Assembly (NCBI GenBank): GCA_013360215.1
Contig: JABWCP010000018.1
Span: 1-62,016 of the forward strand
Length of the DNA stretch: 62,016 nucleotides
Direction of reading: 5' to 3'
Source of the DNA: a bacterium
Lineage (GTDB): Bacteria; CLD3; SB21
In this document: positions 1-62,016 of the stretch, one piece after another
Position numbering within the stretch: position 1 is the first letter of the stretch
Layout: every line of letters starts with the position of its first letter
The notes under the pieces: model-generated
Seen by the model: the letters and a program-made list of their open reading frames with translations, nothing else
What the model was told of the DNA's origin: nothing
The model's database searches: none
Translations under genes and position numbers: made by a program

Positions 1-99
1 TCTCGTCGAATGTTCTCGTCGAATGTTCTCGTCGAATGTTCTCGTCGAATGTTCTCGTCGAATGTTCTCGTCGAATGTTCTCGTCGAATGTTCTCGTCG
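1..99. repeat. 13-bp tandem repeat, about 7.6 copies
   Basis: The unit TCTCGTCGAATGT is repeated head to tail seven times without error, followed by an 8-base partial copy. The unit length is not a multiple of three, so each added or lost copy would shift any reading frame crossing it. The tract starts at the first base of the window, so its true length is unknown. The frame of the AraC-like gene that follows is closed by a TAA at 100-102, so the repeat is probably untranslated leader or degraded coding sequence. Confidence 0.95.
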
Positions 100-117
100 T
101 AACGGAGGAGGAAGGGA

Positions 118-447
118 TTGGAAAAAGAGGGAACGAGAGGTGTCACAGAATTGGCCGAGAGCGCATGTATGTGCGAACGCCACCTCCGCCGAAAAACGAA
201 AGAAAAATTCGGCTTACCACCGCACCGGCTTTTAGAGAATATACGATTGGCCAAAGCTCTCGAAGCCATGCATGAACAACCTGAAGTCACGTTGCTTCAA
301 ATCAGTCAAATTGCCGGATATACATCATACAAAACATTTTATCAGGCTTTTACGCGGAGATTCAAAGTGGCACCGTCGGAAGCGATATGGCGTATAAAAC
401 AAAATCCAAGAATTATGGCAGATGCCTTTCAGAGAAAATTGATATAA
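118..447 (+). CDS. AraC-family DNA-binding domain protein, possibly truncated
   Basis: The 109 residues are almost exactly one AraC/XylS-type domain with two helix-turn-helix motifs. The first covers about residues 9-30 (VTELAESACMCERHLRRKTK). The second covers about 60-85, with the family pattern ISQIAGYTSYKTFYQAFTRRF. No sensor, receiver or sugar-binding domain is attached, although members of this family normally carry one at the N terminus. The TTG start is preceded by a strong GGAGGAGG at 103-110, so a short stand-alone protein could be made. The other reading is that this is the 3' remnant of a longer regulator (for example a receiver-AraC or hybrid sensor), cut off by the 13-bp repeat. 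It lies 188 bp upstream of the RiPP locus in the same direction, so a regulatory link is possible but not shown. Confidence 0.7.
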   Translation: MEKEGTRGVTELAESACMCERHLRRKTKEKFGLPPHRLLENIRLAKALEAMHEQPEVTLLQISQIAGYTSYKTFYQAFTRRFKVAPSEAIWRIKQNPRIMADAFQRKLI

Positions 448-635
448 GAAAGTCGACCAATTAATGAATGTCAAACAGGTTTTCATTTAAGGCAAAATAG
501 CACATTTAGCGACTACCATTTAAATATATTGTTAAACAAAAATAAGCGATACAGCTTTAGCGAAAACAATTAAAAAACCATTTTTTTATTAATACAAAAG
601 CTTATTTCAAATTCTATACTAAGGAAGGGGACAAC
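448..635 (+). promoter_or_regulatory. AT-rich leader of the RiPP locus
   Basis: This 188-bp AT-rich gap is the likely promoter region of the peptide cassette. It ends in an unusually strong ribosome binding site (AAGGAAGGGG, 622-631) just before the ATG at 636. At 541-551 it holds AATAAGCGATA, which recurs exactly in both arms of the inverted repeat that flanks the precursor gene. That makes it a candidate operator. No convincing -35/-10 pair or Bacteroidetes-type -33/-7 pair was found. Confidence 0.4.
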
Positions 636-1958
636 ATGAAAATGTTCAGCCTGTTACTAACATTGGTTTTTTTACTATTGAATTGTAAAGTTATAGCACA
701 AAGTCAAACTATAGAACAAGGCGCCATGGTAGACCTGATAAATCCTAGATCATTGGATCATCCTATTTATTTATCGTTCAAAGATGGAGACTATCTTACA
801 TCAATTATTGAATGTGATAAATGGGATTCTGTTTATAGAGGCACAAATTCAGAAGATGCCTTTATGGAACAAGAAGCTTACTACAATTCTTTTGTAGGTA
901 ATTACAAAAAAGCACTTAACAATTTCGACAAAATTAATGCCAAATGGATTAAGCAGCTCGATACCACTAACTTTCTTGACAGATCTTTTTTGTCAGCAAA
1001 AAAGCTGGATGCTGTAAATGAGATTATAAGAGAAGCGCAAAACCGCCAAATTACGATTGTTAATGAAGCACATCATGTACCGCAGCATCGTGCCTTCATA
1101 TCTTCACTACTTAAGCCTTTATATGAATCCGGCTATCGTTACTTTGCAACAGAAATGCTAACAGATAATATTGATACGGTAAAGAAGAACGGTTACGTCA
1201 GCTTTCAACAGAACGGATTTTATCCGAATGAACCCGTATATGCTAATTTAATTCGAAAGGCAATTGAAATTGGATATACTTTAGTCGGTTACGAAGATAC
1301 TGTGAACTGTGATTTTGACCCAGTAAATCCATTTCGCTGTTTAAATCAGCGAGAACAAAACCAAGCTAAAAACATAGCCAATCTAATCTTAAAGAATAAT
1401 TCAAATGCAAAAATCCTTATACATTGTGGATACCAACATGCAGATGAAGTTGAACATCAATCACCTAAGGTCAAAACAATGGCAGCGCATTTAAAAGAGT
1501 TAAGCAATACCGATCCCTTGACCATTGATCAAACGGTTATGAGTGAACACAGCTTAGTTAATTTTGAAAACTCATATTACAGATATGTTCAAGATAGTTT
1601 AAAAATAAATTCACCAGCAATATTTAAAACGATTAATGGTTATTGGGTTGATGACACTAAACGCGGGTTTGTCGACATGCAAGTTTTTCATCCAAGGACA
1701 AACTATATAAACGGTAGACCAAACTGGCTCATTAAAGAAAATTACATCCTCACTTTACCGGATTTTGATATTTCCTCTTTTCCTTTTTTGGTACAAGCAT
1801 TTAAAAAGTCTGATAAAACTAATGCAATTCCAATGGATCAGTTTTTAGTTGATTCAAGGAAAGAAAAAATTGCCGTAGCAGTACCCAAAGGGTATTATCG
1901 AATACGCATGATTAACAGCAAAGGCACTATTCATGAATTCGAAGTGAAAAATCCTTAG
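636..1958 (+). CDS. Secreted erythromycin-esterase/ChaN-like protein, RiPP-locus copy 1
   Basis: The protein has 440 residues and a signal peptide (hydrophobic residues 3-17, cleavage near 21-23), so it acts outside the cytoplasm. The core resembles the EreA/ChaN/TIKI fold. NEAHH at 143-147 matches the Glu-x-x-His region of that fold, ATEM near 171-174 supplies a second acidic residue, and LIHCGYQH at 261-268 supplies a C-terminal histidine motif. The N-terminal 110 residues have no recognised domain. A clear paralogue lies at 4453-5754 with the same motifs in the same order, and the pair brackets the precursor and both maturases. Possible roles are cleaving an ester in the product, immunity, or a scaffold or receptor role; none can be chosen from sequence. 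The gene has a strong Shine-Dalgarno and is much richer in AT than the copy-2 gene. Confidence 0.75.
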   Translation: MKMFSLLLTLVFLLLNCKVIAQSQTIEQGAMVDLINPRSLDHPIYLSFKDGDYLTSIIECDKWDSVYRGTNSEDAFMEQEAYYNSFVGNYKKALNNFDKINAKWIKQLDTTNFLDRSFLSAKKLDAVNEIIREAQNRQITIVNEAHHVPQHRAFISSLLKPLYESGYRYFATEMLTDNIDTVKKNGYVSFQQNGFYPNEPVYANLIRKAIEIGYTLVGYEDTVNCDFDPVNPFRCLNQREQNQAKNIANLILKNNSNAKILIHCGYQHADEVEHQSPKVKTMAAHLKELSNTDPLTIDQTVMSEHSLVNFENSYYRYVQDSLKINSPAIFKTINGYWVDDTKRGFVDMQVFHPRTNYINGRPNWLIKENYILTLPDFDISSFPFLVQAFKKSDKTNAIPMDQFLVDSRKEKIAVAVPKGYYRIRMINSKGTIHEFEVKNP

Positions 1959-1962
1959 ATAT

Positions 1963-2192
1963 TATCGCTTATTCTAAGTCTTCACAATTAAAACGGAGAC
2001 AAACATGAAAAACGAAAAAAAAGAACAGAAATTAGAACAATTCGAAGACTATAAACTCCAAAAGGCAAACTCAATTTCTGGCGGAAAAGCAAACACACTC
2101 TTGACAACACACGTGTGCCAAGGCGGTTGGGATGATATTACCGACTAATTAACTTAATCATGTAAAACCAAACTCTCTTAGAATAAGCGATA
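1963..2192. repeat. Perfect 16-bp inverted repeat flanking the precursor gene
   Basis: The left arm TATCGCTTATTCTAAG (1963-1978) is the exact reverse complement of the right arm CTTAGAATAAGCGATA (2177-2192). Between them lies only the 47-codon precursor gene with its ribosome binding site. The left arm begins 5 bp after the stop codon of copy 1. The right arm is followed by six T residues and then the ATG of the ATP-grasp gene at 2199. It could be an invertible segment, a pair of operators, or the base of a long RNA stem that isolates the precursor message. The sequence alone does not decide. Confidence 0.9.
2005..2148 (+). CDS. Grasp-with-spasm RiPP precursor peptide
   Basis: A short gene of 47 codons starts with ATG at 2005, after ACGGAGAC (1993-2000), and ends with TAA at 2146-2148. 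The leader (residues 1-27) is lysine- and glutamate-rich and ends SISGG, the double-glycine processing site used by C39 peptidase exporters such as the one encoded at 5757. The predicted core is the last 20 residues. It contains three threonines at 31, 34 and 35, one cysteine at 38, the sequence QGGWDD at 39-44 and a C-terminal ITD. Thr/Ser hydroxyls and Asp/Glu carboxylates are the groups that graspetide ligases join into ester rings, so Thr31, Thr34, Thr35 and Asp43, Asp44, Asp47 are the candidate ring atoms. The SPASM enzyme could act on the same peptide. Its place directly before the ATP-grasp gene fits the cassette. Confidence 0.85.
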   Translation: MKNEKKEQKLEQFEDYKLQKANSISGGKANTLLTTHVCQGGWDDITD

Positions 2193-2198
2193 TTTTTT

Positions 2199-3215
2199 AT
2201 GATTCTTATTTTCAGCATAGACGGAGGTGATGGGTCTACATCCCCAGTAATGGATTGGATAACTTATCTTGGCGCTGATAGAATTAGAGTGAACGTTGGA
2301 AATCTTAATAAAGATGTAAAATTTTCAATACATTTAGAACCAAACGGTATTACTACTGAATATCGAAATATGGATATAAATTTTTCATCCAAAGAAGTTA
2401 GTGCCGTATGGTTTAGACGAGAAGAGCGAATGTTCAGCGGGCTTGATACATCGTCAATATCCAACATTCGAATCAAAGAATCAGTTGATAGATTTTTGCA
2501 ACGAGAAGTAGAGGTCATTAAACAAGCTCTCTACTTACAATTTGACGATAAAGTATGGCTGTGTGATCCATCGTCGGGCAACCTTAACAAGATTAATGCT
2601 CTACAAAAAGCATGTGACGCAGGCATACGAATCCCAACCACTTTAATTACCAATAAGAGAACTGAATTGGAACGTTTTAAAAATAAACATAGAAAAATTA
2701 TATGCAAATGCTTTAGACAAGGAGGTGTTATTCAGTTAGACGGCTCAACATATGGAATGCATACTGAAATACTGTCTGATGATATTATCTCTAGTACCGA
2801 TGATGTTTTGTTTCCTGCTTTTGTACAAGAATACATTCCTAAAAAATACGAATTGAGGATTTTTTTTATTGAAAGTAACTTTTTTCCCATGGCAATTTTT
2901 TCACAAAACGACCCTCAAACATCAGTTGATTTTAGAAAATATAATTATTTAAAACCCAATCGAAATACTCCTTACATCTTACCTCACGAGATCCAAGAAA
3001 AATTAAAAACTCTTATGTTAAGCCTGAAACTCAATACGGGTTCAATTGATATGATCAGGGCAACCGACGGAAGTTACGTGTTTCTAGAGGTCAATCCTGG
3101 TGGGCAGTTTGGGATGGTCTCTGAACCGTGTAACTATTATTTAGAGAAACGAGTCGCTGAATATTTAATAAATCAATCAAAAAAATATTATGAGTCAAAA
3201 GTTTTTAGAAATTGA
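2199..3215 (+). CDS. gwsG: ATP-grasp peptide maturase of a grasp-with-spasm system
   Basis: This 338-residue protein belongs to the MvdC/MvdD-like ATP-grasp ligases that activate Asp/Glu side chains of a precursor and join them to Thr/Ser or Lys as macrocyclic esters or amides. Visible landmarks are the N-terminal pre-ATP-grasp segment with VWFRRE (70-75), the nucleotide-binding lysine region KIICKCF (166-172), the hinge and substrate region VQEYIPKKYELR (209-220), SIDMI (282-286), and the metal-binding LEVNPGGQF (297-304), where Glu and Asn would bind magnesium. Length and motif order match the family. It follows the precursor by 50 bp. No good Shine-Dalgarno precedes it, and the inverted-repeat arm ends only 6 bases before its ATG, so its translation may depend on that structure. 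The end overlaps the next small gene by 26 bp. Confidence 0.88.
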   Translation: MILIFSIDGGDGSTSPVMDWITYLGADRIRVNVGNLNKDVKFSIHLEPNGITTEYRNMDINFSSKEVSAVWFRREERMFSGLDTSSISNIRIKESVDRFLQREVEVIKQALYLQFDDKVWLCDPSSGNLNKINALQKACDAGIRIPTTLITNKRTELERFKNKHRKIICKCFRQGGVIQLDGSTYGMHTEILSDDIISSTDDVLFPAFVQEYIPKKYELRIFFIESNFFPMAIFSQNDPQTSVDFRKYNYLKPNRNTPYILPHEIQEKLKTLMLSLKLNTGSIDMIRATDGSYVFLEVNPGGQFGMVSEPCNYYLEKRVAEYLINQSKKYYESKVFRN

Positions 3216-3399
3216 TAAATTCATCAATGAGCCAACACTCATTTCAAAACTTCCAATAACATTTAAGCTACTTGAACAATCTACTTATGATCAATTAAGT
3301 ACTATCTCTCCGGTACGAAGTGATTTTCATCAAGAAAATAATTATGGAATAAAATTTTTTTATAAAACAATTTCAAAGCCATTTAACAATCCTTTTTAA
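3190..3399 (+). CDS. Small protein of unknown function inside the RiPP cassette
   Basis: I do not recognise this 69-residue protein. It has no signal peptide, no membrane segment, no cysteine and no double glycine, so it is not a second precursor of the same type. It begins inside the last codons of the ATP-grasp gene (26-bp overlap, different frame) and ends 10 bp before the SPASM gene, so a translated gene here would fill an otherwise empty gap of about 190 bp. There is no clear ribosome binding site, but the cassette as a whole uses weak ones. It could be a leader-binding helper or a chance reading frame in AT-rich DNA. Confidence 0.4.
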   Translation: MSQKFLEIDKFINEPTLISKLPITFKLLEQSTYDQLSTISPVRSDFHQENNYGIKFFYKTISKPFNNPF

Positions 3400-3409
3400 T
3401 TTTAAACTA

Positions 3410-4423
3410 ATGAGCGTTTTTTTTAAAATGCATGGCAACTGTATTCCGGTCAAAGGGGCAGTTAAAAGCGTAATATGCGATCTACAGCGTCATGAGCTAA
3501 AACAAATTTCAAATGACGTTTTCGAATTATTGGAGTTACTAAAGAATCACCCTGTAGAATATCTAAAGAATATTTACACTACTGAATTTATAGATGAATC
3601 GTTAGAGTTTTGTGTTACAAACGAATTCGGCTTCTACACTGAAGAGCCTTGGCTATTTCCAGAAATAGATTTGTCGTGGGATTCACCGTATCAAATATCA
3701 AATGCAATTATTGATTCAAGCAAACAATCAAAACACAACTATAAAAAAATAATTGACGAGTTAGATGAACTTGGATGTGAAACAATACAGTTTAGATTTT
3801 ACTTTTGCCCTCAATTATCTTTTCTAAACCACATACTTCTTCTTACGCAGGTAAGCAGGCTAAAGTCCATTCAACTTATATTAAAAGATGAAAATTTAAT
3901 AACTCAAAAAGAACTCGAAGAAGTATGCAGAGCTAACCCAAGAATTGAAAGCATTTTCTTACATTCATCACATCTTTTTAGGATCATTGATAAAATTGAA
4001 GGAAGTCACGCCAACATAATCTATTTTACTGATAGAATTGAATCGCATGATTCATGCGGAAATATTAATAAAATGTATTTTTGTATTAATATCCCAATGT
4101 TTACTGAAGCTCACAAACTGAATACATGTCTGAATCGCAAAATATCAATTGACGTTAATGGCGACATAAAGAATTGTCCTTCTATGACGCGTCACTTTGG
4201 AAACATACACAACACTTCATTACATAGTGCAATTATTCAAAAAGAATTTAAAGATTTATGGCTTATAAATAAGGATCAAATTGAAGTTTGTAAGATTTGT
4301 GAATTTAGATATGTTTGCACCGATTGCCGTGCTTTCATTACAGAACCAAGCAACATTTATTCAAAACCTTCAAAATGCACTTACGACCCTACTATTGGAA
4401 AGTGGTTAGATGAGACCCAATAA
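3410..4423 (+). CDS. gwsS: SPASM-domain peptide maturase of a grasp-with-spasm system
   Basis: This 337-residue partner of the ATP-grasp enzyme has three parts. Residues 1-50 (VKGAVKSVICDLQRHEL) resemble the small leader-binding start of these maturases. Residues 105-235 look like a TIM-barrel body. Residues 240-323 form a textbook SPASM domain with cysteines at 240, 256, 294, 297, 303, 306 and 323, including NCPS and CKICEFRYVCTDCR. The CX3CX2C motif that binds the S-adenosylmethionine-cleaving cluster of radical SAM enzymes is absent: the cysteines at 11, 23, 68, 123, 133 and 173 are not spaced that way. It therefore has the auxiliary cluster domain without the obvious catalytic one. It should act on the peptide encoded at 2005, but the chemistry is unknown. 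Confidence 0.85.
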   Translation: MSVFFKMHGNCIPVKGAVKSVICDLQRHELKQISNDVFELLELLKNHPVEYLKNIYTTEFIDESLEFCVTNEFGFYTEEPWLFPEIDLSWDSPYQISNAIIDSSKQSKHNYKKIIDELDELGCETIQFRFYFCPQLSFLNHILLLTQVSRLKSIQLILKDENLITQKELEEVCRANPRIESIFLHSSHLFRIIDKIEGSHANIIYFTDRIESHDSCGNINKMYFCINIPMFTEAHKLNTCLNRKISIDVNGDIKNCPSMTRHFGNIHNTSLHSAIIQKEFKDLWLINKDQIEVCKICEFRYVCTDCRAFITEPSNIYSKPSKCTYDPTIGKWLDETQ

Positions 4424-4452
4424 ATTTAAAATGGCTACATAAATGAGGAAAG

Positions 4453-5754
4453 ATGAAATCGTTTGTATTACTTGTCTTGCTTTCATTAAACCAAATATAT
4501 GCGCAGTATTATCTCCCACCGGCAATTATGGATTCGATTCGGGATATTGATAGGTCACTATCTTCTGATCGTAACTATATAGCCGCTTTGAATCGGTTAA
4601 ACCGAATTCATGCAATGCCACAATATGCCGGGCAGCCTATATTGTTTAATCATTGGGGCTTGTATAATTCTTTAGTGTCCGATTATTCGACGGCAATTGC
4701 TTTTTTTGACTCCATTGAGCTTCTTCGTCAGAGTCAACGCCGTACCACATCATTGCCGCCAACCGGTTTAACCTTTGATACAAGCCAAATACGCCCTTAT
4801 CCCGCGATGGAAACCATACTTCGCCTTGCAAAGAATAATTCCGTCGTAATGATCAATGAGCGTCATCACATGCCTATGCATCGGGCTTTTATTTTGGAAC
4901 TTCTGATTCGCCTCAAAGCGCTCGGATATACCCACTATGCTGCCGAAGGATTGCAAAATCACGATACAATCACAAGCCCTACAACATACCCTGCGATAGG
5001 AAAGACAGGATATTATGTAAATGAGCCTGTTTTTGCTGAATTGATACGAACTGCCATTCTGTTGGGTTATAAGATAGTCGCCTATGAAACAACAAGCTCG
5101 GCATCTCCCGAATCCGATCCTATCAAAAACCAAAATAAAAGGGAAAAAGAACAGGCTGAAAATTTGTACAATAAAACTTTGCTCCAAGACCCTCATTGTA
5201 AAGTTTTAGTCCATGTCGGTTATGGTCACAACGATAAAATGGGAGTTGGCGGCTGGATACCTATGGCATCCTACTTCAAAACTATAAGCGGCGTCGAGCC
5301 TTTGTCCATTGATCAAATTGAAATGTTTGAACACCGTGTTTCGGATTTTGAAAACCCCTATTACCGGTTTATTTCCGGCATGATTTCGCAGCCTACAGTT
5401 TTTATTGAAAAATCTTCGAGCACATCTTGGGCGCACCTGCAACCCGGCAACTTCGATTTGGGAATATGCCACCCCAAAGAAACTTATGTTCATGGACGCC
5501 CGACATGGAGAAACATAGCTAACCGCTATCGGATGTATGATCTACCCAACGAAAAAAGAACAATTACAAAAGGTTTACTCCAGGCGTTTTATCATGATGA
5601 GCCTACGGATGCTGTTCCAGCAGATCAGATCGTTTTTAATACCGGCACTTGGCAGACGATCCCGTGTTTATTATTAAGACCGGGGAAATATCGCTTCCGA
5701 TTAATAAGCGGGGAAAGCGATGCATCATCGGAATGGGTGGATACGGTCAAATAA
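4453..5754 (+). CDS. Secreted erythromycin-esterase/ChaN-like protein, RiPP-locus copy 2
   Basis: A 433-residue paralogue of the 636-1958 product, with a signal peptide cleaved near residue 17-18 (IYA-QYY). The shared motifs are NERHH at 135-139 (copy 1 has NEAHH), AAEG at 163-166, NEPVFAELI at 190-198, YET near 211, and LVHVGYGH at 252-259. All potential catalytic Glu and His residues are kept. The start has GAGGAAAG eight bases upstream. The stop codon lies 2 bp before the exporter ATG at 5757, so the gene is probably co-transcribed with the exporter. Its base composition is close to the chromosome, unlike copy 1. This suggests it belongs to an older exporter module, or that the AT-rich part was added later. 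Function remains open. Confidence 0.75.
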   Translation: MKSFVLLVLLSLNQIYAQYYLPPAIMDSIRDIDRSLSSDRNYIAALNRLNRIHAMPQYAGQPILFNHWGLYNSLVSDYSTAIAFFDSIELLRQSQRRTTSLPPTGLTFDTSQIRPYPAMETILRLAKNNSVVMINERHHMPMHRAFILELLIRLKALGYTHYAAEGLQNHDTITSPTTYPAIGKTGYYVNEPVFAELIRTAILLGYKIVAYETTSSASPESDPIKNQNKREKEQAENLYNKTLLQDPHCKVLVHVGYGHNDKMGVGGWIPMASYFKTISGVEPLSIDQIEMFEHRVSDFENPYYRFISGMISQPTVFIEKSSSTSWAHLQPGNFDLGICHPKETYVHGRPTWRNIANRYRMYDLPNEKRTITKGLLQAFYHDEPTDAVPADQIVFNTGTWQTIPCLLLRPGKYRFRLISGESDASSEWVDTVK

Positions 5755-5756
5755 TC

Positions 5757-7958
5757 ATGAGCCGCTTTCCGATATATCTTCAGCATGACAAAATGGACTG
5801 CGGCCCGGCTTGTATCCGTATGATAACAAGATTTTTTGGACGTACAGTCAGCCCGGAAAAATTACGCTGCATCACCTATGCCTCCAAGGGAGGCACCTCT
5901 CTTTTGAATTTGTCGGAGGCCGCAGAATCTTTGGGTTTTAGAACATTAGCGGTCAAGGTATCTCTTCAAAAGCTTCAGAAAGCGCCTCTGCCTTGTATTG
6001 TGTTTTGGCAGCAGCGTCACTTTATCGTAGTCTATAAGATCGGTCGAAGATATATCCATGTTGCCGATCCGGCGCACGGGATTCTAAAATACCGTCACGC
6101 AGACTTCGTATCCGGATGGTATAGTGACCGATCAAATGAAGGCGAGGGTCAGGGCATCGCCCTGCTCTTCGAACCAACGCCGGCATTTTACGAATCGGAG
6201 GATGATTTTGAAAAATCGTCGAATCCCAATAAAAAGGGCTTTGGCCTTTTATGGCCGTATTTGCGATCGCATCACAAGCTGATATTTCAGCTCGGTTTAG
6301 GTTTTTTATTGGGAAGCATATTACAGCTCATATTTCCGTTCCTCGCCCAATCTATGGTAGATATGGGTATTCACAATCAGAATATCGGCTTTGTATATAC
6401 CATACTGTTAGCGCAACTGATGCTTTTTCTCAGCCGAATAACAGTCGAAAGTATCCGGCGCTGGATACTCCTACATATCAGCACACGACTACAGGTTTCC
6501 CTCATATCCGATTTTCTGAGGAAGCTGATGCGTCTGCCTGTGGCTTTTTTTGATGCCAAACAAACCGGCGACCTGATGCAGCGCATAAATGACAGCCATC
6601 GGATAGAAAACTTTCTCACGGTGACTTCGCTCAGTTTCGTTTTTTCTATATTCAATCTTTTTATCTTCGGTGCCATTATACTTTTATACAGCCCTTTCAT
6701 ATTTCTGATTTTTACAACTTTCAGCGCCGTTTCGATAACATGGATCATGTTTTTTATGAAAAAAAGGCGTGATCTGGACTACAAACGGTTTGACCGTATG
6801 TCCGAAAACCAGCAGGGCATACTTCAGATCATCATGGGTATGCAGGAAATCAAACTCAGCGGATCGGAAAAGCAGAAACGATGGAAATGGGAATCGCTAC
6901 AGGCAAAACTTTTTACCATTAGCCGTAAAGCACTGGGTTTGGGGCAGGTGCAGGAGACCGGCACGCTTTTTATCAATGAATTTAAAAACATTATGATCAC
7001 ATTCATCGCGGCCAAAGAAACGATAGACGGACATATCACGCTCGGTGCGATGATGGCGATACAATATATGATCGGTCAACTGAATGCACCTATTGATCAG
7101 ATGATCGTTTTTTTGCAACACGCCCAAGATGCCAAACTGAGTTTAGAACGGTTATCAGAAATACATACCCACGACGATGAAGATCATGAAAGTGATAACA
7201 GCGCTCAACTTCCTCAGGAAAGATCCATAATGCTGGATCAGGTTTCATTTCAGTATGAGGGCCCTCACTCGCCCTACGCGCTCAAAGATGTCCACCTCCC
7301 GATACACGAAGGAAAAATAACGGCTATTGTCGGTGAAAGCGGTAGCGGCAAAACAACTTTACTTAAACTTTTGCTCAAGTTTTATATCCCGACAGAGGGA
7401 AAAATAAGCGTCGGATCGGACGCACTATCGCAGATCAGCGCTTCTTTTTGGCGTCAGCAGTGCGGCGTCGTCATGCAAGACGGGTATATTTTTTCGGATA
7501 CGATCGCTCACAATATCGCTCCTGCGGATGAAACCGTAGATCACCGAAGGTTGATACAAGCCGTCGAGGTTGCTAATATTCGGACATTCATTGAATCTTT
7601 ACCTCTGCGATACAATACTAAAATCGGAAATGACGGACTCGGACTCAGTCAGGGTCAAAAGCAACGCATTCTCATCGCCCGCGCAGTTTATAAAAATCCG
7701 CAATATTTGTTTTTTGATGAAGCTACCAGTGCGCTGGACGCTACTAACGAACGGATCATTATGTACAATCTTCAGCGTGTCTTCCAAAACAAAACCGTCG
7801 TCATCATCGCGCACCGACTCAGTACCGTGCGTAACGCCGATCAGATCATCGTACTGGAAAAAGGGAGTGTGGTGGAATCCGGCTCACATATTGAACTGAC
7901 CCAACAACGAGGCGTTTACTTCGAACTGGTACGCAACCAATTAGAACTCGGGAATTAG
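5757..7958 (+). CDS. Peptidase C39-containing ABC exporter
   Basis: This 733-residue protein cleaves double-glycine leaders and exports the peptide through the inner membrane. Residues 1-130 are a C39 peptidase with the catalytic triad Cys15 (MDCGPAC), His88 (RHFIVV) and Asp104 (VADPAHG). Residues of about 165-310 carry the membrane segments. The nucleotide-binding domain follows, with Walker A GESGSGKTT (near 525), signature LSQGQKQR (near 628), Walker B YLFFDEATSALD and the AHRLSTV switch. An in-frame start 108 bases earlier is possible but would add residues unrelated to the family and overlap the previous gene; the ATG at 5757 begins right at the peptidase domain. With the SISGG leader of the 47-aa peptide and the adjacent HlyD gene, it forms a type I-like secretion route. 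Confidence 0.93.
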   Translation: MSRFPIYLQHDKMDCGPACIRMITRFFGRTVSPEKLRCITYASKGGTSLLNLSEAAESLGFRTLAVKVSLQKLQKAPLPCIVFWQQRHFIVVYKIGRRYIHVADPAHGILKYRHADFVSGWYSDRSNEGEGQGIALLFEPTPAFYESEDDFEKSSNPNKKGFGLLWPYLRSHHKLIFQLGLGFLLGSILQLIFPFLAQSMVDMGIHNQNIGFVYTILLAQLMLFLSRITVESIRRWILLHISTRLQVSLISDFLRKLMRLPVAFFDAKQTGDLMQRINDSHRIENFLTVTSLSFVFSIFNLFIFGAIILLYSPFIFLIFTTFSAVSITWIMFFMKKRRDLDYKRFDRMSENQQGILQIIMGMQEIKLSGSEKQKRWKWESLQAKLFTISRKALGLGQVQETGTLFINEFKNIMITFIAAKETIDGHITLGAMMAIQYMIGQLNAPIDQMIVFLQHAQDAKLSLERLSEIHTHDDEDHESDNSAQLPQERSIMLDQVSFQYEGPHSPYALKDVHLPIHEGKITAIVGESGSGKTTLLKLLLKFYIPTEGKISVGSDALSQISASFWRQQCGVVMQDGYIFSDTIAHNIAPADETVDHRRLIQAVEVANIRTFIESLPLRYNTKIGNDGLGLSQGQKQRILIARAVYKNPQYLFFDEATSALDATNERIIMYNLQRVFQNKTVVIIAHRLSTVRNADQIIVLEKGSVVESGSHIELTQQRGVYFELVRNQLELGN

Positions 7959-7961
7959 AAG

Positions 7962-9242
7962 ATGCCCAACGATATTGAACCCCTTGAACGTATCCACAGC
8001 GACAGTTATGACGACGTGATGAATTACGAGCCCCATTGGTTGATACGGAGGGGTTCGTTCATATTGCTATTGGTCATTATTTTTTTGATTACCGTCAGCG
8101 GATATATACAATATCCGGATATATTACGCGGACAAATCACGCTGATCAGCGATCAGCCCACATTGGAGGTTGTCGCGCAATCCACAGGCCGCGTGAAATT
8201 GTTTGTCAAAGATCGCGACTCAGTCAAGGCCGGGCAACCTCTGGCTATGATCGAAAACCCTGCCGACTTTGCTTCCATTCAGAAATTGCGCTTATTTTTA
8301 GATTCTGCATCTTCTCAAAGCGATAGTTACGTAATGATAGATACAGCGTTACAACTCGGAGAACTGCAGACTTTTTATTCGGAAGTCATGCAGAATTATA
8401 AAGAATTAGCATCGTTTAAAGAGATCAATTATGAAGTAAAAAAAATCAACTCCATTCGGCAACAGATCAGCGCCTATTATAATTTGGGCGACCGACTGGA
8501 TGATCAGATCAAACTTCTGAAATTAGATGTGATGAAAGCCGAAAAAGATTTTGAAGTTAATAAATCTTTACATGAACGCGGACTACTTTCGGATGTCGAG
8601 CTCTCCGGTTATCAGTTCCAGTTAAACCAGAAGAAACTTGCGATGGAAGAAGCGCAGAAAGAAACTATCCGTAATTCGATCGTAGTTTCTGAAAATCTCA
8701 AAAACATATTAGACATGGAATTTCAAAATCAGGACAAAACGGCCCGGTACCTGATTCGCATACAGGAGTCACTGAGCAAACTCAAGAGCGAATTTTCAGC
8801 ATGGGAAAAAAAATACTGGATAACCAGTCCCATTAGCGGTGAAGCCATCTACAATGATGTATGGACAGACGACCGATTTGTAAAACTGGGCCAGGAGATC
8901 ATGACGATCAATCCGAAAACAAATCGTATTCGCGGACGCATAAAATATGAAGGCCCCGGACTCGGAAAAGTTGTTCCCGGACAGGAAGTTAAAATCAAAT
9001 TAGAAAATTATCCTTTTCAGGAATTCGGTATCGTATCGGGCGTCGTGGAAAATATTTCAGCCGTATCCAAAGATAAATCTGTAGTCATACAAATCACACT
9101 CCCTCAACAATTAAAAACATCTTTGGGTGCCTTATTGGAATACAAACAAGAAATGCAAGGAACATCCGAAATAATAACCGAAAACAGCACGTTGCTCGAA
9201 AGAGTTTTTCAACAACTGCGCCAAATCACCCAATATCAGTAA
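7962..9242 (+). CDS. HlyD-family secretion adaptor
   Basis: The 426-residue protein starts 3 bp after the exporter stop. It has a short cytoplasmic N terminus, one membrane anchor at about residues 28-46 (SFILLLVIIFLITVSGY), then a biotinyl-lipoyl-like half (LEVVAQSTGRVKLFVKDRDSVKAGQPLAMI). A long coiled-coil hairpin spans about 110-290, and the second half-motif and beta-barrel domain follow (ITSPISGEAIYN, LGQEIMTI, GKVVPGQEVKIKLENYP). Such adaptors bridge an ABC exporter to a TolC-type outer-membrane channel. No TolC homologue is encoded nearby, so the channel must be supplied from elsewhere. It completes the peptide export pair. Confidence 0.9.
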   Translation: MPNDIEPLERIHSDSYDDVMNYEPHWLIRRGSFILLLVIIFLITVSGYIQYPDILRGQITLISDQPTLEVVAQSTGRVKLFVKDRDSVKAGQPLAMIENPADFASIQKLRLFLDSASSQSDSYVMIDTALQLGELQTFYSEVMQNYKELASFKEINYEVKKINSIRQQISAYYNLGDRLDDQIKLLKLDVMKAEKDFEVNKSLHERGLLSDVELSGYQFQLNQKKLAMEEAQKETIRNSIVVSENLKNILDMEFQNQDKTARYLIRIQESLSKLKSEFSAWEKKYWITSPISGEAIYNDVWTDDRFVKLGQEIMTINPKTNRIRGRIKYEGPGLGKVVPGQEVKIKLENYPFQEFGIVSGVVENISAVSKDKSVVIQITLPQQLKTSLGALLEYKQEMQGTSEIITENSTLLERVFQQLRQITQYQ

Positions 9243-9586
9243 ATTAATTTGTATTTACTCGTGGTTTTCCAATACATAACTTCTTAATCTTATAAATTTG
9301 AAAACTATTTGATCTCCCATTGGAAAATCTCTATGATAATATCATGCGTGGTTACTTGATATAATCTACTAATCTGAAAAACAATCACCCCCTCTTTTTT
9401 GTTATCCCTCGCTCGTCTTTCACCGATTCATAACGACATAACCCCAACGATTTCATCGTTTGATAACCGACAAAAGTCATTTTTTACGATGATACGAATC
9501 ATTCCAAAGTATTCGGATTTATAATAGACTGCTCTTAGTCGGGTGCCTTGTGCACGGCCGGCTATTGTCCAACCAACGAGGCTGTT
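9243..9586. other. 344-bp gap between the RiPP locus and nifJ
   Basis: No gene is visible here. A loose inverted pair, TTTTCCAAT at 9265-9273 and ATTGGAAAA near 9320-9328, and a short palindrome (AACGATTTCATCGTT, 9446-9460) are present, neither followed by a T-run. TAAATTTG at 9293-9300 resembles the Bacteroidetes -7 element (TAnnTTTG) and TATAAT near 9359 resembles a -10 box, but neither has a convincing upstream partner. The nifJ promoter probably lies here. Confidence 0.4.
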
Positions 9587-12500
9587 ATGTCCAATACCAA
9601 ACGTGCGATGGTTACGCTGGACGGCAATGAAGCCGCCGCTTACGTAGCCCACAAACTCAGCGAAGTCATAGCCATCTACCCCATCACGCCGTCTTCGGCG
9701 ATGGGCGAATTTTCCGATGAATGGTCCAGTAAAGGAAAAACCAATCTTTGGGGAACCGTGCCGCTCGTCATGGAAATGCAGAGCGAAGGCGGTGCAGCGG
9801 GAACTGTGCACGGCGCATTGCAGACCGGCTCACTCACGACGACATTTACCTCATCGCAGGGACTTCTGCTAATGATTCCCAATATGTATAAAATCGCAGG
9901 CGAACTCACCGCGACAGTATTTCACGTCGCGGCGCGGGCAATAGCTTCACAAGCACTTTCGATATTCGGTGATCACTCCGACGTGATGTCCGTTCGCGCT
10001 ACAGGGTGGGCCCAACTGAGTGCGCATTCCGTACAGGAAGTGATGGATATGGCGCTCATCGCGCATGCTGCCACGCTTCGTGCACGGGTACCGTTCATTC
10101 ATTTTTTTGATGGATTTCGTACGTCGCACGAAGTCATGAAAGTAGAACAACTTACCGACGAAGACATGCTCGCCATGATCGATGATCATCTCATCCGTGC
10201 GCATCGCGAGCGCGGTCTTTCACCGGAACATCCCGTCATGCGGGGCACGGCGCAAAATCCGGACGTATTTTTTCAAGGGCGTGAAGCCGCCAATCCCTAT
10301 TATCAAAAATGCCCCGCGATCGTTCAGGAAACTATGGATCGTTTTGCGAAACGCACGGGCCGCGCCTACAAATTATTTGATTATTTCGGCGCTCGGGATG
10401 CGGAACATATTATCGTCGCGATGGGTTCGGGCGCTTTGACGGCACAAGAAACTGCCGCATTCCTGATCGGACAAGGCCATAAAGTGGGCGTGGTCAAAGT
10501 TCACCTCTATCGCCCGTTTTCGATCGAACATCTTATCGCGGCTTTTCCCAAAACCGTTCGCACGATCGCCGTGCTGGATCGCACCAAAGAACCGGGCAGC
10601 GCGGGTGAACCGCTGTATCAGGATGTCATCACGGCGCTTACGGAAACTTTTATCGACGGCAAATTGCCCTTTGCTATGCCCCGTGTGATCGGTGGGCGCT
10701 ACGGCTTATCATCCAAAGAGTTTACGCCGGCCATGGTCAAAGCCGTTTACGATGAATTGCAAAAAACTCTTCCTAAAAATCATTTTACCGTAGGCATTCA
10801 TGATGACGTATCGCATTTGAGCCTGGATGTGAATCCCGATTTTTCGATTGAACCCCAAGATGTCGTGCGGGCATTATTTTACGGACTCGGCGCCGACGGC
10901 ACTGTCGGTGCGAATAAGAACTCCATCAAAATCATCGGCGAGGATACCGATAATTTCGCCCAAGGTTATTTTGTGTACGATTCTAAAAAATCCGGTTCTA
11001 TCACCGTTTCCCATTTGCGATTCGGCCCGAAACCTCTGTTTTCCTCGTATCTGGTGACCCGTGCTAATTTTATTGCGTGCCATCAGTTTAGTTTTCTTGA
11101 AAAATACGATATGCTCAAATATGCCGTCGAAGGCGGTACGTTTTTACTCAATAGCCCCTTTGACGAAAATGAAGTGTGGGATCAATTGCCGCTCATCGCA
11201 CAAAAAGAAATTACGGAAAAAAAATTACGCTTTTTTGTGATCGACGGTTACCGCGTGGCCAAAGAAACCGGCATGGGTGGACGATTTAATACTATCATGC
11301 AAACTTGTTTTTTTGCCATATCCGGCATTCTCCCGCGCGATAAAGCGATCGAAGCGATCAAACACGCCATTCAAAAAACCTACGGTAAAAAAGGCGATGA
11401 AATCGTACGCATCAACTTTAACGCCGTAGATCAGACATTGGCCAATCTCAAAGAAGTCAACTATGCCGGAAGACCTTTAACCGATCGTGCGATGCGACCT
11501 CCGGTGGATCCTCTGGCGCCGGACTTCGTCAAAGACGTAACCGGACGTATAATACTAGGCGACGGCGACACATTGCCGGTAAGCGCCATGCCGGCCGACG
11601 GGACATTCCCGACCAATACCGCACGTTGGGAAAAAAGAAATATCGCCCTCGAAATCCCGGTCTGGGATCCCGCCGTGTGTATCCAATGCAACAAGTGTGC
11701 ATTGGTATGCCCGCACGCAACGATCCGCGCCAAAGTGTTTCCAGAAGCTGCGCTCGATGGTAAGCCGGAACATTTCAAAGCCGTACCATATAAAGGCAAA
11801 GAATTTCCCAACAGTCTTTATACCATACAAGTGGCCCCCGAAGACTGCACCGGCTGTGGCTTGTGTGTTGATGTATGCCCGGCAAAAAACAAACAGGAAA
11901 CCCGCCTCAAAGCGATCTATATGCAGCCGCAAAGCCCGATTCGCGATCAAGAACGCATCCATTGGGAATATTTTCTTCGCCTCCCGGAAGCCGACCGTAC
12001 ACAGGTGCCGCTCAATACCGTCAAAGGTTCTCAGTTTTTACAACCGCTATTCGAATTTTCCGGTGCATGCAGCGGCTGCGGCGAAACGCCATATCTCAAA
12101 CTGATCAGTCAGCTTTTCGGCGATCGCGCAATGGTCGCCAATGCGACCGGCTGTTCCAGCATCTACGGCGGTAATCTGCCTACGACACCTTGGGCGCAAA
12201 ATAAAGACGGGCGCGGCCCGGCGTGGAGCAATTCGCTTTTCGAAGATAATGCCGAATTTGGTCTCGGTTTCCGTCTCACGGTAGACAAACAAACAGCGTT
12301 TGCACAAGAACTGCTCTATCGCCTCGGCGATTCATTGGATAAAGAGCTTATCACATCATTGATCGCGTCACCCCAAAAAACCGAAGCCGATATGCAAGCG
12401 CAACGCGCACGCGTTCAAGTTCTTAAAAACCGTCTTACTTCATTATCACATCCCGATGCCAAACGCTTACTCGACGTTGCCGATTTTCTTGTCAAAAAAA

Positions 12501-13168
12501 GCGTCTGGATTGTCGGCGGCGACGGCTGGGCCTACGATATCGGTTACGGCGGTTTGGATCACGTACTCGCATCCGGACGCAATGTCAATATCATCGTACT
12601 GGACACCGAAGTTTATTCCAACACCGGCGGCCAGGCGTCTAAATCCACCAATCGCGGCGCGGTTGCTAAGTTTGCCGCCTCTGGAAAACGTTACTCCAAA
12701 AAAGATCTCGGCCTCATGGCGATGAGCACCGGTCATGTTTATGTCGCACAGATCGCGATGGGCGCCAACGACGCACAGACTGTCAAAGCGCTATTGGAAG
12801 CCGAAGCTTACGACGGACCTTCGCTCATCATCGCCTATAGCCACTGCATCGCGCACGGTATTAATATGGGTCAGGGTATGCGCCAGCAAAAATCTGCCGT
12901 CGATTGCGGTCATTGGTTATTGTACCGTTTCAATCCGGATCATGTGTCACTGGGTCAAAACCCTCTCACATTGGATTCCAAAGCACCTACGCTTGCATTC
13001 AAAGATTATGCCCTGAGCGAAACACGTTATAAAATGCTGGCCATGACGGATCCGTCGGCATCGGAGAGTTTGGTCAAACAAGCGCAACAGGACATACTTC
13101 AAAAATGGCACTTCTACGAACAAATGGCGAAACTGCATTACAACGGTCAAAACGAAGAGAAACATTAG
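9587..13168 (+). CDS. nifJ: Pyruvate:ferredoxin (flavodoxin) oxidoreductase
   Basis: This single-chain 1193-residue enzyme converts pyruvate and CoA to acetyl-CoA and CO2, passing electrons to ferredoxin or flavodoxin. All domains are present in order: the N-terminal gamma/alpha-type pyruvate domain (IYPITPSSAMGE near 30), the CoA-binding region, and two 4Fe-4S ferredoxin motifs near residues 697 (CIQCNKCALVCP) and 753 (CTGCGLCVDVCP). The thiamine-diphosphate domain carries ACSGCGE near 828, NATGCSSIYGG, and GGDGWAYDIGYGG with the metal-binding NTEVYSNTGGQ-like DTEVYSNTGGQ. The length is typical of the fused bacterial form. I chose the ATG at 9587 over an in-frame codon 39 bp earlier because the family begins there. 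The enzyme indicates anaerobic or low-potential metabolism. A DHOD-like gene follows 49 bp downstream. Confidence 0.96.
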   Translation: MSNTKRAMVTLDGNEAAAYVAHKLSEVIAIYPITPSSAMGEFSDEWSSKGKTNLWGTVPLVMEMQSEGGAAGTVHGALQTGSLTTTFTSSQGLLLMIPNMYKIAGELTATVFHVAARAIASQALSIFGDHSDVMSVRATGWAQLSAHSVQEVMDMALIAHAATLRARVPFIHFFDGFRTSHEVMKVEQLTDEDMLAMIDDHLIRAHRERGLSPEHPVMRGTAQNPDVFFQGREAANPYYQKCPAIVQETMDRFAKRTGRAYKLFDYFGARDAEHIIVAMGSGALTAQETAAFLIGQGHKVGVVKVHLYRPFSIEHLIAAFPKTVRTIAVLDRTKEPGSAGEPLYQDVITALTETFIDGKLPFAMPRVIGGRYGLSSKEFTPAMVKAVYDELQKTLPKNHFTVGIHDDVSHLSLDVNPDFSIEPQDVVRALFYGLGADGTVGANKNSIKIIGEDTDNFAQGYFVYDSKKSGSITVSHLRFGPKPLFSSYLVTRANFIACHQFSFLEKYDMLKYAVEGGTFLLNSPFDENEVWDQLPLIAQKEITEKKLRFFVIDGYRVAKETGMGGRFNTIMQTCFFAISGILPRDKAIEAIKHAIQKTYGKKGDEIVRINFNAVDQTLANLKEVNYAGRPLTDRAMRPPVDPLAPDFVKDVTGRIILGDGDTLPVSAMPADGTFPTNTARWEKRNIALEIPVWDPAVCIQCNKCALVCPHATIRAKVFPEAALDGKPEHFKAVPYKGKEFPNSLYTIQVAPEDCTGCGLCVDVCPAKNKQETRLKAIYMQPQSPIRDQERIHWEYFLRLPEADRTQVPLNTVKGSQFLQPLFEFSGACSGCGETPYLKLISQLFGDRAMVANATGCSSIYGGNLPTTPWAQNKDGRGPAWSNSLFEDNAEFGLGFRLTVDKQTAFAQELLYRLGDSLDKELITSLIASPQKTEADMQAQRARVQVLKNRLTSLSHPDAKRLLDVADFLVKKSVWIVGGDGWAYDIGYGGLDHVLASGRNVNIIVLDTEVYSNTGGQASKSTNRGAVAKFAASGKRYSKKDLGLMAMSTGHVYVAQIAMGANDAQTVKALLEAEAYDGPSLIIAYSHCIAHGINMGQGMRQQKSAVDCGHWLLYRFNPDHVSLGQNPLTLDSKAPTLAFKDYALSETRYKMLAMTDPSASESLVKQAQQDILQKWHFYEQMAKLHYNGQNEEKH

Positions 13169-13217
13169 AAGTGAATTCAGAGTTCCGCATTCTACAAAAT
13201 TTTCTTGAGGACGCACT

Positions 13218-14234
13218 ATGGACTTAACCACCAGTTATCTCGGAATGACGCTCAAAAATCCGATCGTTCCTTCCGCTTCGCCTTTCTCCAAAGACATCGT
13301 GCAAATCAAACGCATGGAAGAGGCCGGTGCCGCCGCGGTGGTTTTACATTCATTATTCGAAGAGCAAATCGCTCATGATGAAAGAGAAATGTTTTATCAT
13401 CTGCACCACGGTTCGGAAAGTTCGCCCGAAGCGCAATCCTATTTTGTGGATATGGATCGCTACAACCGCGGACCCGAATGGTATCTGGAGCATATTCATC
13501 GCGCCAAAGCCGCCGTGGGCATTCCTATCATCGCCAGCCTCAACGGATCTTCGCATTCCGGCTGGCTGGATTATGCCAAAAAAATCGAACAAGCCGGAGC
13601 CGATGCGCTGGAACTCAATATGTACTACATTGCGGCCGATATTGCTGAATCGGCGACCTCTATCGAACATCGTTATCTGGAAATCGCGCGCACTTTACGC
13701 CAAAGTCTTCGCATACCCATCGCGATAAAACTCAGTCCGTTCTTCACTTCCTTTGCACATTTTGCTAAACACATGGATGATTGCAGCATCAACGGCCTTG
13801 TGCTTTTTAATCGGTTTTATCAACCGGATATCAATCTGGAAACGCTTGAAGTAATGCCGAATGTTATCCTGAGTCAATCATCGGAATTACGCTTAGCTCT
13901 GCGATGGATCGCCATTCTCCACGGGCGCGTTCGCGCCGACCTGGCGGCGACAGGCGGCATTCATACGCATGAAGACGTTATCAAAGCATTACTCGCCGGT
14001 GCGTCGGTCACCATGGTTTGTTCCACATTGCTCAAAAACGGAATCGCACGTATCACGGATATTGTAAAAGGCATGGAAACGTGGCTCATCGAAAGAGAAT
14101 ACGAGTCGGTCAAACAATTGCAAGGCAGCATGAGTCAAAAATCCGTTTCCGATCCCACAGCCTTTGAACGGGCTAACTACATGCGGGCATTAAGCGGCTA
14201 TAATCTGCCCAACGATCTTTTGTATCACAATTGA
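13218..14234 (+). CDS. Dihydroorotate dehydrogenase-like flavoprotein
   Basis: The 338-residue protein has the FMN-binding TIM-barrel of the PyrD family: LTTSYLGMTLKNPIVPSASP at the start, ELNMYYI, AIKLSPFF, and AATGGIHTHEDVIKALLAGAS with VTMVCSTLL at the phosphate-binding end. It differs from true dihydroorotate dehydrogenases around the active site, and this subgroup is usually labelled 'dihydroorotate dehydrogenase-like'. The subgroup is often found beside pyruvate:ferredoxin oxidoreductase genes, as here, where it follows nifJ by 49 bp in the same direction with AGGACGCACT before the ATG. It may take electrons to or from the same ferredoxin. Its substrate is not known. Confidence 0.85.
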   Translation: MDLTTSYLGMTLKNPIVPSASPFSKDIVQIKRMEEAGAAAVVLHSLFEEQIAHDEREMFYHLHHGSESSPEAQSYFVDMDRYNRGPEWYLEHIHRAKAAVGIPIIASLNGSSHSGWLDYAKKIEQAGADALELNMYYIAADIAESATSIEHRYLEIARTLRQSLRIPIAIKLSPFFTSFAHFAKHMDDCSINGLVLFNRFYQPDINLETLEVMPNVILSQSSELRLALRWIAILHGRVRADLAATGGIHTHEDVIKALLAGASVTMVCSTLLKNGIARITDIVKGMETWLIEREYESVKQLQGSMSQKSVSDPTAFERANYMRALSGYNLPNDLLYHN

Positions 14235-14239
14235 CCACA

Positions 14240-14761
14240 TCAGATCGAATCGTTTTCCATCATGCGTTTGAAATTATAGAGGTATCTGCGCCATCGCAGC
14301 TTATCATCGGTATAACGCAAGGCCAATAGTGAACGCTGTATCCACGTGTAGCCGCGAGTGCGGTGACGCAACGTAACACGCGTCGAATCACCCATATATT
14401 CCAGTCTGTATTCTAATGACCCTTTTTTCTCGGCATCTTCATAACCATACGTAAGCAAAATGCCGGGCCACGCTATCCTGTCCGTAAGAACAAATTCGCT
14501 TTTTTCTTCATCGATGATTTCACGCATCACATGCGCAGAATCATTGATCGGGTCGCTTCCCGCCCAATCTGTCCACCAGCTTTTCAAACGAGACGAATCT
14601 TGTAAAGCTTCATATACAAATATAGAAGGTTTGTAAATCACGGCTTTTGCTTTGTAGTCATGGTTGGGTTGAAACCAACCGATCATCCAAAACGATAAGA
14701 CACACAATCCTAAAAACAGAACCGATGAAATAATACGATCGGTCTTCGGCGAAAGAGGCAT
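14240..14761 (-). CDS. Membrane-anchored SRPBCC-like protein
   Basis: The 173-residue protein has one N-terminal membrane segment (about residues 11-27). The following 120-residue domain has features of the SRPBCC (START/polyketide-cyclase-like) ligand-binding fold: YEALQDSSRLKSWWTDWAG, then a run of beta strands, ending in a long helix (DDKLRWRRYLYNFKRMME). The domain would face the periplasm or lie at the membrane. Its start codon overlaps the stop of the metalloprotease gene by one base (TAATG), so the two are translated together. The assignment rests on pattern only, and no ligand can be proposed. Confidence 0.55.
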   Translation of the reverse strand: MPLSPKTDRIISSVLFLGLCVLSFWMIGWFQPNHDYKAKAVIYKPSIFVYEALQDSSRLKSWWTDWAGSDPINDSAHVMREIIDEEKSEFVLTDRIAWPGILLTYGYEDAEKKGSLEYRLEYMGDSTRVTLRHRTRGYTWIQRSLLALRYTDDKLRWRRYLYNFKRMMENDSI

Positions 14762-15465
14762 TATTTATCTAATCCTAATTTTTTGCGATGGCGAAGGATA
14801 GTTCTGCGGATAATCGCTTCTTGCTCGGCGTTAAAGCCGGTGTAATATTTCGCACGATATTTTTTTTGATCGGGGCATTCGCCGTTATGATGCATGATAT
14901 TTTGCCCGCCGTCTTCCGTCAACGTCGAATCGCAAATATGACCTAAACCAAACGCATGTCCCATCTCATGCTCTTCCAGCGAACCTTTGTGGCCGAGCGC
15001 CTGATAATCAATAAACACTACCGGAACGCCGCCATAAGTTGCACCGCGGCTCCGTCGCGAACGCCAGCCTTGGGCATCCGTGTAAGAATCAAAAATAACA
15101 AAGTTAACCGCTCGCGGATCACGCAGTTTCGTATCGGCACATTCTTTATATAAATTGGCCCAGCGCCCGATATACATGCCTTCATTGGCGGAATCAACAA
15201 ATGAGCACGCCGTGTTTTCGATGTCATCAAAAAAAGCCGCTGATTTAAAGCGAAAACGCACTAACGGACGTTTATCTTCGGTAACAAAATAAGTATTCAG
15301 TATCTCAATCTCGCGATGCATTTGCTCCAATGTTGCAACAGCGGCCACTTCTTCCGATCCGTCAATCACCACAAAATGAACAGGAAACTCCGGCAATGTA
15401 TCTTGTGTTGCAGCAGGTTGAACTGCAAAAAAAATAAAAAAGAACAAAAATATCATATTCGTCAT
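14761..15465 (-). CDS. Secreted metzincin-type zinc metalloprotease
   Basis: The 234-residue protein has a signal peptide (about 1-20, ending VQPAATQ). The zinc site is HEMGHAFGLGH near residue 166, which fits HExxHxxGxxH exactly. A Met-turn candidate IMHHNG follows, so this is a metzincin with a complete catalytic site. Four cysteines in the catalytic half (for example HICDS and NGECPD) could form disulfides. It lies upstream of and overlaps the SRPBCC-like gene by one base. Substrate unknown; its small size suggests a compact secreted protease rather than a large adhesin-type enzyme. Confidence 0.8.
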   Translation of the reverse strand: MTNMIFLFFFIFFAVQPAATQDTLPEFPVHFVVIDGSEEVAAVATLEQMHREIEILNTYFVTEDKRPLVRFRFKSAAFFDDIENTACSFVDSANEGMYIGRWANLYKECADTKLRDPRAVNFVIFDSYTDAQGWRSRRSRGATYGGVPVVFIDYQALGHKGSLEEHEMGHAFGLGHICDSTLTEDGGQNIMHHNGECPDQKKYRAKYYTGFNAEQEAIIRRTILRHRKKLGLDK

Positions 15466-15475
15466 CTGTTTTATT

Positions 15476-16063
15476 TTATTTATTTGAGTCGGTCGTTTTT
15501 ACAACGTAGCGCATGATAGGGCGCGTTTTGGACCGGCGTGCAACTTCCTTGAACCCGGCTTTGACAAAAGCCGAAGTCAACCCTGTCCATACAAATGGCG
15601 CGGGTACACCGGCATCATACGGATCACTGGGATACGCTTCTAAAATTTGAACCCCCATCTTTTTAGCCGATACGATGACTTGCCGGATGAGTTTTTCCGA
15701 CAAACCTTGTTTACGATAATCTTTGTGAATAAAAAAACATGAAATTGACCACACGGGTTTTTCATCAACGGGTTTGAAAATGCGTGAAGCCGCAAGCCGT
15801 ATATATTCCTCCCGCGGTGCAAATGCGCACCATCCCACCGGAATAACGTCTTTGTACATGATCAAACCGATTGGTAATTCTTTTTTAACCAATCGTTGCA
15901 TGGCTTTGCGATTGCCTTCGCCTTTATTTTTTTGAAACTCCGCGTTAGACATGCGCCAAACCATACACCAGCATCCTCCGCATGCGCCGCGTTCACCAAA
16001 CAGCGCGGCAAAATCATTCCATGTTTGTGGTGTGAGATGTTCGAATTTGTAGGACATAACCAT
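15476..16063 (-). CDS. GNAT-family N-acetyltransferase
   Basis: The roughly 195-residue protein has the acetyl-CoA-binding core: WSISCFFIHKDYRKQGLSEKLIRQVI contains the Q/RxxGxA-like loop, preceded by PVGWCAFAPREEY. A cysteine-rich start (ERGACGGCWCMVWRM) is typical of a GNAT subgroup found with the family pattern 'CGCCWCMxWR'. The substrate is unknown. Two close ATG codons (16063 and 16057) fit; the family normally begins just before FEHLTPQTW. It is separated from the metalloprotease gene by only 10 bp and shares its strand, so they may be co-transcribed. Confidence 0.82.
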   Translation of the reverse strand: MVMSYKFEHLTPQTWNDFAALFGERGACGGCWCMVWRMSNAEFQKNKGEGNRKAMQRLVKKELPIGLIMYKDVIPVGWCAFAPREEYIRLAASRIFKPVDEKPVWSISCFFIHKDYRKQGLSEKLIRQVIVSAKKMGVQILEAYPSDPYDAGVPAPFVWTGLTSAFVKAGFKEVARRSKTRPIMRYVVKTTDSNK

Positions 16064-16287
16064 CAACCGTTAACTTAAGTTTCCATGCATCAAGCGTTAG
16101 CTTGGAGGAAAAAATTGCGTTATTCGATTAAAATCAGGCATTAAACTTTTTTTTAGCGCAAACATCTAACCGTCGATACACGTACAAGCCTTATAAAAAC
16201 AATAGGATTAAAAATTGCATTTTTAATTTAGTGTAAATATATTGTTTTTCAAAGTACTTACTTAATGGATTGAAGCGGAATTATACC

Positions 16288-17271
16288 ATGATCGAAGCGA
16301 AATTTTACCGTAAAGAAGCCGATCATATCGTCTGTGAACTATGCCCTCGTATGTGTAAAATACAGGAGGGTGCGGAGGGCGACTGCTGGGGATATAAGAA
16401 TATTGACGGTAAATTGTACTCTTTTAATTACGGTAAAATTGTTACAGCCGTTTACGATCCGATGGAGAAAAAACCATTTTTCCATTATTACCCCAATTCC
16501 ACCATTTTATCGCTGGCACCTAACGGTTGCAACATGCGTTGCAAATTCTGCCAAAACCACGATGTGGCATTGAACAAAAAAGAAACAAAAGATATATCTC
16601 TGCAAACGATCTTGGATTATTCCGGAAAGAGTCATTCTATCGGCGTGGCTTATACGTTTACGGAACCTTTGATATGGTATGAATTTCTGATTGACTCCAT
16701 GCGTAAGCTGAAAGGTATCGGACAGAAAAATATCTTGATTACCAACGGATATTTGAATCAAAAACCTATCGAAGACATTATTCCGTACATTGACGCGATG
16801 AACATCAGCGTCAAATCTATGAACCCGGAAACGCATGAACGATTAACGGAAAGTAAACTAGAAATTGTACTCAATTCCATCAAATCCGCATTCGGGAAAA
16901 CGCATTTGGAATTGACGTACTTGTTGATCCCCGGTGAATCCGACAGCACGGAAGATGTCGGCAACTTTGTTGATTTCGTTGCGGGAATCAACAAAGACAT
17001 ACCTGTACATTTTAAACGTTTTTTTCCACACCACAAAATGACCTCACAACCCATGACGCCCAATGAAACGATGGTGCGAACATACAAACTGGCTACACAA
17101 AAGCTGAGTTACGTATATTTGACGGATACGGACATTGACGGTGTCTCGGATACATTCTGCCCCAACTGTAAACGTTTGATCATCAAGCGGCGCGATTACC
17201 AATCCAATCTCGGCGGTATGCGCGGTTCCAATTGTAAATTCTGCGGCCACCGCATTTTCATTAAATTTTAA
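16288..17271 (+). CDS. amrS: AmmeMemoRadiSam-type radical SAM enzyme
   Basis: This 327-residue radical SAM protein carries the cluster motif CNMRCKFCQN near residue 81, preceded by the N-terminal cysteine group CELCPRMCKI and EGDCWGYKN that marks the PflA-like/AmrS group. TEPLIWYEF, DAMNISVKSM and the family signature VHFKRFFPHHKM are present. The C terminus adds a zinc-ribbon (CPNCKRLII...CKFCG). Family members occur with AMMECR1 and Memo-like proteins, but neither partner is encoded in this window. ATG at 16288 was chosen over a TTG 18 bp upstream because the conserved part begins there. The molecular target is unknown for the family. Confidence 0.85.
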   Translation: MIEAKFYRKEADHIVCELCPRMCKIQEGAEGDCWGYKNIDGKLYSFNYGKIVTAVYDPMEKKPFFHYYPNSTILSLAPNGCNMRCKFCQNHDVALNKKETKDISLQTILDYSGKSHSIGVAYTFTEPLIWYEFLIDSMRKLKGIGQKNILITNGYLNQKPIEDIIPYIDAMNISVKSMNPETHERLTESKLEIVLNSIKSAFGKTHLELTYLLIPGESDSTEDVGNFVDFVAGINKDIPVHFKRFFPHHKMTSQPMTPNETMVRTYKLATQKLSYVYLTDTDIDGVSDTFCPNCKRLIIKRRDYQSNLGGMRGSNCKFCGHRIFIKF

Positions 17272-17291
17272 AGTACGGGAGAAATTTCATT

Positions 17292-18650
17292 TTGCGCAGT
17301 TTCTTTATCGCTTCGTATTCAAAAAACATCTTTCATGGCTTCATAATTTTTCTTGTTTCACTTACATCATGCGATGACCATCTAAAAGATGTCGGCATGG
17401 AAGTTATTGACCGCGGTACCTCGACCGGTACTTTCAAAACGGATACATTATACGCCGATGACATAGAGCGAATCACTTCATTTGTTGATTCAATTCCCGT
17501 ATCAGAAACCAATCGCCTATATCTTGGAACATACGGCTCATACGATTTTCGTATGCTAATGTATTTCGCTATGCCGTCCGAAGAAATTACTGATGAAAAC
17601 GGCAATGTCATTCCGGTTGACAGCATGAATATTACCGAAAATTCACAGATCAGGCTTGTAGGTTCAAAATACTATGGATCTGCTGGAGCCATTACAGCAC
17701 AACTCCATACTATTCAAAAAAACTGGTCATCCAGTGACTTGTATTGGAGTCGTTTTGAGAAAGGTACAGATTACAACACTACACCAGCTTCCACTCAAAC
17801 ATTCAGCGCTCTTAACGAATTTGACACCGTAAGAATTTCCGTACCCAAAGACACAGTTATTCAATGGCTTAAAACACGAAATGATACAAGTACTACCGTT
17901 CCTAAACGCAATCGTGGTGTTATCATTGATTTTGACGCCGCATCTAATTTTATTCAGCAATTTTACAGTGCACGCGTAACAACCGTTTCCGGAGGAATCG
18001 CAACTCTTGACTTCGAAAAAGCACCGAGATTGGAAATAAAATATTCATGGGCGATTGATCGAAATAAAAACGGAGTTTACGACGGCGACAACGAGTTCGG
18101 TTCTAGTGTTTTTTATGTTGCACCGGTTTTCATTAGCGGCGTATATAGTGGCGGTTATCATGGATTTGTATATAGAGATAGAAATCCTCAACCAGTTAAC
18201 ACAATTACCGTTGGCGGGGGGCTTCCTTATCACTCGGTTTTGAAGTTTAAGACGGATAGACTCCCTAAAAACTTAACCATAAATTCAGCTTTTCTTATTA
18301 TGCACACCGATCCTGTTGGAAACTTATATCGTACTACAGGCGACTCGATTGTTATACGGAGTTATTTTTCGCTATCGGATACCAGTGATTGGAAAGCCGG
18401 TGAAATGAATGTTGATGAAGCTATATCTTCCAGCGATAATACCCGTGATGACACTTTACGGCTAAATATTTCTGATATGCTACAATCATGGGCGACTAAC
18501 CCAAAAAGTAATTTGGGGCTTATGCTTACAAATCAATTCTCGTTGAACGGTAACTTTAATCCGTTATATCGCGTCCGTTTTTATAATAATCCGTCCGATC
18601 GCGATAATTCTCCAAAAATAATCATTTACTATACTCAGTCACCGCAATAA
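17292..18650 (+). CDS. Outer-membrane-type lipoprotein with DUF4270/DNRLRE-like features
   Basis: The 452-residue protein begins with a signal segment that ends in the lipobox-like LTSC, so Cys27 or so is probably lipidated. The stretch after it (CDDHLKDVGMEVIDRG, later LYLGTYGSYDF) resembles the DUF4270 lipoproteins of Bacteroidetes. The C-terminal half, with SAFLIMHTDP and a long beta-rich tail, resembles surface 'DNRLRE' domains. A calcium-loop-like DRNKNGVYDGDNEF lies mid-protein. Only a TTG start keeps the signal peptide, and GGGAGA sits nine bases before it. The gene is followed after 12 bp by a barrel protein and then another. Likely role: part of an outer-membrane assembly or surface complex. 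Confidence 0.6.
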   Translation: MRSFFIASYSKNIFHGFIIFLVSLTSCDDHLKDVGMEVIDRGTSTGTFKTDTLYADDIERITSFVDSIPVSETNRLYLGTYGSYDFRMLMYFAMPSEEITDENGNVIPVDSMNITENSQIRLVGSKYYGSAGAITAQLHTIQKNWSSSDLYWSRFEKGTDYNTTPASTQTFSALNEFDTVRISVPKDTVIQWLKTRNDTSTTVPKRNRGVIIDFDAASNFIQQFYSARVTTVSGGIATLDFEKAPRLEIKYSWAIDRNKNGVYDGDNEFGSSVFYVAPVFISGVYSGGYHGFVYRDRNPQPVNTITVGGGLPYHSVLKFKTDRLPKNLTINSAFLIMHTDPVGNLYRTTGDSIVIRSYFSLSDTSDWKAGEMNVDEAISSSDNTRDDTLRLNISDMLQSWATNPKSNLGLMLTNQFSLNGNFNPLYRVRFYNNPSDRDNSPKIIIYYTQSPQ

Positions 18651-18662
18651 AAGAAATCCCTT

Positions 18663-19880
18663 ATGCGATATACCGCTATTCTAGCATTAATGATTCTTGT
18701 AAATTTGGCGCCTCCGGCTGCTTATCCAGGTGGTTCTTCATATTCTGCGACCACTTATGGGCTTTACGAATACAAACCAAACCCCAGATCGCTCGGTATG
18801 GGCGGAGCGGGTTTAGCCATTCCAAGCTACTATACGCTTAATATGCAAAACCCGGCCACATTACTCGGGATTCCGATGACACGTTTTGAGCTAAACATGT
18901 TTGCCGAATGGAATCAAGCCAGTAACGGCGCTGCCAAAAATTTTTCCAATCGCGCTACCATCAACCATGTAGCATTTGCGTTTCCCTTTGGGAAAACTTT
19001 AGTCGCAGCGATTAATCTCTCGCGTGTAACAAATGTCAATTACGAATTTTCCACACCGAATTTGATCTTTGAAGGTGAAAAATATACCGAAACTTTAATC
19101 GGAACAGGTGGGCTTCAACAACTTGCCTTTACCGGAGCAGGCAAAATAAATCCCAAGTGGACCATTGGCGCATCGTTGCAGTATCTCTTCGGCACCATAA
19201 AAAGAGAATGGGGCATTAACTATAACTCGGATGAATTAGTTGATACGCGCGACGTAAGACATCAAAACATGAGCGGCGGTCGTTTGGTCATCGGAGGCCT
19301 TTATCAACATAATGAGCAATGGAATTTTGGCGGATTCCTGTCAATGGCCGGAAAAATATCCAGCGATGTACGTGTGGTCGGTACTTACCGCGATACGACT
19401 GTATCCTATGAACAAAGCTTGAATTACCCTACAGAAATCGGATTTGGCGCGTCTTATCGGTGGACGAAGCGCTATTTATTGGCGACTGATATTGTTTACG
19501 GAACATGGGGATCGGTTAAAGAATTTAGTCCCACGCAAAAAAACAGAAACACCGTTCGTTGGTCCGGCGGCGTCGAAAGACAACCATCGAATGCTTTTTC
19601 AGCTCCATGGTGGGATAAGAATTATTACCGCTTCGGCCTTATGATCAACAATTTGTATGCAACCAATACAACAGGAAACCACGCCAGCGAAATAATGTTT
19701 ACTTTGGGTATTGGAATGCCGTTTAACCGCGAACGCAGCAGTTTTGATTTGAGTTTAGAAGCGGGACAGCGCGGACAAATCGCGGATAATAAAGTCCGTG
19801 ACCGCGTTTATCGCCTGACATTATCTTTTACCGGTGGTGAGCGTTGGTTTTTGAATCGCCAAAAACGAAAACGTGATTAA
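18663..19880 (+). CDS. PorV/FadL-like outer-membrane beta-barrel protein
   Basis: The 405-residue protein has a signal peptide (about 1-20, ILALMILVNLAPPAAYPG). The mature N terminus contains PNPRSLGMGGAGLAIP followed by MQNPATL, the hallmark of the OmpP1/FadL and PorV groups, where the segment forms the hatch. The rest is alternating beta strands, and the protein ends in a strand after LTFTGG-like sequence. Downstream and upstream neighbours are also envelope proteins with 12- and 68-bp gaps. Candidate functions are hydrophobic substrate uptake or serving as a type IX secretion-associated shuttle protein; the sequence does not separate these. Confidence 0.75.
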   Translation: MRYTAILALMILVNLAPPAAYPGGSSYSATTYGLYEYKPNPRSLGMGGAGLAIPSYYTLNMQNPATLLGIPMTRFELNMFAEWNQASNGAAKNFSNRATINHVAFAFPFGKTLVAAINLSRVTNVNYEFSTPNLIFEGEKYTETLIGTGGLQQLAFTGAGKINPKWTIGASLQYLFGTIKREWGINYNSDELVDTRDVRHQNMSGGRLVIGGLYQHNEQWNFGGFLSMAGKISSDVRVVGTYRDTTVSYEQSLNYPTEIGFGASYRWTKRYLLATDIVYGTWGSVKEFSPTQKNRNTVRWSGGVERQPSNAFSAPWWDKNYYRFGLMINNLYATNTTGNHASEIMFTLGIGMPFNRERSSFDLSLEAGQRGQIADNKVRDRVYRLTLSFTGGERWFLNRQKRKRD

Positions 19881-19948
19881 AACTTTTTTGTACATTTACG
19901 TATAAACATTTGCACGAATGTACACAAAACAGAAACGGAGGAACTCAC

Positions 19949-20719
19949 TTGAAAAAAATTATTTTGATCTTCATATGTGCTGCATCCGCTGCTTTTGCTC
20001 AAGAATCAAGCCCGGCTACGCCTTATCAGCATCGTCAGCTTGTTAACGTACCGACCGCAGGCATGCTCAACAAAGGTAATTACGAAATCGGAATGCGCCT
20101 TTTCGCTAATGGCGGCGTGCTTTCTAATATTGGTGTCGGTATAACGGATCGTTTTATGATCGGTATTTCGTATGGCGGAGAAAAAATTATCGGCTCCGGC
20201 AAAGTTAATTTTAACCCACTCCCGGGTGTCGATGTACGCTACCGTGCCGTTGACGAATCAACAGCCGGCCCCGCGGTAACACTTGGCTTTAACAACCAAG
20301 GTTTCGGTCCGTATTACAAATCGGTAGATACGGTCAAAGTAAACCGTTACACGCAAAAATCACGTGGTCTTTTTATCACGGCCAGTAAAAATTATGCCTT
20401 TGCCGGAAACTTAGGAATTCACGGAGGCATTTCGTGGTCGGTCACTGAAAAGAAAGATAAAGACAATCAACCGGCTTTTTTTGTCGGTGTTGATAAAAGT
20501 ATCAATGACGAATTAACAGCCGTTTGGGAATACGACCTCGCGCTCAATGACAATAAAGACATCATAGGGCACGGACGCGGTTATATGAATGTTGGTGCAA
20601 AACTCAATTTTGGTCAAAAAGTAATGGTCGAATTTATAATGACCGACATTCTCAACAACAGTAAAGATATCGGTAAGTTCTCCCGTGAGTTACGATTATC
20701 GCTCATTCACGCATTCTAA
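19949..20719 (+). CDS. Small outer-membrane beta-barrel protein
   Basis: The 256-residue protein starts with TTG, directly preceded by ACGGAGGA (19934-19941), and has a clean signal peptide cleaved after AAFA. The mature part is made of beta strands with the pattern YEIGMRLFANGG, FMIGISYGG, GVDVRYRAV, LFITASKNY and GYMNVGAKLNFG, ending in LRLSLIHAF. A terminal phenylalanine is the classic signal for BAM-dependent outer-membrane insertion. An ATG 39 bp upstream would add residues ahead of the signal peptide and lacks a ribosome binding site. No specific function is apparent. It is the last gene of the plus-strand envelope group and is followed by a terminator. Confidence 0.7.
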   Translation: MKKIILIFICAASAAFAQESSPATPYQHRQLVNVPTAGMLNKGNYEIGMRLFANGGVLSNIGVGITDRFMIGISYGGEKIIGSGKVNFNPLPGVDVRYRAVDESTAGPAVTLGFNNQGFGPYYKSVDTVKVNRYTQKSRGLFITASKNYAFAGNLGIHGGISWSVTEKKDKDNQPAFFVGVDKSINDELTAVWEYDLALNDNKDIIGHGRGYMNVGAKLNFGQKVMVEFIMTDILNNSKDIGKFSRELRLSLIHAF

Positions 20720-20746
20720 AACTGTACTGGATAACAACTCTTCTAT

Positions 20747-20777
20747 AAAAGCAGAGCTAATGGCTCTGCTTTTTTTA
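20747..20777 (+). terminator. Rho-independent terminator
   Basis: The hairpin GCAGAGC (20751-20757) and GCTCTGC (20763-20769) has a five-base loop and is extended by flanking A-T pairs. Seven or more T residues follow. It ends the 17292-20719 group. Confidence 0.9.
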
Positions 20778-20807
20778 TTGAAAAAAGATTAATTCTTGTT
20801 TTTTACT

Positions 20808-21254
20808 TTAGAGTTTTTTCATCAACCACCGATCTACCGACCATAAACCACCACCCCTCATAATGAGAACGATCATTATAACAATGACCAACAAGTGAAA
20901 TTCAAATCCTTCCCCCCGCTTTTCACTATACCAATTCATATAAAACCCCCAACGACCGTGCACCAGTAGGATAGCTCCGATCATTACCGATAAAATGGAC
21001 GCCGCCATGAAGCGTGTTGCAGCGCCGGCAATAAGGCATATCGCTCCTAACGAATCAGACAAAATAACCAACAAAGTTACGACGTACGGCATACCAAACC
21101 ATGCTTCAAAAGCTTGCATTGTTGCTGTCACACCGTGCCCGCCAAACCAACCCAAAAGTTTTTGTAGGCCGTGCATCAGAATAACCGACCCGGAAACTAT
21201 GCGCAAAACCGTCAGCGCCAAATCATCTGATGTTTCAATCATTTTTTTAAACAT
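20808..21254 (-). CDS. DoxX-family membrane protein
   Basis: The 148-residue protein has four membrane segments (about residues 14-33, 54-75, 80-100 and 118-136) and the DoxX start pattern LTVLRIVSGSVILMHGLQKLLGWFGGHG, followed by LVILSDSLGAICLIAGAATR. DoxX-type proteins sit in the inner membrane and are linked to quinone-dependent oxidation or thiol homeostasis. The precise role here is unknown. It stands alone between a terminator and the divergent purE gene. Confidence 0.85.
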   Translation of the reverse strand: MFKKMIETSDDLALTVLRIVSGSVILMHGLQKLLGWFGGHGVTATMQAFEAWFGMPYVVTLLVILSDSLGAICLIAGAATRFMAASILSVMIGAILLVHGRWGFYMNWYSEKRGEGFEFHLLVIVIMIVLIMRGGGLWSVDRWLMKKL

Positions 21255-21431
21255 AATACGAGTCTTTCCGAATTAAAATGTATTGTCTTACGTAATTAAT
21301 TTTACGAGATTTTGTTAAATGAGTTTCCTGTGCATTGACACATCACAATCATCAGAATTTGCTTTAAAACTTGAGGGTTATGCGCGAAACTCGTATCATC
21401 AGCACAAGTTTAATATCAGAAACTCAATATT

Positions 21432-21923
21432 ATGGCTCAAAAAATTCTTATCGGCGTGGTTATGGGAAGTGATAGCGACTGGGAAGTGATGAAATATGCG
21501 GTAGAACAACTCAAGGCATTCAAAATCCCATATGAAGCGCGCGTGGTTTCAGCTCATCGTACACCGGAACTTCTCTTTTCTTATGCGACTTCCGCTCAAG
21601 AGCGTGGATTGCGTTGTATTATTGCCGGAGCCGGTGGAGCTGCCCATTTACCGGGCATGTTAGCTTCCAAAACTATTGTCCCGGTTTTAGGTGTGCCTGT
21701 ACCTTCGCGATATTTAAAAGGCCTGGATTCGCTTCTTTCGATTGTACAGATGCCCAAAGGTATCCCCGTGGCTACGTTTGCGATCGGTGAATCCGGCGCC
21801 GCAAATGCGGCTTTACAGGCCATAGCCATCTTGGCAACGACGGACGACGCTTTAGCAAAAAAACTTTCTGCTTTTCGCGAATCCCAGACCCGAAAAGTTT
21901 TACAACTCAAGTTGCCAAAATAA
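21432..21923 (+). CDS. purE: N5-carboxyaminoimidazole ribonucleotide mutase
   Basis: This 163-residue enzyme of purine synthesis moves the carboxyl group of N5-CAIR to give CAIR. The family signature is intact: [13 protein letters not shown] near the start, [10 protein letters not shown] with the catalytic histidine, [12 protein letters not shown], and [20 protein letters not shown]. The length is typical of the class I (bacterial) form, which needs PurK, and purK follows 47 bp downstream. There is only a weak ribosome binding site before the ATG. Confidence 0.96.
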
Positions 21924-21970
21924 TTGTATAACACACATCCATTAAAAAAACTTCTCAAGATTCATAATAC

Positions 21971-23107
21971 ATGATTAAACCCGGCTCTACTCTTGGTATG
22001 CTCGGCGGCGGCCAGCTTGGACGCATGTTTACCATGGCCGCTCATGCGATGGGATATCGCGTCATCGTGCTTGACCCGGATCCGCAGAGTCCTGCGGGAC
22101 ATATCGCTGATCGCCATCTCACGGCCGATTATCACGAGGCTGAAGCCCTTCATATCTTACGTACGGAGTGCTCTGCCATTACTACGGAGTTTGAAAACGT
22201 ACCGGCCGACACGCTTGAAATATTATCACATCATTGCTTTATCCGCCCATCCGCTAAAGCCGTTTCCGTTACACAAGACCGATTGCACGAGAAATCATTT
22301 TTACGTATTCATCAAATCCCGACGAACAAATTTGCTGCGATACGCACAGAGTCAGATATAGATGAAGCCGTACACTTTGTCGGTCTACCCGCAATTCTCA
22401 AACGTAATCGTTACGGTTATGACGGCAAAGGGCAATACCGTGTTCGTACGATCCAAGATGTCCGGGATGCTTTTCGTGCCATGCATGATGCACCGTGCAT
22501 TCTTGAGGAAATGCTCAATTTTGAAAAAGAAGTATCCGTTGTACTTGCCCGCGCGGTAGATGGAAGCATCACAGAATATCCAACCGGCGAAAACATACAC
22601 GAAAACGGGATATTAGATATGACGATCGTGCCGGCACGTATCACGGAGGCAACGGATACTCAGGCACGCACCATCGCGCGACAGGTCGCTGAAAAATTGG
22701 ATTATCATGGCGTACTTGCCGTTGAAATGTTTGTCATGCCGGATGGACGCGTATTGGTCAACGAAATGGCACCCCGCCCTCATAATAGCGCGCACTATAC
22801 GCTGGATGCATGCATTACGGATCAATTCGAACAGCAAGTACGCGTACTTTGCGGTTTACCGGCAGGTGATCCTACTTTATTAACTCCTGTTGTGATGGTG
22901 AACCTTCTCGGTGACCTTTGGGGAAGCCAACAACCGCACTGGGAAAAACTTTTTTCACATACACACGTAAAACTTCATTTGTACGGAAAATCCGAAGCCC
23001 GGCCAGGGCGAAAAATGGGGCACTTTAACATACTGGATCGCAACATCGAAAATGCCATCGCACTTGGACGCCAACTCAAAAAGGATATCGCTTATGAAAC
23101 GAGGTAA
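21971..23107 (+). CDS. purK: 5-(carboxyamino)imidazole ribonucleotide synthase
   Basis: This 378-residue ATP-grasp enzyme makes N5-CAIR from AIR, bicarbonate and ATP, the step before PurE. Seen are STLGMLGGGQLGRMF at the start, ITTEFENVP, AILKRNRYGYDGKGQ in the ATP site, AVEMFVMPDGRVLVNEMAPRPHNS for metal and substrate binding, and the late MVNLLGDLWG. The stop lies 14 bp inside the next gene, so the DUF1684 lipoprotein is probably translated from the same mRNA. Confidence 0.96.
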   Translation: MIKPGSTLGMLGGGQLGRMFTMAAHAMGYRVIVLDPDPQSPAGHIADRHLTADYHEAEALHILRTECSAITTEFENVPADTLEILSHHCFIRPSAKAVSVTQDRLHEKSFLRIHQIPTNKFAAIRTESDIDEAVHFVGLPAILKRNRYGYDGKGQYRVRTIQDVRDAFRAMHDAPCILEEMLNFEKEVSVVLARAVDGSITEYPTGENIHENGILDMTIVPARITEATDTQARTIARQVAEKLDYHGVLAVEMFVMPDGRVLVNEMAPRPHNSAHYTLDACITDQFEQQVRVLCGLPAGDPTLLTPVVMVNLLGDLWGSQQPHWEKLFSHTHVKLHLYGKSEARPGRKMGHFNILDRNIENAIALGRQLKKDIAYETR

Positions 23108-24017
23108 GTTTTTTCTCTTTACCGGATTGTCCATACTGCTTCTCTTCATAAGCGCCTGTCAAAAAAAGAATGCACCGATCATAACCGATGCCGCTTACGT
23201 ACAGGAGATCAACGCATGGCACGCGCTACGGGAAGCCAATCTGAAAAAAGAAAAAGGATGGCTCAATTTAGTCGGATTGCATTGGCTCAAAGAGGGCGAT
23301 AACACGTTCGGAAGCGATTCCTCCAATCAGCTTATTTTTCCTCCGCAGGCACCTCCATTTGCCGGAATTTTTACTCTTCAAAAAGGAGTCATCACATTAA
23401 CTGTAAAAAAAGATGTCATCATAACCGCTGACGGCAAAACAATTTCTTCTTCCGTTTTGAAAGATGACTCTGACTCACTAATGACGCGCCTGGCGATGGG
23501 TTCCTTTCGTTTTTATGTGATCAAACGAAACGGCGAATACGCCATTCGTCTCAAAGATTTAGAAAGCCCTTTGCTAAAATCGTTTCAAGGCATTGATCGT
23601 TACACCGTTGATAAGAACTGGCAAACGCATGCCACAATTAAAAAATACGATCCGATGAAAATAATCCTAATACCTACCATTTTGGGAACCGTGGATTCGA
23701 TGAAATGCCCCGGGCTTTTGACGTTTACGATAGATGATCAAACCTATACACTCGAACCGGTATTGGAAGATGGTTCGGATGACTTATTCATTATTTTTGG
23801 TGACCGCACCAACGGATCGGAAACTTACGGCGGCGGTCGTTTTCTTTACTCCAAAATGCCGGCTCATGGCGATTCGGTCATCGTAGATTTTAATAAAGCC
23901 TATAACCCGCCCTGCGTATTTACGGATTATGCCACCTGCCCGTTGCCGCCTCTACAAAACAAACTGCCGATACCGATAAAAGCCGGCGAAAAAATGTGGG
24001 GCCATAAAAAACATTAA
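23094..24017 (+). CDS. DUF1684-type lipoprotein
   Basis: The 307-residue protein has a signal peptide ending in the lipobox-like FISAC, giving a lipidated cysteine near residue 22. The body matches the DUF1684 family pattern: INAWHALREANLKKEKGWLNLVGLHWLKEGDNTFGSD, IPTILG, GRFLYSKMP, VDFNKAYNPPCVFTDYATCPLPP. The DFN and NPPC region is the strongest part. Family function is unknown. It overlaps the purK end by 14 bp, a start chosen because it gives an intact signal peptide; an in-frame ATG 42 bp upstream would not. Confidence 0.82.
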   Translation: MKRGKFFLFTGLSILLLFISACQKKNAPIITDAAYVQEINAWHALREANLKKEKGWLNLVGLHWLKEGDNTFGSDSSNQLIFPPQAPPFAGIFTLQKGVITLTVKKDVIITADGKTISSSVLKDDSDSLMTRLAMGSFRFYVIKRNGEYAIRLKDLESPLLKSFQGIDRYTVDKNWQTHATIKKYDPMKIILIPTILGTVDSMKCPGLLTFTIDDQTYTLEPVLEDGSDDLFIIFGDRTNGSETYGGGRFLYSKMPAHGDSVIVDFNKAYNPPCVFTDYATCPLPPLQNKLPIPIKAGEKMWGHKKH

Positions 24018-24035
24018 ATATGCCACATACATTCG

Positions 24036-24737
24036 TTAAAGGTCAGGGTAGAGTTTGACCGAACATTCTGGGCAAATGCCGTGTGTAAATTGCGCACCCG
24101 AATGCCGCTCTACATATTCTTCGATCCTATTCCAGTAACCTTTATCATCGCGAATTTTTTTGCACGACGCACAAATCGGTAACATGCCTCGAAGAGTTTG
24201 AACAAGTTCGAGGCTTTCCTGCAATTCGTGAATCAATCGCTCTCTTTCACGTTTATCCTGTAAGCGTTCTAATTCGGCTTCGGCACGTGATGCAAAAATT
24301 TTCAAAATACTGGCTTTAATTTCCGCATCTAAAATAGGACGCGTATCCAAAAGCGCCAGATGGCCGACTATTTCTCCGTTTGATTTTTTCAAAGGAATGC
24401 CGATATAACTCGTCGCTCGTATTTCAGAAAGCTCTTTTTCGAGAGGAAATTGAGCCGGCAAATCCTCCGTATAACACTGCAATCCGCCATGAATGACCAT
24501 CTGACAAGGTGTATGGGTAATATCATATTCGAAATTTTTTCCGTAATCCATCCCGATCCAATGTGCAATGGTACGCAGTCTGCTTTTTTCTGAGTTTGCG
24601 CATTCCGTAACCATCGCAAACTCCATTTGTAAAACGGAACTGAGGTTGCGAACCAACGATTTAAAAAAATCATCACCGATCTTTCCGTAAGTAGCTTCAG
24701 CGATGGCATGAAAATATTCCTGCAGCGATATAGACAT
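24036..24737 (-). CDS. GAF-domain protein with a C-terminal cysteine motif
   Basis: The 233-residue cytoplasmic protein has a GAF domain over about residues 20-165 (SYIGIPLKKSNGEIVGHLALLDTRPI is the core). A helical linker LERLQDKRERERLIHELQESLELVQTLRG follows, and the C-terminal 45 residues are CASCKKIRDDKGYWNRIEEYV then HGICPECSVKLYP. The two CxxC pairs could bind zinc. This tail is common at the end of GAF, PAS and receiver proteins in environmental bacteria, usually without an attached kinase. A role as a small-molecule or redox sensor passing the signal to another protein is inferred. It is transcribed away from leuB. Confidence 0.75.
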   Translation of the reverse strand: MSISLQEYFHAIAEATYGKIGDDFFKSLVRNLSSVLQMEFAMVTECANSEKSRLRTIAHWIGMDYGKNFEYDITHTPCQMVIHGGLQCYTEDLPAQFPLEKELSEIRATSYIGIPLKKSNGEIVGHLALLDTRPILDAEIKASILKIFASRAEAELERLQDKRERERLIHELQESLELVQTLRGMLPICASCKKIRDDKGYWNRIEEYVERHSGAQFTHGICPECSVKLYPDL

Positions 24738-24911
24738 GTTAAATTCCTATATTTGCTTGGTTGTTGATTGCTCTCTTCCAAAAATAACTTCCCATTGAGC
24801 AATTGGCAAGCAACTATATCGGTAGAATTAGATATAGGCCTTTGCTTGCTATTTTTGGGTCTATTGCTTATTTTTGCGCGCTAAAAAAATATCAATATTT
24901 GGATTAACAAA

Positions 24912-25970
24912 ATGAAGCGCATAGCCGTAATTCCCGGAGATGGGATAGGAACTGATGTAATAAATGAAGCACTAAAAGTCATTGAAGCGGTCCAAACGCG
25001 TAAGCCGATGGATATCAAGTTGACCACGATGGATTATGGCGCCGAAAAGTATCTGAAAACCAAGGTAACGATGCCGGAAGAGCAATACGATGATTTCCGG
25101 AATAACTACCACGCCATTCTCATGGGCGCGTTCGGTGACCCGCGTGTTCCCGGTAACGAGCATGCAAAAGATATTCTTCTAGGTACGCGCTTTAAACTGG
25201 ATCTCTATGTCAATTTCCGTCCTGTCAAATTGTTGGATGAGCGGTTTTGCCCTCTGAAAAATAAAACCGTTCACGATGTCAATTTTACGGTTTTCCGTGA
25301 GAATACGGAAGGTCTCTATGTCAGTGTTGGCGGTATTTTCAAGAAAAACACTCCCGATGAAATCGCCATTCAAGAGGAAGTCAATACACGCAAAGGCGTG
25401 GAGCGCATTATCCGTTATGCGTTTGAATTTGCCTCCAAAAACGGACATAAAAAAGTCGCCATGGCGGACAAAAGCAATGCGATGACATATGGTCATAACC
25501 TTTGGTATCGTTGCTTCTTTGAAGTGGCCAAAGAATATCCGCAAATCCAGGCCAAACATTTTTATATTGATGCCCTCGCCATGATGATGATCCGTGAACC
25601 GGAAATGTTTGAAGTCATTGTTACCAATAATTTATTTGGCGACATCATTACGGATATCGGAGCACAGCTTCAAGGCGGTATGGGCCTTGCAGCTTCAGGT
25701 AATATCAATCCGAATGGCGTTTCCATGTTCGAACCGGTACATGGTAGCGCACCGGACATTGCCGGTAAAGATATCGCCAACCCTGTGGCTTCTATTCTGA
25801 CAGCCGAAATGATGCTTCGTCATCTCGGATTTACTACTCAGGCCGATATGATCGACCGCGCTGTACGCGTCGCCATACAAAAAAACAAGTTAACCAAAGA
25901 ACTGGGCGGCACCGAAGGAACAAAAGCCTGCGGTAATTTTATTGCTGAAGTGATTCGCGCTGAAAATTAG
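24912..25970 (+). CDS. leuB: 3-isopropylmalate dehydrogenase (isocitrate/isopropylmalate dehydrogenase family)
   Basis: This 352-residue NAD-dependent beta-decarboxylating dehydrogenase starts AVIPGDGIGTDV. Diagnostic blocks are YVNFRPVKLL, VFRENTEGLYVSVGG, NTRKGVERIIRYAFEFA, ADKSNAMTYG, VTNNLFGDIITDIGAQLQGG and FEPVHGSAPDIAGK. The overall pattern fits the isopropylmalate group found in Actinobacteria best. The ENTEG loop, however, also occurs in isocitrate and tartrate dehydrogenases (classical LeuB has RELTGG), so substrate choice is not certain. No other leucine genes are adjacent. Confidence 0.78.
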   Translation: MKRIAVIPGDGIGTDVINEALKVIEAVQTRKPMDIKLTTMDYGAEKYLKTKVTMPEEQYDDFRNNYHAILMGAFGDPRVPGNEHAKDILLGTRFKLDLYVNFRPVKLLDERFCPLKNKTVHDVNFTVFRENTEGLYVSVGGIFKKNTPDEIAIQEEVNTRKGVERIIRYAFEFASKNGHKKVAMADKSNAMTYGHNLWYRCFFEVAKEYPQIQAKHFYIDALAMMMIREPEMFEVIVTNNLFGDIITDIGAQLQGGMGLAASGNINPNGVSMFEPVHGSAPDIAGKDIANPVASILTAEMMLRHLGFTTQADMIDRAVRVAIQKNKLTKELGGTEGTKACGNFIAEVIRAEN

Positions 25971-26034
25971 AAGATTTACTTTCTCTTTCAATCGTGTATG
26001 TATCGTACACTTATGTAAAGTAATTAGGGGCAGT

Positions 26035-26115
26035 ATGAAAAAGGAATTCAGGGAATTAATCCTGTGGTTACTCATCCTCGTGGTGGTAACCGGAGGATTT
26101 TACGCTTGCGGTTAA
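26035..26115 (+). CDS. Possible 26-residue membrane peptide
   Basis: A short reading frame, ATG at 26035 to TAA at 26113, sits 64 bp after leuB. It encodes a charged start (MKKEFREL), a single hydrophobic helix (ILWLLILVVVTGGFY) and a final ACG. AGGGG lies five bases before the ATG. The composition is typical of tiny membrane peptides, but a frame this short can occur by chance. It is included because of its ribosome binding site and hydrophobic character. Confidence 0.35.
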   Translation: MKKEFRELILWLLILVVVTGGFYACG

Positions 26116-26209
26116 CCCGCACTTACAAATTTTCATCAAAAAACAGGCTTCTCGTCCGGTAATAATCTGTTATAGTATTACCGTTGATAATGCATTGCTA
26201 ATTTTAGAT

Positions 26210-26241
26210 ATTCCTCTGAAAATTTTCAGAGGAATTTTTTT
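26210..26241 (+). promoter_or_regulatory. Hairpin with T-run covering the hldD ribosome binding site
   Basis: ATTCCTCTGAAA (26210-26221) pairs with TTTTCAGAGGAAT-type sequence ending at 26235, forming a perfect stem of 12-13 bp with almost no loop. It is followed by seven T residues and then the ATG at 26242. The 3' arm contains AGAGGA, the only Shine-Dalgarno candidate for hldD, at the right distance. The element looks like a terminator placed in a 5' leader, or a hairpin that hides the ribosome binding site. Confidence 0.7.
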
Positions 26242-27210
26242 ATGATCCTTCTCACCGGCGGCGCGGGTTTTATCGGCAGCGCCATGTTACGTAAGCTCAA
26301 CGATCTGGGACATGATAAAATCATCGTGGTGGATAATCTGGGAACCAGCGATAAATGGAAAAATCTTATCGGTAAACGCTTTACCGATTATCTTCACAAA
26401 GATGAATTCCTGCGATTGCTAGACAATAAAGCCTACTTTGATGATACGACAGCGGTTATCCATATGGGTGCCTGCTCGGCCACGACGGAACAAGATGCCG
26501 ATTATCTTATGCGAAATAATTATCACTACTCCAAACGCGTAGCACGTTGGGCATTGGCACGCAACGTACGTTTTATTTATGCCAGCAGCGCGGCTACCTA
26601 CGGCGGCGGCGAATTAGGCTTTACCGATAACGATGCGCAAATGCCCTCGCTCAAACCTCTGAATAAATATGGTTATTCCAAGCACATTTTTGATCTTTGG
26701 ATTTTACAGGAGCGATTACAATCCCGGGTAGCCGGTTTAAAATTTTTTAACGTGTTCGGCCCAAACGAATATCACAAAGGCGATATGCGAAGCCTCGTAA
26801 ACAAAGCCTTTTATCAAGTTTTAGAAAGCGAAAAAATTCGACTCTTTAAATCTCATCGACCGGATTACGCGGATGGCGCTCAAGTCCGCGATTTTGTATA
26901 CATCAAAGACACGGTAGATATCATAGCTTGGCTCTTAGAATACCGCGATGTAGGTGGGATTTTTAATCTCGGGACAGGAAAGGCTCGTTCGTGGAATGAT
27001 CTCGCAAAGGCTGTGTTTCATGCAATGAACAAACCCGTGTTAATCGAGTATTTTGATATGCCGGAGATGATTCGCAATGCATATCAATACCATACGGAAG
27101 CAACCATGAAAAAACTACAAGATGCCAGTTGTCCGATTCGATTTCGAACACTTGAGGAGTCGGTGAAAGACTACGTACAGAATTATCTTTCTAGCAATGC
27201 TTATTTATAG
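26242..27210 (+). CDS. hldD: ADP-L-glycero-D-manno-heptose-6-epimerase
   Basis: This 322-residue extended short-chain dehydrogenase converts ADP-D- to ADP-L-glycero-D-manno-heptose for the LPS inner core, which supports a Gram-negative envelope. The start carries the NAD site TGGAGFIGSAM. HMGACSATTEQDADYLMRNNY is characteristic of HldD. YASSAATYGGGELGF, YGYSKHIFD (catalytic Tyr and Lys), FFNVFGPNEYHKGDM, RDFVYIKDTV and FNLGTGKARSWNDLA follow. It stands alone on the plus strand, converging on the two-component genes. Expression may be controlled by the hairpin directly before its ATG. Confidence 0.95.
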   Translation: MILLTGGAGFIGSAMLRKLNDLGHDKIIVVDNLGTSDKWKNLIGKRFTDYLHKDEFLRLLDNKAYFDDTTAVIHMGACSATTEQDADYLMRNNYHYSKRVARWALARNVRFIYASSAATYGGGELGFTDNDAQMPSLKPLNKYGYSKHIFDLWILQERLQSRVAGLKFFNVFGPNEYHKGDMRSLVNKAFYQVLESEKIRLFKSHRPDYADGAQVRDFVYIKDTVDIIAWLLEYRDVGGIFNLGTGKARSWNDLAKAVFHAMNKPVLIEYFDMPEMIRNAYQYHTEATMKKLQDASCPIRFRTLEESVKDYVQNYLSSNAYL

Positions 27211-27240
27211 TATTTAATTTTATAGTATCCAATAAAATCA

Positions 27241-27621
27241 TTACGATTTATCGGACAAGAGATCGTTGATTTTTTCGCGAAATTTCGACACCTCGATAGG
27301 TTTGCTGACGTAGCTGTCACACCCTGCTGCTAAAATTTTTTCCTCATCCCCTTTCATCGCGTGCGCCGTCAATGCAATAATGGGAATATGCTTCAACGCC
27401 GGATCCGCTTTGAGAGTTCGCGCGACCGCATAACCGTCCATTTTAGGAATTTGAATATCCAAAATAATCAAATCCGGTTTGTACTGTGCAGCGCGTTCCA
27501 AGGCTTCTTCACCGTTACCGGCGCTTACGATCGTATAAGCCGGATTTTTGATCGTACGTTCCACAAGCCGCATATTGACTTCATTGTCTTCCACCAGCAG
27601 TATTGTTTTTTGCTTTATCAT
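27241..27621 (-). CDS. Single-domain response regulator (CheY-like)
   Basis: A complete receiver domain of 126 residues: acidic pair in LVEDNEVNM, phosphorylation site in DLIILDIQIPKMDGY (Asp near 55), Thr switch in IIALTAHAM, and Lys in YVSKPIEV. No output domain is attached. Its ATG overlaps the stop of the hybrid kinase gene (ATGA, 27618-27621), so the two are translationally coupled. It is therefore the likely phosphate acceptor or relay partner of that kinase. Confidence 0.93.
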   Translation of the reverse strand: MIKQKTILLVEDNEVNMRLVERTIKNPAYTIVSAGNGEEALERAAQYKPDLIILDIQIPKMDGYAVARTLKADPALKHIPIIALTAHAMKGDEEKILAAGCDSYVSKPIEVSKFREKINDLLSDKS

Positions 27622-30600
27622 GAATTACTCAGCGCTCCTGTTTTCGGGTGGATTCGTCGAATTTCTTCTATTAAATCTTCCGTTTTGTATGTTGCTTTTT
27701 GCATCAATGCACGTACATGCATACGCAGCCGTTCGCGTTCTTCGGCCGTCAGGTCTTTAGCCGTCAAAATAATGATGGGTATTTCACGCAGCGTTTCTTC
27801 ATTACGCATAGCTTCTACTACTTCAAAACCGGACATTTCCGGCATCATCAGATCCAGCAGCACCAGATCAATCGCCGCGCCGTGCATCATAACAAGCGCC
27901 TCTCTGCCGCCATGCGCACGCAAAACACGGAACCCGTTTTTATACAAAAAACTTTCAAGTATGCTCAGCGCATTCGGATCGTCATCCACGATGAGTATCT
28001 GACGAATTTCGCCTGTGATACGGCGCATGCGCAACTGGCCTATACGATGGATCAAGCGCTCACGATCAATCGGCTTGGTAAAATAATCTTCCGCTTTAAG
28101 ACTGTAGGCCAACTCTTTATTCTCTGCTACCGACACGATAAATACCGGAATATCCGACGTATCGGCATCATTTTTTAATTCCTGCAGTATCTGCCAGCCG
28201 TCTTTGCCGGGTAACATAATGTCCAGTGTAATGGCCATCGGCTTGAGTCGCCGCGCTTCTTCCAGAGCTTCTGAGCCGTTGCGCACATGCGCAACACGAT
28301 AACCGGCTATTTCAAGATAGCGTCGGAGCAGGCTGGCCGACTGTGGATCATCTTCGATCATCAAAATCAATGATTGATGCGTAAGATCCACCGGCATTTC
28401 CGACATAACTTCTTGCGAGGATCCTGCAACGGCGCGCGGGATGGTAAAACGAAATGTGCTACCGTGATGGATTTCACTTTCGACGCTGATTTTGCCGCCA
28501 TGCATTTCGATCAATCGCCGACACAACGCCAAACCAAGCCCCGTGCCCTGCTCCGCACGGGCATGGCTTCCATCAATCTGCCGAAACTCTTCAAAAATCA
28601 AATCCAGATTTTCCGGCGCAATTCCTTTTCCATGATCATGTACGGCGATCTCTACCATATCAATCTCATCGGTATTCAACGCTTTTGATGTGACGATGAT
28701 CGCACTGTCGTGCGGAGAAAACTTGATCGCATTGGACAATAAATTAATCAGAACCTGTTTGATCTTGTTTTGATCGGCGTACACAGCCGGCGCATTGGTA
28801 TCTAACTGCCATGACAGCGTTTGATTTTTTCTATTCAAAAGCGGAGCCATCGTATGGTGAACCGATTCCAACAACTCCTCCATAATAAACTGTTGTGGAA
28901 AAAGCTCCATTTTCCCGGCTTCGATTTTGGATAAATCAAGTATATCATTGATTAACATCAACAAGTGGCGACCGCTGTCATGAATGTCACTGAGATTTTG
29001 AAGTTGATCCGCATTTGCCGTATGCCGCATTTCGTCAATAAGCAATTCTGAAAATCCAATAATAGCATTCAACGGCGTTCGCAATTCATGACTCATATTG
29101 GCCAAAAATTCTGATTTCAGGCGATCGGTTTCCATGATTTTGGCATTCATCTCGCTGAGATCTTTTGTACGCTCGGCCACTTTTCTTTCGAGCAACTCTT
29201 TGATTCGATTTACGCGATTGAGGCGTGAACGGTAGAACGAATACGCCACAAGAACAATGACCAATGATGCAAGAATGCGAAACCATACCGTTTTATAAAA
29301 AACAGGAACCACCGTAACCTGCACGGCGATACCTTCATTGTTCCAAATCCCATCGTTATTGGACGCTTTGACCCGAAATGTGTATGTGCCACCATCCAAA
29401 TTAGTATAACCCGCATACCGGCGCGTGCCGCAGTAAATCCAGTCTTCATCAAACCCTTCCATTTTGTACGCGTATTGATTTTTTGTAGGCGCCGTAAAAT
29501 CCAAAGCGGCAAATTCGAACGAAAATGCATTTTCTTTTTGACCCAAGGTCACTTGATCCATCGCGGCTATCGCACCTTGAAGGCGAAGCGGTTTATCAAA
29601 AATTTTAAACGCCGTCAGTACGACCGACGGTACATGCGTATTATCTTTGATTTCTTCAGGAAAAAACGCATTGAATCCGTTGACACCACCAAAAAACAAT
29701 TCGCCGCTTTTACTTTTATGAAACGAAGAACCGTTAAATTCGTCGGCCTGTAATCCGTCATTCGGGTTATAGTTTCTGAATTTTTGGCCGCGTGGGGCAA
29801 GCGGATCAAACCGTGCAAGTCCGCGATTCGTCGAAAGCCAAAGGAAGCCTTTATTATCTTCTAAAACTCCCAATATGACTTCGTTGGGTAAACCATCTTT
29901 AGGTGTGTATCTTTCAAAACTGTTTCTTTGATGGTTCAAACGGTTCAATCCTTCAGTTGTACCGATCCACAATGCGCCATTACGATCTAAACACAACGAA
30001 GAAATTTTATTGGAACTAATCGAAGACGGATTACGAGGATCGTGCGTATAACGCGTAAACGTCATCGTTCGCAGGTTAAGACTATTCAGTCCATTGTCAA
30101 ACGTACCGATCCATAAAATACTATCCTGTACAAGCAGCGCATAGGTGTCATTGGAACTGATACTTTTTCCGTCCGGGCCATCGTATTGATATGACGTAAA
30201 AACATTTTTTTTACGATCAAATCGGTTGAGTCCACCACCGCGTGTAGCGACCCACAGAATGCCATCATGATCTTCCACGATACTACGCACACGATTGTTA
30301 TTAATTGAAGTTGGGTTTTTTGGATCATGACGGAAGTGCGTAAAACGGTCCGTCGCGAAATCATAACGCGACAAACCGCCGCCGGACATACCAAGCCAAA
30401 TTTCGCCGTCACGCGTTTCGTAAATTGTCCAAACGCGTTCAGCGCTTAATCCGGATGCATGTAATTTATTATAACGCCAGTTTTTCCAGTTACCGGTTTT
30501 TCTATCCAAACGATTGAGACCGTCATTAGTACCTACCCATAAATAACCCATTCGATCTTCCAAAATGTCCCAAACATGATTGTGGCTTAACGTATTTTGC

Positions 30601-31709
30601 GAAGTCAACGAGCGACGATACACGCGAAATTTATTCGCTCTGGCATTCCAAATACTTGTTCCGCCGCCCGTTCCTATCCAAACATTGCCCGCATCATCTT
30701 CAAGAACTGAATAAACTCGATTTTCGCTTAAACTGCGCGGATTGAGTTGATCGTTTACAAAACGAACAGCTTCCGATCGTGTCGTATCAAATATTCCGAA
30801 AAGGCCGAAGTTATCTGTGCCGATCCAAACGCGTCCGGCACGATCCGTGGATACTTGGTTTATCGGACCATCCGTCAGAACTTTATTATCCAACTTCGTT
30901 GAAGTGTATTTGGTCATTGTCCCGTTGTCCCAATTGAACAATCCTTTATCCGTACCGATCCAAACTTGACCAGTGATATCTTCGGTTAACGAGGTAACGA
31001 CCACTTCATCACTTTGCGGACGACCGGCGATTTGCATCGAAATGCGAAACCACTGGCCTTGACGATCGCGTACAAATAAACCTCCCAGTTGTGTTCCTGC
31101 CCATACGGTGCCCGAGCGTTCTACACACAATGCCTTTATTTGCCCATACTTTAATTCCGGAACTTCAGAGGCAGGGCGAAAAGTTTCTTTTTCACGATCC
31201 ATATACACGATGCCCCGGCCGGTAGCAATCATAAAATTGCCGATATGATCTTCTAGTATCGCATAAACGTCATTAGACGGCAACGAACCGGCCTGGCCGT
31301 CAGCGATAAAATTACGAAACTGTTCCGTGGTTTGGTTCATGCGTGATAGCCCGCCGCCTTGCGTACCGATCCATAACACATGATGTTTATCTTCGTAAAT
31401 CGTATTGATCCAATTCATAGATATCGAACTACTATCATCCACATCATGTTTGAAAACACTAAACTGATAGCCGTCGTAACGGTTGAGACCATCCTGCGTC
31501 CCAAACCAAATAAATCCGCGATAGTCTTGTACAATGGCATACACATTACTTTGCGACAGGCCGTTTTCTACGGTTAGTCGTTTAAATTCAAATTCACGGG
31601 ATTGTGAAAAAAGAAAGGTAGTTCCGATAAAAAACAACCAAGCGACCAAAATTCGTTTTTTGATCATAGTCATTACTTTCATATCCATCGGCATGGCATT
31701 GCCATGCAC
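27618..31709 (-). CDS. Hybrid two-component sensor: propeller periplasmic domain, histidine kinase, two receivers
   Basis: This protein of about 1363 residues has a signal/anchor near residue 20. Roughly 700 residues of two-component propeller repeats follow, with the recurring patterns IWFGTQDGLNRYDG, LWIGTxGGGL and VWIGTxxGL. A Y_Y_Y-type beta-sandwich follows (YAYKMEGFDEDWIYCG, TFRVKASNNDG). There is a transmembrane helix near 805-825 (ILASLVIVLVAYSF), a coiled coil, HisKA with phospho-accepting His in MSHELRTPLNAI near 869, and an HATPase with NLLSNAIKFS and GTGLGLALCRR. Two receivers follow, with Asp in LDIMLPGKDGW and LDLMMPEMSGF. No DNA-binding domain is attached, so output goes through the coupled CheY. 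Several in-frame ATGs near 31667-31709 make the start uncertain. Propeller sensors of this type often sense glycans in Bacteroidetes; the ligand here is unknown. Confidence 0.93.
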   Translation of the reverse strand: MHGNAMPMDMKVMTMIKKRILVAWLFFIGTTFLFSQSREFEFKRLTVENGLSQSNVYAIVQDYRGFIWFGTQDGLNRYDGYQFSVFKHDVDDSSSISMNWINTIYEDKHHVLWIGTQGGGLSRMNQTTEQFRNFIADGQAGSLPSNDVYAILEDHIGNFMIATGRGIVYMDREKETFRPASEVPELKYGQIKALCVERSGTVWAGTQLGGLFVRDRQGQWFRISMQIAGRPQSDEVVVTSLTEDITGQVWIGTDKGLFNWDNGTMTKYTSTKLDNKVLTDGPINQVSTDRAGRVWIGTDNFGLFGIFDTTRSEAVRFVNDQLNPRSLSENRVYSVLEDDAGNVWIGTGGGTSIWNARANKFRVYRRSLTSQNTLSHNHVWDILEDRMGYLWVGTNDGLNRLDRKTGNWKNWRYNKLHASGLSAERVWTIYETRDGEIWLGMSGGGLSRYDFATDRFTHFRHDPKNPTSINNNRVRSIVEDHDGILWVATRGGGLNRFDRKKNVFTSYQYDGPDGKSISSNDTYALLVQDSILWIGTFDNGLNSLNLRTMTFTRYTHDPRNPSSISSNKISSLCLDRNGALWIGTTEGLNRLNHQRNSFERYTPKDGLPNEVILGVLEDNKGFLWLSTNRGLARFDPLAPRGQKFRNYNPNDGLQADEFNGSSFHKSKSGELFFGGVNGFNAFFPEEIKDNTHVPSVVLTAFKIFDKPLRLQGAIAAMDQVTLGQKENAFSFEFAALDFTAPTKNQYAYKMEGFDEDWIYCGTRRYAGYTNLDGGTYTFRVKASNNDGIWNNEGIAVQVTVVPVFYKTVWFRILASLVIVLVAYSFYRSRLNRVNRIKELLERKVAERTKDLSEMNAKIMETDRLKSEFLANMSHELRTPLNAIIGFSELLIDEMRHTANADQLQNLSDIHDSGRHLLMLINDILDLSKIEAGKMELFPQQFIMEELLESVHHTMAPLLNRKNQTLSWQLDTNAPAVYADQNKIKQVLINLLSNAIKFSPHDSAIIVTSKALNTDEIDMVEIAVHDHGKGIAPENLDLIFEEFRQIDGSHARAEQGTGLGLALCRRLIEMHGGKISVESEIHHGSTFRFTIPRAVAGSSQEVMSEMPVDLTHQSLILMIEDDPQSASLLRRYLEIAGYRVAHVRNGSEALEEARRLKPMAITLDIMLPGKDGWQILQELKNDADTSDIPVFIVSVAENKELAYSLKAEDYFTKPIDRERLIHRIGQLRMRRITGEIRQILIVDDDPNALSILESFLYKNGFRVLRAHGGREALVMMHGAAIDLVLLDLMMPEMSGFEVVEAMRNEETLREIPIIILTAKDLTAEERERLRMHVRALMQKATYKTEDLIEEIRRIHPKTGALSNS

Positions 31710-31941
31710 GAACCGTCGAGAACATTAAGAAGTGAGAACATCAGGCAAGCGTTTAAAACTTAACTAATCTCAAGAGCCTGTGCAAGAAAATTAAAAAACT
31801 GGTATTCCAAACCTTTCAAATCATAGTTGAGAATAAGTCTTTTTTTTAATACTAAATACCATTTGGCATGATGGATGTTTTTCGTTTTATACATCGGAAA
31901 ACAACATTAGACAACCTATCTCCTTCGCAAAGGACATCTCT

Positions 31942-32808
31942 GTGATTCGACCCCGCAACGCCACACTGCGTAAACGAAAACAGCTTTTGGATAACCTTTA
32001 TAACGCATTTGATGCGTCCTATATCGCCAGCGATCCGATCCAAATGGTTCACCGTTTTGAGCAACCGTGTGATCAGGAAATTACAGCCGTACTGGCATCC
32101 GCCATGGCGTTCGGTCAGGTAGCACAAATCAACAAGGCATTATCTTCTGTGCTAACACTTATGAATAATCAGCCGCATTATTACGTTACCCATTTTGATC
32201 CCGAGCGTGAATTACCACGCTGGCAAAAATGGTACTATCGCATGATCCGGCCGGAAGACGTTTTACGTGTCCTATACGCTTTGAAAATCATTTTACAAAA
32301 ACATCAAACACTTGGAAAATGGATTGAGTCACACTATCGAAATGAAGATGTACATCTAGGTATCACATGGAGCCGATGTGTGGATGAATTGAAAGACACC
32401 GATAAAAAACATTGGCAATGGCGGCGTGCACTCGGCGTAGGATTTACTTTTCTTTTGGCTGATCCGTCCAAAAAAAGCGCCTGTAAACGTGCATTTTTGA
32501 TGTTGCGATGGATGGTGCGCAAGGATAGTATTGATTTAGGATTATGGAATCTACCGACGTCGAAATTACTTATTCCCGTAGATACCCATATTCAGCGGAT
32601 TGCACTTTATATCGGCTTAACCAAACGTACGGATACTTCCCAAAAAACGGCGATAGAGATTACCGACACGTTAAAAAAATTAGACGCGATAGATCCTGTA
32701 AAATACGACTTTGCGATTTGTCGTCTCGGCATTCTCAAAATGTGTCCGCGCAAACGACGGATCGTTCAATGCCATGCCTGTCCTATCTATGATATCTGTT
32801 TGCTGTGA
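31942..32808 (+). CDS. TIGR02757 family protein (HhH/DNA glycosylase-like)
   Basis: The 288-residue protein starts with GTG at 31942, eight bases after AAAGGA. The motifs fit the TIGR02757 family: YNAFDASYIASDPIQMVHRF, DQEITAVLASAMAFGQVAQI, RWMVRKDSIDLGLW and LLIPVDTHIQRIA, where VDTH is the helix-hairpin-helix-GPD-like region. The C terminus has CPRKRRIVQCHACPIYDIC, a CX8CX2CX5C cluster close to the CX6CX2CX5C iron-sulfur loop of endonuclease III. The family function is not established. A DNA-repair-like role is only an inference from the fold. Confidence 0.82.
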   Translation: MIRPRNATLRKRKQLLDNLYNAFDASYIASDPIQMVHRFEQPCDQEITAVLASAMAFGQVAQINKALSSVLTLMNNQPHYYVTHFDPERELPRWQKWYYRMIRPEDVLRVLYALKIILQKHQTLGKWIESHYRNEDVHLGITWSRCVDELKDTDKKHWQWRRALGVGFTFLLADPSKKSACKRAFLMLRWMVRKDSIDLGLWNLPTSKLLIPVDTHIQRIALYIGLTKRTDTSQKTAIEITDTLKKLDAIDPVKYDFAICRLGILKMCPRKRRIVQCHACPIYDICLL

Positions 32809-32873
32809 GAAAAAATGAGGTATGAAACGTGCCGTGGAAGAGAATGAAACAATGCAGATTTTTGAGAATTTTT

Positions 32874-33293
32874 TTATTTATTCGACGGTTGTGCGGATTC
32901 GGTATCCGGTTCAAATTTTTCACATTGATCATCCAATGCCACCGTGGCGCGGGTCAACTGGCAAGCGTAGGTAAAATCCATTTCCGGGCGATCCAAACTG
33001 ACATACGATAATCTGTATTTACACGCCAGACACGAAACGCCGTGCGAGGGGTTGGAGCGAATGGCTTTATTTCGCAACTGCCGCATCACATCCTGATTGT
33101 TCACCGCCAATGATGCGCTTTTGGAGTGCGTTTTGGAAATCTCTTTAAAAAACACATTCATGAGCTGAATGAATTGGCTCGCTTGTGTAAGCGAACGACG
33201 CACACGATACAGGATGTATGACTGAATGGCCAATACGATGATAAAAAGCAAAAAAAGAATATTGATAAGCAGTTCGGATTGCGAAAAATGCAT
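32874..33293 (-). CDS. Membrane-anchored protein with a four-cysteine tail, unknown function
   Basis: The 139-residue protein has one N-terminal membrane helix (about 9-29, ILFLLFIIVLAIQSYIL), a charged helical stretch and a C-terminal half with SCLACKYRLSY and later YACQL and DQCEKFE. The four cysteines (CxxC plus two single ones) could bind zinc or a cluster. I do not recognise a family. It lies between the convergent TIGR02757 gene and an rRNA modification gene, 55 bp downstream of the latter on the same strand. Confidence 0.6.
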   Translation of the reverse strand: MHFSQSELLINILFLLFIIVLAIQSYILYRVRRSLTQASQFIQLMNVFFKEISKTHSKSASLAVNNQDVMRQLRNKAIRSNPSHGVSCLACKYRLSYVSLDRPEMDFTYACQLTRATVALDDQCEKFEPDTESAQPSNK

Positions 33294-33348
33294 AGAGTTT
33301 CCTTTCTTTGCTAAGATAATTCACGTGGCGCGTAAAAGCAATCCGGGT

Positions 33349-33933
33349 TTATTTTTTTACAACCGCCACACATGAGCGAAACTCTTCAGTCGTCATCGCT
33401 CGCCACGAACCGGGTTGTAATCCCTCCAATGACAAGCTCATGATGCCCACACGCAATAAACGAAGCGTCGGGAAACCAGCTGCCGCTGTCATCCGCCGCA
33501 CTTGGCGGTTTCGACCTTCGGTGAGTACCAACTCAACCCACGTCGTCGGAATATTTTTTCTGTAGCGGATAGGCGGATTGCGAATCGGATGATCCGGTGG
33601 CGGTTCCAATACCGTCACCCGTGCCGGCAATGTGGGTTTACCGTCCAATAGAATTCCGTGCCGCATTTTATCCAACGCTCCGTCATTAGGAATTCCCTCC
33701 ACCTGCGCATGATAGGTGCGCGCATGGCCGTAACGCGGTTCGATCAAGCGATGTTGAAAATCACCGTCATCGGTGAGGATCAACAGCCCCTCGCTGTCCG
33801 TGTCCAAACGACCGACCGGATATACGTTTTTTGGAAATTTGAACTCTGCTAAGGAAGGATGTTTTTCATGCGGTGAAAACTGGCAAATAACACCGTACGG
33901 TTTATAAAAAAGTATGTATTGAAACCGCGTCAA
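33349..33933 (-). CDS. 23S rRNA pseudouridine synthase, RluE-like
   Basis: The 194-residue protein lacks the S4 domain and matches the short RluE-type pseudouridine synthases. It starts FQYILFYKPYGVICQFS, has the catalytic aspartate in VGRLDTDSEGLLILTDDG, then HARTYHAQVEG, the conserved VELVLTEGRNRQVRRMTAAAG and FPTLRLLRVGI. These enzymes isomerise a uridine in the peptidyl-transferase region of 23S rRNA. Only a TTG codon at 33933 gives the full conserved N terminus. It lies 3 bp after the stop of the sigma-54 regulator gene, so translation is probably coupled to it. Confidence 0.88.
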   Translation of the reverse strand: MTRFQYILFYKPYGVICQFSPHEKHPSLAEFKFPKNVYPVGRLDTDSEGLLILTDDGDFQHRLIEPRYGHARTYHAQVEGIPNDGALDKMRHGILLDGKPTLPARVTVLEPPPDHPIRNPPIRYRKNIPTTWVELVLTEGRNRQVRRMTAAAGFPTLRLLRVGIMSLSLEGLQPGSWRAMTTEEFRSCVAVVKK

Positions 33934-33936
33934 AGG

Positions 33937-35388
33937 TTATGCTAAAAGTCCAAGTTTTTTCATACGCATGACAAGTGTCGTGCGTTTCATACCGAGTAAT
34001 TTAGACGCTTCGGCTTTATTTTCGCCCGTTTGATGCAGCACAAACCGTATATACTCCCGTTCCATATCTTCGATCGGAAGCAGCGCACTCACACCGAAAA
34101 CCGTACCCCCTTCGGGCAAAACAGGCACCACCGCCGACCGCTTGACTTTGAGCAATTCGTCAGGAATGTCGCCCATCTCCAAATGGCTACCCTCCGCGAA
34201 CACCATCATGCGATGAATGATGTTTTTTAATTCGCGGATATTGCCTTTCCATTCCAAAGACGACAAATGATCCATCGCCTCGCGGGAAATCGAAACAATG
34301 GATTTGGCCGATTTTTTATTGTACTCATTGATAAAATAATTGATTAATAACGGAATATCGTCGCGGCGATCACGTAAGGGCGGCAAAGCGATCGGAAGCA
34401 CATTGAGACGGTAAAACAAATCGCTGCGAAAACGTTCTGTTTTGCATTCTTCGACGAGTTCCCGATTACTGGCGGCAATAACGCGCACATTGACCGGGCG
34501 TGATTTGGTATCGCCGATGCGCCGAATCTCACGCTCCTGCAAAACCCGCAACAGACGCGCCTGCAACGGCAAACTGGTGTTTGATATTTCATCCAAAAAA
34601 ATCGTTCCGCCGTCGGCTTCTTCAAAAAGTCCTTTACGATCCGCTACGGCGCCCGTAAAAGCGCCTTTGACGTGACCGAACAGTTCACTCTCCAACAGCG
34701 ATTCGGACAACGCACCGCAATCCACCGCTACCATCGGAAAATTCTGACGTTGACTGTTATGATGAATGGCCCGCGCAACAAGCTCTTTGCCCGTACCGCT
34801 TTCGCCGGTAATCAGCACGGTCTCATCGGCAAGTGATGCAGCCTTGATGATGCGCCGAATCTGATTCATACTCGGACTGACGCTGACGATATTGTCCAGA
34901 GCATATTCTTTTTCGATCTCGGACTTGAGAAGAATGATTTCTTTCTGAAGTTTTTCTTTTTCCAGCTGAAGCCGGGTGATGTCATCAATACGCTGCGCGT
35001 TGGCAAGATTTTCTTCGTATTTTTCGATCGCCGCATGCACATCCCACATGAGCGCTTCACTATCCCACGGCTTGGTGATGTAACGGAAAATTTCACCCTC
35101 ATTGATCGAAGCGACCAAATCGGAAATGTCCGTGTACGCCGTAAGTACGATGCGCACAATGGTGGGGTATTGCTCCTTGATTCGTTTGAGCAACTCGACA
35201 CCGGTGATTTTGGGCATTTTCTGATCAACGATAGCGACCGCCACGCTGTGTTGCTGCAGCAGCTCCAAAGCCTCCAGCGCACCTTTAGCGGTATACACCT
35301 GATACTTTTCTTCGAAAAGTTTCGACAGGATATTTAATATGACCGGTTCGTCATCAACGCAGAGGATACTGTGGCGTTTGGACGTCAT
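33937..35388 (-). CDS. Sigma-54-dependent response regulator (NtrC family)
   Basis: The 483-residue protein has three domains. An N-terminal receiver (SILCVDDEP, Asp in VAIVDQKMPKITG, Thr/Lys in YITKPWDSE) is followed by a coiled linker. The AAA+ activator domain has Walker A GESGTGKE, the sigma-54 contact loop GAFTGA, Walker B GGTIFLDEIS and the RxxxF arginine finger region. A Fis-type helix-turn-helix ends the protein (ENKAEASKLLGMKRTTLVMRMKKLGL). It activates sigma-54 promoters when phosphorylated. No histidine kinase is adjacent; the gene begins inside the rlmD stop codon (ATGA). ATG at 35388 was chosen over an upstream codon because it starts directly at the receiver domain. Confidence 0.94.
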   Translation of the reverse strand: MTSKRHSILCVDDEPVILNILSKLFEEKYQVYTAKGALEALELLQQHSVAVAIVDQKMPKITGVELLKRIKEQYPTIVRIVLTAYTDISDLVASINEGEIFRYITKPWDSEALMWDVHAAIEKYEENLANAQRIDDITRLQLEKEKLQKEIILLKSEIEKEYALDNIVSVSPSMNQIRRIIKAASLADETVLITGESGTGKELVARAIHHNSQRQNFPMVAVDCGALSESLLESELFGHVKGAFTGAVADRKGLFEEADGGTIFLDEISNTSLPLQARLLRVLQEREIRRIGDTKSRPVNVRVIAASNRELVEECKTERFRSDLFYRLNVLPIALPPLRDRRDDIPLLINYFINEYNKKSAKSIVSISREAMDHLSSLEWKGNIRELKNIIHRMMVFAEGSHLEMGDIPDELLKVKRSAVVPVLPEGGTVFGVSALLPIEDMEREYIRFVLHQTGENKAEASKLLGMKRTTLVMRMKKLGLLA

Positions 35389-36791
35389 ACGTTTTTTCTC
35401 ATTTGTACGATATTCTCTATATGGTATGTGTGCGGAAACATATCTACCGGTTGTACACGTTCGATGGTATAATGCGCTTGCATCAGAGCAAGGTCGCGCG
35501 CTTGCGTAGAAGGATTGCAACTAACGTACACTATTTTATCCGGCGCCAAACGCATCACACTTCGAATGACATCTTCGTGTAACCCGGAACGCGGCGGATC
35601 GAGTATCACCACATCCGCTTTGGTTTGCAACGTATCCAGTGTCGTACGCATATCACCGTTAATAAACCGGCAATTGTCGGCGCGGTTTCGTGTGGCGTTT
35701 TTTTCCGCATTGCGGGTTGCACTTTCGATTAACTCTATACCGATCACTTCACGCGCCCGGTCGGCAATATATATCGCGATACTGCCGGTACCGCAATACA
35801 AATCCAAAACTACTTCATGACCTTTCAGATCCGCCATTTCACGGATGGTGCGATATAGCACCTCTGCGCCCAATGTATTGGTCTGAAAGAACGAACTGGA
35901 TGATATTTCAAATTCAAGACCGTCTAATTTTTCCGTGATCACGCTTTGTCCATGCAAAAGATTTTCGCGTTCGGCGAACGCTACTTGCGATTTACGGTCG
36001 GTGATCCCGTTGATCAGGCTGGTAATTTGCGGAAACTTATTTATGATCGCCTGTTTAAATTCCTTCATAATCTCCGGCTGATCCGAATACGTCATAACAT
36101 TGACCATCAAATGGCCGGTATGTACGGTTTCGCGAATAATCAAGAAACGCCAGAAGCCTTCGTTGGTCTGCACGGAGTACGGCGGTAATCCGCTACGCTG
36201 TGCAAAATCGCGCACAAAGGCGAGAATATCGTTAGCCAAAGGCGATTGCAAATAGCACTGATCAATGTGAAGAATTTTATCGAACCGTTGAGGAACGTGC
36301 ATACCGAGCATAAACGAACGCGGCGGCCCTTCCGATGTTTTATCTACAACCCACTCCGTATCGCCGAAAGTAAACTCCATTTTGTTACGGTAATGAAAAA
36401 TGCGCGGCGATCCGAGCGGTGCGGGTATATCAAGTCCTTTAAAACCGCCGATGCGTTCAAAAACATCAATCACGTTACGGCGTTTAAATTCCAACTGTGC
36501 ATCATAATCCACATCCTGCCATTTGCATCCGCCGCATATTCCGTAATGCGTGCAGGCGTGATCTACGCGAAAACGCGAAGGTTCGATAATTTGCAGCGAT
36601 CGGGCTTCGGCAAAATTTTTCTTCTTTTTCATTACCCGGGCTTGTACGCGATCGCCGGTAATGGCACCCTCCACAAACACGACAAAATCATGATAACGCG
36701 CCACGCCTTGACCGCCAAACGTGACCGTTTCGATATCAAGCGTCACATCGTCGCCTTTGCGCAGGATCGGTATGTCCGTCGTTTCGATCAT
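35385..36791 (-). CDS. rlmD: 23S rRNA (uracil-1939-C5)-methyltransferase
   Basis: This 468-residue SAM-dependent RNA m5U methyltransferase is of the RlmD/RumA type. It has an N-terminal TRAM domain (DVTLDIETVTFGGQGVARYHD), the 4Fe-4S cysteines in HACTHYGICGGCKWQ, SSSFFQTNTLGAE, the SAM site VLDLYCGTGSIAIYIA, VILDPPRSGLHEDVI, and the catalytic cysteine in IVYVSCNPSTQARDL. It is joined by 4-nt ATGA overlaps to the Ser/Thr kinase gene upstream (36788-36791) and the sigma-54 regulator downstream (35385-35388). The specific uracil position is inferred from the best-known family member. Confidence 0.92.
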   Translation of the reverse strand: MIETTDIPILRKGDDVTLDIETVTFGGQGVARYHDFVVFVEGAITGDRVQARVMKKKKNFAEARSLQIIEPSRFRVDHACTHYGICGGCKWQDVDYDAQLEFKRRNVIDVFERIGGFKGLDIPAPLGSPRIFHYRNKMEFTFGDTEWVVDKTSEGPPRSFMLGMHVPQRFDKILHIDQCYLQSPLANDILAFVRDFAQRSGLPPYSVQTNEGFWRFLIIRETVHTGHLMVNVMTYSDQPEIMKEFKQAIINKFPQITSLINGITDRKSQVAFAERENLLHGQSVITEKLDGLEFEISSSSFFQTNTLGAEVLYRTIREMADLKGHEVVLDLYCGTGSIAIYIADRAREVIGIELIESATRNAEKNATRNRADNCRFINGDMRTTLDTLQTKADVVILDPPRSGLHEDVIRSVMRLAPDKIVYVSCNPSTQARDLALMQAHYTIERVQPVDMFPHTYHIENIVQMRKNV

Positions 36792-38410
36792 TTTTTCTTG
36801 GCCGGTTCCAGTTCGTATTGCAATGTATAATTTTGATCCGGTGTAAAGTTACGTTCAATGGCACTCGTCACATAACCTTCTTTTTGCAGGAATATTTTAT
36901 GCAAACCCGTTTTTACTGAAGGAAAAATCAAACCCGTCGGAGATTTGCCGAGCGGTTTGGACTTGAGGTCATCCAAATGCACCGATACGCCGGCCGGTTC
37001 AGAAATAACGGCAAATCCGTAACGACGCGACTCCGGACGAACACCGTCCAACGAAGCTGCAATTTTGGTCAGATCCAAATTGAGAGCTTTGGATTCGTCC
37101 GCACCGTCGAGTGTAAAATTATATTCATAGGTGTGGTACAAAAGCGGAAAACGAATTTTAATCGCGTTGCGTCCGGGTTGTAAATTATCAATAATCAACG
37201 ATCCGCCAAAATTATCATCCAATGGAAATTCCGAATCATTGACATAGACACGTGTATCTTTGATCGTCTGACGATCGGAGCGTACACTCAGCGCTAAACG
37301 GCCATACGGATCATAATTACCCAGCGGATGATCACTGGGCCAAAAAAGATATGCCAGAACACACAAGATAACCAGTGCGGCGCTGCCCAAGACGAGGTGA
37401 CGCTTATTCAGAACAAAATTATTGTTTTTTTCCGTATCGACCGGGCGTGTTGAGGTTTCCGCTGTTTCCACAGACACCGGAGCCGGCAAAACAAATACAT
37501 TCATGTCCACAATTTTATCTTTGGTGGTTGCCGCTTCGTAATAACGAACCAACCAATCACGAATTTCTATTTGCGACATGGATTGAAGATATTTGTTGAG
37601 ATCTTTGATAATCTCACTCGTCGTCGCATATCGTTGTCGGAGACTTTTGACCATAGCCCGGTGCACAATATCGACCAATGCGGGCGGCAAGTGCGGATGT
37701 GTCTCGGATAGCGGCGTAAATTTCCCCTGCGCGATCAGCGAAATCAGAGTCATGTTGGTATCGGCCGTGTACGGCTTTTTACCGGTCAGCATTTCATACA
37801 TCATAATACCGAGACTGTACACATCGCTTTGCGGTGTGAGCTGATCGCCCGAGGCCTGTTCCGGCGACATATATGACGGTGTGCCAACGATCACGCCGGT
37901 CGCGGTCAGGTGACTTTTTCCGGCATCTTCTTCATGTTTGGCGATACCAAAATCCATCAGTTTGACTTGCCCGTTTTTTCCGAGACGGACATTGCTGGGT
38001 TTGATATCGCGATGAATAATTCCGTTTTCGTGCATGTGTTCCAGGCCACGGCACACTTCGCGAGCGATCATGGCGACAATCATCGGAGGAATCGTCGTTT
38101 TGGATTTGATGATCGGGCTGATATCAACGCCGTCAACGTACTCCATCACCAGATAATGATTATTCTGATCATCGGTAAAATAATCAAAGATCGCCGGGAG
38201 GTTTTCTTGTTTGAGTGTCGCCGACAACCGGGCTTCGCGTTCAAAGCGGCGCACTTTATCTTTTTGTTCGCCCTTCACGACTTTGATAGCGACGAGACGT
38301 TCCAACGCAGGATGCCGTCCAAGAAAAACGGTCGCCATACCGCCAACGCCGATTTGTTTGATGAAGTCGTAACTTTGATTGAGATTTGCCATAGTACTCG
38401 TCTGCCGCAC
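36788..38410 (-). CDS. Transmembrane Ser/Thr protein kinase with PEGA domain
   Basis: The protein has about 534-540 residues (ATG at 38410 or 38392). The cytoplasmic Hanks-type kinase occupies about 10-275. It has the glycine loop IGVGGMATVFLG, the lysine in VAIKVVKG, catalytic HRDIKPSNVRL, DFGIAKHEED, and activation-loop end GTPSYMSPEQASG. All catalytic residues are kept, so it should be active. A membrane helix lies near 335-355 (LVLGSAALVILCVLAYLFW). The extracytoplasmic part is beta-rich and includes a PEGA domain near 465-535 (GFAVISEPAGVSVHLDD... GLHKIFLQKEGY). It heads the chain kinase-rlmD-regulator-rluE with 4-nt overlaps, which suggests that signalling and rRNA modification genes share one transcript. 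Confidence 0.93.
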   Translation of the reverse strand: MRQTSTMANLNQSYDFIKQIGVGGMATVFLGRHPALERLVAIKVVKGEQKDKVRRFEREARLSATLKQENLPAIFDYFTDDQNNHYLVMEYVDGVDISPIIKSKTTIPPMIVAMIAREVCRGLEHMHENGIIHRDIKPSNVRLGKNGQVKLMDFGIAKHEEDAGKSHLTATGVIVGTPSYMSPEQASGDQLTPQSDVYSLGIMMYEMLTGKKPYTADTNMTLISLIAQGKFTPLSETHPHLPPALVDIVHRAMVKSLRQRYATTSEIIKDLNKYLQSMSQIEIRDWLVRYYEAATTKDKIVDMNVFVLPAPVSVETAETSTRPVDTEKNNNFVLNKRHLVLGSAALVILCVLAYLFWPSDHPLGNYDPYGRLALSVRSDRQTIKDTRVYVNDSEFPLDDNFGGSLIIDNLQPGRNAIKIRFPLLYHTYEYNFTLDGADESKALNLDLTKIAASLDGVRPESRRYGFAVISEPAGVSVHLDDLKSKPLGKSPTGLIFPSVKTGLHKIFLQKEGYVTSAIERNFTPDQNYTLQYELEPAKKK

Positions 38411-38442
38411 CGCCGGATGCGTTATGTTTGATAGATTACGTT

Positions 38443-38475
38443 ATAAAAAAAGGGGCTGTTTTTGTGAACAGCCCC
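38443..38475 (-). terminator. Rho-independent terminator after hpf
   Basis: Read on the minus strand, GGGGCTGTT and AACAGCCCC (38452-38475) form a nine-base-pair stem with a six-base loop, and seven T residues follow. It lies about 30 bp beyond the hpf stop codon and upstream of the kinase gene, so it separates the two transcripts. Confidence 0.9.
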
Positions 38476-38505
38476 AATGTAATGGATTCTTAAGGGATTT
38501 CAAAA

Positions 38506-38841
38506 TTATTCTTCGTCTTCATCGATGATCGGCATTTTTTTAACGGACTTCTTTTTCTTGTCTTTGATCTTATCATTAAACTTTTTGATCTGCGACTCGA
38601 GTTTGTCCATAGCCAAATCGGTAGCTTTGGTCACATCGGCATCTTTGGCTTTGACGTTGATCACTTTGCCGAAAACTTTCACGTTGACTTCGACGACCTC
38701 TTTGAGCTTTTCTTTGTCCACGATGACTTCGCAGTCAATGATATGATCATGATACCGATCCAGCTTCTCCAGTTTTTCTTCGATGTAGGCTTTCACTTTA
38801 GGGCTCATTTTCTGGTGCCGTGCCGTGATACGGATTTTCAT
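38506..38841 (-). CDS. hpf: Ribosome hibernation promoting factor (HPF/RaiA family)
   Basis: The 111-residue protein has the S30AE/YfiA fold: MKIRITARHQKMSPKVKAYIEEKLEKLDRY at the start, then EVIVDKEKLKEVVEVNVKVFGKVINVKA, and the closing helix TKATDLAMDKLESQIKKF. It binds the ribosome in stationary phase or starvation and blocks translation. The start at 38841 is set by AAGGAG six bases before the ATG; a TTG 15 bp upstream is unlikely. The short C-terminal tail is basic then acidic (KDKKKKSVKK...DEDEE). The dimerising domain of long HPF is missing, so it is a short-form protein. Confidence 0.92.
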   Translation of the reverse strand: MKIRITARHQKMSPKVKAYIEEKLEKLDRYHDHIIDCEVIVDKEKLKEVVEVNVKVFGKVINVKAKDADVTKATDLAMDKLESQIKKFNDKIKDKKKKSVKKMPIIDEDEE

Positions 38842-38934
38842 AACAGACTCCTTCAAATTAGATAATTAACCGACGGGAAACAGAAGCCCGGGCACAATCG
38901 AAGATCATGCCCGTTATAACAAAACATTTTCATT

Positions 38935-39831
38935 TCATTTTGCGCGCGGATGTGCTTTTTCATAGACTTTTTTCAAACGATCAACCGTAACGTGCGTATA
39001 TACCTGTGTGGTTGAGAGATTTTCGTGACCCAGCAAATCTTTCACGGCACGCAGATCCGCGCCATTGTCCAGTAAATGCGTAGCAAACGAATGCCGCAAA
39101 ATATGCGGACTCAGTTTTTTGGCATCGGATACTTTTTCGAGTGCGCGCTTGACCAAACGCTGAACGGCAAGCGGGGTAATCCGTTTACCGTTTTTTCCGA
39201 GAAATACGGCGTTTTTATCGGCGGACGAAACGGACCGTCGGTAATCAATGTAACCTTGCAACGCCGCTCCGGCATGTTTTCCCATAGGAATAATTCGCTG
39301 TTTGGCGCCCTTACCGAAAACCGAAAGCGTACCACCGGTAAAATTGATATCGGAAAAATTGAGACCCGTCAATTCGCTAAGACGGATACCGCAGCCATAA
39401 AACAATTCGAGGATTGCGCGATCGCGTAAGCCTTCCGGGGTACCGGCATCGACATAATCAAATACATCACGCACCTGTTCCTGACCAAGGAATGCCGGCA
39501 TTTTTCTTTCAAATTTGGGTGTAGCAATGAGTTTGGCCGGATTGGCCGTAATGATTTGCTGTTTGGTCAGATATTTAAAAAAGGATTTTACGGCGGATAA
39601 TTTGCGTGCGATACTTTTTTTCTGCAACCGATCACGGCTGAGTTGACCAAGATAAGCACGAATTTCGTTTTTGGAAATATCGGATGCATCAAACGATGAA
39701 CTGTCGAAACGCGTCTCGACAAACGAAATAAATGCTGCGACATCCGTATGGTATGCGCCCACCGTTTTATCGGAAAAATTACGTTCGGCGTCGAGATATT
39801 TGAGGAAATCGTGTAGGTGTTGTCTGATCAT
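38935..39831 (-). CDS. Tyrosine recombinase, XerC/XerD type
   Basis: The 298-residue protein has the N-terminal core-binding SAM-like domain (FLKYLDAERNFSDKTVGAYHTDVAAF). In the catalytic domain, GCGIRLSELTGL carries the first Arg. HILRHSFATHLLDNGADLRAVKDLLGHENLSTTQVYTHV carries the His-x-x-Arg, the second His and the nucleophilic Tyr. All catalytic residues are present. It resolves chromosome dimers at dif; XerC or XerD cannot be told apart from sequence alone. It lies 93 bp upstream of hpf on the same strand, and neither gene overlaps. Confidence 0.9.
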   Translation of the reverse strand: MIRQHLHDFLKYLDAERNFSDKTVGAYHTDVAAFISFVETRFDSSSFDASDISKNEIRAYLGQLSRDRLQKKSIARKLSAVKSFFKYLTKQQIITANPAKLIATPKFERKMPAFLGQEQVRDVFDYVDAGTPEGLRDRAILELFYGCGIRLSELTGLNFSDINFTGGTLSVFGKGAKQRIIPMGKHAGAALQGYIDYRRSVSSADKNAVFLGKNGKRITPLAVQRLVKRALEKVSDAKKLSPHILRHSFATHLLDNGADLRAVKDLLGHENLSTTQVYTHVTVDRLKKVYEKAHPRAK

Positions 39832-40026
39832 TAAAAATCAATCAATTCGATTGATCGGCCGGTATATTATGTGCACCGATAAAAGTTAAGCAACAAAACG
39901 AGAGCTGTCAAGGACGGAACGGTGTTTTTTGATAAAATATTCAATTTTTTTTCAAAGTTTCGTTCATCGGCAAAGGATCATCGTAATTTAAGAACCTCTT
40001 AACTGTTTCTAATTTAACGATATAAG

Positions 40027-41196
40027 CTACCGCCCCATCGCCGTACGGATATCTTTCATACTGTCGCCGCCGTACTTTTCCAGCAAGGGATTGATCAAAG
40101 CCAAGGCCAACATGGATTCCGCCACGACACTGCATGCGGGCACCGATACCGTATCGGTGCGTTCTTTATGCGCACTGGCGGCTTCATGCGTACGGATATC
40201 AACCGACATCAACGGCCGCGCCAATGTCGGTATCGGTTTCATCGCACAGCGCACGATGATCCGTTCACCGGTCGTCATTCCGCCTTCCAATCCTCCGCTG
40301 CGATTGGTTTTACGGTAATACCCCCGAACATCATCATAAAAAATCGCATCGTGCACTTCCGAACCCCATTGCAAGGCGTTATCAAATGCGCTTCCGATTT
40401 CCACGCCTTTAACCGCCGGTATCGAAGCCATATGCTGCGCAATCACACCGTCCAATTTTTTATCCCAATGCGTATAACTGCCGATTCCCGCAGGCAAACC
40501 ATCCGCATACACTTCAAAAATTCCGCCGAGTGAGTCGCCTTGTTTTTGCGCTTCTTTGATGACGGCGATCATACGTTGTTCGGCTTCCGCATCCAAAACA
40601 CGTACGGAGGATTGATCGGCTTTTTCATTGATCGCCTCCGCCGTCATCGCATCCACACGAAGCTTCTCCGATTCAGCCGCGGTCAGAGATGCGCGCCCGA
40701 TATGCGTCACGTGCGACGCAATACGAATACCGCACGATAATAAAACTTCACGCGCCACGGTCCCCAGCGCCACGCGCATCGCCGTTTCACGGGCACTGGA
40801 TCGTTCGATCACAGGGCGTATATCATCAAAATCAAATTTTAGTGCCCCGGCCAAATCGGCATGCCCCGGTCTAGGAAGAGTTACCGGCTTGATGGTTTTC
40901 AAAATCTCCGGCGATGGGGTTCCCGTCATCATTTTGTCTGTCCAATTTTCCCAGTCGTTATTGCGAATGCGCAATCCTATCGGTGCACCGATGGTTTCAC
41001 CGAAACGAACGCCGGAAATAATTTCCGCCTGATCGGTCTCGATTTTCATTCGACCGCCGCGTCCATAACCCTGTTGGCGGCGCCAAAGTTGATGATTGAT
41101 GGCATCAACCGACAATTTCAGATGCGCGGGCACACCCTCTATAATGCCTACCAATCCCGAACCATGCGATTCGCCTGACGTCAACCAACGTATCAT
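40027..41196 (-). CDS. aroC: Chorismate synthase
   Basis: The 389-residue enzyme makes chorismate from 5-enolpyruvylshikimate 3-phosphate using reduced FMN, the last common step to aromatic amino acids. Signatures are LTSGESHGSGLVGIIEGVP near the start, RQQGYGRGGRMKIE, PRPGHADLAG, RSSARETAMRVALG and GGLEGGMTTGERI. The length suits the family. ATG at 41196 was chosen because the family begins with the xxWLTSGESHG motif and AGGGAAT precedes it; the 51-bp longer reading would add residues unlike the family. Confidence 0.96.
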   Translation of the reverse strand: MIRWLTSGESHGSGLVGIIEGVPAHLKLSVDAINHQLWRRQQGYGRGGRMKIETDQAEIISGVRFGETIGAPIGLRIRNNDWENWTDKMMTGTPSPEILKTIKPVTLPRPGHADLAGALKFDFDDIRPVIERSSARETAMRVALGTVAREVLLSCGIRIASHVTHIGRASLTAAESEKLRVDAMTAEAINEKADQSSVRVLDAEAEQRMIAVIKEAQKQGDSLGGIFEVYADGLPAGIGSYTHWDKKLDGVIAQHMASIPAVKGVEIGSAFDNALQWGSEVHDAIFYDDVRGYYRKTNRSGGLEGGMTTGERIIVRCAMKPIPTLARPLMSVDIRTHEAASAHKERTDTVSVPACSVVAESMLALALINPLLEKYGGDSMKDIRTAMGR

Positions 41197-41313
41197 ATAA
41201 GGATTCCCTAAAAAATTAAACTCGCAAACATGTGTTATGAATTGCAATTATAGGCCAAAAAAGGTATAATTAAAACAGCTAAAAAACGAATTCTTATGAG
41301 GAAAATACAGTCT

Positions 41314-44300
41314 ATGAAGAGGATTATTGCATTAGTTTTATCGCTGTGTGCTGCGGTATCGGCCTCCGCCCAGTGGCCGCGTTTATCGGTTAAAACAGCT
41401 GTCACCGCTATTGCCGTGGAAGATACGGTAACCTGGATCGGCACCAACGATGGTATTCGCGGCGTCGTTAACGGAACAGAGAAATTTTATTTTGACAAAG
41501 GCAACGGTCTGACGTCCAATATCATCCGCGCTATCACGATCGACAACCAAAACCGAAAATGGATCGCGACGGAAGAAGGCCTTAACGTACTTGACGGAAA
41601 GAAAGTCAAACAATACCTCAAGAGTCCGGAAACTTTGCCGACCAACGAAATCAACAGTGTCCACGCCGATGAAGAAGGCAATGTGTGGATCGGTACGGAA
41701 AAAGGATTGGTACGTATCAGCGGCAACAGTTGGACGCTTTTAGATCGTAAAACGACCTTGGACGGCCTTCCATCAAACACCATTCGCGGGATCAGTTCGG
41801 TTTGGAATGGCCCGGTTTGGATCGCAACAGATGACGGCTTGGTTTCATACCACAACAAAAAATGGGCGCTCTATACACGCAAACTAAATAACCTTCCGTC
41901 CGATGACGTATTTGACGTGGTCGCGGATCCCTCCACCGGCAACGTATGGATCGGAACTTCGCGCGGCGTCGCTTTATTTGACGGAAAATTGATGACGCAA
42001 TTTCTTTCCGATATACCGGTGCGCGCCCTGACTTTGGATAAGATCGGACGCTGCTGGGTCGCCACCAAAAACGAAGGCGTGCATCTGATCGACGGTGCGC
42101 GTGTCGTGAAGTACTCGACTAAAGAAGGAATGCTCGTATCCGACGAAGGATATGCTGTCACGTGCGACGCGTTCAATACGATATGGGCAGGTCATCAGCT
42201 CGGTGTTCAAATTTTTTTAGATGAATCCATAGGGAATCGCATCGCTCCTTATTTTCTTACCGAGGCGCAAAAAGCATTTTGGTCCAACGACAATACGCGT
42301 GCCCGTTTATACTACAACCATATTGTCAACCGGTCGTACTTATCCGCAACACCGGAAGCCGCGACCGCAATGATCGGGTTGGGTGAACTCTACGAACGCG
42401 AAGCTATGACCGAACGCGCTGCCGATACCTACCTTCGTTTTACGGAGCGCTTTCCGAACGATGCACGTACAAAAAATTTGCTTTTGAAATCGGCACAACT
42501 GCAGTCACAGATAAAAAAATATGCTGAATCCGCTGCTACGTATCAGAAATTTATCACACTCTACAAGGACGATGCGGACGCTTTTACCATAGCGTGGATG
42601 CGTTATAATCTCTTAGAACTCGCCGGTGATTCGGTGAATGCGCTTCAGACGCTGCAAAATCTTAACACACAATTCCCGTCCAATCCGCGTGCCGACGAAA
42701 TTCGCTGGCGGGTACTCTCTGCCGGAAATTCTGCCGGGACAGCATCTAAAGAACTTAGTGCCTTAGCTAATTCGACACGTGACTTTGAAGTACAATACCA
42801 GCTCGCGTCCCTTTATGATGCCCAGCACCGCAAAGATATACTCGAAGGCATGCAAGGCAGCATCACATGGCAAACGCTGTCATCACCTTCCGCCGTCACC
42901 TCCATACTCGAAGACGGCGACATTGCCTGGGCGTCTACATCCGGCAACGGTGTTGTCAAATGGGACATCAAACTCAACGCTCTTACCTCCTACAGCGACG
43001 GACTGAAAACACCGATGGTAAAATCGTTTTATATGGATGCAGATCGTGATCTGTGGGCCATGATCGAAGGCGTACCCGAGAGTAATTTGTATAACATGAA
43101 TTACAGCAAGAATCGCTACAAGTGGATTATACAACCCGCGCCCTTCGCGAAAAAGACAGTAAATCAGGTACTCTATCGTGCTAAAACTAAAACTACGATT
43201 TGCGCTACCGATCAGGGATTGCAGATCGTCGGTAAAGGCGGTCGCCTTGTAACAGCCAAAAACGGTTTGCCGTCCGATAAAGTAAAATTTATCGCCGACG
43301 ACAGTCAGGGTATTTTGTGGCTGATCTCCGACAACAAGTTGGTACAGTTTGACAAAGAACCCAAAATGATCTTATACACCGGCGAAACCAATTTTACAGA
43401 GGTGCGCGGCTTTTTTATTGATGCCAAGGACAATAAATGGCTGGCGACCGATCGCGGTTTAGTACGCTATGACGGCACATGGAAATCGTACACACAAAAA
43501 GACGGACTTATCAGTGACAATGTCACTTGCGCGGCCGTTTCGCCGTCCGGTAAAATTTTGACCGGCACGTCATCCGGTGTCAGTTACTTCAATGGTACGT
43601 ATTGGATCAGTTATACCACGGAAACCGGATTACCATCCAATGATGTCAAAGCCGTACTTTTTACCAAAGATGAGACCGTGTGGGTAGGAACCGATAAAGG
43701 CATACATATTCGCAAGGCCGAAGGTGACGGCGATCGTGTATTACTGATTCGCAAGGTACTTGCCGAAGAAGATTCGCTTTTGAATATACGCGCATATGAC
43801 AAACTCCGTACCGTCTATGCATCGGTAAATATCTTCGGCGATCTGACGGAATGGGTAGCCTACAAAACGGCTAATACATATGAAATGGAAAAACGCTGGG
43901 ATGATGCATTCCAATTGTACACAAAAATCCGTACCGATAATCCGGTCACGACCTTGGCGACGGATGCGCGTATGTACCGTGTCGCCCGTGCCTTTGAAAA
44001 TGCGGGCGAATCAGCCAAAGCTATGCCGATTTATTTTGACCTTGCCGAACGGTATAAAACATATACGGACGGCAACTATCGCGTCGAAGAAGCGCTGGTT
44101 CGCATTATCCGCAACTACCAAAAAGAAAACAACATTCAACGCGCGTTGGAACAGGCCCGGCAAATAATGGCCATGTACCCCCGTTCACCGTGGCTTCGTG
44201 AAGTGCGATTCATATTCACGCAGATCACTGAAAATGCTCCTCCCAAAGAAACGTCCACGATGGCGCTTCTGCAGGAATGGCTTAACCGCTTTCCGGATCA

Positions 44301-44472
44301 CAGCGACGTTCTGCGGTTGAAGTACAAATTGGCTTCGATGTATTGGGAAGAGCAGCAGTTTGAATACGCCGAAAAATTATATGCGGAAATCAATTCAGCG
44401 GCCGGCACACCCAAGGGACTTCAATCTTTATTAGAGCGCCGTATGGCCAAACGTCAGCTGACCAAAAAATAA
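41314..44472 (+). CDS. Secreted propeller-TPR protein, two tandem units
   Basis: The 1052-residue protein has a signal peptide (about 1-20, cleavage after SASA). The sequence repeats one architecture twice. Residues of about 25-310 are propeller repeats (ITIDNQNRKWIATEEGLNVLDG, VWIGTEKGLVRISG, VWIATDDGLVSYHN), followed by TPR helices at about 325-475. Propeller repeats occur again at about 500-800 (DNKWLATDRGLVRYDG, VWVGTDKGIHIRK), and TPR helices at about 840-1045. The propeller type matches the sensor half of the hybrid kinase at 27618. No kinase or membrane domain is present, so it may act in the periplasm as a ligand-binding scaffold, perhaps with a separate sensor. ATG at 41314 has GAGGAA upstream; an ATG 18 bp earlier is also possible. 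Confidence 0.85.
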   Translation: MKRIIALVLSLCAAVSASAQWPRLSVKTAVTAIAVEDTVTWIGTNDGIRGVVNGTEKFYFDKGNGLTSNIIRAITIDNQNRKWIATEEGLNVLDGKKVKQYLKSPETLPTNEINSVHADEEGNVWIGTEKGLVRISGNSWTLLDRKTTLDGLPSNTIRGISSVWNGPVWIATDDGLVSYHNKKWALYTRKLNNLPSDDVFDVVADPSTGNVWIGTSRGVALFDGKLMTQFLSDIPVRALTLDKIGRCWVATKNEGVHLIDGARVVKYSTKEGMLVSDEGYAVTCDAFNTIWAGHQLGVQIFLDESIGNRIAPYFLTEAQKAFWSNDNTRARLYYNHIVNRSYLSATPEAATAMIGLGELYEREAMTERAADTYLRFTERFPNDARTKNLLLKSAQLQSQIKKYAESAATYQKFITLYKDDADAFTIAWMRYNLLELAGDSVNALQTLQNLNTQFPSNPRADEIRWRVLSAGNSAGTASKELSALANSTRDFEVQYQLASLYDAQHRKDILEGMQGSITWQTLSSPSAVTSILEDGDIAWASTSGNGVVKWDIKLNALTSYSDGLKTPMVKSFYMDADRDLWAMIEGVPESNLYNMNYSKNRYKWIIQPAPFAKKTVNQVLYRAKTKTTICATDQGLQIVGKGGRLVTAKNGLPSDKVKFIADDSQGILWLISDNKLVQFDKEPKMILYTGETNFTEVRGFFIDAKDNKWLATDRGLVRYDGTWKSYTQKDGLISDNVTCAAVSPSGKILTGTSSGVSYFNGTYWISYTTETGLPSNDVKAVLFTKDETVWVGTDKGIHIRKAEGDGDRVLLIRKVLAEEDSLLNIRAYDKLRTVYASVNIFGDLTEWVAYKTANTYEMEKRWDDAFQLYTKIRTDNPVTTLATDARMYRVARAFENAGESAKAMPIYFDLAERYKTYTDGNYRVEEALVRIIRNYQKENNIQRALEQARQIMAMYPRSPWLREVRFIFTQITENAPPKETSTMALLQEWLNRFPDHSDVLRLKYKLASMYWEEQQFEYAEKLYAEINSAAGTPKGLQSLLERRMAKRQLTKK

Positions 44473-44492
44473 AACGACGGATCACGATAAAA

Positions 44493-44531
44493 CAAAAAAA
44501 CCTGCTTACGATAAGCAGGTTTTTTTATTGG
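44493..44531. repeat. Terminator, left copy of a 39-bp direct repeat
   Basis: A bidirectional Rho-independent terminator with stem CCTGCTTA / TAAGCAGG, seven A residues before it and seven T residues after it. It ends the 41314-44472 gene. The same 39 bases recur without a mismatch at 47057-47095 on the far side of the restriction-modification cassette, and the sequences diverge immediately outside the copies. Confidence 0.95.
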
Positions 44532-44775
44532 TGGGAAGTCGCAAAATCACGATTACACAACTTTTTTCAAAATATTCGATTTTAGTGAACAGACAAATGT
44601 CGTGTCATATATATTCCTCGCTGTGACTGTTATAAAATTACGATTGAACTATGCACTCTGAATCAATGGAAAAATGATGCTTCGGCATCCAATACATGCA
44701 TTAAAATTTCTGTGGAACAACGAAGTCGGTTTAACTATCTTGGCAAGCGTCCGCTATACTCTATAAAGGAAACCG
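44532..44775. other. Leader of the restriction-modification cassette
   Basis: This 244-bp AT-rich stretch lies between the left terminator copy and the methyltransferase start. No gene is visible. It probably holds the cassette promoter. The weak AAAGGA at 44766-44771 lies four bases before the ATG. Confidence 0.5.
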
Positions 44776-46128
44776 ATGCCATCGAATCAGTTTGCGTATA
44801 ACTCGTTTGTTGAGTTGGATAACCAAATAAACGGTAAGCGAAGCCCGTTTAGCCCACTCAATAACAAGCTCAACTTTGATGATAAGCGATTTCATGATTG
44901 GTATCGATTTGTATTGTCTTATCCCGCGCATCTGGTAAGAACCTATCTCCAAGAGTTTTGTAGCAGCCAAAACGATATTGTACTTGATCCTTTTTGCGGT
45001 ACCGGAACGACTCTGGTAGAAGCAAAACTAAATGGAGTTAACTCTGTAGGCATAGAAGCTAATCCGTTCGCTCATTTTGCATCGACCACTAAAATCAATT
45101 GGGAAATATCTGCTGATCAATTTTTAAAATGCGCACTTGAAATAGCTGATCTTGTCAGATCAGAATTTGAAAAAAGTGGAATTGATGATGATGACACTAA
45201 TATGCCAGAACATACATTTCCTCTAAGAACACTTGATTCCGAATTAGAAAAAATCATTTTAACAAATTCTATAAGCCCAATTCCACTACACAAAACGTTA
45301 GTGTTGTTAGAAAACATTAAGAATCATGCCCAAAAACAATATTATCCTCACTTACTTTTAGGGCTAGCCAAGGCTACAGTGTTTAAAACAAGTAACTTAA
45401 AATTTGGCCCGGAAGTCGGTCTTGGAAAAATAAAGGATAATGTATCTGTCATTGCACCATGGCTATTTGAAATAAATGCAATTGCGAATGACCTCCGAAC
45501 AATCCAAATCGGCACGCATAAAGAATCCATTGCGCATTTGGGAGATTCCCGCCAGGCGAGTGCATTGATTAAACCTCAATCGATCACTGCGGTTATCACC
45601 TCACCGCCATATCCAAACGAAAAAGATTACACTCGAACCACTCGTTTAGAATCCGTTTTGTTGGGCTTCATACGAAGCAAAGAAGAATTGCGTCAATTTA
45701 AAAAGACTTTGATTAGATCGAATACCAGAGGCGTTTACAAAGACGATGACGATCACCAATGGATTGCCAATCACCCCGAAATTAAGCGTATTGCTGATCA
45801 AATTGAGGCGCGTCGAATTGAGCTTAATAAGACATCTGGATTTGAGCGTTTATACAGTAGAGTGACGTTATTATATTTTGGAGGAATGGCAAAACATCTA
45901 AAAGAATTACAACCGGTATTAAAACCCGGCGCTCGATTAGCTTATGTTGTTGGAGATCAAGCCTCTTATTTGAGGATAATGATCCGAACCGGTGAAATTC
46001 TTGCTGATATTGCAAAAAAGTTAGGTTACAGAGTTGATCGAATTGATTTGTTTAGAACAAGGTTTGCTACTGCAACGGGCGAACAATTACGCGAAGAGGT
46101 AGTTGTTTTGACATGGCCGGGAAATTAA
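44776..46128 (+). CDS. DNA methyltransferase of a type II-like restriction-modification pair
   Basis: This 450-residue N4-cytosine or N6-adenine methyltransferase has the SAM-binding motif I, DIVLDPFCGTGTTLVEAK near residue 74, N-terminal to the catalytic motif IV, ITSPPYPNEKDYTRT near 275. TSPPY favours N4-cytosine methylation. In most N4 enzymes motif IV comes first, so this order is a permuted arrangement. A target-recognition part probably lies between the motifs, and YVVGDQASYLRI-like sequence follows near the end. The gene overlaps or abuts the next one (stop at 46128, alternative starts at 46113 and 46131). Composition is AT-rich compared with both neighbours, and the pair is bracketed by repeats, which indicates acquisition. 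Confidence 0.85.
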   Translation: MPSNQFAYNSFVELDNQINGKRSPFSPLNNKLNFDDKRFHDWYRFVLSYPAHLVRTYLQEFCSSQNDIVLDPFCGTGTTLVEAKLNGVNSVGIEANPFAHFASTTKINWEISADQFLKCALEIADLVRSEFEKSGIDDDDTNMPEHTFPLRTLDSELEKIILTNSISPIPLHKTLVLLENIKNHAQKQYYPHLLLGLAKATVFKTSNLKFGPEVGLGKIKDNVSVIAPWLFEINAIANDLRTIQIGTHKESIAHLGDSRQASALIKPQSITAVITSPPYPNEKDYTRTTRLESVLLGFIRSKEELRQFKKTLIRSNTRGVYKDDDDHQWIANHPEIKRIADQIEARRIELNKTSGFERLYSRVTLLYFGGMAKHLKELQPVLKPGARLAYVVGDQASYLRIMIRTGEILADIAKKLGYRVDRIDLFRTRFATATGEQLREEVVVLTWPGN

Positions 46129-46130
46129 TC

Positions 46131-46925
46131 ATGAAATCAGACAACCGATATAAACAAATCATCGAAAAAATATTCTTTAACCATTATAAAAATGGGATGA
46201 AAGAAGTACCATTTGAAAGAGATGAAATTGAACGTGTTGCAAAAAATCTAAAGATCAAACTACCTAAGAACATTGGCGATATTATTTACACTTTTCGGTA
46301 TCGAGTGGCACTGCCTAATTCGATTGTTTCCAAGGCACCTAAAGGGATGGAATGGATAATCAGACCTGCCGGTCAGTCTAAGTACAAATTTGTAACTACA
46401 AAATTTGCAAACATCCATCCTTCTGAGATACTAAGTCAGACCAAAATCCCTAATGCCACCCCCGGTATTATAGAGTCATATGCTTTCTCTGATGAGCAAG
46501 CACTGTTAGCAAAAATCAGATATAACCGACTAATCGACATTTTTACCGGAATAGCATGTTATTCATTACAAAGCCACTTACGATCAAATGTTTCGAACCT
46601 CGGCCAAATAGAAACAGATGAAATCTATGTTGGCATTGACAAGAAAGGGGTGCATTACATTATTCCAGTGCAAGCAAAAGGTTCTACTGATAAACTTGGA
46701 ATTGTGCAAATAGAACAAGATATCGCATTGTGTAAAAACAAATTCCCTAACTTAGTCGCCAAACCAATTGGTGCGCAATCCATTACTGACGATCTGATCG
46801 CGTTGTTCGAGTTTGAAATATCGGATAATGGAATTACAGTTGTTTCTGAAAAACACTATCGTTTGGTCAATCCTGAAAATCTATCGCCTCAAGAATTACT
46901 AAGTTACCGTAATCGAACCGAGTAG
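46131..46925 (+). CDS. Probable restriction endonuclease partner of the methyltransferase
   Basis: The 264-residue protein follows the methyltransferase directly, starting 2 bp after its stop, or 16 bp inside it if a GTG/ATG at 46113 is used. The middle contains IETDEIYVGIDKKGVHYIIPVQAKGS, which fits a PD-(D/E)xK-type active site: Glu/Asp in IETDE, then VQAK with Gln in place of the usual Asp/Glu before the Lys. That makes it a plausible but variant nuclease core. The N-terminal 100 residues are basic and may bind DNA. The call rests on position and the partial motif; a specific recognition site cannot be given. Confidence 0.65.
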   Translation: MKSDNRYKQIIEKIFFNHYKNGMKEVPFERDEIERVAKNLKIKLPKNIGDIIYTFRYRVALPNSIVSKAPKGMEWIIRPAGQSKYKFVTTKFANIHPSEILSQTKIPNATPGIIESYAFSDEQALLAKIRYNRLIDIFTGIACYSLQSHLRSNVSNLGQIETDEIYVGIDKKGVHYIIPVQAKGSTDKLGIVQIEQDIALCKNKFPNLVAKPIGAQSITDDLIALFEFEISDNGITVVSEKHYRLVNPENLSPQELLSYRNRTE

Positions 46926-47056
46926 ACTTGTACGGACAACTTTAATGCGCATAGGAATCGGCATAACACATAATATGTTGCCTATTTTTGAAGTAAAATA
47001 ATATCTGGAGCAAGAAGATTTGGTTCTTGAATCATAGCGGTCACATTTGATTAAAG

Positions 47057-47095
47057 CAAAAAAACCTGCTTACGATAAGCAGGTTTTTTTATTGG
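47057..47095. repeat. Terminator, right copy of the 39-bp direct repeat
   Basis: Identical over 39 bases to 44493-44531. As a bidirectional terminator it can stop both the plus-strand restriction genes and the minus-strand tRNA-Glu transcript, whose 3' end lies one base away at 47097. Confidence 0.95.
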
Positions 47096-47096
47096 C

Positions 47097-47171
47097 TGGT
47101 GACCCCAAGGGGATTCGAACCCCTATTACCGCCGTGAAAGGGCGATGTCCTAACCATTAGACGATGGGGCC
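47097..47171 (-). tRNA. tRNA-Glu (anticodon TTC)
   Basis: On the minus strand the sequence folds as a cloverleaf. The acceptor arm GGCCCCA pairs with TGGGGTC, followed by discriminator A and an encoded CCA (47097-47099). The anticodon loop reads CTTTCAC with anticodon TTC, and the T arm is GGGGTTCGAATCCCC. The gene is 75 nt long. Its 3' end lies one base from the right terminator copy, at the edge of the inserted restriction-modification cassette. Confidence 0.96.
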
Positions 47172-47247
47172 ATATTTTCTAAGAACATCAAAAGTGCGCC
47201 TAATATAAGCGACGACCTTCGGTTGTGCAAGTTTTTTTTTATTTATT

Positions 47248-48483
47248 TCACGGCTCTAAAAGTACAGCGACTTCCACATTCCCCGTCGCCGGAAACATAT
47301 CTACGGGTATCACATGTGCCGCGCGATACCCGCCTTGACGCCAGCGTTTTAATTCATACGGAAGACGTTCGATATCGCAAAATACATGCACGACGCGATC
47401 CGGTTTGGCCATAGCCAGCGTCTCGATAACGCCCGGTGCCGTTCCCGAACGCGGGGGATCCAATACCGCAATGAACGGCGTTTTCTGTTTTTTGAGCATG
47501 GGCTCCAGCGTAAGACCGGACAGGTCGCCGATATGAAACCGTGCGTTGGTGATTTTCATTCGAAGCGCATTGGTACGCGCTGAATCCACCGAATGACGCG
47601 ACATTTCTACACCGATTACTTTTTCGACATTGGGCGCCAAACTCAGACCAAACAAACCATAGCCGCAGTATAAATCGTACAACGTATGATGCGGTTGCGG
47701 CGAAATCAGATCGTGTACCGTCGCGATAAAATCCGGAAGTACGGACGGATTGGTCTGAGAAAATCCCAAAACCGAATGCGTGAACTGTTGCTCCCCCACA
47801 TCTTGGACAACATCCCGTTCTCCAAATATTTTTTGCAACGCTGTCGGATCGCTCACGGCTTTGTCGGACATATAATATTTTGAATATTCATCCTTGATCA
47901 GAAGGAAACCGACAACCATCGGAAATTCACGCGACAGCGATTTGGATAACAACGTACAATCACGTTTGATCCGATTATCTTCATCGCGCACACTGAGGAG
48001 AACGGTGATCCGGCGATCATCACCTCGCAAAATGACATAATTCAACGCACGGGCGAACATATACGAAGCTTCGGAGGACAACCATTGCTGCACGTAGGCG
48101 TAAATGCCGCTATGCAAAAGCCGCTCAATACCGCATTGGCGCACATCCAAAGGTTTGATTTTTCCTTCGTCATCCATCCCGGTCAATCCCAGCAACACGC
48201 GATTATCCGTAACAAAAGCGCGGCGTTTAGAATTGGTACGGTACCGACGCGAAAGCGGAGAAGCGATGATAGACTCCGGTTTTCCGTCTAATCTGTGCAT
48301 GCGCCAAAATTCTCGGATCGCCTCGTTTTTGATTCGCAATTCGTCATTATAATTAGACTGAATGAGTGGACATATTGTACAAACCGATCCGCGGTACGTC
48401 GTACATTCATTTTTCGGTAAAGTCGCCGGCTTGGATTTAGATTGCCTACGTAGATTTAAAAGAATATCAGAAAATGTGGTCAT
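47248..48483 (-). CDS. RlmC/RumB-like RNA m5U methyltransferase, divergent
   Basis: The 411-residue protein resembles class I RNA m5U methyltransferases. An N-terminal cysteine group (NECTTYRGSVCTICP) could bind the 4Fe-4S cluster. HSVLGFSQTNPSVL, LYDLYCGYGLFGLSLA, FIAVLDPPRSG and VIPVDMFPATGNVEV follow. The catalytic cysteine falls in VHVFCDIERLPYEL rather than the usual SCNPxT, so the nucleophile is kept but its surroundings are changed. There is no N-terminal TRAM domain, unlike RlmD at 35385. Likely target: a uridine in 23S rRNA, position unknown. It is separated from tRNA-Glu by 76 bp. Confidence 0.82.
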   Translation of the reverse strand: MTTFSDILLNLRRQSKSKPATLPKNECTTYRGSVCTICPLIQSNYNDELRIKNEAIREFWRMHRLDGKPESIIASPLSRRYRTNSKRRAFVTDNRVLLGLTGMDDEGKIKPLDVRQCGIERLLHSGIYAYVQQWLSSEASYMFARALNYVILRGDDRRITVLLSVRDEDNRIKRDCTLLSKSLSREFPMVVGFLLIKDEYSKYYMSDKAVSDPTALQKIFGERDVVQDVGEQQFTHSVLGFSQTNPSVLPDFIATVHDLISPQPHHTLYDLYCGYGLFGLSLAPNVEKVIGVEMSRHSVDSARTNALRMKITNARFHIGDLSGLTLEPMLKKQKTPFIAVLDPPRSGTAPGVIETLAMAKPDRVVHVFCDIERLPYELKRWRQGGYRAAHVIPVDMFPATGNVEVAVLLEP

Positions 48484-48590
48484 GGCTCCGGTGGTATATT
48501 ATTGGCCTAAGGCACGCGCAGCATGTACAAAATTCACATGCCGACAAACTATAGTCTTACTGATCTAATGTTATTGCGTCTCGCCCGTAA

Positions 48591-48728
48591 TTAAAATTGC
48601 TTTTTTAGTCGATCAATCGAATCAAAATACAAACGTTCATTTTGCGAATAAACACGCAGTGCCACTGAGTGCATCACACCGATCAAAAAAAATAAGACTT
48701 GGCTAACGGCGTCATTTCGTACATTCAT
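48591..48728 (-). CDS. Possible 45-residue membrane peptide coupled to guaA
   Basis: This short frame starts at the guaA stop codon (TAATG, ATG at 48728) and ends with TAA at 48591. It has a hydrophobic stretch VLFFLIGVMHSVALRVY at about residues 11-27 and a charged C terminus ending LKKQF. GGGAG occurs three bases before the ATG, closer than usual. The TAATG overlap supports translation by reinitiation after guaA. I do not recognise the product, and short chance frames cannot be excluded. Confidence 0.35.
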   Translation of the reverse strand: MNVRNDAVSQVLFFLIGVMHSVALRVYSQNERLYFDSIDRLKKQF

Positions 48729-50281
48729 TACTCCCATTCAATCGTAGCCGGAGGTTTGGAGCTGATATCGTACGTTACGCGATTGATACCGCGAACCTCA
48801 TTAATAATCCGGTTGGAAATGCGACCCAATAAGTCGTACGGCAGATGCGCCCAATCGGCGGTCATGCCATCCTGACTTGTGACGGCACGTATAGCGACGG
48901 CATTTTGGTAAGTACGTTCATCCCCCATCACACCGACCGACTTGACAGGAAGCAAAACGGTAAAGGCTTGCCAAACATTGGAATACTCGCCTGATTTTTT
49001 CAATTCTTCCATAAAGATCGCATCGGCTTCGCGCAATAAATCACAGCGTTCTTTCGTTACCTCGCCGAGCACACGTACGGCCAGACCGGGACCCGGGAAC
49101 GGGTGACGCATAAGCAGATCATCGGGCAAACCTAACTGGCGACCGACGGCGCGCACTTCATCTTTGAAAAGTTCGCGCAGGGGTTCGATTAATTGCAGTT
49201 TCATTTTTTCCGGTAATCCGCCGACATTGTGATGTGTTTTGATCGTAGCCGAGGGCCCTTTGATGGATACACTTTCGATCACATCCGGATAGAGCGTACC
49301 TTGCGCTAAAAAGTCAATGTGGCCCGTTGTGGCACGCAACTTTTCAACTTCCGTTTCAAACACATCGATAAACGTTGCGCCGATGATTTTTCTTTTTTTC
49401 TCCGGATCGGTCACATCTTTGAGTCGCGTCAAAAAAAGTTCGGACGCATCCGCCACAATCAGATTATTGTTAAAAAACGAACGAAACGCCGCTTCGACTT
49501 GCCCGCGTTCGTTTTTTCGAAGCAGTCCATTATCTACAAAAATAGCCGAAAAACGATCCGGTATGGCCTGATGCAATAGCATCGCTACTACGGACGAATC
49601 CACGCCACCGGAGAGCGCACAAATCACATAACCGTCACCGACCTTTGCACGAATAGCATCCGTCGTTTCTTTGACAAAGGAAGAAGGTGTCCATTGACCC
49701 GTACACGCGCAAATGGTGCGAACGAAATTTTTGAGAAGATTGATACCCAGCGGTGTATGCGCCACTTCCGGGTGAAACTGAACGCCCCAAAAACGACGCG
49801 CTTTATTTCGCATTGCCGTGATCGGCGCATTGTCCGTACCGGCGATGATTTCAAATCCATCGGGAATTTTTTCCAAACGATCTCCGTGGCTCTGCCATAC
49901 CGTCGTTTGTTCAGGAAAGCCGCTGAACAAATCCGTGTGATCGGTAATGCGAATTTCAGCCCGACCGAACTCCCGATGTGCCGCTTTATCTACAGCACCG
50001 CCGAGAAAATAAGCCATAACCTGCATCCCGTAACACACCCCCAATACGGGAATTCCCAAATCGAAGATGGCACGATCCGGATGCGGCGCTCCGTTTTCAT
50101 ACACACTGCTTGGTCCGCCCGAGAGGATAATTCCTTTAGGTTGCAGCGCGCGAATTTTGTCCGGCGTCATATTGTACGGATGTATTTCGCAATACACCTG
50201 CAGTTCGCGAACACGCCGTGCGATCAATTGGGTAAATTGTGATCCGAAATCCAGTATTAAAATAGTTTCACCGTGACTCAC
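48728..50281 (-). CDS. guaA: GMP synthase (glutamine-hydrolysing)
   Basis: The 517-residue enzyme converts XMP to GMP. The class I glutaminase domain comes first: GVCYGMQ with catalytic Cys, and a His-x-Glu pair in [11 protein letters not shown]. Next is the ATP pyrophosphatase domain ([15 protein letters not shown]), and the C-terminal dimerisation domain ends IEWE. Length and order are standard. It is the last clear member of the overlapping minus-strand operon, 28 bp downstream of the Nudix gene. Confidence 0.97.
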
Positions 50282-50309
50282 GTTGCGATTCCTTTATTAC
50301 AATTATAAT

Positions 50310-50732
50310 TTATAATAGTTTTTGATACAGTTCCCATGCCCGTTGAAAATCATGGATCGTAAAGGCCGGTGCCGCACTGCCCAAGGAGGGTTGCCCGTTA
50401 CGTAACGCATTCATATCCGACCATATATAATCACTATGTTCGTCTGAAAGTGATACTTCGCTCGACGGCGAAATGGCTAAATAATCTACCGACACATAGA
50501 TCCCGCGCCCGAAATCACCGTACCAGATGTCCACCGGATGAAGTATTTTTACCGTGAGACCGCACTCTTCAAATACTTCCCGCAACACCCCTTCATTTGG
50601 GTTTTCATCCGGATTGAGTCTTCCGCCCGGCGGTCCCCAAATCACCGGAGGATTGGTTCTTTTCAACAAAAGAAATTTTCCATCGTGAACGATGTATGCC
50701 GTCACCGCCATACGATGCGTACGTTCAGGCAT
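50310..50732 (-). CDS. Nudix hydrolase
   Basis: The 140-residue protein has the complete Nudix box GGRLNPDENPNEGVLREVFEECGL (spacing Gx5Ex7REVxEExGL), so it hydrolyses a nucleoside diphosphate linked to another group; the substrate is unknown. The start MPERTHRMAVTAYIVHDGKFLLLKR at 50732 is used. A longer reading would cover most of the pyrophosphatase gene in another frame and has no support. The first 8 bases overlap the end of ppa, so the gene is translationally coupled to it. Confidence 0.9.
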   Translation of the reverse strand: MPERTHRMAVTAYIVHDGKFLLLKRTNPPVIWGPPGGRLNPDENPNEGVLREVFEECGLTVKILHPVDIWYGDFGRGIYVSVDYLAISPSSEVSLSDEHSDYIWSDMNALRNGQPSLGSAAPAFTIHDFQRAWELYQKLL

Positions 50733-51258
50733 GCGACGATTTCCGTTCCAGATATTTCTGATGACCACGCATAATAGCCGATTTGGCAAACGCCTCCGGT
50801 TCCCAACCAAAACTGCGTACGTCTTTACCTTCGAGATGTTTATACGTGGTAAAAAAATGTTCAATTTCGACAAGCAAATGATGCGGCAGTTGCTCCACCC
50901 GGTGAATATCGCGAAACTGTTCGTCACGTATCGCCACACCCAGAATTTTATCATCCGGACCTTTATCGTCCCGCATGCGTAAAACACCGACCGGACGCGC
51001 TTCGACCAATACTCCGACATGAAGCGGTTGCGATGCCACGATCAAAATATCAAGCGGATCACCGTCATCATAAAATGTACTCGGAATAAAACCATAGGCC
51101 GTAGGATAATGCACGGCCGAATACAACGTGCGGTCGAGTTTAAATATTTCAAGTTCTACGTCGTATTCGTATTTATTACGACTGCCGCTCGGAATCTCGA
51201 CGATCGCGTGCACTTCGTCGGGTGATTTTTTTCCGATCGGGAGATCTTTAAGACTCAT
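50725..51258 (-). CDS. ppa: Inorganic pyrophosphatase
   Basis: The 177-residue class A soluble pyrophosphatase splits PPi and drives biosynthesis. Signatures are VHAIVEIPSGSRNKYEYD, YPTAYGFIPSTFYDDGDPLDILI (metal-binding Asp residues in DGDPLD), and DDKGPDDKILGVAIRD. The size is typical. It lies within the overlapping operon: 11 bp overlap with the DUF454 gene and 8 bp with the Nudix gene. Confidence 0.96.
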   Translation of the reverse strand: MSLKDLPIGKKSPDEVHAIVEIPSGSRNKYEYDVELEIFKLDRTLYSAVHYPTAYGFIPSTFYDDGDPLDILIVASQPLHVGVLVEARPVGVLRMRDDKGPDDKILGVAIRDEQFRDIHRVEQLPHHLLVEIEHFFTTYKHLEGKDVRSFGWEPEAFAKSAIMRGHQKYLERKSSHA

Positions 51259-51703
51259 GCGATGATTCTTTTTTTAATGTTTTTAATCGCGCAAGATGGA
51301 CGGTAACGGCGGATGCAATACCAATCAATATCCACGGCACAAACCACGGCATGGTCGTCGTCCAAATACTGATACCGATAGAAATCCACAATACGGAGAT
51401 CGAACCGATTTTGACAGACAATGGTGTGCCGCGATTTTCTTTATAATTGCGAAGATATGTCCCGAAGAATTTATTGGTATACAGCCAGCAATGAAATCGC
51501 TCAGAGCTTCGCGCATAACACCATCCGGCGAGAATGAGAAAAATCGTCGTCGGCATCAGCGGTAAAATAGCACCGATCACACCCAAGGCTACGAAAATGT
51601 GGCCTGCTATGACAAGCAAAATACGCATCGGACGACTGAGCGGTTTTGTCGCGATCTGTTTGACAGTTATTGATGATTCGTCAGAAGCGTGCGGATTCAT
51701 CAT
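51248..51703 (-). CDS. DUF454/YbaN-family membrane protein
   Basis: The 151-residue protein fits DUF454: RILLVIAGHIFVALGVIGAILPLMPTTIFLILAGWCYARSSERFHCWLYTNKFFGTYL is the signature block. Two to three membrane segments follow (about residues 27-60 and 98-140). The family is found in the inner membrane and its function is unknown. Start ATGATG at 51703 overlaps the stop of the CoA-disulfide-reductase-like gene by 4 nt. Confidence 0.88.
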   Translation of the reverse strand: MMNPHASDESSITVKQIATKPLSRPMRILLVIAGHIFVALGVIGAILPLMPTTIFLILAGWCYARSSERFHCWLYTNKFFGTYLRNYKENRGTPLSVKIGSISVLWISIGISIWTTTMPWFVPWILIGIASAVTVHLARLKTLKKESSHES

Positions 51704-53061
51704 AATCCCTTCATCATTTTATTGGCGGCAACAAGAATCGGATCCCATACCGGTGCAAACGGAGGCGTGTACATCATTTGCATATCCGCGATTTGACGCA
51801 GCGTCATTTTTTGTTGGATCGCTAGCGCCAATACATTGGCGCGCAGAGCGGCGCCTTCTTCGGCGATGAGATTGGCCCCGATCAGACGTTTGGAATGTTT
51901 ATCGGCGAGAAGTGTGATCATAACCGGTTTAGCGCCGGGATACGCTCCAACGCGGGAGCGCGCCATGATTGTTTCTTCGATAACGGATAGACCGTGCGCG
52001 GATGCCGAAGCCGCATCGAGACCTACCGAAGCTACTTCGAGGTCGAAAATTTTGACCGCTGTATTACGCACTACCGGAGGAAACTCGGCAAACCCGCCCG
52101 CTGCATTTTCTCCGGCGATCCAACCCATTTTGTTGGCGATATTAGCCAATGGCAGATACATCGGTTTATTAATAAGTGCATTTTTAAATTCAGTACAAGC
52201 CCCGGCCGCCCATATACGATCTGCATTTGTTTTGAGGTGATGATCTACGATGATACCGCCGGAAGCACCGCACCGTATCTTGGCTTCCCGCGCAAGATCC
52301 GTGTTAGGTTCAAAACCTGTCGCTATTATGACCACATCGGCATCAAAACGGGCGTTACCGGAAATCACCGCACGCACTGTTTGGCCGTCCGCCACCACTT
52401 CTGGTGAAGTAATATTACCTTCAAATTTTACACCCTGACGCTTTAATTCATCCGCCACCACGCGCCGACCGGACAATTCCAGTGAGTCCATTGGCCATTC
52501 CGATTTATGCAGGACGGTGACGTGCATGGCATGACGGCGTAACGCCTCAGCCATCTCCATACCGATAAAGCCACCGCCGATAATGACGGCTGTCGAAGGA
52601 CGTCGTGATGCGAGGTAATTTTTGATACGCATGCTATCAGACAGTGAACGTACGGCAAACACATTATCATATCGAAACCAAGCCGGATCGGGTACACGGG
52701 CTCGCGCGCCCGTCGCAATAATCAATGCATCGTAAGTGTATTCCGCGATCTGATCGGTTTGCAGATTGCGCATGACGACACGACGGCGATGCGGCCATAT
52801 CGCTTCCGCACGATGAAAAATTCGTACGGCACACCCTTTTTCTTTTTCAAACGAGGCCGGTGTAAAATGAATTAGTTTTTCCGCTTCCGGTATCACATCA
52901 CCGATAAAATACGGCATCGCACATGAGCCATAGGAAATATGTTCGCCTTGCTCAAACAAAACGACTTCGGCGCGGGGATTGATCCGTTTGGCTTTGGCCG
53001 CTGCCGCCGGTCCCGCCGCTACGCCGCCGATGATAATGATTTTAGGCGATGAGGATTTCAT
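51700..53061 (-). CDS. CoA-disulfide reductase / NADH oxidase-like flavoprotein
   Basis: The 453-residue pyridine-nucleotide-disulfide oxidoreductase has FAD-binding IIIIGGVAAGPAAAAKAKR at the start. A single redox cysteine lies in HISYGSCAMPYFIGDV (Cys47), as in CoA-disulfide reductase. Next come the NAD site AVIIGGGFIGMEMAEALR, ATGFEPNTDLA, IWAAGACTEF, and the dimerisation domain. Members reduce CoA disulfide, persulfides or oxygen. No rhodanese domain is fused. It sits between the 422-aa secreted-protein gene and the DUF454 gene with 4-nt overlaps on both sides. Confidence 0.88.
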   Translation of the reverse strand: MKSSSPKIIIIGGVAAGPAAAAKAKRINPRAEVVLFEQGEHISYGSCAMPYFIGDVIPEAEKLIHFTPASFEKEKGCAVRIFHRAEAIWPHRRRVVMRNLQTDQIAEYTYDALIIATGARARVPDPAWFRYDNVFAVRSLSDSMRIKNYLASRRPSTAVIIGGGFIGMEMAEALRRHAMHVTVLHKSEWPMDSLELSGRRVVADELKRQGVKFEGNITSPEVVADGQTVRAVISGNARFDADVVIIATGFEPNTDLAREAKIRCGASGGIIVDHHLKTNADRIWAAGACTEFKNALINKPMYLPLANIANKMGWIAGENAAGGFAEFPPVVRNTAVKIFDLEVASVGLDAASASAHGLSVIEETIMARSRVGAYPGAKPVMITLLADKHSKRLIGANLIAEEGAALRANVLALAIQQKMTLRQIADMQMMYTPPFAPVWDPILVAANKMMKGL

Positions 53062-54326
53062 GTTTTTTGCGGTTTCTTTTTGGCCGCAGGAAAAAGAATG
53101 TTATTAAGAATCAGCCTATAACCGGGCGAATTTTTGTGCAGTGCAAGATCCGTAGGCGGATCCCCTACGGCGTGGGTATAGTCTTCCGGGTCATGACCAC
53201 CGTAAAACGTAAATGTTCCTTTGCCAAAATTACCATGCAAATATTTGACCGAGCCGATGGAAGCGTCTTCGCCCATCACTACGATATTCTCTTTGAGTAA
53301 TTCACGACGGTAACCCGTCGTTTGACCCATAAATCCTTTGACAACGTTGACATGATTTTGCGTTAACATAGTCGGTACAGGGTCGTATTTGGCTGAAAAA
53401 TCAAACAACGTAAAATAATCCTCTTCCGGTGTTTTAAGCCGCAAGCCGTTACTGCTGGGGTGATCAATACTGGAAAACTCATACTGGTACGGATCCAGTT
53501 CGACACGAAAATTTTGAAATGCCAGACAATGACCGTAGTCTAATTTCTCATTAGCACGCATATCCACCGGATCACCATCGTAAACCACATCGCAGATATC
53601 GGTTTTTTGCGCGGCCAAAGCCACATCAAAACTATCCGTCGCCCCGCACATGGCAAACATAAAACCGCCTTTAGCGATAAATTCTTTCATGGCCTGCACG
53701 ACACCAAGTTTTTCCTTGGAGACTTTACTATATCCCATCTGCTGTGCAAATGTTTCATAATCACGTTGTTGCTGTTGGTACCAGGCCGCACGCCCGTACG
53801 CTGAGTAAAATTTGCCGTATTGTCCTGTAAAATCTTCGTGATGAAGGTGCAACCAATCGTATTCGGCAAGTTTTCCTTGCAAAACATCAAGATCAAAAAT
53901 CTTATCGTATTTTATTTCAGCGTATTCCAGCGCCATAGTGACCGCGTCGTCCCAAGGTTTTTTATCCGGGGGCGTGTAAACGGCAATATGGGGCGCCTTT
54001 TCGAGATAGACGATTTCCATGTTTTCATTTTCGATCGTCGCATACACCTCGGCAACCTGTGCCGCTGATAAATTCTCCGTTTTGACGCCGCGCGCTAAAC
54101 AGTAGTTGACCATCGTTTCCGTGTAGGCGATCATAAAAGATCCGCCGCGATAGTTGAGAAGCCATTCGACGGGTACTTTATTTTCCAACGCCGTATATGC
54201 GACGCCATAAGCTTTGAGATGATCGGATTGGCGCAGATCCATGGGAATGAGTAATTTTTGAGCGGTAAGCTCAGGCGTAAGAATACATATAAAACATGCC
54301 GCAGCAATAATGAGCTTTTGCATCAT
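53058..54326 (-). CDS. Secreted protein of unknown function
   Basis: The 422-residue protein has a signal peptide (about 1-22, ending LTAQ). The mature sequence starts KLLIPMDLRQSDHLKAYGVAYTALENKVPVEWLLNYRGGSF. Other distinctive runs are WDDAVTMALEYAEIKYD, WLHLHHEDFTGQYG, GGFMFAMCGATDSFD, FYGGHDPEDYTHAVGDPP and YRLILNNILFPAAKK. Similar proteins in this bacterial group are, to my recollection, sometimes labelled asparagine synthetase B, but I see no AsnB nucleotide-binding SGGxDS motif here, so I do not adopt that name. The middle (FMFAMCGATDSFD with GGHDPE late) suggests a glutamine-amidotransferase-like fold. It is coupled to PtsN and the flavoprotein by 4-nt overlaps. Confidence 0.65.
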   Translation of the reverse strand: MMQKLIIAAACFICILTPELTAQKLLIPMDLRQSDHLKAYGVAYTALENKVPVEWLLNYRGGSFMIAYTETMVNYCLARGVKTENLSAAQVAEVYATIENENMEIVYLEKAPHIAVYTPPDKKPWDDAVTMALEYAEIKYDKIFDLDVLQGKLAEYDWLHLHHEDFTGQYGKFYSAYGRAAWYQQQQRDYETFAQQMGYSKVSKEKLGVVQAMKEFIAKGGFMFAMCGATDSFDVALAAQKTDICDVVYDGDPVDMRANEKLDYGHCLAFQNFRVELDPYQYEFSSIDHPSSNGLRLKTPEEDYFTLFDFSAKYDPVPTMLTQNHVNVVKGFMGQTTGYRRELLKENIVVMGEDASIGSVKYLHGNFGKGTFTFYGGHDPEDYTHAVGDPPTDLALHKNSPGYRLILNNILFPAAKKKPQKT

Positions 54327-54802
54327 ACGGCGGGTTTTCCCAAAAGCACCAAGACTTCATCCGTTGTCGCGGCTTGCAAAAGGCGCTCACGATTTTTTTC
54401 GATGCGTAAAAAACGAGCAATACCGGAAAGGGCTTTGATGTGCGGTCCTGTAACGGTTACCGGAGAAACGAGTAGAAAAAATATTCTTGCCGGGGCACCG
54501 TCAGCCGAATCAAAATGAATCCCGTCGCGTTTTATTCCAAAAGCGCCGACGAGTTTATCAACCCCGCTTGTTTTTCCATGCGGAATAGCGATACCGTGTC
54601 CAAGTCCGGTACTGAGCTTGCGTTCGCGGTCGATTACAGCTTGCCGAACCGCCGACTTATCCCGCACCAGACCGGCCTCCGATATCAATTCGATTAATTC
54701 GTCAATCACACTTTGTTTGGTTTTGCCCTGCAAATCAAGACGAATCGTGGCGGGTAAAATCAAATCCGCCAATGAAATCGGCGATGTATTCACTTCTGTC
54801 AT
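54323..54802 (-). CDS. PTS EIIA (nitrogen/fructose type) domain protein
   Basis: The 159-residue single EIIA domain has the phospho-acceptor histidine in TGLGHGIAIPHGKT, preceded by IDELIELISEAGLVRD and followed by FFLLVSPVTVTGPHIKALSGIARFLR. No EIIB, EIIC or HPr is nearby, which suggests a regulatory PtsN-like role rather than sugar transport. The start at 54802 is fixed by AAAGGAG six bases upstream; a 90-bp longer reading has no such signal. The stop overlaps the next start (ATGA, 54323-54326). It heads the operon ending with guaA. Confidence 0.87.
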   Translation of the reverse strand: MTEVNTSPISLADLILPATIRLDLQGKTKQSVIDELIELISEAGLVRDKSAVRQAVIDRERKLSTGLGHGIAIPHGKTSGVDKLVGAFGIKRDGIHFDSADGAPARIFFLLVSPVTVTGPHIKALSGIARFLRIEKNRERLLQAATTDEVLVLLGKPAV

Positions 54803-54896
54803 CAAATCTCCTTTATGCGCGCGAAAGATACTCACAGCGCCGTTGATTTTCAAAGGATATTTGGCTTTATTTCTTTCAAATTTAACCTCCATCCAT

Positions 54897-55892
54897 ATGC
54901 CTTCACTACTTTCGGTTCGCCACTTATCGGCTCATTTTCATGTCGAAGACCAACTCTATAAAGCCGTAGATGATGTCAGTTTTGACATCGCACCGGAAGA
55001 AACATTATGTTTGGTCGGGGAATCCGGCAGCGGTAAGAGTATTACGGCATTATCGGTTTTGGATCTACTGCCCTACCCGGGAACCATCGCCGGCGGAGCA
55101 ATATATTGGCAAGGCAAAAAACTCTATGACTCCGGCATAGATCACCGGAAAAGCTTGCGCGGTCGGGAAGTAGCCATGATCTTTCAGGAGCCTTTGACGG
55201 CGCTCAATCCCGTTTTGACATGCGGCGAACAAATCACCGAAGTTCTCCGCCTTCAACCAAAAACCGACAGCCGTACGATACGTCATCAATGTTTAGATTT
55301 ATTGGAGCGCGTGGGATTAAACGAATCTGAAAAAGTGTATTCGGGATATCCGCATACGTTATCCGGCGGTATGCGTCAGCGGGTCATGATAGCTATAACC
55401 CTGGCATGCAAACCAAAACTTCTGATCGCCGATGAACCGACAACCGCGCTGGATGTTACGGTGCAGGCGCAAATTTTGGATGTACTGCGCGATCAGCAAA
55501 AACGCGACGGTATGGCACTGCTTCTTATTACGCATAATTTCGGAATTGTGGCCGGTATGGCCGATCGTGTGGCCGTGATGTATGCATCGAAACTTGTCGA
55601 AAGCGGGCCGGTAAGATCTATTTTTAAAAAACCCGCCCATCCTTATACTTCGGGTTTACTTCGCGCCATCCCCAGCCTGGTTTCCGATGAAAAGAAACTG
55701 TATGGCATTCCCGGGCAAGTCCCGCGGGCCAATCAATATCCTGCCGGCTGCCATTTTCACCCGCGCTGCATGCATGCCGACCACACGTGCCGCAACACAA
55801 AACCGGAACTCATCCATGTGGACGATACGCATCAAGCCGCATGTTTTCATCCCTATGCCGAAACATCAAGCACGGCAACTGATAAAATTTAG
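54897..55892 (+). CDS. Oligopeptide/dipeptide ABC transporter ATP-binding protein (OppD/DppD type)
   Basis: The 331-residue ATPase has Walker A GESGSGKSI, signature LSGGMRQRV, Walker B LLIADEPTTALD and an H-switch in LITHNFG. The oligo_HPY C-terminal extension typical of OppD/DppD is present (AHPYTSGLLRAIPSL, GCHFHPRCMHADHTC). Cysteines in this tail are common in the family. The substrate-binding protein, permeases and second ATPase are not in this window, so it may be a lone component or part of a dispersed transporter. ATG at 54897 starts at MPSLLSVRHLSAHF; the much longer frame upstream runs over the divergent ptsN gene and is unlikely. Confidence 0.9.
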   Translation: MPSLLSVRHLSAHFHVEDQLYKAVDDVSFDIAPEETLCLVGESGSGKSITALSVLDLLPYPGTIAGGAIYWQGKKLYDSGIDHRKSLRGREVAMIFQEPLTALNPVLTCGEQITEVLRLQPKTDSRTIRHQCLDLLERVGLNESEKVYSGYPHTLSGGMRQRVMIAITLACKPKLLIADEPTTALDVTVQAQILDVLRDQQKRDGMALLLITHNFGIVAGMADRVAVMYASKLVESGPVRSIFKKPAHPYTSGLLRAIPSLVSDEKKLYGIPGQVPRANQYPAGCHFHPRCMHADHTCRNTKPELIHVDDTHQAACFHPYAETSSTATDKI

Positions 55893-55897
55893 CCAAT

Positions 55898-55933
55898 AAA
55901 AAAGCCTTTGTTTTTCACAAAGGCTTTTTTAAA
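55898..55933. terminator. Bidirectional Rho-independent terminator
   Basis: AAAAAAGCCTTTG and CAAAGGCTTTTTT (about 55899-55931) form a 13-bp stem with a seven-base loop. A-rich sequence on the left and T-rich on the right let it work both ways. It separates the oppD-like gene from the convergent HEAT-repeat gene. Confidence 0.88.
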
Positions 55934-55950
55934 AAAACTATTTCGTCAGA

Positions 55951-56706
55951 TTACAATTTATCGGCCGCTTGTTTAGCCACATTGCGAACATCGCCATCCG
56001 CGTCAGACTGCGCTAACTGCATGAGTTTATCCTTAGCGGGTTTGTGTTTGATATTACCGAGAGCATCGGCGGCATAACGTCGCACAAACGAAACGCTATC
56101 GTCCAGCGCTTCCATCAGCACATCTTCGCAACCCGGCGCACTAATATCATCCAAAGCACGAATGATTGCATGCTTAAGATCGGGATCGCTGATTTTCTTG
56201 TATAACTTGACCAACGGTACCACGGCCTGCGCATCGTGCAAATCACCCAAAACACGAACCGCCGCAACTTGCTGACGGGGACGTTTTGTTTCCACAATGT
56301 GGATCAATGGTAACACGGCACGACGATCGTGAAGTTTGGCCAAAGCGTGTGCAGCACTCGACACCACACTGTGATCCGAATCTTTCAGCAGAAAAAATAG
56401 CGCATCCGCTGCACGTTTATCACCCAATTTTCCAAGCGCGTAGGCCGCTGCACTGCGCACCATGTACTCACCCGACTTCAGGCATTCCATCAAAGCATCA
56501 AACGCTTCGACTTTACCAAGGCGACCCAAAGACTCTGCTGCCGCCGCACGCACACCGACTTCTTCGTGCTGAGATTTCAGAACACCCATCAGCGCCGAAA
56601 CAACTTTAGCGTCGTCGTAACCGCCCAATTCAAACGCGGCCTCTTCTTTGACTTCGACCTTGTTGCTTTGTAAATCTTTTAAAAGCTCGTCAATCGACTT
56701 GCTCAT
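55951..56706 (-). CDS. HEAT-repeat protein
   Basis: The 251-residue cytoplasmic protein is built from about seven HEAT-like repeats of roughly 31 residues. Recurring patterns are GVRAAAAESLGRLGKVEAFDALMECLKS, MVRSAAAYALGKLGDKRAADALFFLL and VSSAAHALAKLHDRRAVLPLI. This is the PBS-lyase-type HEAT pattern found in many protein-interaction scaffolds and phycobilin lyases. No catalytic residues are apparent. GAGGAG lies upstream of the ATG at 56706. It stands alone and its partner is unknown. Confidence 0.88.
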   Translation of the reverse strand: MSKSIDELLKDLQSNKVEVKEEAAFELGGYDDAKVVSALMGVLKSQHEEVGVRAAAAESLGRLGKVEAFDALMECLKSGEYMVRSAAAYALGKLGDKRAADALFFLLKDSDHSVVSSAAHALAKLHDRRAVLPLIHIVETKRPRQQVAAVRVLGDLHDAQAVVPLVKLYKKISDPDLKHAIIRALDDISAPGCEDVLMEALDDSVSFVRRYAADALGNIKHKPAKDKLMQLAQSDADGDVRNVAKQAADKL

Positions 56707-56810
56707 ACCATCACTCCTCTAAAAACAAAACAGTTTATAAAAAAATTAGAATTACGTGCAAATTGCGCCCAACATACGTAAACGCTTTAAAATTTCCAAT
56801 TCTTTTTTGG

Positions 56811-57410
56811 TCAGTGCACGATCTTGGCTATGACATAGCCCGTGACGATCCCGCACAAAAAAATAATGACCAACAACCGGTAATTGAGTACGGCTTTACC
56901 GTGGCCGGCGCGGATAGCGACCACGGAGACAAAATAACCGAGTCCATTGATGATCCATAAGAGCGATGAACTGAGAATCGCCACAAGAACCGGTCCGATA
57001 AACGGGATCAAACCGATCCCACCCAAGATCACCGCAGCAAGCCATGAAAACGCGCTTGAAATCAATCCAAAAAAAACGACGGCGCCGCCGACCATTTCAC
57101 GATCCCAACCGAAATACGAGCCGATCGCCACCAATGCCATGATGATGATCCAGACCACCACCATTTTTTTCGTATCTTTGAAAAAATCGGCGGTTCGTGA
57201 AACAAATATCCTGCGGCGAACATGAAACCGACGCCAAAAACCTTGTTCGCGAATGGACTCCGGAACCACTTTTTGCTCAAACGCCGACTCCGGAGCCTGC
57301 GTCTCTTCGATCTGAAAGTGGATATAATCCGAAATCTCACGCTCGTATTTTCGCGTGGTCTCAGGGGTTTCCGACGGGTTATTGCGCGATGTCTCTTTGG
57401 AATCTTCCAT
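56811..57410 (-). CDS. Inner-membrane protein of unknown function
   Basis: The 199-residue protein has a hydrophilic, Glu/Arg-rich N-terminal 80 residues. Four hydrophobic segments follow at about 83-102, 108-131, 135-158 and 175-197, with glycine-rich loops (AVILGGIGLIPFIGPVLVAIL). I do not recognise a family. It follows the SDR gene after 18 bp on the same strand and is probably in one transcript with it. Confidence 0.65.
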   Translation of the reverse strand: MEDSKETSRNNPSETPETTRKYEREISDYIHFQIEETQAPESAFEQKVVPESIREQGFWRRFHVRRRIFVSRTADFFKDTKKMVVVWIIIMALVAIGSYFGWDREMVGGAVVFFGLISSAFSWLAAVILGGIGLIPFIGPVLVAILSSSLLWIINGLGYFVSVVAIRAGHGKAVLNYRLLVIIFLCGIVTGYVIAKIVH

Positions 57411-57428
57411 ACTCGGTAGTTCTCGCTA

Positions 57429-58232
57429 TCAACCGCCGAAACGGAATTCCGGATAGAGGCACATACCGCCGTCCACATACAATGTCGTACCGGTAATATA
57501 GTCCGCTTCATCAGAGCAAAGGAACGCAACGGCCGCGGCGACATCATCCACTTCACCCATACGTCCGTACGGCATCTTGGTCATAAGATCAGCCATGCCT
57601 TTGGGATCGCTCCATACATTTTGATTGATCGGTGTTTTGATCGCACCGGGCGCCACTTGATTGATTCGAATTTTTTTCTCGGCGTATTCCTGCGCAACGG
57701 ATTGCGCGAATAGATTGATACCGGCTTTCGTCGCGCAATAACTGGAAAATCCGGCCCACATGATCACTTGGTGAACGGAGCTGATATTGACAATTTTGCC
57801 GCGTGAACGGGAATTGGGGCGGTTTTCGTTTTTCAGAAATTGACGAATCGCGCTGCGGGAGCAGAGAAAATTACCCGTCAAATTGACACCGATCACTTTA
57901 TCCCATTCCGCTTTGGTTACGTTTTCCAAAAAATTATGAATTTCTATACCCGCATTATTCACAAGAATATCAATGGTGCCGTATTCTTTGAACATCGCTT
58001 CGTACATCGCATTGACCTGATCTTCGTTGGATACATCCGCGCGAAACGCGATAGCTTTGCCGGCGCCGGCTTTGTTGATTTTATCAACCAGCGCTTTGGT
58101 CGCATCTTCGTTGGCAAACCAATTGATCATAACATCCGCACCTTCGGCGGCAAGACGTTGTACGATGCCCGCACCGATGCCGCTATTGGCGCCGGTGACG
58201 AGGGCTTTTTGGCCGGCAAGACGTTTTTCCAT
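57429..58232 (-). CDS. Short-chain dehydrogenase, glucose 1-dehydrogenase-like
   Basis: The 267-residue classical SDR has the NAD(P) site VTGANSGIGAGIV (TGxxxGxG) and NNAGIE. The catalytic Ser is in NISSVHQ, Tyr and Lys are in YCATKAGIN, and the C-terminal signature is ITGTTLYVDGGM. The overall length and motif wording resemble glucose 1-dehydrogenases, but SDR substrate cannot be read from sequence. GGGAG precedes the ATG at 58232 by about seven bases. It leads a two-gene unit with the 199-aa membrane protein. Confidence 0.88.
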   Translation of the reverse strand: MEKRLAGQKALVTGANSGIGAGIVQRLAAEGADVMINWFANEDATKALVDKINKAGAGKAIAFRADVSNEDQVNAMYEAMFKEYGTIDILVNNAGIEIHNFLENVTKAEWDKVIGVNLTGNFLCSRSAIRQFLKNENRPNSRSRGKIVNISSVHQVIMWAGFSSYCATKAGINLFAQSVAQEYAEKKIRINQVAPGAIKTPINQNVWSDPKGMADLMTKMPYGRMGEVDDVAAAVAFLCSDEADYITGTTLYVDGGMCLYPEFRFGG

Positions 58233-58342
58233 GACGATACTCCCGTTTGGTTAGACGATTTTGGATATGAAGAAAAATTACAGGTGTTCAGAAAGTGCGA
58301 AAAAGTTAGCTCTATTTGCGATATGAAACAAACCCTTTTTCG

Positions 58343-60457
58343 TCAGAAGCGTTGTACCAATACGGCCATCGTGGCGGCAAAATTACGATTTCCTTTGCTG
58401 CGTTGCGTCAAACGCCAGGTAAAATCCAGCCGCACAATACGATATATATCGCCGACCGCAAATCCCGCTTCGACCAAAGGTCTTCTTAGGTACTGGATTT
58501 TGTTTTGTCGCAAATTTTCCAATGTTTTTTTAGAAGCGTGTACAAAACCAATGGAAAACGTCGGTATACAATCTACATATCCGTCGCGCAGAAACGGCAA
58601 ATCCGTACGTTCCAATAACGTGCCGCCGAAATTGTGTTCCATCGTCAACGCCGCCATACGATTGCCTTGAAAATGATTGGGCGTCGGTTCTCTGAAATCT
58701 ACCGTTTTCAAAACGTACGGCGTCGTGCCGCCATAAAGATGAAAAAGGTACTGATTTGGCAATCGGTCCGTGCCCAGACCCAGTGCGGCCTTCCCGTCAA
58801 GTGAACCGCGCCGCGTCGTGGGGATATGAAATCGCGCGGAAAAATTATACAACGTAAAATGAAAATCGCTTTTCAGAAAATTGGGATTGGCATGATCAAT
58901 ACTCGCATCAAAAATCCAGTACGGTGTCCGCGGAGCGATACCCGTTCCCGTGCCGATGGTATAGTTAGCACTCACCGTGATACGACGTAAACGGCCGTCA
59001 TTGATCGGATACACCGGATCAAAATCTTTATACATACTTTTGATGAGCGCGTAGTGTGCGTTTTTGGCTGCGCTGGAATCCCAGCGATCTGTGTAGGCAA
59101 ACTCAACCCGTGCACCGCGAAAAGGCCTGACCCCGGTATAAGCCTGATAACCGCGTACATAAAAATAATTATAAATATCATAACGGTACACCAGACTCGT
59201 CAAGGAGTTATTGAGTACGCTGCCATCGTTGGTAAATTCTTTGTACGCAAGATCGTCGTAATATTTACCTCCGACATAAAATCGTTTGTCCAACCATTTT
59301 TTTTGCGCTTCGACGGAATACTTCACCGCTTCATCCGCAAACCCATATCCGACTTTGGTTTTGATCGTCAGATTCCTGACAATACGTTTGTACGCCAAAT
59401 CATCAAATTCTATTTTGGCACCGGTAAAAAATCCTTCGACACGATTGTAGCGGATATCGGGAATGAGCTGAAATCCCCAATCAATATCCTTTTGCCGCTG
59501 ACGTTTGCGGTATCCTTTCAAATCGGGATTGAGAATTTTCAGATTCCAAGGCAATTGGCCAAGATTGCTAAACCCCTGCGTTTCATCCTCTGTCATCGGC
59601 AATTTTTCATTATCAGCCCAAAATGCCGAATCGCGGAAATACGCATCTTCACGCGTTTCGACGGCTTTGCCGCGATACACGGCCGACGGTATTTCAGGAT
59701 TGATCGCTGTTTCGTAAACCATCGTTTCACTGCGCCACTGCGCTTGCGCCGGCCACGGAAATGTAATATTGAACTGCATTCCCCACTGAATATGCTTCGG
59801 CAACCAAATCCCCGATGGTGTTTCCGCATACATGACGCGCACTTGCAATAAATCCGGAGGCGGGAAAAATTTGACGGCTTTATTAAACTGTATTTCAAAA
59901 CCCACAACTTGAAATGTTTCCTGCGCGATATACACCACCCCATCCATCAAGGGTTCGTATTCCGTTTTGGGTTTACACCGTAACTGATGGACCGCAACAC
60001 CTCCGATGACCGTGTCCCCGGCCAGCGAAAAATCATAGTATACCGCGGCATCTTCCGTCAGCGGGCCTGCTACCGATACGCGACCCACGGTGATCCTCGC
60101 ACGAGTAAGATCATCAATAATCGGAAGATGTTCGATATTGTAATCCGTATAAAAAAAGTCATCAATGTGGCGGCGAGCAATTTCAATCTCTCGCACTTCA
60201 TCAGGTTGACGCCAATAGTATTCCGCGTGCACCAGCGATGCGCTTTTCATTTCAAACGCATTTTTTTTGCTTTTATAGAGATCAATAAAAGATTTGCTGT
60301 ACGTGGTAAGTTTGTAGGCCGAAAGTTTACCCCGTGATGCGCGAATCGCATGACGCGCCTTCTCGGCGAGGTTCAGCGCTTCATCCGTACCGGCCCATAC
60401 CGGGGTATTAATTTCCATGAGCACGGTTATTAAAAATAATAATCGAAAAAACTTCAT
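58343..60457 (-). CDS. Large outer-membrane protein, DUF5686-like
   Basis: The 704-residue protein has a signal peptide (about 1-20, LITVLMEINTPVWAG). The N-terminal 90 residues carry the repeat-like helical start seen in DUF5686 proteins (AEKARHAIRASRGKLSAYKLTTYSKSFIDLY). The centre includes a GxxxxxVxIAQETFQVVG turn and a long beta-rich barrel. The protein ends in VLVQRF, whose terminal Phe is the outer-membrane insertion signal. Family members occur in Bacteroidetes, often with a carboxypeptidase-like region; function is unknown. ATG at 60457 gives the signal peptide; a longer reading starting at 60526 would add an unrelated prefix. Confidence 0.72.
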   Translation of the reverse strand: MKFFRLLFLITVLMEINTPVWAGTDEALNLAEKARHAIRASRGKLSAYKLTTYSKSFIDLYKSKKNAFEMKSASLVHAEYYWRQPDEVREIEIARRHIDDFFYTDYNIEHLPIIDDLTRARITVGRVSVAGPLTEDAAVYYDFSLAGDTVIGGVAVHQLRCKPKTEYEPLMDGVVYIAQETFQVVGFEIQFNKAVKFFPPPDLLQVRVMYAETPSGIWLPKHIQWGMQFNITFPWPAQAQWRSETMVYETAINPEIPSAVYRGKAVETREDAYFRDSAFWADNEKLPMTEDETQGFSNLGQLPWNLKILNPDLKGYRKRQRQKDIDWGFQLIPDIRYNRVEGFFTGAKIEFDDLAYKRIVRNLTIKTKVGYGFADEAVKYSVEAQKKWLDKRFYVGGKYYDDLAYKEFTNDGSVLNNSLTSLVYRYDIYNYFYVRGYQAYTGVRPFRGARVEFAYTDRWDSSAAKNAHYALIKSMYKDFDPVYPINDGRLRRITVSANYTIGTGTGIAPRTPYWIFDASIDHANPNFLKSDFHFTLYNFSARFHIPTTRRGSLDGKAALGLGTDRLPNQYLFHLYGGTTPYVLKTVDFREPTPNHFQGNRMAALTMEHNFGGTLLERTDLPFLRDGYVDCIPTFSIGFVHASKKTLENLRQNKIQYLRRPLVEAGFAVGDIYRIVRLDFTWRLTQRSKGNRNFAATMAVLVQRF

Positions 60458-60533
60458 CAATAATTCTACAGGCTGAAAAGTGAGAAACGATATCGGGAGG
60501 CAATGTAAGGAAGACGCGTATGTCAATCAAGAC

Positions 60534-62016
60534 TTATGACCGATGACGATGCGCCTGAAGATAGGCGTTGACATACGCCGTGTACGCTTGTATTTCCGCT
60601 GTGATACGCTCCTGAGACCACGCCAAGGCGCTCCCCATAATACTGGCCACACCATGCGCCACCGGCAATCCGTTATCCGGACTATAAGCCAGTCGCGTAC
60701 GTCGTAACATTACATCGGAGAGTGTACGTGCCCATTCTTCTTGCACGGCATACCGTATCTGCGCTTCGCTGGTTTGATAATCGGGAGCCACCGGGCTCAA
60801 TGACCAATTTTTTTGCTGCGCCATTTGCGCGGCCGCTCCGGCATCGGATCCCAGCATCGCTGTCAATGGCAATAGTTCTGTATCGTGATGCATCAAAGGG
60901 TGCATAGGTTCTGTTGCAGTACGGCAAGGTTGCATAGTAATACCAAGCGATTTTTCGATATGATCAACCATTTGCTCCGCCGCGCTACGGTATGTCGTTA
61001 ATTTTCCGCCGATGAGCGAAACCAAGCCTTCCGCGCCTTCGCGTTGATGATCCAAAATCCCATGTCGCCGCGTAATGGCTCCGGTATGACGACGTTCGTC
61101 ACGGGGAAGCGGGCGAATCCCGCAAAATGAAAAAACAATATCGTCACGCCCTGAGATTAACTCAGGCATGACATGGGTTGCTTCTTCGATGAGGTAATCA
61201 ATCTCATGCGATTCAGGGAACACCGTATCCGGATGACCTTCGTAGCGCAAATCCGTCGTGCCGATGAGAATATAATCCAACCATGGTATGATAAAGAACG
61301 GGCGCCCGTCCCGACGGGCATTAACATAAAGCGCATCTTGCAATGCGATCGTATTGCGTATGACGATATGGCTTCCTTTGGTACCGCCTAATTGGGGTGG
61401 TATATTTTTTTGGGCATGCTTGAGCACATGATCCACCCAAGGACCGGACGTGTTGATCACCATATCGGCTGTGTATTCTGCTTCTTCACCGGTGAGGGTG
61501 TTCCGTGTTTGCACTCCGGTTATGCGTGCTTTCGATCGCAAAAATCCGGTGACTTCCGTATGGTTATATACTTCAGCGCCGTAACGAACGGCCGAATGGA
61601 TATTGTCCAGAACTAAACGTTCCGGATAAATCGCCTGTGCATCAAAATAAGAAACACCGCCGAGAAGACTTTGCGCATTGATGCCGGGATAACGCGCACG
61701 CACCGCGCGATGGGTATATACGGAAAAACGCGGAAGCGATTTGTCAAACGACAAAAGATCGTATGCCCACATCCCCGCACGCATGGCCAGTCGGCCATAT
61801 TTACCATGTCTATATATCGGCACAGTCAAACGAATAGGACGTACTAGATGCGGATGCTGATGCAGCAGGATTTCACGTTCACGCAGTGATTCGCGAACTA
61901 ACCCGATTTCGCCGTGCTCCAAATACCGCAATCCGCCGTGAATCAGCTTGCTGGATGTCCAGCTTGTGCCTGAAGCAAAATCGTTTTTTTCAAAAAGTCG
62001 GACGTGATATCCACGT
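60534..62016 (-). CDS. glpD: Glycerol-3-phosphate dehydrogenase (FAD), 5' end cut by the window
   Basis: The visible part encodes about 494 residues, running off the right end of the window in frame. The outermost coding stretch reads SGTSWTSSKLIHGGLRYLEHG, the FAD/substrate motif of GlpD/GlpA. ARYPGINAQSLLGGVSYFDAQA, VINTSGPWVDHVL, the substrate and membrane loop IIPWLDYILIGTTD, FCGIRPLPRD and LIGGKLTTYR follow. The FAD-binding Rossmann start lies outside. The enzyme oxidises glycerol 3-phosphate to DHAP and passes electrons to quinones at the membrane. No glycerol kinase or uptake gene is visible here. Confidence 0.92.
   Translation of the reverse strand, partial: RGYHVRLFEKNDFASGTSWTSSKLIHGGLRYLEHGEIGLVRESLREREILLHQHPHLVRPIRLTVPIYRHGKYGRLAMRAGMWAYDLLSFDKSLPRFSVYTHRAVRARYPGINAQSLLGGVSYFDAQAIYPERLVLDNIHSAVRYGAEVYNHTEVTGFLRSKARITGVQTRNTLTGEEAEYTADMVINTSGPWVDHVLKHAQKNIPPQLGGTKGSHIVIRNTIALQDALYVNARRDGRPFFIIPWLDYILIGTTDLRYEGHPDTVFPESHEIDYLIEEATHVMPELISGRDDIVFSFCGIRPLPRDERRHTGAITRRHGILDHQREGAEGLVSLIGGKLTTYRSAAEQMVDHIEKSLGITMQPCRTATEPMHPLMHHDTELLPLTAMLGSDAGAAAQMAQQKNWSLSPVAPDYQTSEAQIRYAVQEEWARTLSDVMLRRTRLAYSPDNGLPVAHGVASIMGSALAWSQERITAEIQAYTAYVNAYLQAHRHRS

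What the first reader, a model, noticed from the sequence alone, without database searches (positions are those of the whole stretch)
448..9242. Compact RiPP locus of grasp-with-spasm type with two secreted esterase-fold paralogues
The order is esterase-like 1, precursor, ATP-grasp, 69-aa unknown, SPASM, esterase-like 2, C39 exporter, HlyD. The precursor, both maturases and a leader-cleaving exporter form a complete biosynthesis and export set (seen). What is unusual is the bracket of two secreted NExHH proteins from the EreA/ChaN group, which I do not know as a standard part of this system. An ester-cleaving fold beside an ester-forming graspetide ligase suggests product hydrolysis or immunity, which is inference.
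Basis: partly seen in the sequence, partly recalled or inferred. Interest (0 to 1): 0.85.

Follow-up and report, generated by a model that had tools for sequence, protein, structure and literature searches.

The report
Graspetide locus with two recruited TIKI hydrolases
A bacterium from a little-known phylum carries a known type of small-peptide factory (ATP-grasp plus SPASM) that includes two secreted hydrolase-like proteins of the Tiki/erythromycin-esterase superfamily; relatives of these proteins have joined similar factories several separate times, so they probably act on the exported peptide, but how is untested.

Summary
Gene order confirmed: este1, GG-leader precursor, ATP-grasp (TIGR04192), 69-aa gene, SPASM (TIGR04193), este2, C39 exporter, HlyD. 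The 69-aa "unknown" is the published LPL family. The two NExHH proteins match no family model alone, but with relatives they give a confident model (pLDDT 91.9) whose nearest solved folds are TIKI-superfamily enzymes (RRSP, HopBA1, Bcr135), and the 2-Glu/2-His catalytic set fits. They are not a standard part of this system: 0 of 17 Bacteroidota and 2 of 40 Chitinophagales loci have one, and most relatives sit alone. Yet the link is real: without the window, 14 genomes hold both, and 4 este genes lie within 10 kb of a grasp-with-spasm locus against 0.12 expected (P about 7e-6), at different operon positions and without clustering in trees. Other loci often carry a different secreted protein, DUF6624, which this genome lacks. 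The locus looks horizontally acquired. Best reading: secreted hydrolases acting on the exported peptide. Ester opening is possible, but one relative sits beside GG peptides in a genome without the ATP-grasp, which suggests a wider, perhaps peptidase, role. A 2022 paper already reported esterase-like genes in other graspetide branches and proposed modification or resistance.

The parts
118..447 (+). C-terminal part of an AraC-type regulator, truncated by the contig start; possible regulator of the locus
   Evidence: HTH_18 E=4.4e-16; 35% identical over 81 aa to the AraC-like gene before the este homologue in L009
636..1958 (+). este1: secreted TIKI-superfamily hydrolase-like protein (440 aa); E144, H146, E173, R239, H268 as candidate catalytic set
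   Evidence: N-terminus MKMFSLLLTLVFLLLNCKVIAQ reads as a signal peptide (sequence)
2005..2148 (+). precursor peptide (47 aa): leader ...SISGG, core KANTLLTTHVCQGGWDDITD
   Evidence: core fits the published signature TxxxTx(6-10)Dx(1-4)D; 3.5% of shuffled cores also fit
2199..3215 (+). grasp-with-spasm ATP-grasp ligase
   Evidence: TIGR04192 284.9 bits, E=8.5e-85
3190..3399 (+). LPL-family small auxiliary protein (69 aa)
   Evidence: HMM of ten LPL-position genes built without it, E=1.7e-5; family described in PMC8939145
3410..4423 (+). SPASM-domain maturase without a radical-SAM CxxxCxxC motif
   Evidence: TIGR04193 310.9 bits; motif absent
4453..5754 (+). este2: second secreted TIKI-superfamily hydrolase-like protein (433 aa); E136, H138, E165, R230, H259
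   Evidence: 34% identical to este1
5757..7958 (+). C39 peptidase-ABC exporter (start ATG at 5757, 2 bp after este2)
   Evidence: Peptidase_C39 E=9.9e-34, ABC_membrane, ABC_tran; sequence
7962..9242 (+). HlyD-family adaptor
   Evidence: HlyD_3 E=1.4e-9, TIGR01843 E=3.7e-23
1956..1978 (+). 5' arm of an inverted repeat that brackets the precursor gene; begins at the este1 stop codon
   Evidence: 87% complementary to 2177-2199; RNA fold z -4.05
2177..2199 (+). 3' arm of the inverted repeat, reaching the ATP-grasp start codon
   Evidence: duplex -24.7 kcal/mol against shuffles -8.6 +/- 2.5, 0 of 1000 as low

Best explanation
A horizontally acquired grasp-with-spasm graspetide locus. The ATP-grasp ligase, probably helped by LPL and followed by SPASM, cross-links the core KANTLLTTHVCQGGWDDITD, probably by Thr-to-Asp esters; C39 removes the leader after GG and exports the peptide with HlyD. 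The two este proteins are secreted TIKI-superfamily hydrolases made from the same operon. They fill an export-side accessory role that other loci of this type often fill with the secreted protein DUF6624, and most likely act outside the cytoplasm on the exported peptide: breaking down or opening product that stays in the producer's envelope (self-protection), or trimming it. Shown: gene content, fold class, conserved catalytic set, non-random linkage. Inferred: secretion, substrate, reaction, purpose.
For: System identity; LPL. este fold: pLDDT 91.9, PDB matches RRSP and HopBA1 at E 3e-4, Bcr135 lower, all TIKI members in PMC6254334; ChaN/Tiki Pfam in 26 of 45 relatives; catalytic set conserved in 44-45 of 45. 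Link: 4 observed against 0.12 expected, P about 7e-6 without the window; este inside intact operons L017, L207, L209 and beside L050; both este copies of this genome lie in this one operon. DUF6624 absent from this genome, present in 18/40 and 7/17 other loci, often in the slot before ATP-grasp that este takes in L207. Acquisition: GC3 0.16-0.29 for four genes against 0.48 +/- 0.06, absent from eight related genomes.
Against: Most este relatives are not near any peptide locus. L050 has both este and DUF6624. The linkage test is approximate. Secretion rests on the N-terminal sequence only. No substrate is known for any member of this family.
Confidence: 0.5

Rival explanations
1. Ester-specific immunity or off-switch: este1 and este2 open the macrolactone (Thr-Asp) bonds of the graspetide, as Ere enzymes open macrolide lactones.
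For: EreC set E47, H50, E78, R261, H289 (PMC7979712) fits este1 E144, H146/H147, E173, R239, H268 by order and spacing; ATP-grasp of this kind forms esters (literature); authors of PMC8939145 suggest resistance or modification for an Ere homologue in branch 4 loci.
Against: L009: este homologue beside two LKGG peptides in a genome without a TIGR04192 match, so no ester-forming partner there (short contig); RRSP of the same superfamily is a peptidase; most grasp-with-spasm loci have no este; ester bonds in this product are not shown.
Confidence: 0.2
2. Peptidase role: este1 and este2 cleave peptide bonds of exported GG peptides, as trimming proteases or to degrade strays.
For: Closest solved folds are RRSP, an endopeptidase with Glu-x-His, Glu, His; the E-x-H form is what all peptide-linked members with an intact N-terminus keep, while the second His is lost in L207 and L209; L009 context; two divergent copies could have different cut sites.
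Against: Fold search TM-scores are low over the whole chain (0.25-0.31); the C39 domain already removes the leader.
Confidence: 0.22
3. Chance neighbours or hitchhikers: este genes have a general envelope role and were carried along with the locus.
For: More than 90% of este genes found are away from peptide loci; 0 of 20 este genes in 395 Bacteroidota genomes were linked to any of the 17 grasp-with-spasm loci.
Against: 4 linked against 0.12 expected; both copies of this genome inside one operon, este2 with a 2-bp gap to the C39 gene; este sits between maturase genes in L209 and 4 bp before ATP-grasp in L207.
Confidence: 0.08

Closest known systems
Grasp-with-spasm loci (TIGR04192 + TIGR04193) = graspetide ATP-grasp branch 5 of Makarova et al. 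2022 (PMC8939145)
   Same: GG-leader precursor, ATP-grasp, LPL, SPASM, C39-ABC, HlyD in one operon
   Different: Carries two TIKI-superfamily proteins and no DUF6624; lies outside Bacteroidota, in a small phylum where no other held genome has the system
Erythromycin-esterase-related cluster 575 in graspetide branch 4 loci, and Tiki/TraB genes in branch 2 (PMC8939145)
   Same: A TIKI-superfamily hydrolase beside a graspetide ATP-grasp; resistance or modification proposed by the authors
   Different: Other ATP-grasp branches without this SPASM/LPL set; whether cluster 575 is the same este family could not be tested (supplements not available)
TIKI superfamily enzymes: Ere esterases (EreC), Bcr135, RRSP, ChaN, HopBA1
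   Same: Fold matches to RRSP, HopBA1 and Bcr135; Glu-x-His, Glu, Arg, His in the same order and similar spacing
   Different: No sequence match to PF05139; este has a helical, TPR-like N-terminal part and a C-terminal beta domain; activity unknown
DUF6624 (PF20329), secreted accessory of grasp-with-spasm loci (probably cluster 23 of PMC8939145)
   Same: Secreted accessory gene of the same operon type; can take the same slot before ATP-grasp as este in L207
   Different: Unrelated sequence; far more frequent (18/40 and 7/17 loci)

Membership tests
grasp-with-spasm graspetide locus | ATP-grasp over the TIGR04192 cut-off | tested here: met
   284.9 bits, cut-off 230
grasp-with-spasm graspetide locus | SPASM protein over the TIGR04193 cut-off next to it | tested here: met
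   310.9 bits, cut-off 175
grasp-with-spasm graspetide locus | GG-leader precursor with Thr/Ser and Asp/Glu in the core, upstream of ATP-grasp | tested here: met
   47-aa ORF 2005-2148
grasp-with-spasm graspetide locus | LPL small gene directly upstream of SPASM | tested here: met
   E=1.7e-5 with an independent HMM
grasp-with-spasm graspetide locus | secreted cluster 23 protein (inferred to be DUF6624), in almost all branch 5 loci | tested here: not met
   DUF6624 absent from the genome; not strictly defining, since many TIGR04192 loci lack a detectable one
grasp-with-spasm graspetide locus | cross-linked (dehydrated) product | not testable with these tools
   needs mass spectrometry
TIKI superfamily | TIKI fold | tested here: met
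   pLDDT 91.9 model; best PDB matches RRSP, HopBA1, then Bcr135; E 3e-4 to 4e-2, low whole-chain TM
TIKI superfamily | 2Glu/2His catalytic set | tested here: met
   E144-x-H146, E173, H268 conserved in 44-45 of 45; matches RRSP E3900-x-H3902, E3930, H4030
erythromycin esterase family (PF05139) | match to PF05139 | tested here: not met
   no match in the genome or in either protein; one of 45 relatives at E 0.089
erythromycin esterase family (PF05139) | ester hydrolysis | not testable with these tools
   needs an enzyme assay
radical SAM/SPASM maturase | CxxxCxxC motif | tested here: not met
   absent here and in all 62 homologues tested

The most novel reading that the evidence does not exclude
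A dedicated extracellular ring-opening system: secreted TIKI hydrolases, recruited independently to several graspetide operons, that cut the ester bonds the operon's own ATP-grasp ligase makes, as producer immunity or signal termination, with two divergent copies here perhaps specific for different bonds.
Probability: 0.17. Interest if true: 0.72.

Novelty: new variant of a known kind. Interest (0 to 1): 0.5.

Why it matters
Self-protection against graspetides and the role of their secreted accessory proteins appear unresolved: the papers read call the esterase homologue and the DUF6624/cluster 23 proteins of unclear function. Repeated recruitment of one enzyme superfamily with known chemistry makes this testable with one small operon, and este and DUF6624 may mark the same unknown step.

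Tried and rejected
Erythro_esteras (PF05139) as the family: no hit. PDB by sequence, with este1 and with the 45-row profile: no hit. PHROGs: nothing useful. Rfam in the first 10 kb: nothing. AATAAGCGATA as a genome-wide regulon box: the five copies outside the locus lie inside unrelated genes with no shared flanks. The precursor-bracketing helix as a general feature of this operon type: not seen in 17 other precursor/ATP-grasp pairs (one at z -3.4). Consensus promoters: no more than in shuffles. A single origin of peptide-linked este proteins: not supported, though tree backbones are weak. TIKI or esterase families among 42 other accessory genes of grasp-with-spasm loci: none among the 25 families shown of 64.

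Full report
OBSERVATION. The ATP-grasp and SPASM proteins pass the curated cut-offs of TIGR04192 and TIGR04193, the two halves of the grasp-with-spasm system; exporter and adaptor are C39-ABC and HlyD proteins. Spacing is tight: ATP-grasp and the 69-aa ORF overlap by 26 bp, este2 starts 29 bp after SPASM, and the C39 gene starts 2 bp after este2. The contig begins at window position 1 with a 13-bp tandem repeat, then the tail of an AraC-type regulator, so the 5' end of the locus may be incomplete.

THE 69-AA ORF. A small gene lies between ATP-grasp and SPASM in most loci fetched. An HMM built from ten of them finds the window's ORF at E=1.7e-5. This is the LPL family of PMC8939145, encoded directly upstream of SPASM and proposed there to be a chaperone-like auxiliary.

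THE TWO ESTE PROTEINS. They are 34% identical and match no Pfam, NCBIfam or PDB entry of note by sequence. A scan of genome contigs with three of them gave 46 loci from Bacteroidota, Ignavibacteriota, Acidobacteriota, Planctomycetota, Gemmatimonadota, Elusimicrobiota and Pseudomonadota. In a 45-member alignment N143, E144, H146, H147, R152, E173, R239 and H268 are invariant or nearly so. The model is confident, pLDDT 91.9. Its best PDB matches are RRSP and HopBA1, then Bcr135, all named TIKI-superfamily members in PMC6254334; whole-chain TM-scores are low, so this supports the core fold only. 26 of 45 members hit the ChaN/Tiki Pfam model weakly. The RRSP set Glu3900-x-His3902, Glu3930, His4030 and the EreC set E47, H50, E78, R261, H289 match by order and approximate spacing. 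In the peptide-linked members of L207 and L209 the second His is lost, but E-x-H, Glu, Arg and the last His remain, so H146 is the likelier catalytic His. The superfamily holds esterases and an endopeptidase, so the fold does not say which bond is cut.

IS IT A STANDARD PART? In 395 Bacteroidota genomes, 13 had TIGR04192 (17 loci) and 19 had este (20 genes); 2 had both and none were linked. In 398 genomes of the order of G045, 32 had TIGR04192 and 66 had este. Of 40 loci read out, 2 contained este: L207, este just before ATP-grasp, then LPL, SPASM, C39, HlyD; and L209, este between ATP-grasp and SPASM. The contig scan had already given L017 (precursor, ATP-grasp, SPASM, C39, HlyD, este) and L050/L109 (este fragment at the contig end, DUF6624, precursors, ATP-grasp, LPL, SPASM). 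Leaving out the window genome, 14 genomes with both hold 19 este genes; 0.12 within 10 kb are expected by chance and 4 are seen, Poisson P about 7e-6. The test is approximate: genome sizes and locus counts are rounded, and este detection scored only the best few candidates per genome. Most este genes are solitary.

INDEPENDENT RECRUITMENT. Linked este genes sit at different operon positions and do not cluster in two trees; well-supported branches force at least 3 changes, and the best trees need one per member. este1 and este2 are not shown to be sisters. Backbone support is weak, so the number of recruitments is uncertain.

DUF6624. PMC8939145 describes a secreted "cluster 23" protein in almost all branch 5 loci. 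In the loci read here a corresponding secreted gene is often DUF6624; that the two are the same is my inference. DUF6624 is absent from the window's genome. In L207 este takes the slot before ATP-grasp that DUF6624 takes in L214 and L215. I infer that este fills the same accessory role; L050, which has both, shows that replacement is not strict.

ORIGIN. este1, precursor, ATP-grasp, LPL and SPASM have GC 0.26-0.38 against 0.47 +/- 0.04 for other long ORFs of the window; este2, C39 and HlyD are at 0.41-0.45. TIGR04193 occurs in no other of the nine genomes of the phylum. The locus was probably acquired, possibly from two sources.

A POINT AGAINST THE ESTER STORY. In L009, from the same taxonomic family, an AraC-like gene, an este homologue, two Cys-rich LKGG peptides and a thioredoxin-like gene lie in a row. 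That genome has no TIGR04192 match, and its whole-genome copy G003 no TIGR04193 match. The contig is only 4,775 bp. If real, este accompanies GG-leader peptides without the ester-forming enzyme, which favours a broader peptide-directed role.

LITERATURE. PMC8939145 reports an erythromycin-esterase-related gene (cluster 575) in gammaproteobacterial branch 4 loci and Tiki/TraB in branch 2, and suggests modification or resistance. PMC13097080 notes SPASM in all group 14 graspetides and DUF6624 as a possible undiscovered enzyme class. In the held library only PMC8939145 mentions both erythromycin esterase and graspetides. Supplements were not available.

SECONDARY FINDING. A 23-nt inverted repeat (1956-1978 and 2177-2199) brackets the precursor gene. 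Its 5' arm begins at the este1 stop codon and its 3' arm reaches the ATP-grasp start codon. RNA 1940-2215 folds with z -4.05, 0 of 200 shuffles as stable; the two intergenic stretches pair at -24.7 kcal/mol against -8.6 +/- 2.5. Translation of este1 to its stop could open the helix and couple ATP-grasp synthesis to este1. This is inference from one sequence, and the helix is not general in the operon type.

VERDICT. A real new variant of a known system. The association is statistically supported, the chemistry is open, and the hydrolysis/immunity idea is plausible but neither new nor shown.

Noticed in passing
window 1956-1978, 2177-2199, and core copy 541-551: Inverted repeat bracketing the precursor gene, forming a strong predicted RNA helix over the ATP-grasp start codon; a third exact AATAAGCGATA lies in the leader of este1.
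   Followed up: partly
window 1-99: 13-bp tandem repeat TCTCGTCGAATGT at the contig start, possibly an assembly edge; the AraC-type gene after it is cut.
   Followed up: no
L009:1939-4775: AraC-like gene, este homologue, two Cys-rich LKGG peptides and a thioredoxin-like gene in a row, in a genome without a TIGR04192 match.
   Followed up: partly
L038:6871-12028: Four tandem este paralogues at a chromosome-record end in a Pseudohongiella MAG, with no peptide genes seen.
   Followed up: no
window 3410-4423 and homologues: TIGR04193 SPASM proteins lack a CxxxCxxC radical-SAM motif in all 62 tested, although papers describe them as radical SAM enzymes.
   Followed up: partly
L017:983-2594: Sequence upstream of the precursor repeats the start of the ATP-grasp gene (MILVLSQESYET at 1403), a degraded partial duplication of the locus.
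   Followed up: no
L109, L203; genomes G985, G989, G698: Several genomes carry three to five grasp-with-spasm loci with different precursors, some side by side.
   Followed up: no

Follow-up and report, generated by a model that had tools for sequence, protein, structure and literature searches.

The window analysed here is a 62,016-nucleotide stretch of bacterial DNA, in which eight plus-strand open reading frames (ORFs) follow one another with short gaps or overlaps (Table 1). The second of these is the 47-codon ORF of interest, whose translation reads MKNEKKEQKLEQFEDYKLQKANSISGGKANTLLTTHVCQGGWDDITD; it lies 46 bases from the preceding gene and 50 bases from the ligase gene, and a GGAG motif stands a few bases 5' of its ATG. 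Residues 23-27 of the peptide form the sequence SISGG with the Gly-Gly at 26-27, and the 20 residues after Gly27, KANTLLTTHVCQGGWDDITD, are the predicted core, in which we find Thr31, Thr34, Thr35, Thr46, a single Cys38, Trp42, Asp43, Asp44 and Asp47. The initial annotation had described a small gene with a Gly-Gly site, threonines, one cysteine and an Asp-rich end, and the translation of the ORF confirms this description. Since 99 ORFs of at least 30 amino acids overlap positions 1..12000, an ORF of 47 codons is not remarkable by itself, and the case for a precursor peptide rests on its context, directly upstream of a TIGR04192 ligase and within the row of eight plus-strand genes. The ORF is real and sits within a tight one-strand gene row. 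The peptide matched no family in NCBIfam (0), and its sole match in Pfam was ComC (E 0.14), which is below the cut-off. The large ORF that comes next, from 9548, looks by eye like a pyruvate:ferredoxin oxidoreductase and we take it to be unrelated. The contig opens with a perfect 13-bp repeat, TCTCGTCGAATGT, which is present in 7.6 copies at positions 1-99 and reaches up to the truncated-looking ORF of an AraC-type regulator (118-447). Scans for promoters and terminators gave nothing of use, and nothing useful came from PHROGs.

Table 1. Genes of the plus-strand row that contains the candidate precursor, in window coordinates.
Feature	Position	Strand	Remarks
Secreted EreA/ChaN-fold protein A (predicted)	636..1958	+	34% identical to protein B; signal-peptide-like N-terminus by eye
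Precursor peptide gene	2005..2148	+	47 aa + stop; predicted leader 1-27 with SISGG end
ATP-grasp peptide ligase, gwsG type	2199..3215	+	TIGR04192 284.9 bits (cut-off 230); predicted ester/amide ring former
LPL-type small protein, 69 aa	3190..3399	+	Overlaps end of ligase gene; KLPITFKLL and FFYKTIS motifs
SPASM protein, gwsS type	3410..4423	+	TIGR04193 310.9 bits (cut-off 175)
Secreted EreA/ChaN-fold protein B (predicted), possible FnIII-like C-terminal domain	4453..5754	+	AlphaFold model, mean pLDDT 64
C39 peptidase ABC exporter	5757..7958	+	Pfam Peptidase_C39 (E 9e-34), ABC_membrane, ABC_tran; predicted GG cleavage and export
HlyD-type periplasmic adaptor of exporter	7962..9242	+	PF13437 (E 1.4e-9); TIGR01843 82 bits, below cut-off 208.65

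The neighbouring genes give the system its type. Among solved structures the nearest relatives of the ligase are the graspetide synthetases AMdnB (E 6.8e-26) and CdnC (E 4e-23), and its sequence FLEVNPGGQF aligns with FLEINPTGEW and FIEINAAGEF of these two enzymes; the signature of graspetide-synthetase-type ATP-grasp ligases is kept; in a ligase tree its place was not settled. The cut-offs of TIGR04192 and TIGR04193, the two grasp-with-spasm families, are passed by the ligase and the SPASM protein, respectively, and a GG-type precursor, with a leader score that is weak in absolute terms, adjoins the ligase. A ligase with the graspetide-synthetase signature and a C39 exporter in the same row support the earlier proposal of a GG-leader precursor in a graspetide-type system, and judged from its neighbour genes the ORF is a precursor of the known "grasp-with-spasm" type of graspetide. 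We compared the window with 33 related loci, three on plasmids and 30 from a genome collection, all chosen by their SPASM gene (the plasmid locus of Hymenobacter, L028, was omitted from the alignment used in the genome scan), and a ligase match lies near the SPASM match in 33/33. The order ligase, LPL, SPASM is the same in the gwsG/gwsS loci of Elizabethkingia (L026, L027) and in L028, which also share one or more GG-type precursors upstream and often the C39 exporter, although the window differs from them in having one short precursor and two EreA/ChaN-fold proteins. Identities to these plasmid copies are 27-36% for the ligase and 30-32% for the SPASM protein, and to the other loci 26-44% and 27-47%, counted on the best tblastn pieces. 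A SPASM-associated ligase, an LPL, and GG precursors of diverse sequence that contain Thr/Ser and Asp/Glu are likewise shared, going by the descriptions in the sections consulted, with graspetide group 14 (PMC13097080) and with branch 5 (PMC8939145), which we infer to be one and the same. We consider the ORF to be, with good though incomplete confidence, the precursor of a secreted graspetide from a group 14/branch 5 operon.

The sequence of the peptide itself contributes less to this assignment. After removal by eye of six ORFs (two in L027 and one each in L039, L043, L049 and L052), which preceded all leader, core and motif counts, 52 candidate GG precursors remained, and 29/33 loci have any. 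These predicted precursors are very diverse, as is described as normal for branch 5 in the part of PMC8939145 consulted. The initial annotation had staked its proposal on homologues with a conserved leader, and here it is partly contradicted: a search with the precursor sequence found no orthologous precursor, and the likeness of the leader to others of the grasp-with-spasm type is weak. With an ungapped profile made from the leaders of the homologous loci, the leader has the top score of 19 GG sites in short window ORFs, and 3/191 GG sites in all window ORFs score that high, itself counted among them; its score of -1.4 is far under the 5% point of the training set (+6.5), and a conserved leader is not claimed. 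One may then ask whether the ORF is a substrate at all, or at most a relic, with the genuine precursor encoded at another place in the genome. The weak leader likeness, the short core and the several precursors often found at other loci would speak for this, whereas the ORF has the correct position, a ribosome site, the GG site and a Thr/Asp core, and its leader outscores those of the other short window ORFs, and we regard a precursor located elsewhere, looked for in one search with this sequence, as highly improbable. As for the core, its TTx7DD pattern is shared among 48 distinct cores by L049 alone (2/48), a locus whose ligase is 42% identical to that of the window. By shuffling, this pattern, which was spotted post hoc, is expected in 0.21 cores on average and reached two in 12/500 rounds. 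The alignment of the window precursor with that of L049 is marginal, 50/2000 shuffles scoring equally high, and L049 is not the top-scoring row. A more general Thr/Asp spacing barely exceeds chance (31/48 cores against 25.7 expected).

The SPASM protein consists of an RRE-like domain at about residues 3-84, a shortened barrel and a SPASM part with eight conserved cysteines. The motif CX3CX2C, expected after the first strand of the barrel in a radical SAM enzyme, is absent there, and it is equally absent from the barrel of 38/38 homologous ORFs, fragments included; the only match among the homologues, in L042, lies inside the SPASM part. In the stretch covering strand 1 and the following loop, 0/31 aligned rows have more than one Cys and 3/31 have one. 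By comparison, control SPASM-containing ORFs, drawn from 23 loci of which four gave no suitable ORF, carry CX3CX2C within their first 60% in 19/19 cases. Presumably NCBI omitted "radical SAM" from the name of the TIGR04193 family deliberately. The cysteines expected for SPASM auxiliary clusters are all there in the window protein (C216, C240, C256, C294, C297, C303, C306 and C323), each of them kept in 28-30 of the 31 rows, one row (L057) being cut by a contig end. Such conservation in most members is a hint that Fe-S clusters remain of importance. Seven of the eight are lost in L028 and four of the eight in L056. The Hymenobacter plasmid that carries L028 holds ten 47-aa precursors at 3830-8026 beside its SPASM protein lacking seven of these cysteines.

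The layout of the SPASM protein is shown by a confident structural model (pLDDT 91.8, from 28 sequences). Residues 3-84 resemble the RREs of TbiB1 (Z 9.3, rmsd 2.8, 77 aligned) and TruD (Z 8.4, rmsd 2.4, 82 aligned), and the N-terminal domain matches MccB at Z 8.0. The rest of the model matches SuiB, CteB, PqqE and TigE with Z 12-13 and rmsd 4.8-7.1, for example PqqE with Z 12.8 (rmsd 4.9, 212 aligned) and SuiB with Z 12.2 (rmsd 4.8, 221 aligned). The protein thus has the RRE-like domain, barrel and SPASM part in common with radical SAM/SPASM maturases that possess an RRE (SuiB, CteB, and PqqE with PqqD), but differs from them in lacking CX3CX2C and in its predicted shortening of the barrel. 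Because the motif is missing and the model has an RRE-like domain and a shortened barrel, we read the protein as a putative partner that binds the leader and descends from a radical SAM/SPASM maturase, which seems the simplest reading of sequence and model; it would probably be no radical enzyme but a remodelled relative, retained to bind the substrate or to act as a scaffold. In the sections consulted, Makarova et al. present the SPASM partner of branch 5 as a radical SAM enzyme (PMC8939145), and its role is left open in those of PMC13097080.

These observations bear on the earlier idea that Cys38 and Trp42 are sites for the SPASM enzyme, that is, that it works by redox or radical chemistry and forms a second crosslink involving one or both residues. 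In favour of this idea are the eight conserved cysteines of the SPASM part and the one Cys in the window core; Cys occurs in 34/52 candidate cores, and C-C, C-O or thioether bonds have been proposed for branch 5 (Makarova et al., PMC8939145, as far as the sections consulted go). The barrel motif, on the other hand, is missing from the whole sampled family and present in all controls, in 11/29 loci with predicted precursors every predicted core is free of Cys, and the losses in L028 and L056 touch the very cysteines in question while L028 retains its ten precursor genes. A second crosslink is for these reasons very unlikely in our estimation, and Cys38 as a general reaction site finds no support in the predicted cores of the family. 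That the sampled family lacks the cluster motif argues that the job of the SPASM protein differs from radical chemistry and is probably substrate recognition. If it is indeed a recognition partner, product predictions in which these peptides receive thioether or carbon crosslinks would be wrong, and members without most of the SPASM cysteines, such as that of Hymenobacter, are a good place to probe the role of the partner. The grasp-with-spasm type was already known, though chemically uncharacterised; what would be new, on the evidence of sequences and a model, is a correction at family level of the supposed SPASM chemistry.

Between the ligase and SPASM genes lies the gene of the small LPL-type protein. 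A profile made from the small proteins at the same place in the other loci, the window protein being left out, was run against 1428 window ORFs and picked it alone below the inclusion threshold, at E 3.7e-6, and its location just 5' of the SPASM gene agrees with that of the LPL-type small proteins in the sections consulted of PMC8939145. In the 33 inter-gene small proteins an FYKxIS-like motif occurs 14 times against 0.23 expected, and a motif P-h-x-h-x(1-2)-h 21 times against 7.7 expected from shuffles. The latter is a looser form of our own choice, because the motif exactly as published, Phhx(1-2)h, only slightly exceeds chance (11/33 against 8.0 expected). Neither Pro motif is found in any of the leaders (0/44). 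The motif data fit, without proving it, a ligase-docking element supplied in trans. An interaction of LPL with the ligase was raised as a possibility by Makarova et al. (PMC8939145), and RiPP enzymes have been activated in vitro by a leader added in trans (PMC13003496), both according to the sections consulted. We tentatively suggest, as an idea more doubtful than the assignment of the operon, that recognition is split: the ligase-docking element, Phhx(1-2)h in microviridin-type precursors, would have moved to LPL and act in trans, and the RRE of the disarmed SPASM relative would hold the GG leader. If so, ligase, LPL and SPASM protein would form one maturase complex taking very diverse cores, and this would account for the unusual diversity of the precursors.

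Alternatively the ligase alone may modify the precursor, with SPASM protein and LPL serving regulation, stability or export and not substrate presentation. Ligases working alone can be regarded as the norm, because, according to the sections consulted of PMC13097080, no characterised graspetide had set a precedent for partner dependence before rosaritide and corallotide. The same sections describe every member of group 14 as having a SPASM protein (PMC13097080), and ligase, small protein and SPASM protein co-occur in the loci sampled here, which were picked by their SPASM gene; together with the RRE-like fold in the model of the SPASM protein, this leaves a ligase without partners unlikely in our view.

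Under the preferred reading, in which the SPASM protein presents the substrate, maturation would begin in the cytoplasm, where its RRE-like domain, perhaps with LPL, would hand the precursor to the ATP-grasp ligase. The ligase would then esterify Thr side chains with Asp side chains. Such Thr-Asp ester rings are the best prediction for this core, most likely joining Thr34 and Thr35 with Asp43 and Asp44; one or two rings are expected and a third may form. The computed [M+H]+ of the core is 2188.034 unmodified and 2170.023, 2152.013 and 2134.002 after one, two and three rings. The C39 exporter would cleave behind Gly27 and, with HlyD, export the 20-residue product, and the secreted EreA/ChaN-fold proteins would probably bind or act on the exported peptide, for example by hydrolysis for self-protection or turnover.

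These two secreted proteins are unusual accessories. Neither gave a Pfam family at E up to 1 or anything at a useful score in NCBIfam, and protein B also has a signal-peptide-like N-terminus by eye. The assignment to the EreA/ChaN fold comes from the low-confidence model of protein B, whose central domain matches EreC (Z 15.1), HopBA1 (14.7) and ChaN (14.6), with FtsY as the next match outside the family (Z 8.9); its C-terminal part matches FnIII chains at Z about 6. In the alignment the pair has a motif NExHxxPxHR, which we take to be ChaN-like. The pair would have its fold in common with the EreC/ChaN superfamily, and differs from it in having no Pfam match. Relatives lie directly 3' of the SPASM gene in 4/33 loci (L032, L037, L044 and L046), and in Kordia (L114) another adjoins a second pair of ligase and SPASM genes, so that relatives beside a SPASM gene are known from five other loci. 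Most relatives occur away from such loci: among 249 Flavobacteriaceae genomes, 15 have the EreA/ChaN-like family and 11 have TIGR04193 (E up to 1e-30), both are found in two and they are adjacent in one. The view of this family as a dedicated component is weakened by its occurrence together with TIGR04193 in only these two genomes. Replacement of the DUF6624-like protein, which is frequent among the sampled loci and of which none was seen in the window, by EreA/ChaN-fold proteins was rejected, as three of the four loci (L032, L044 and L046) have both. According to the sections consulted, gammaproteobacterial ligase loci include a distant relative of erythromycin esterase, for which Makarova et al. 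suggested a role in modification or resistance (PMC8939145); two EreA/ChaN copies in one such operon, and evidence on the fold, were not encountered in the literature searched. The pair suggests a possible ester-ring hydrolase and provides a lead for self-protection. A further peptide locus may have decayed in L110 (positions 4066-8653), where an EreA/ChaN-like gene lies amid pieces of exporter, HlyD and DUF6624-like genes.

Loci with SPASM homologues are almost all from Bacteroidota, and one contig (L049) is titled Aminicenantes. In the class of the L049 genome, TIGR04192 was found in 1/142 genomes, which is the L049 genome itself (10.4 Mb, perhaps a mixed bin). PMC8939145, in the sections consulted, calls branch 5 highly specific for Bacteroides, yet among the 98 genomes searched around and including that of the window no other relative passes the TIGR04193 cut-off. 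The term "grasp-with-spasm" was not found in our literature search, and for TIGR04193 the only paper among the matches listed was PMC8939145. L044 has a second SPASM match at 12598-12843, limited to the C-terminal part of the protein (46% identity) and located within or beside a DUF6624-like gene. In a genome of the window's own family a SPASM gene is reduced to a frameshifted C-terminal remnant (L118, G004:C93, positions 4573-4691), upstream of an exporter 62% identical to that of the window, an HlyD and a DUF6624 protein. This is a decayed locus, and the system was therefore probably once more widespread in this family.
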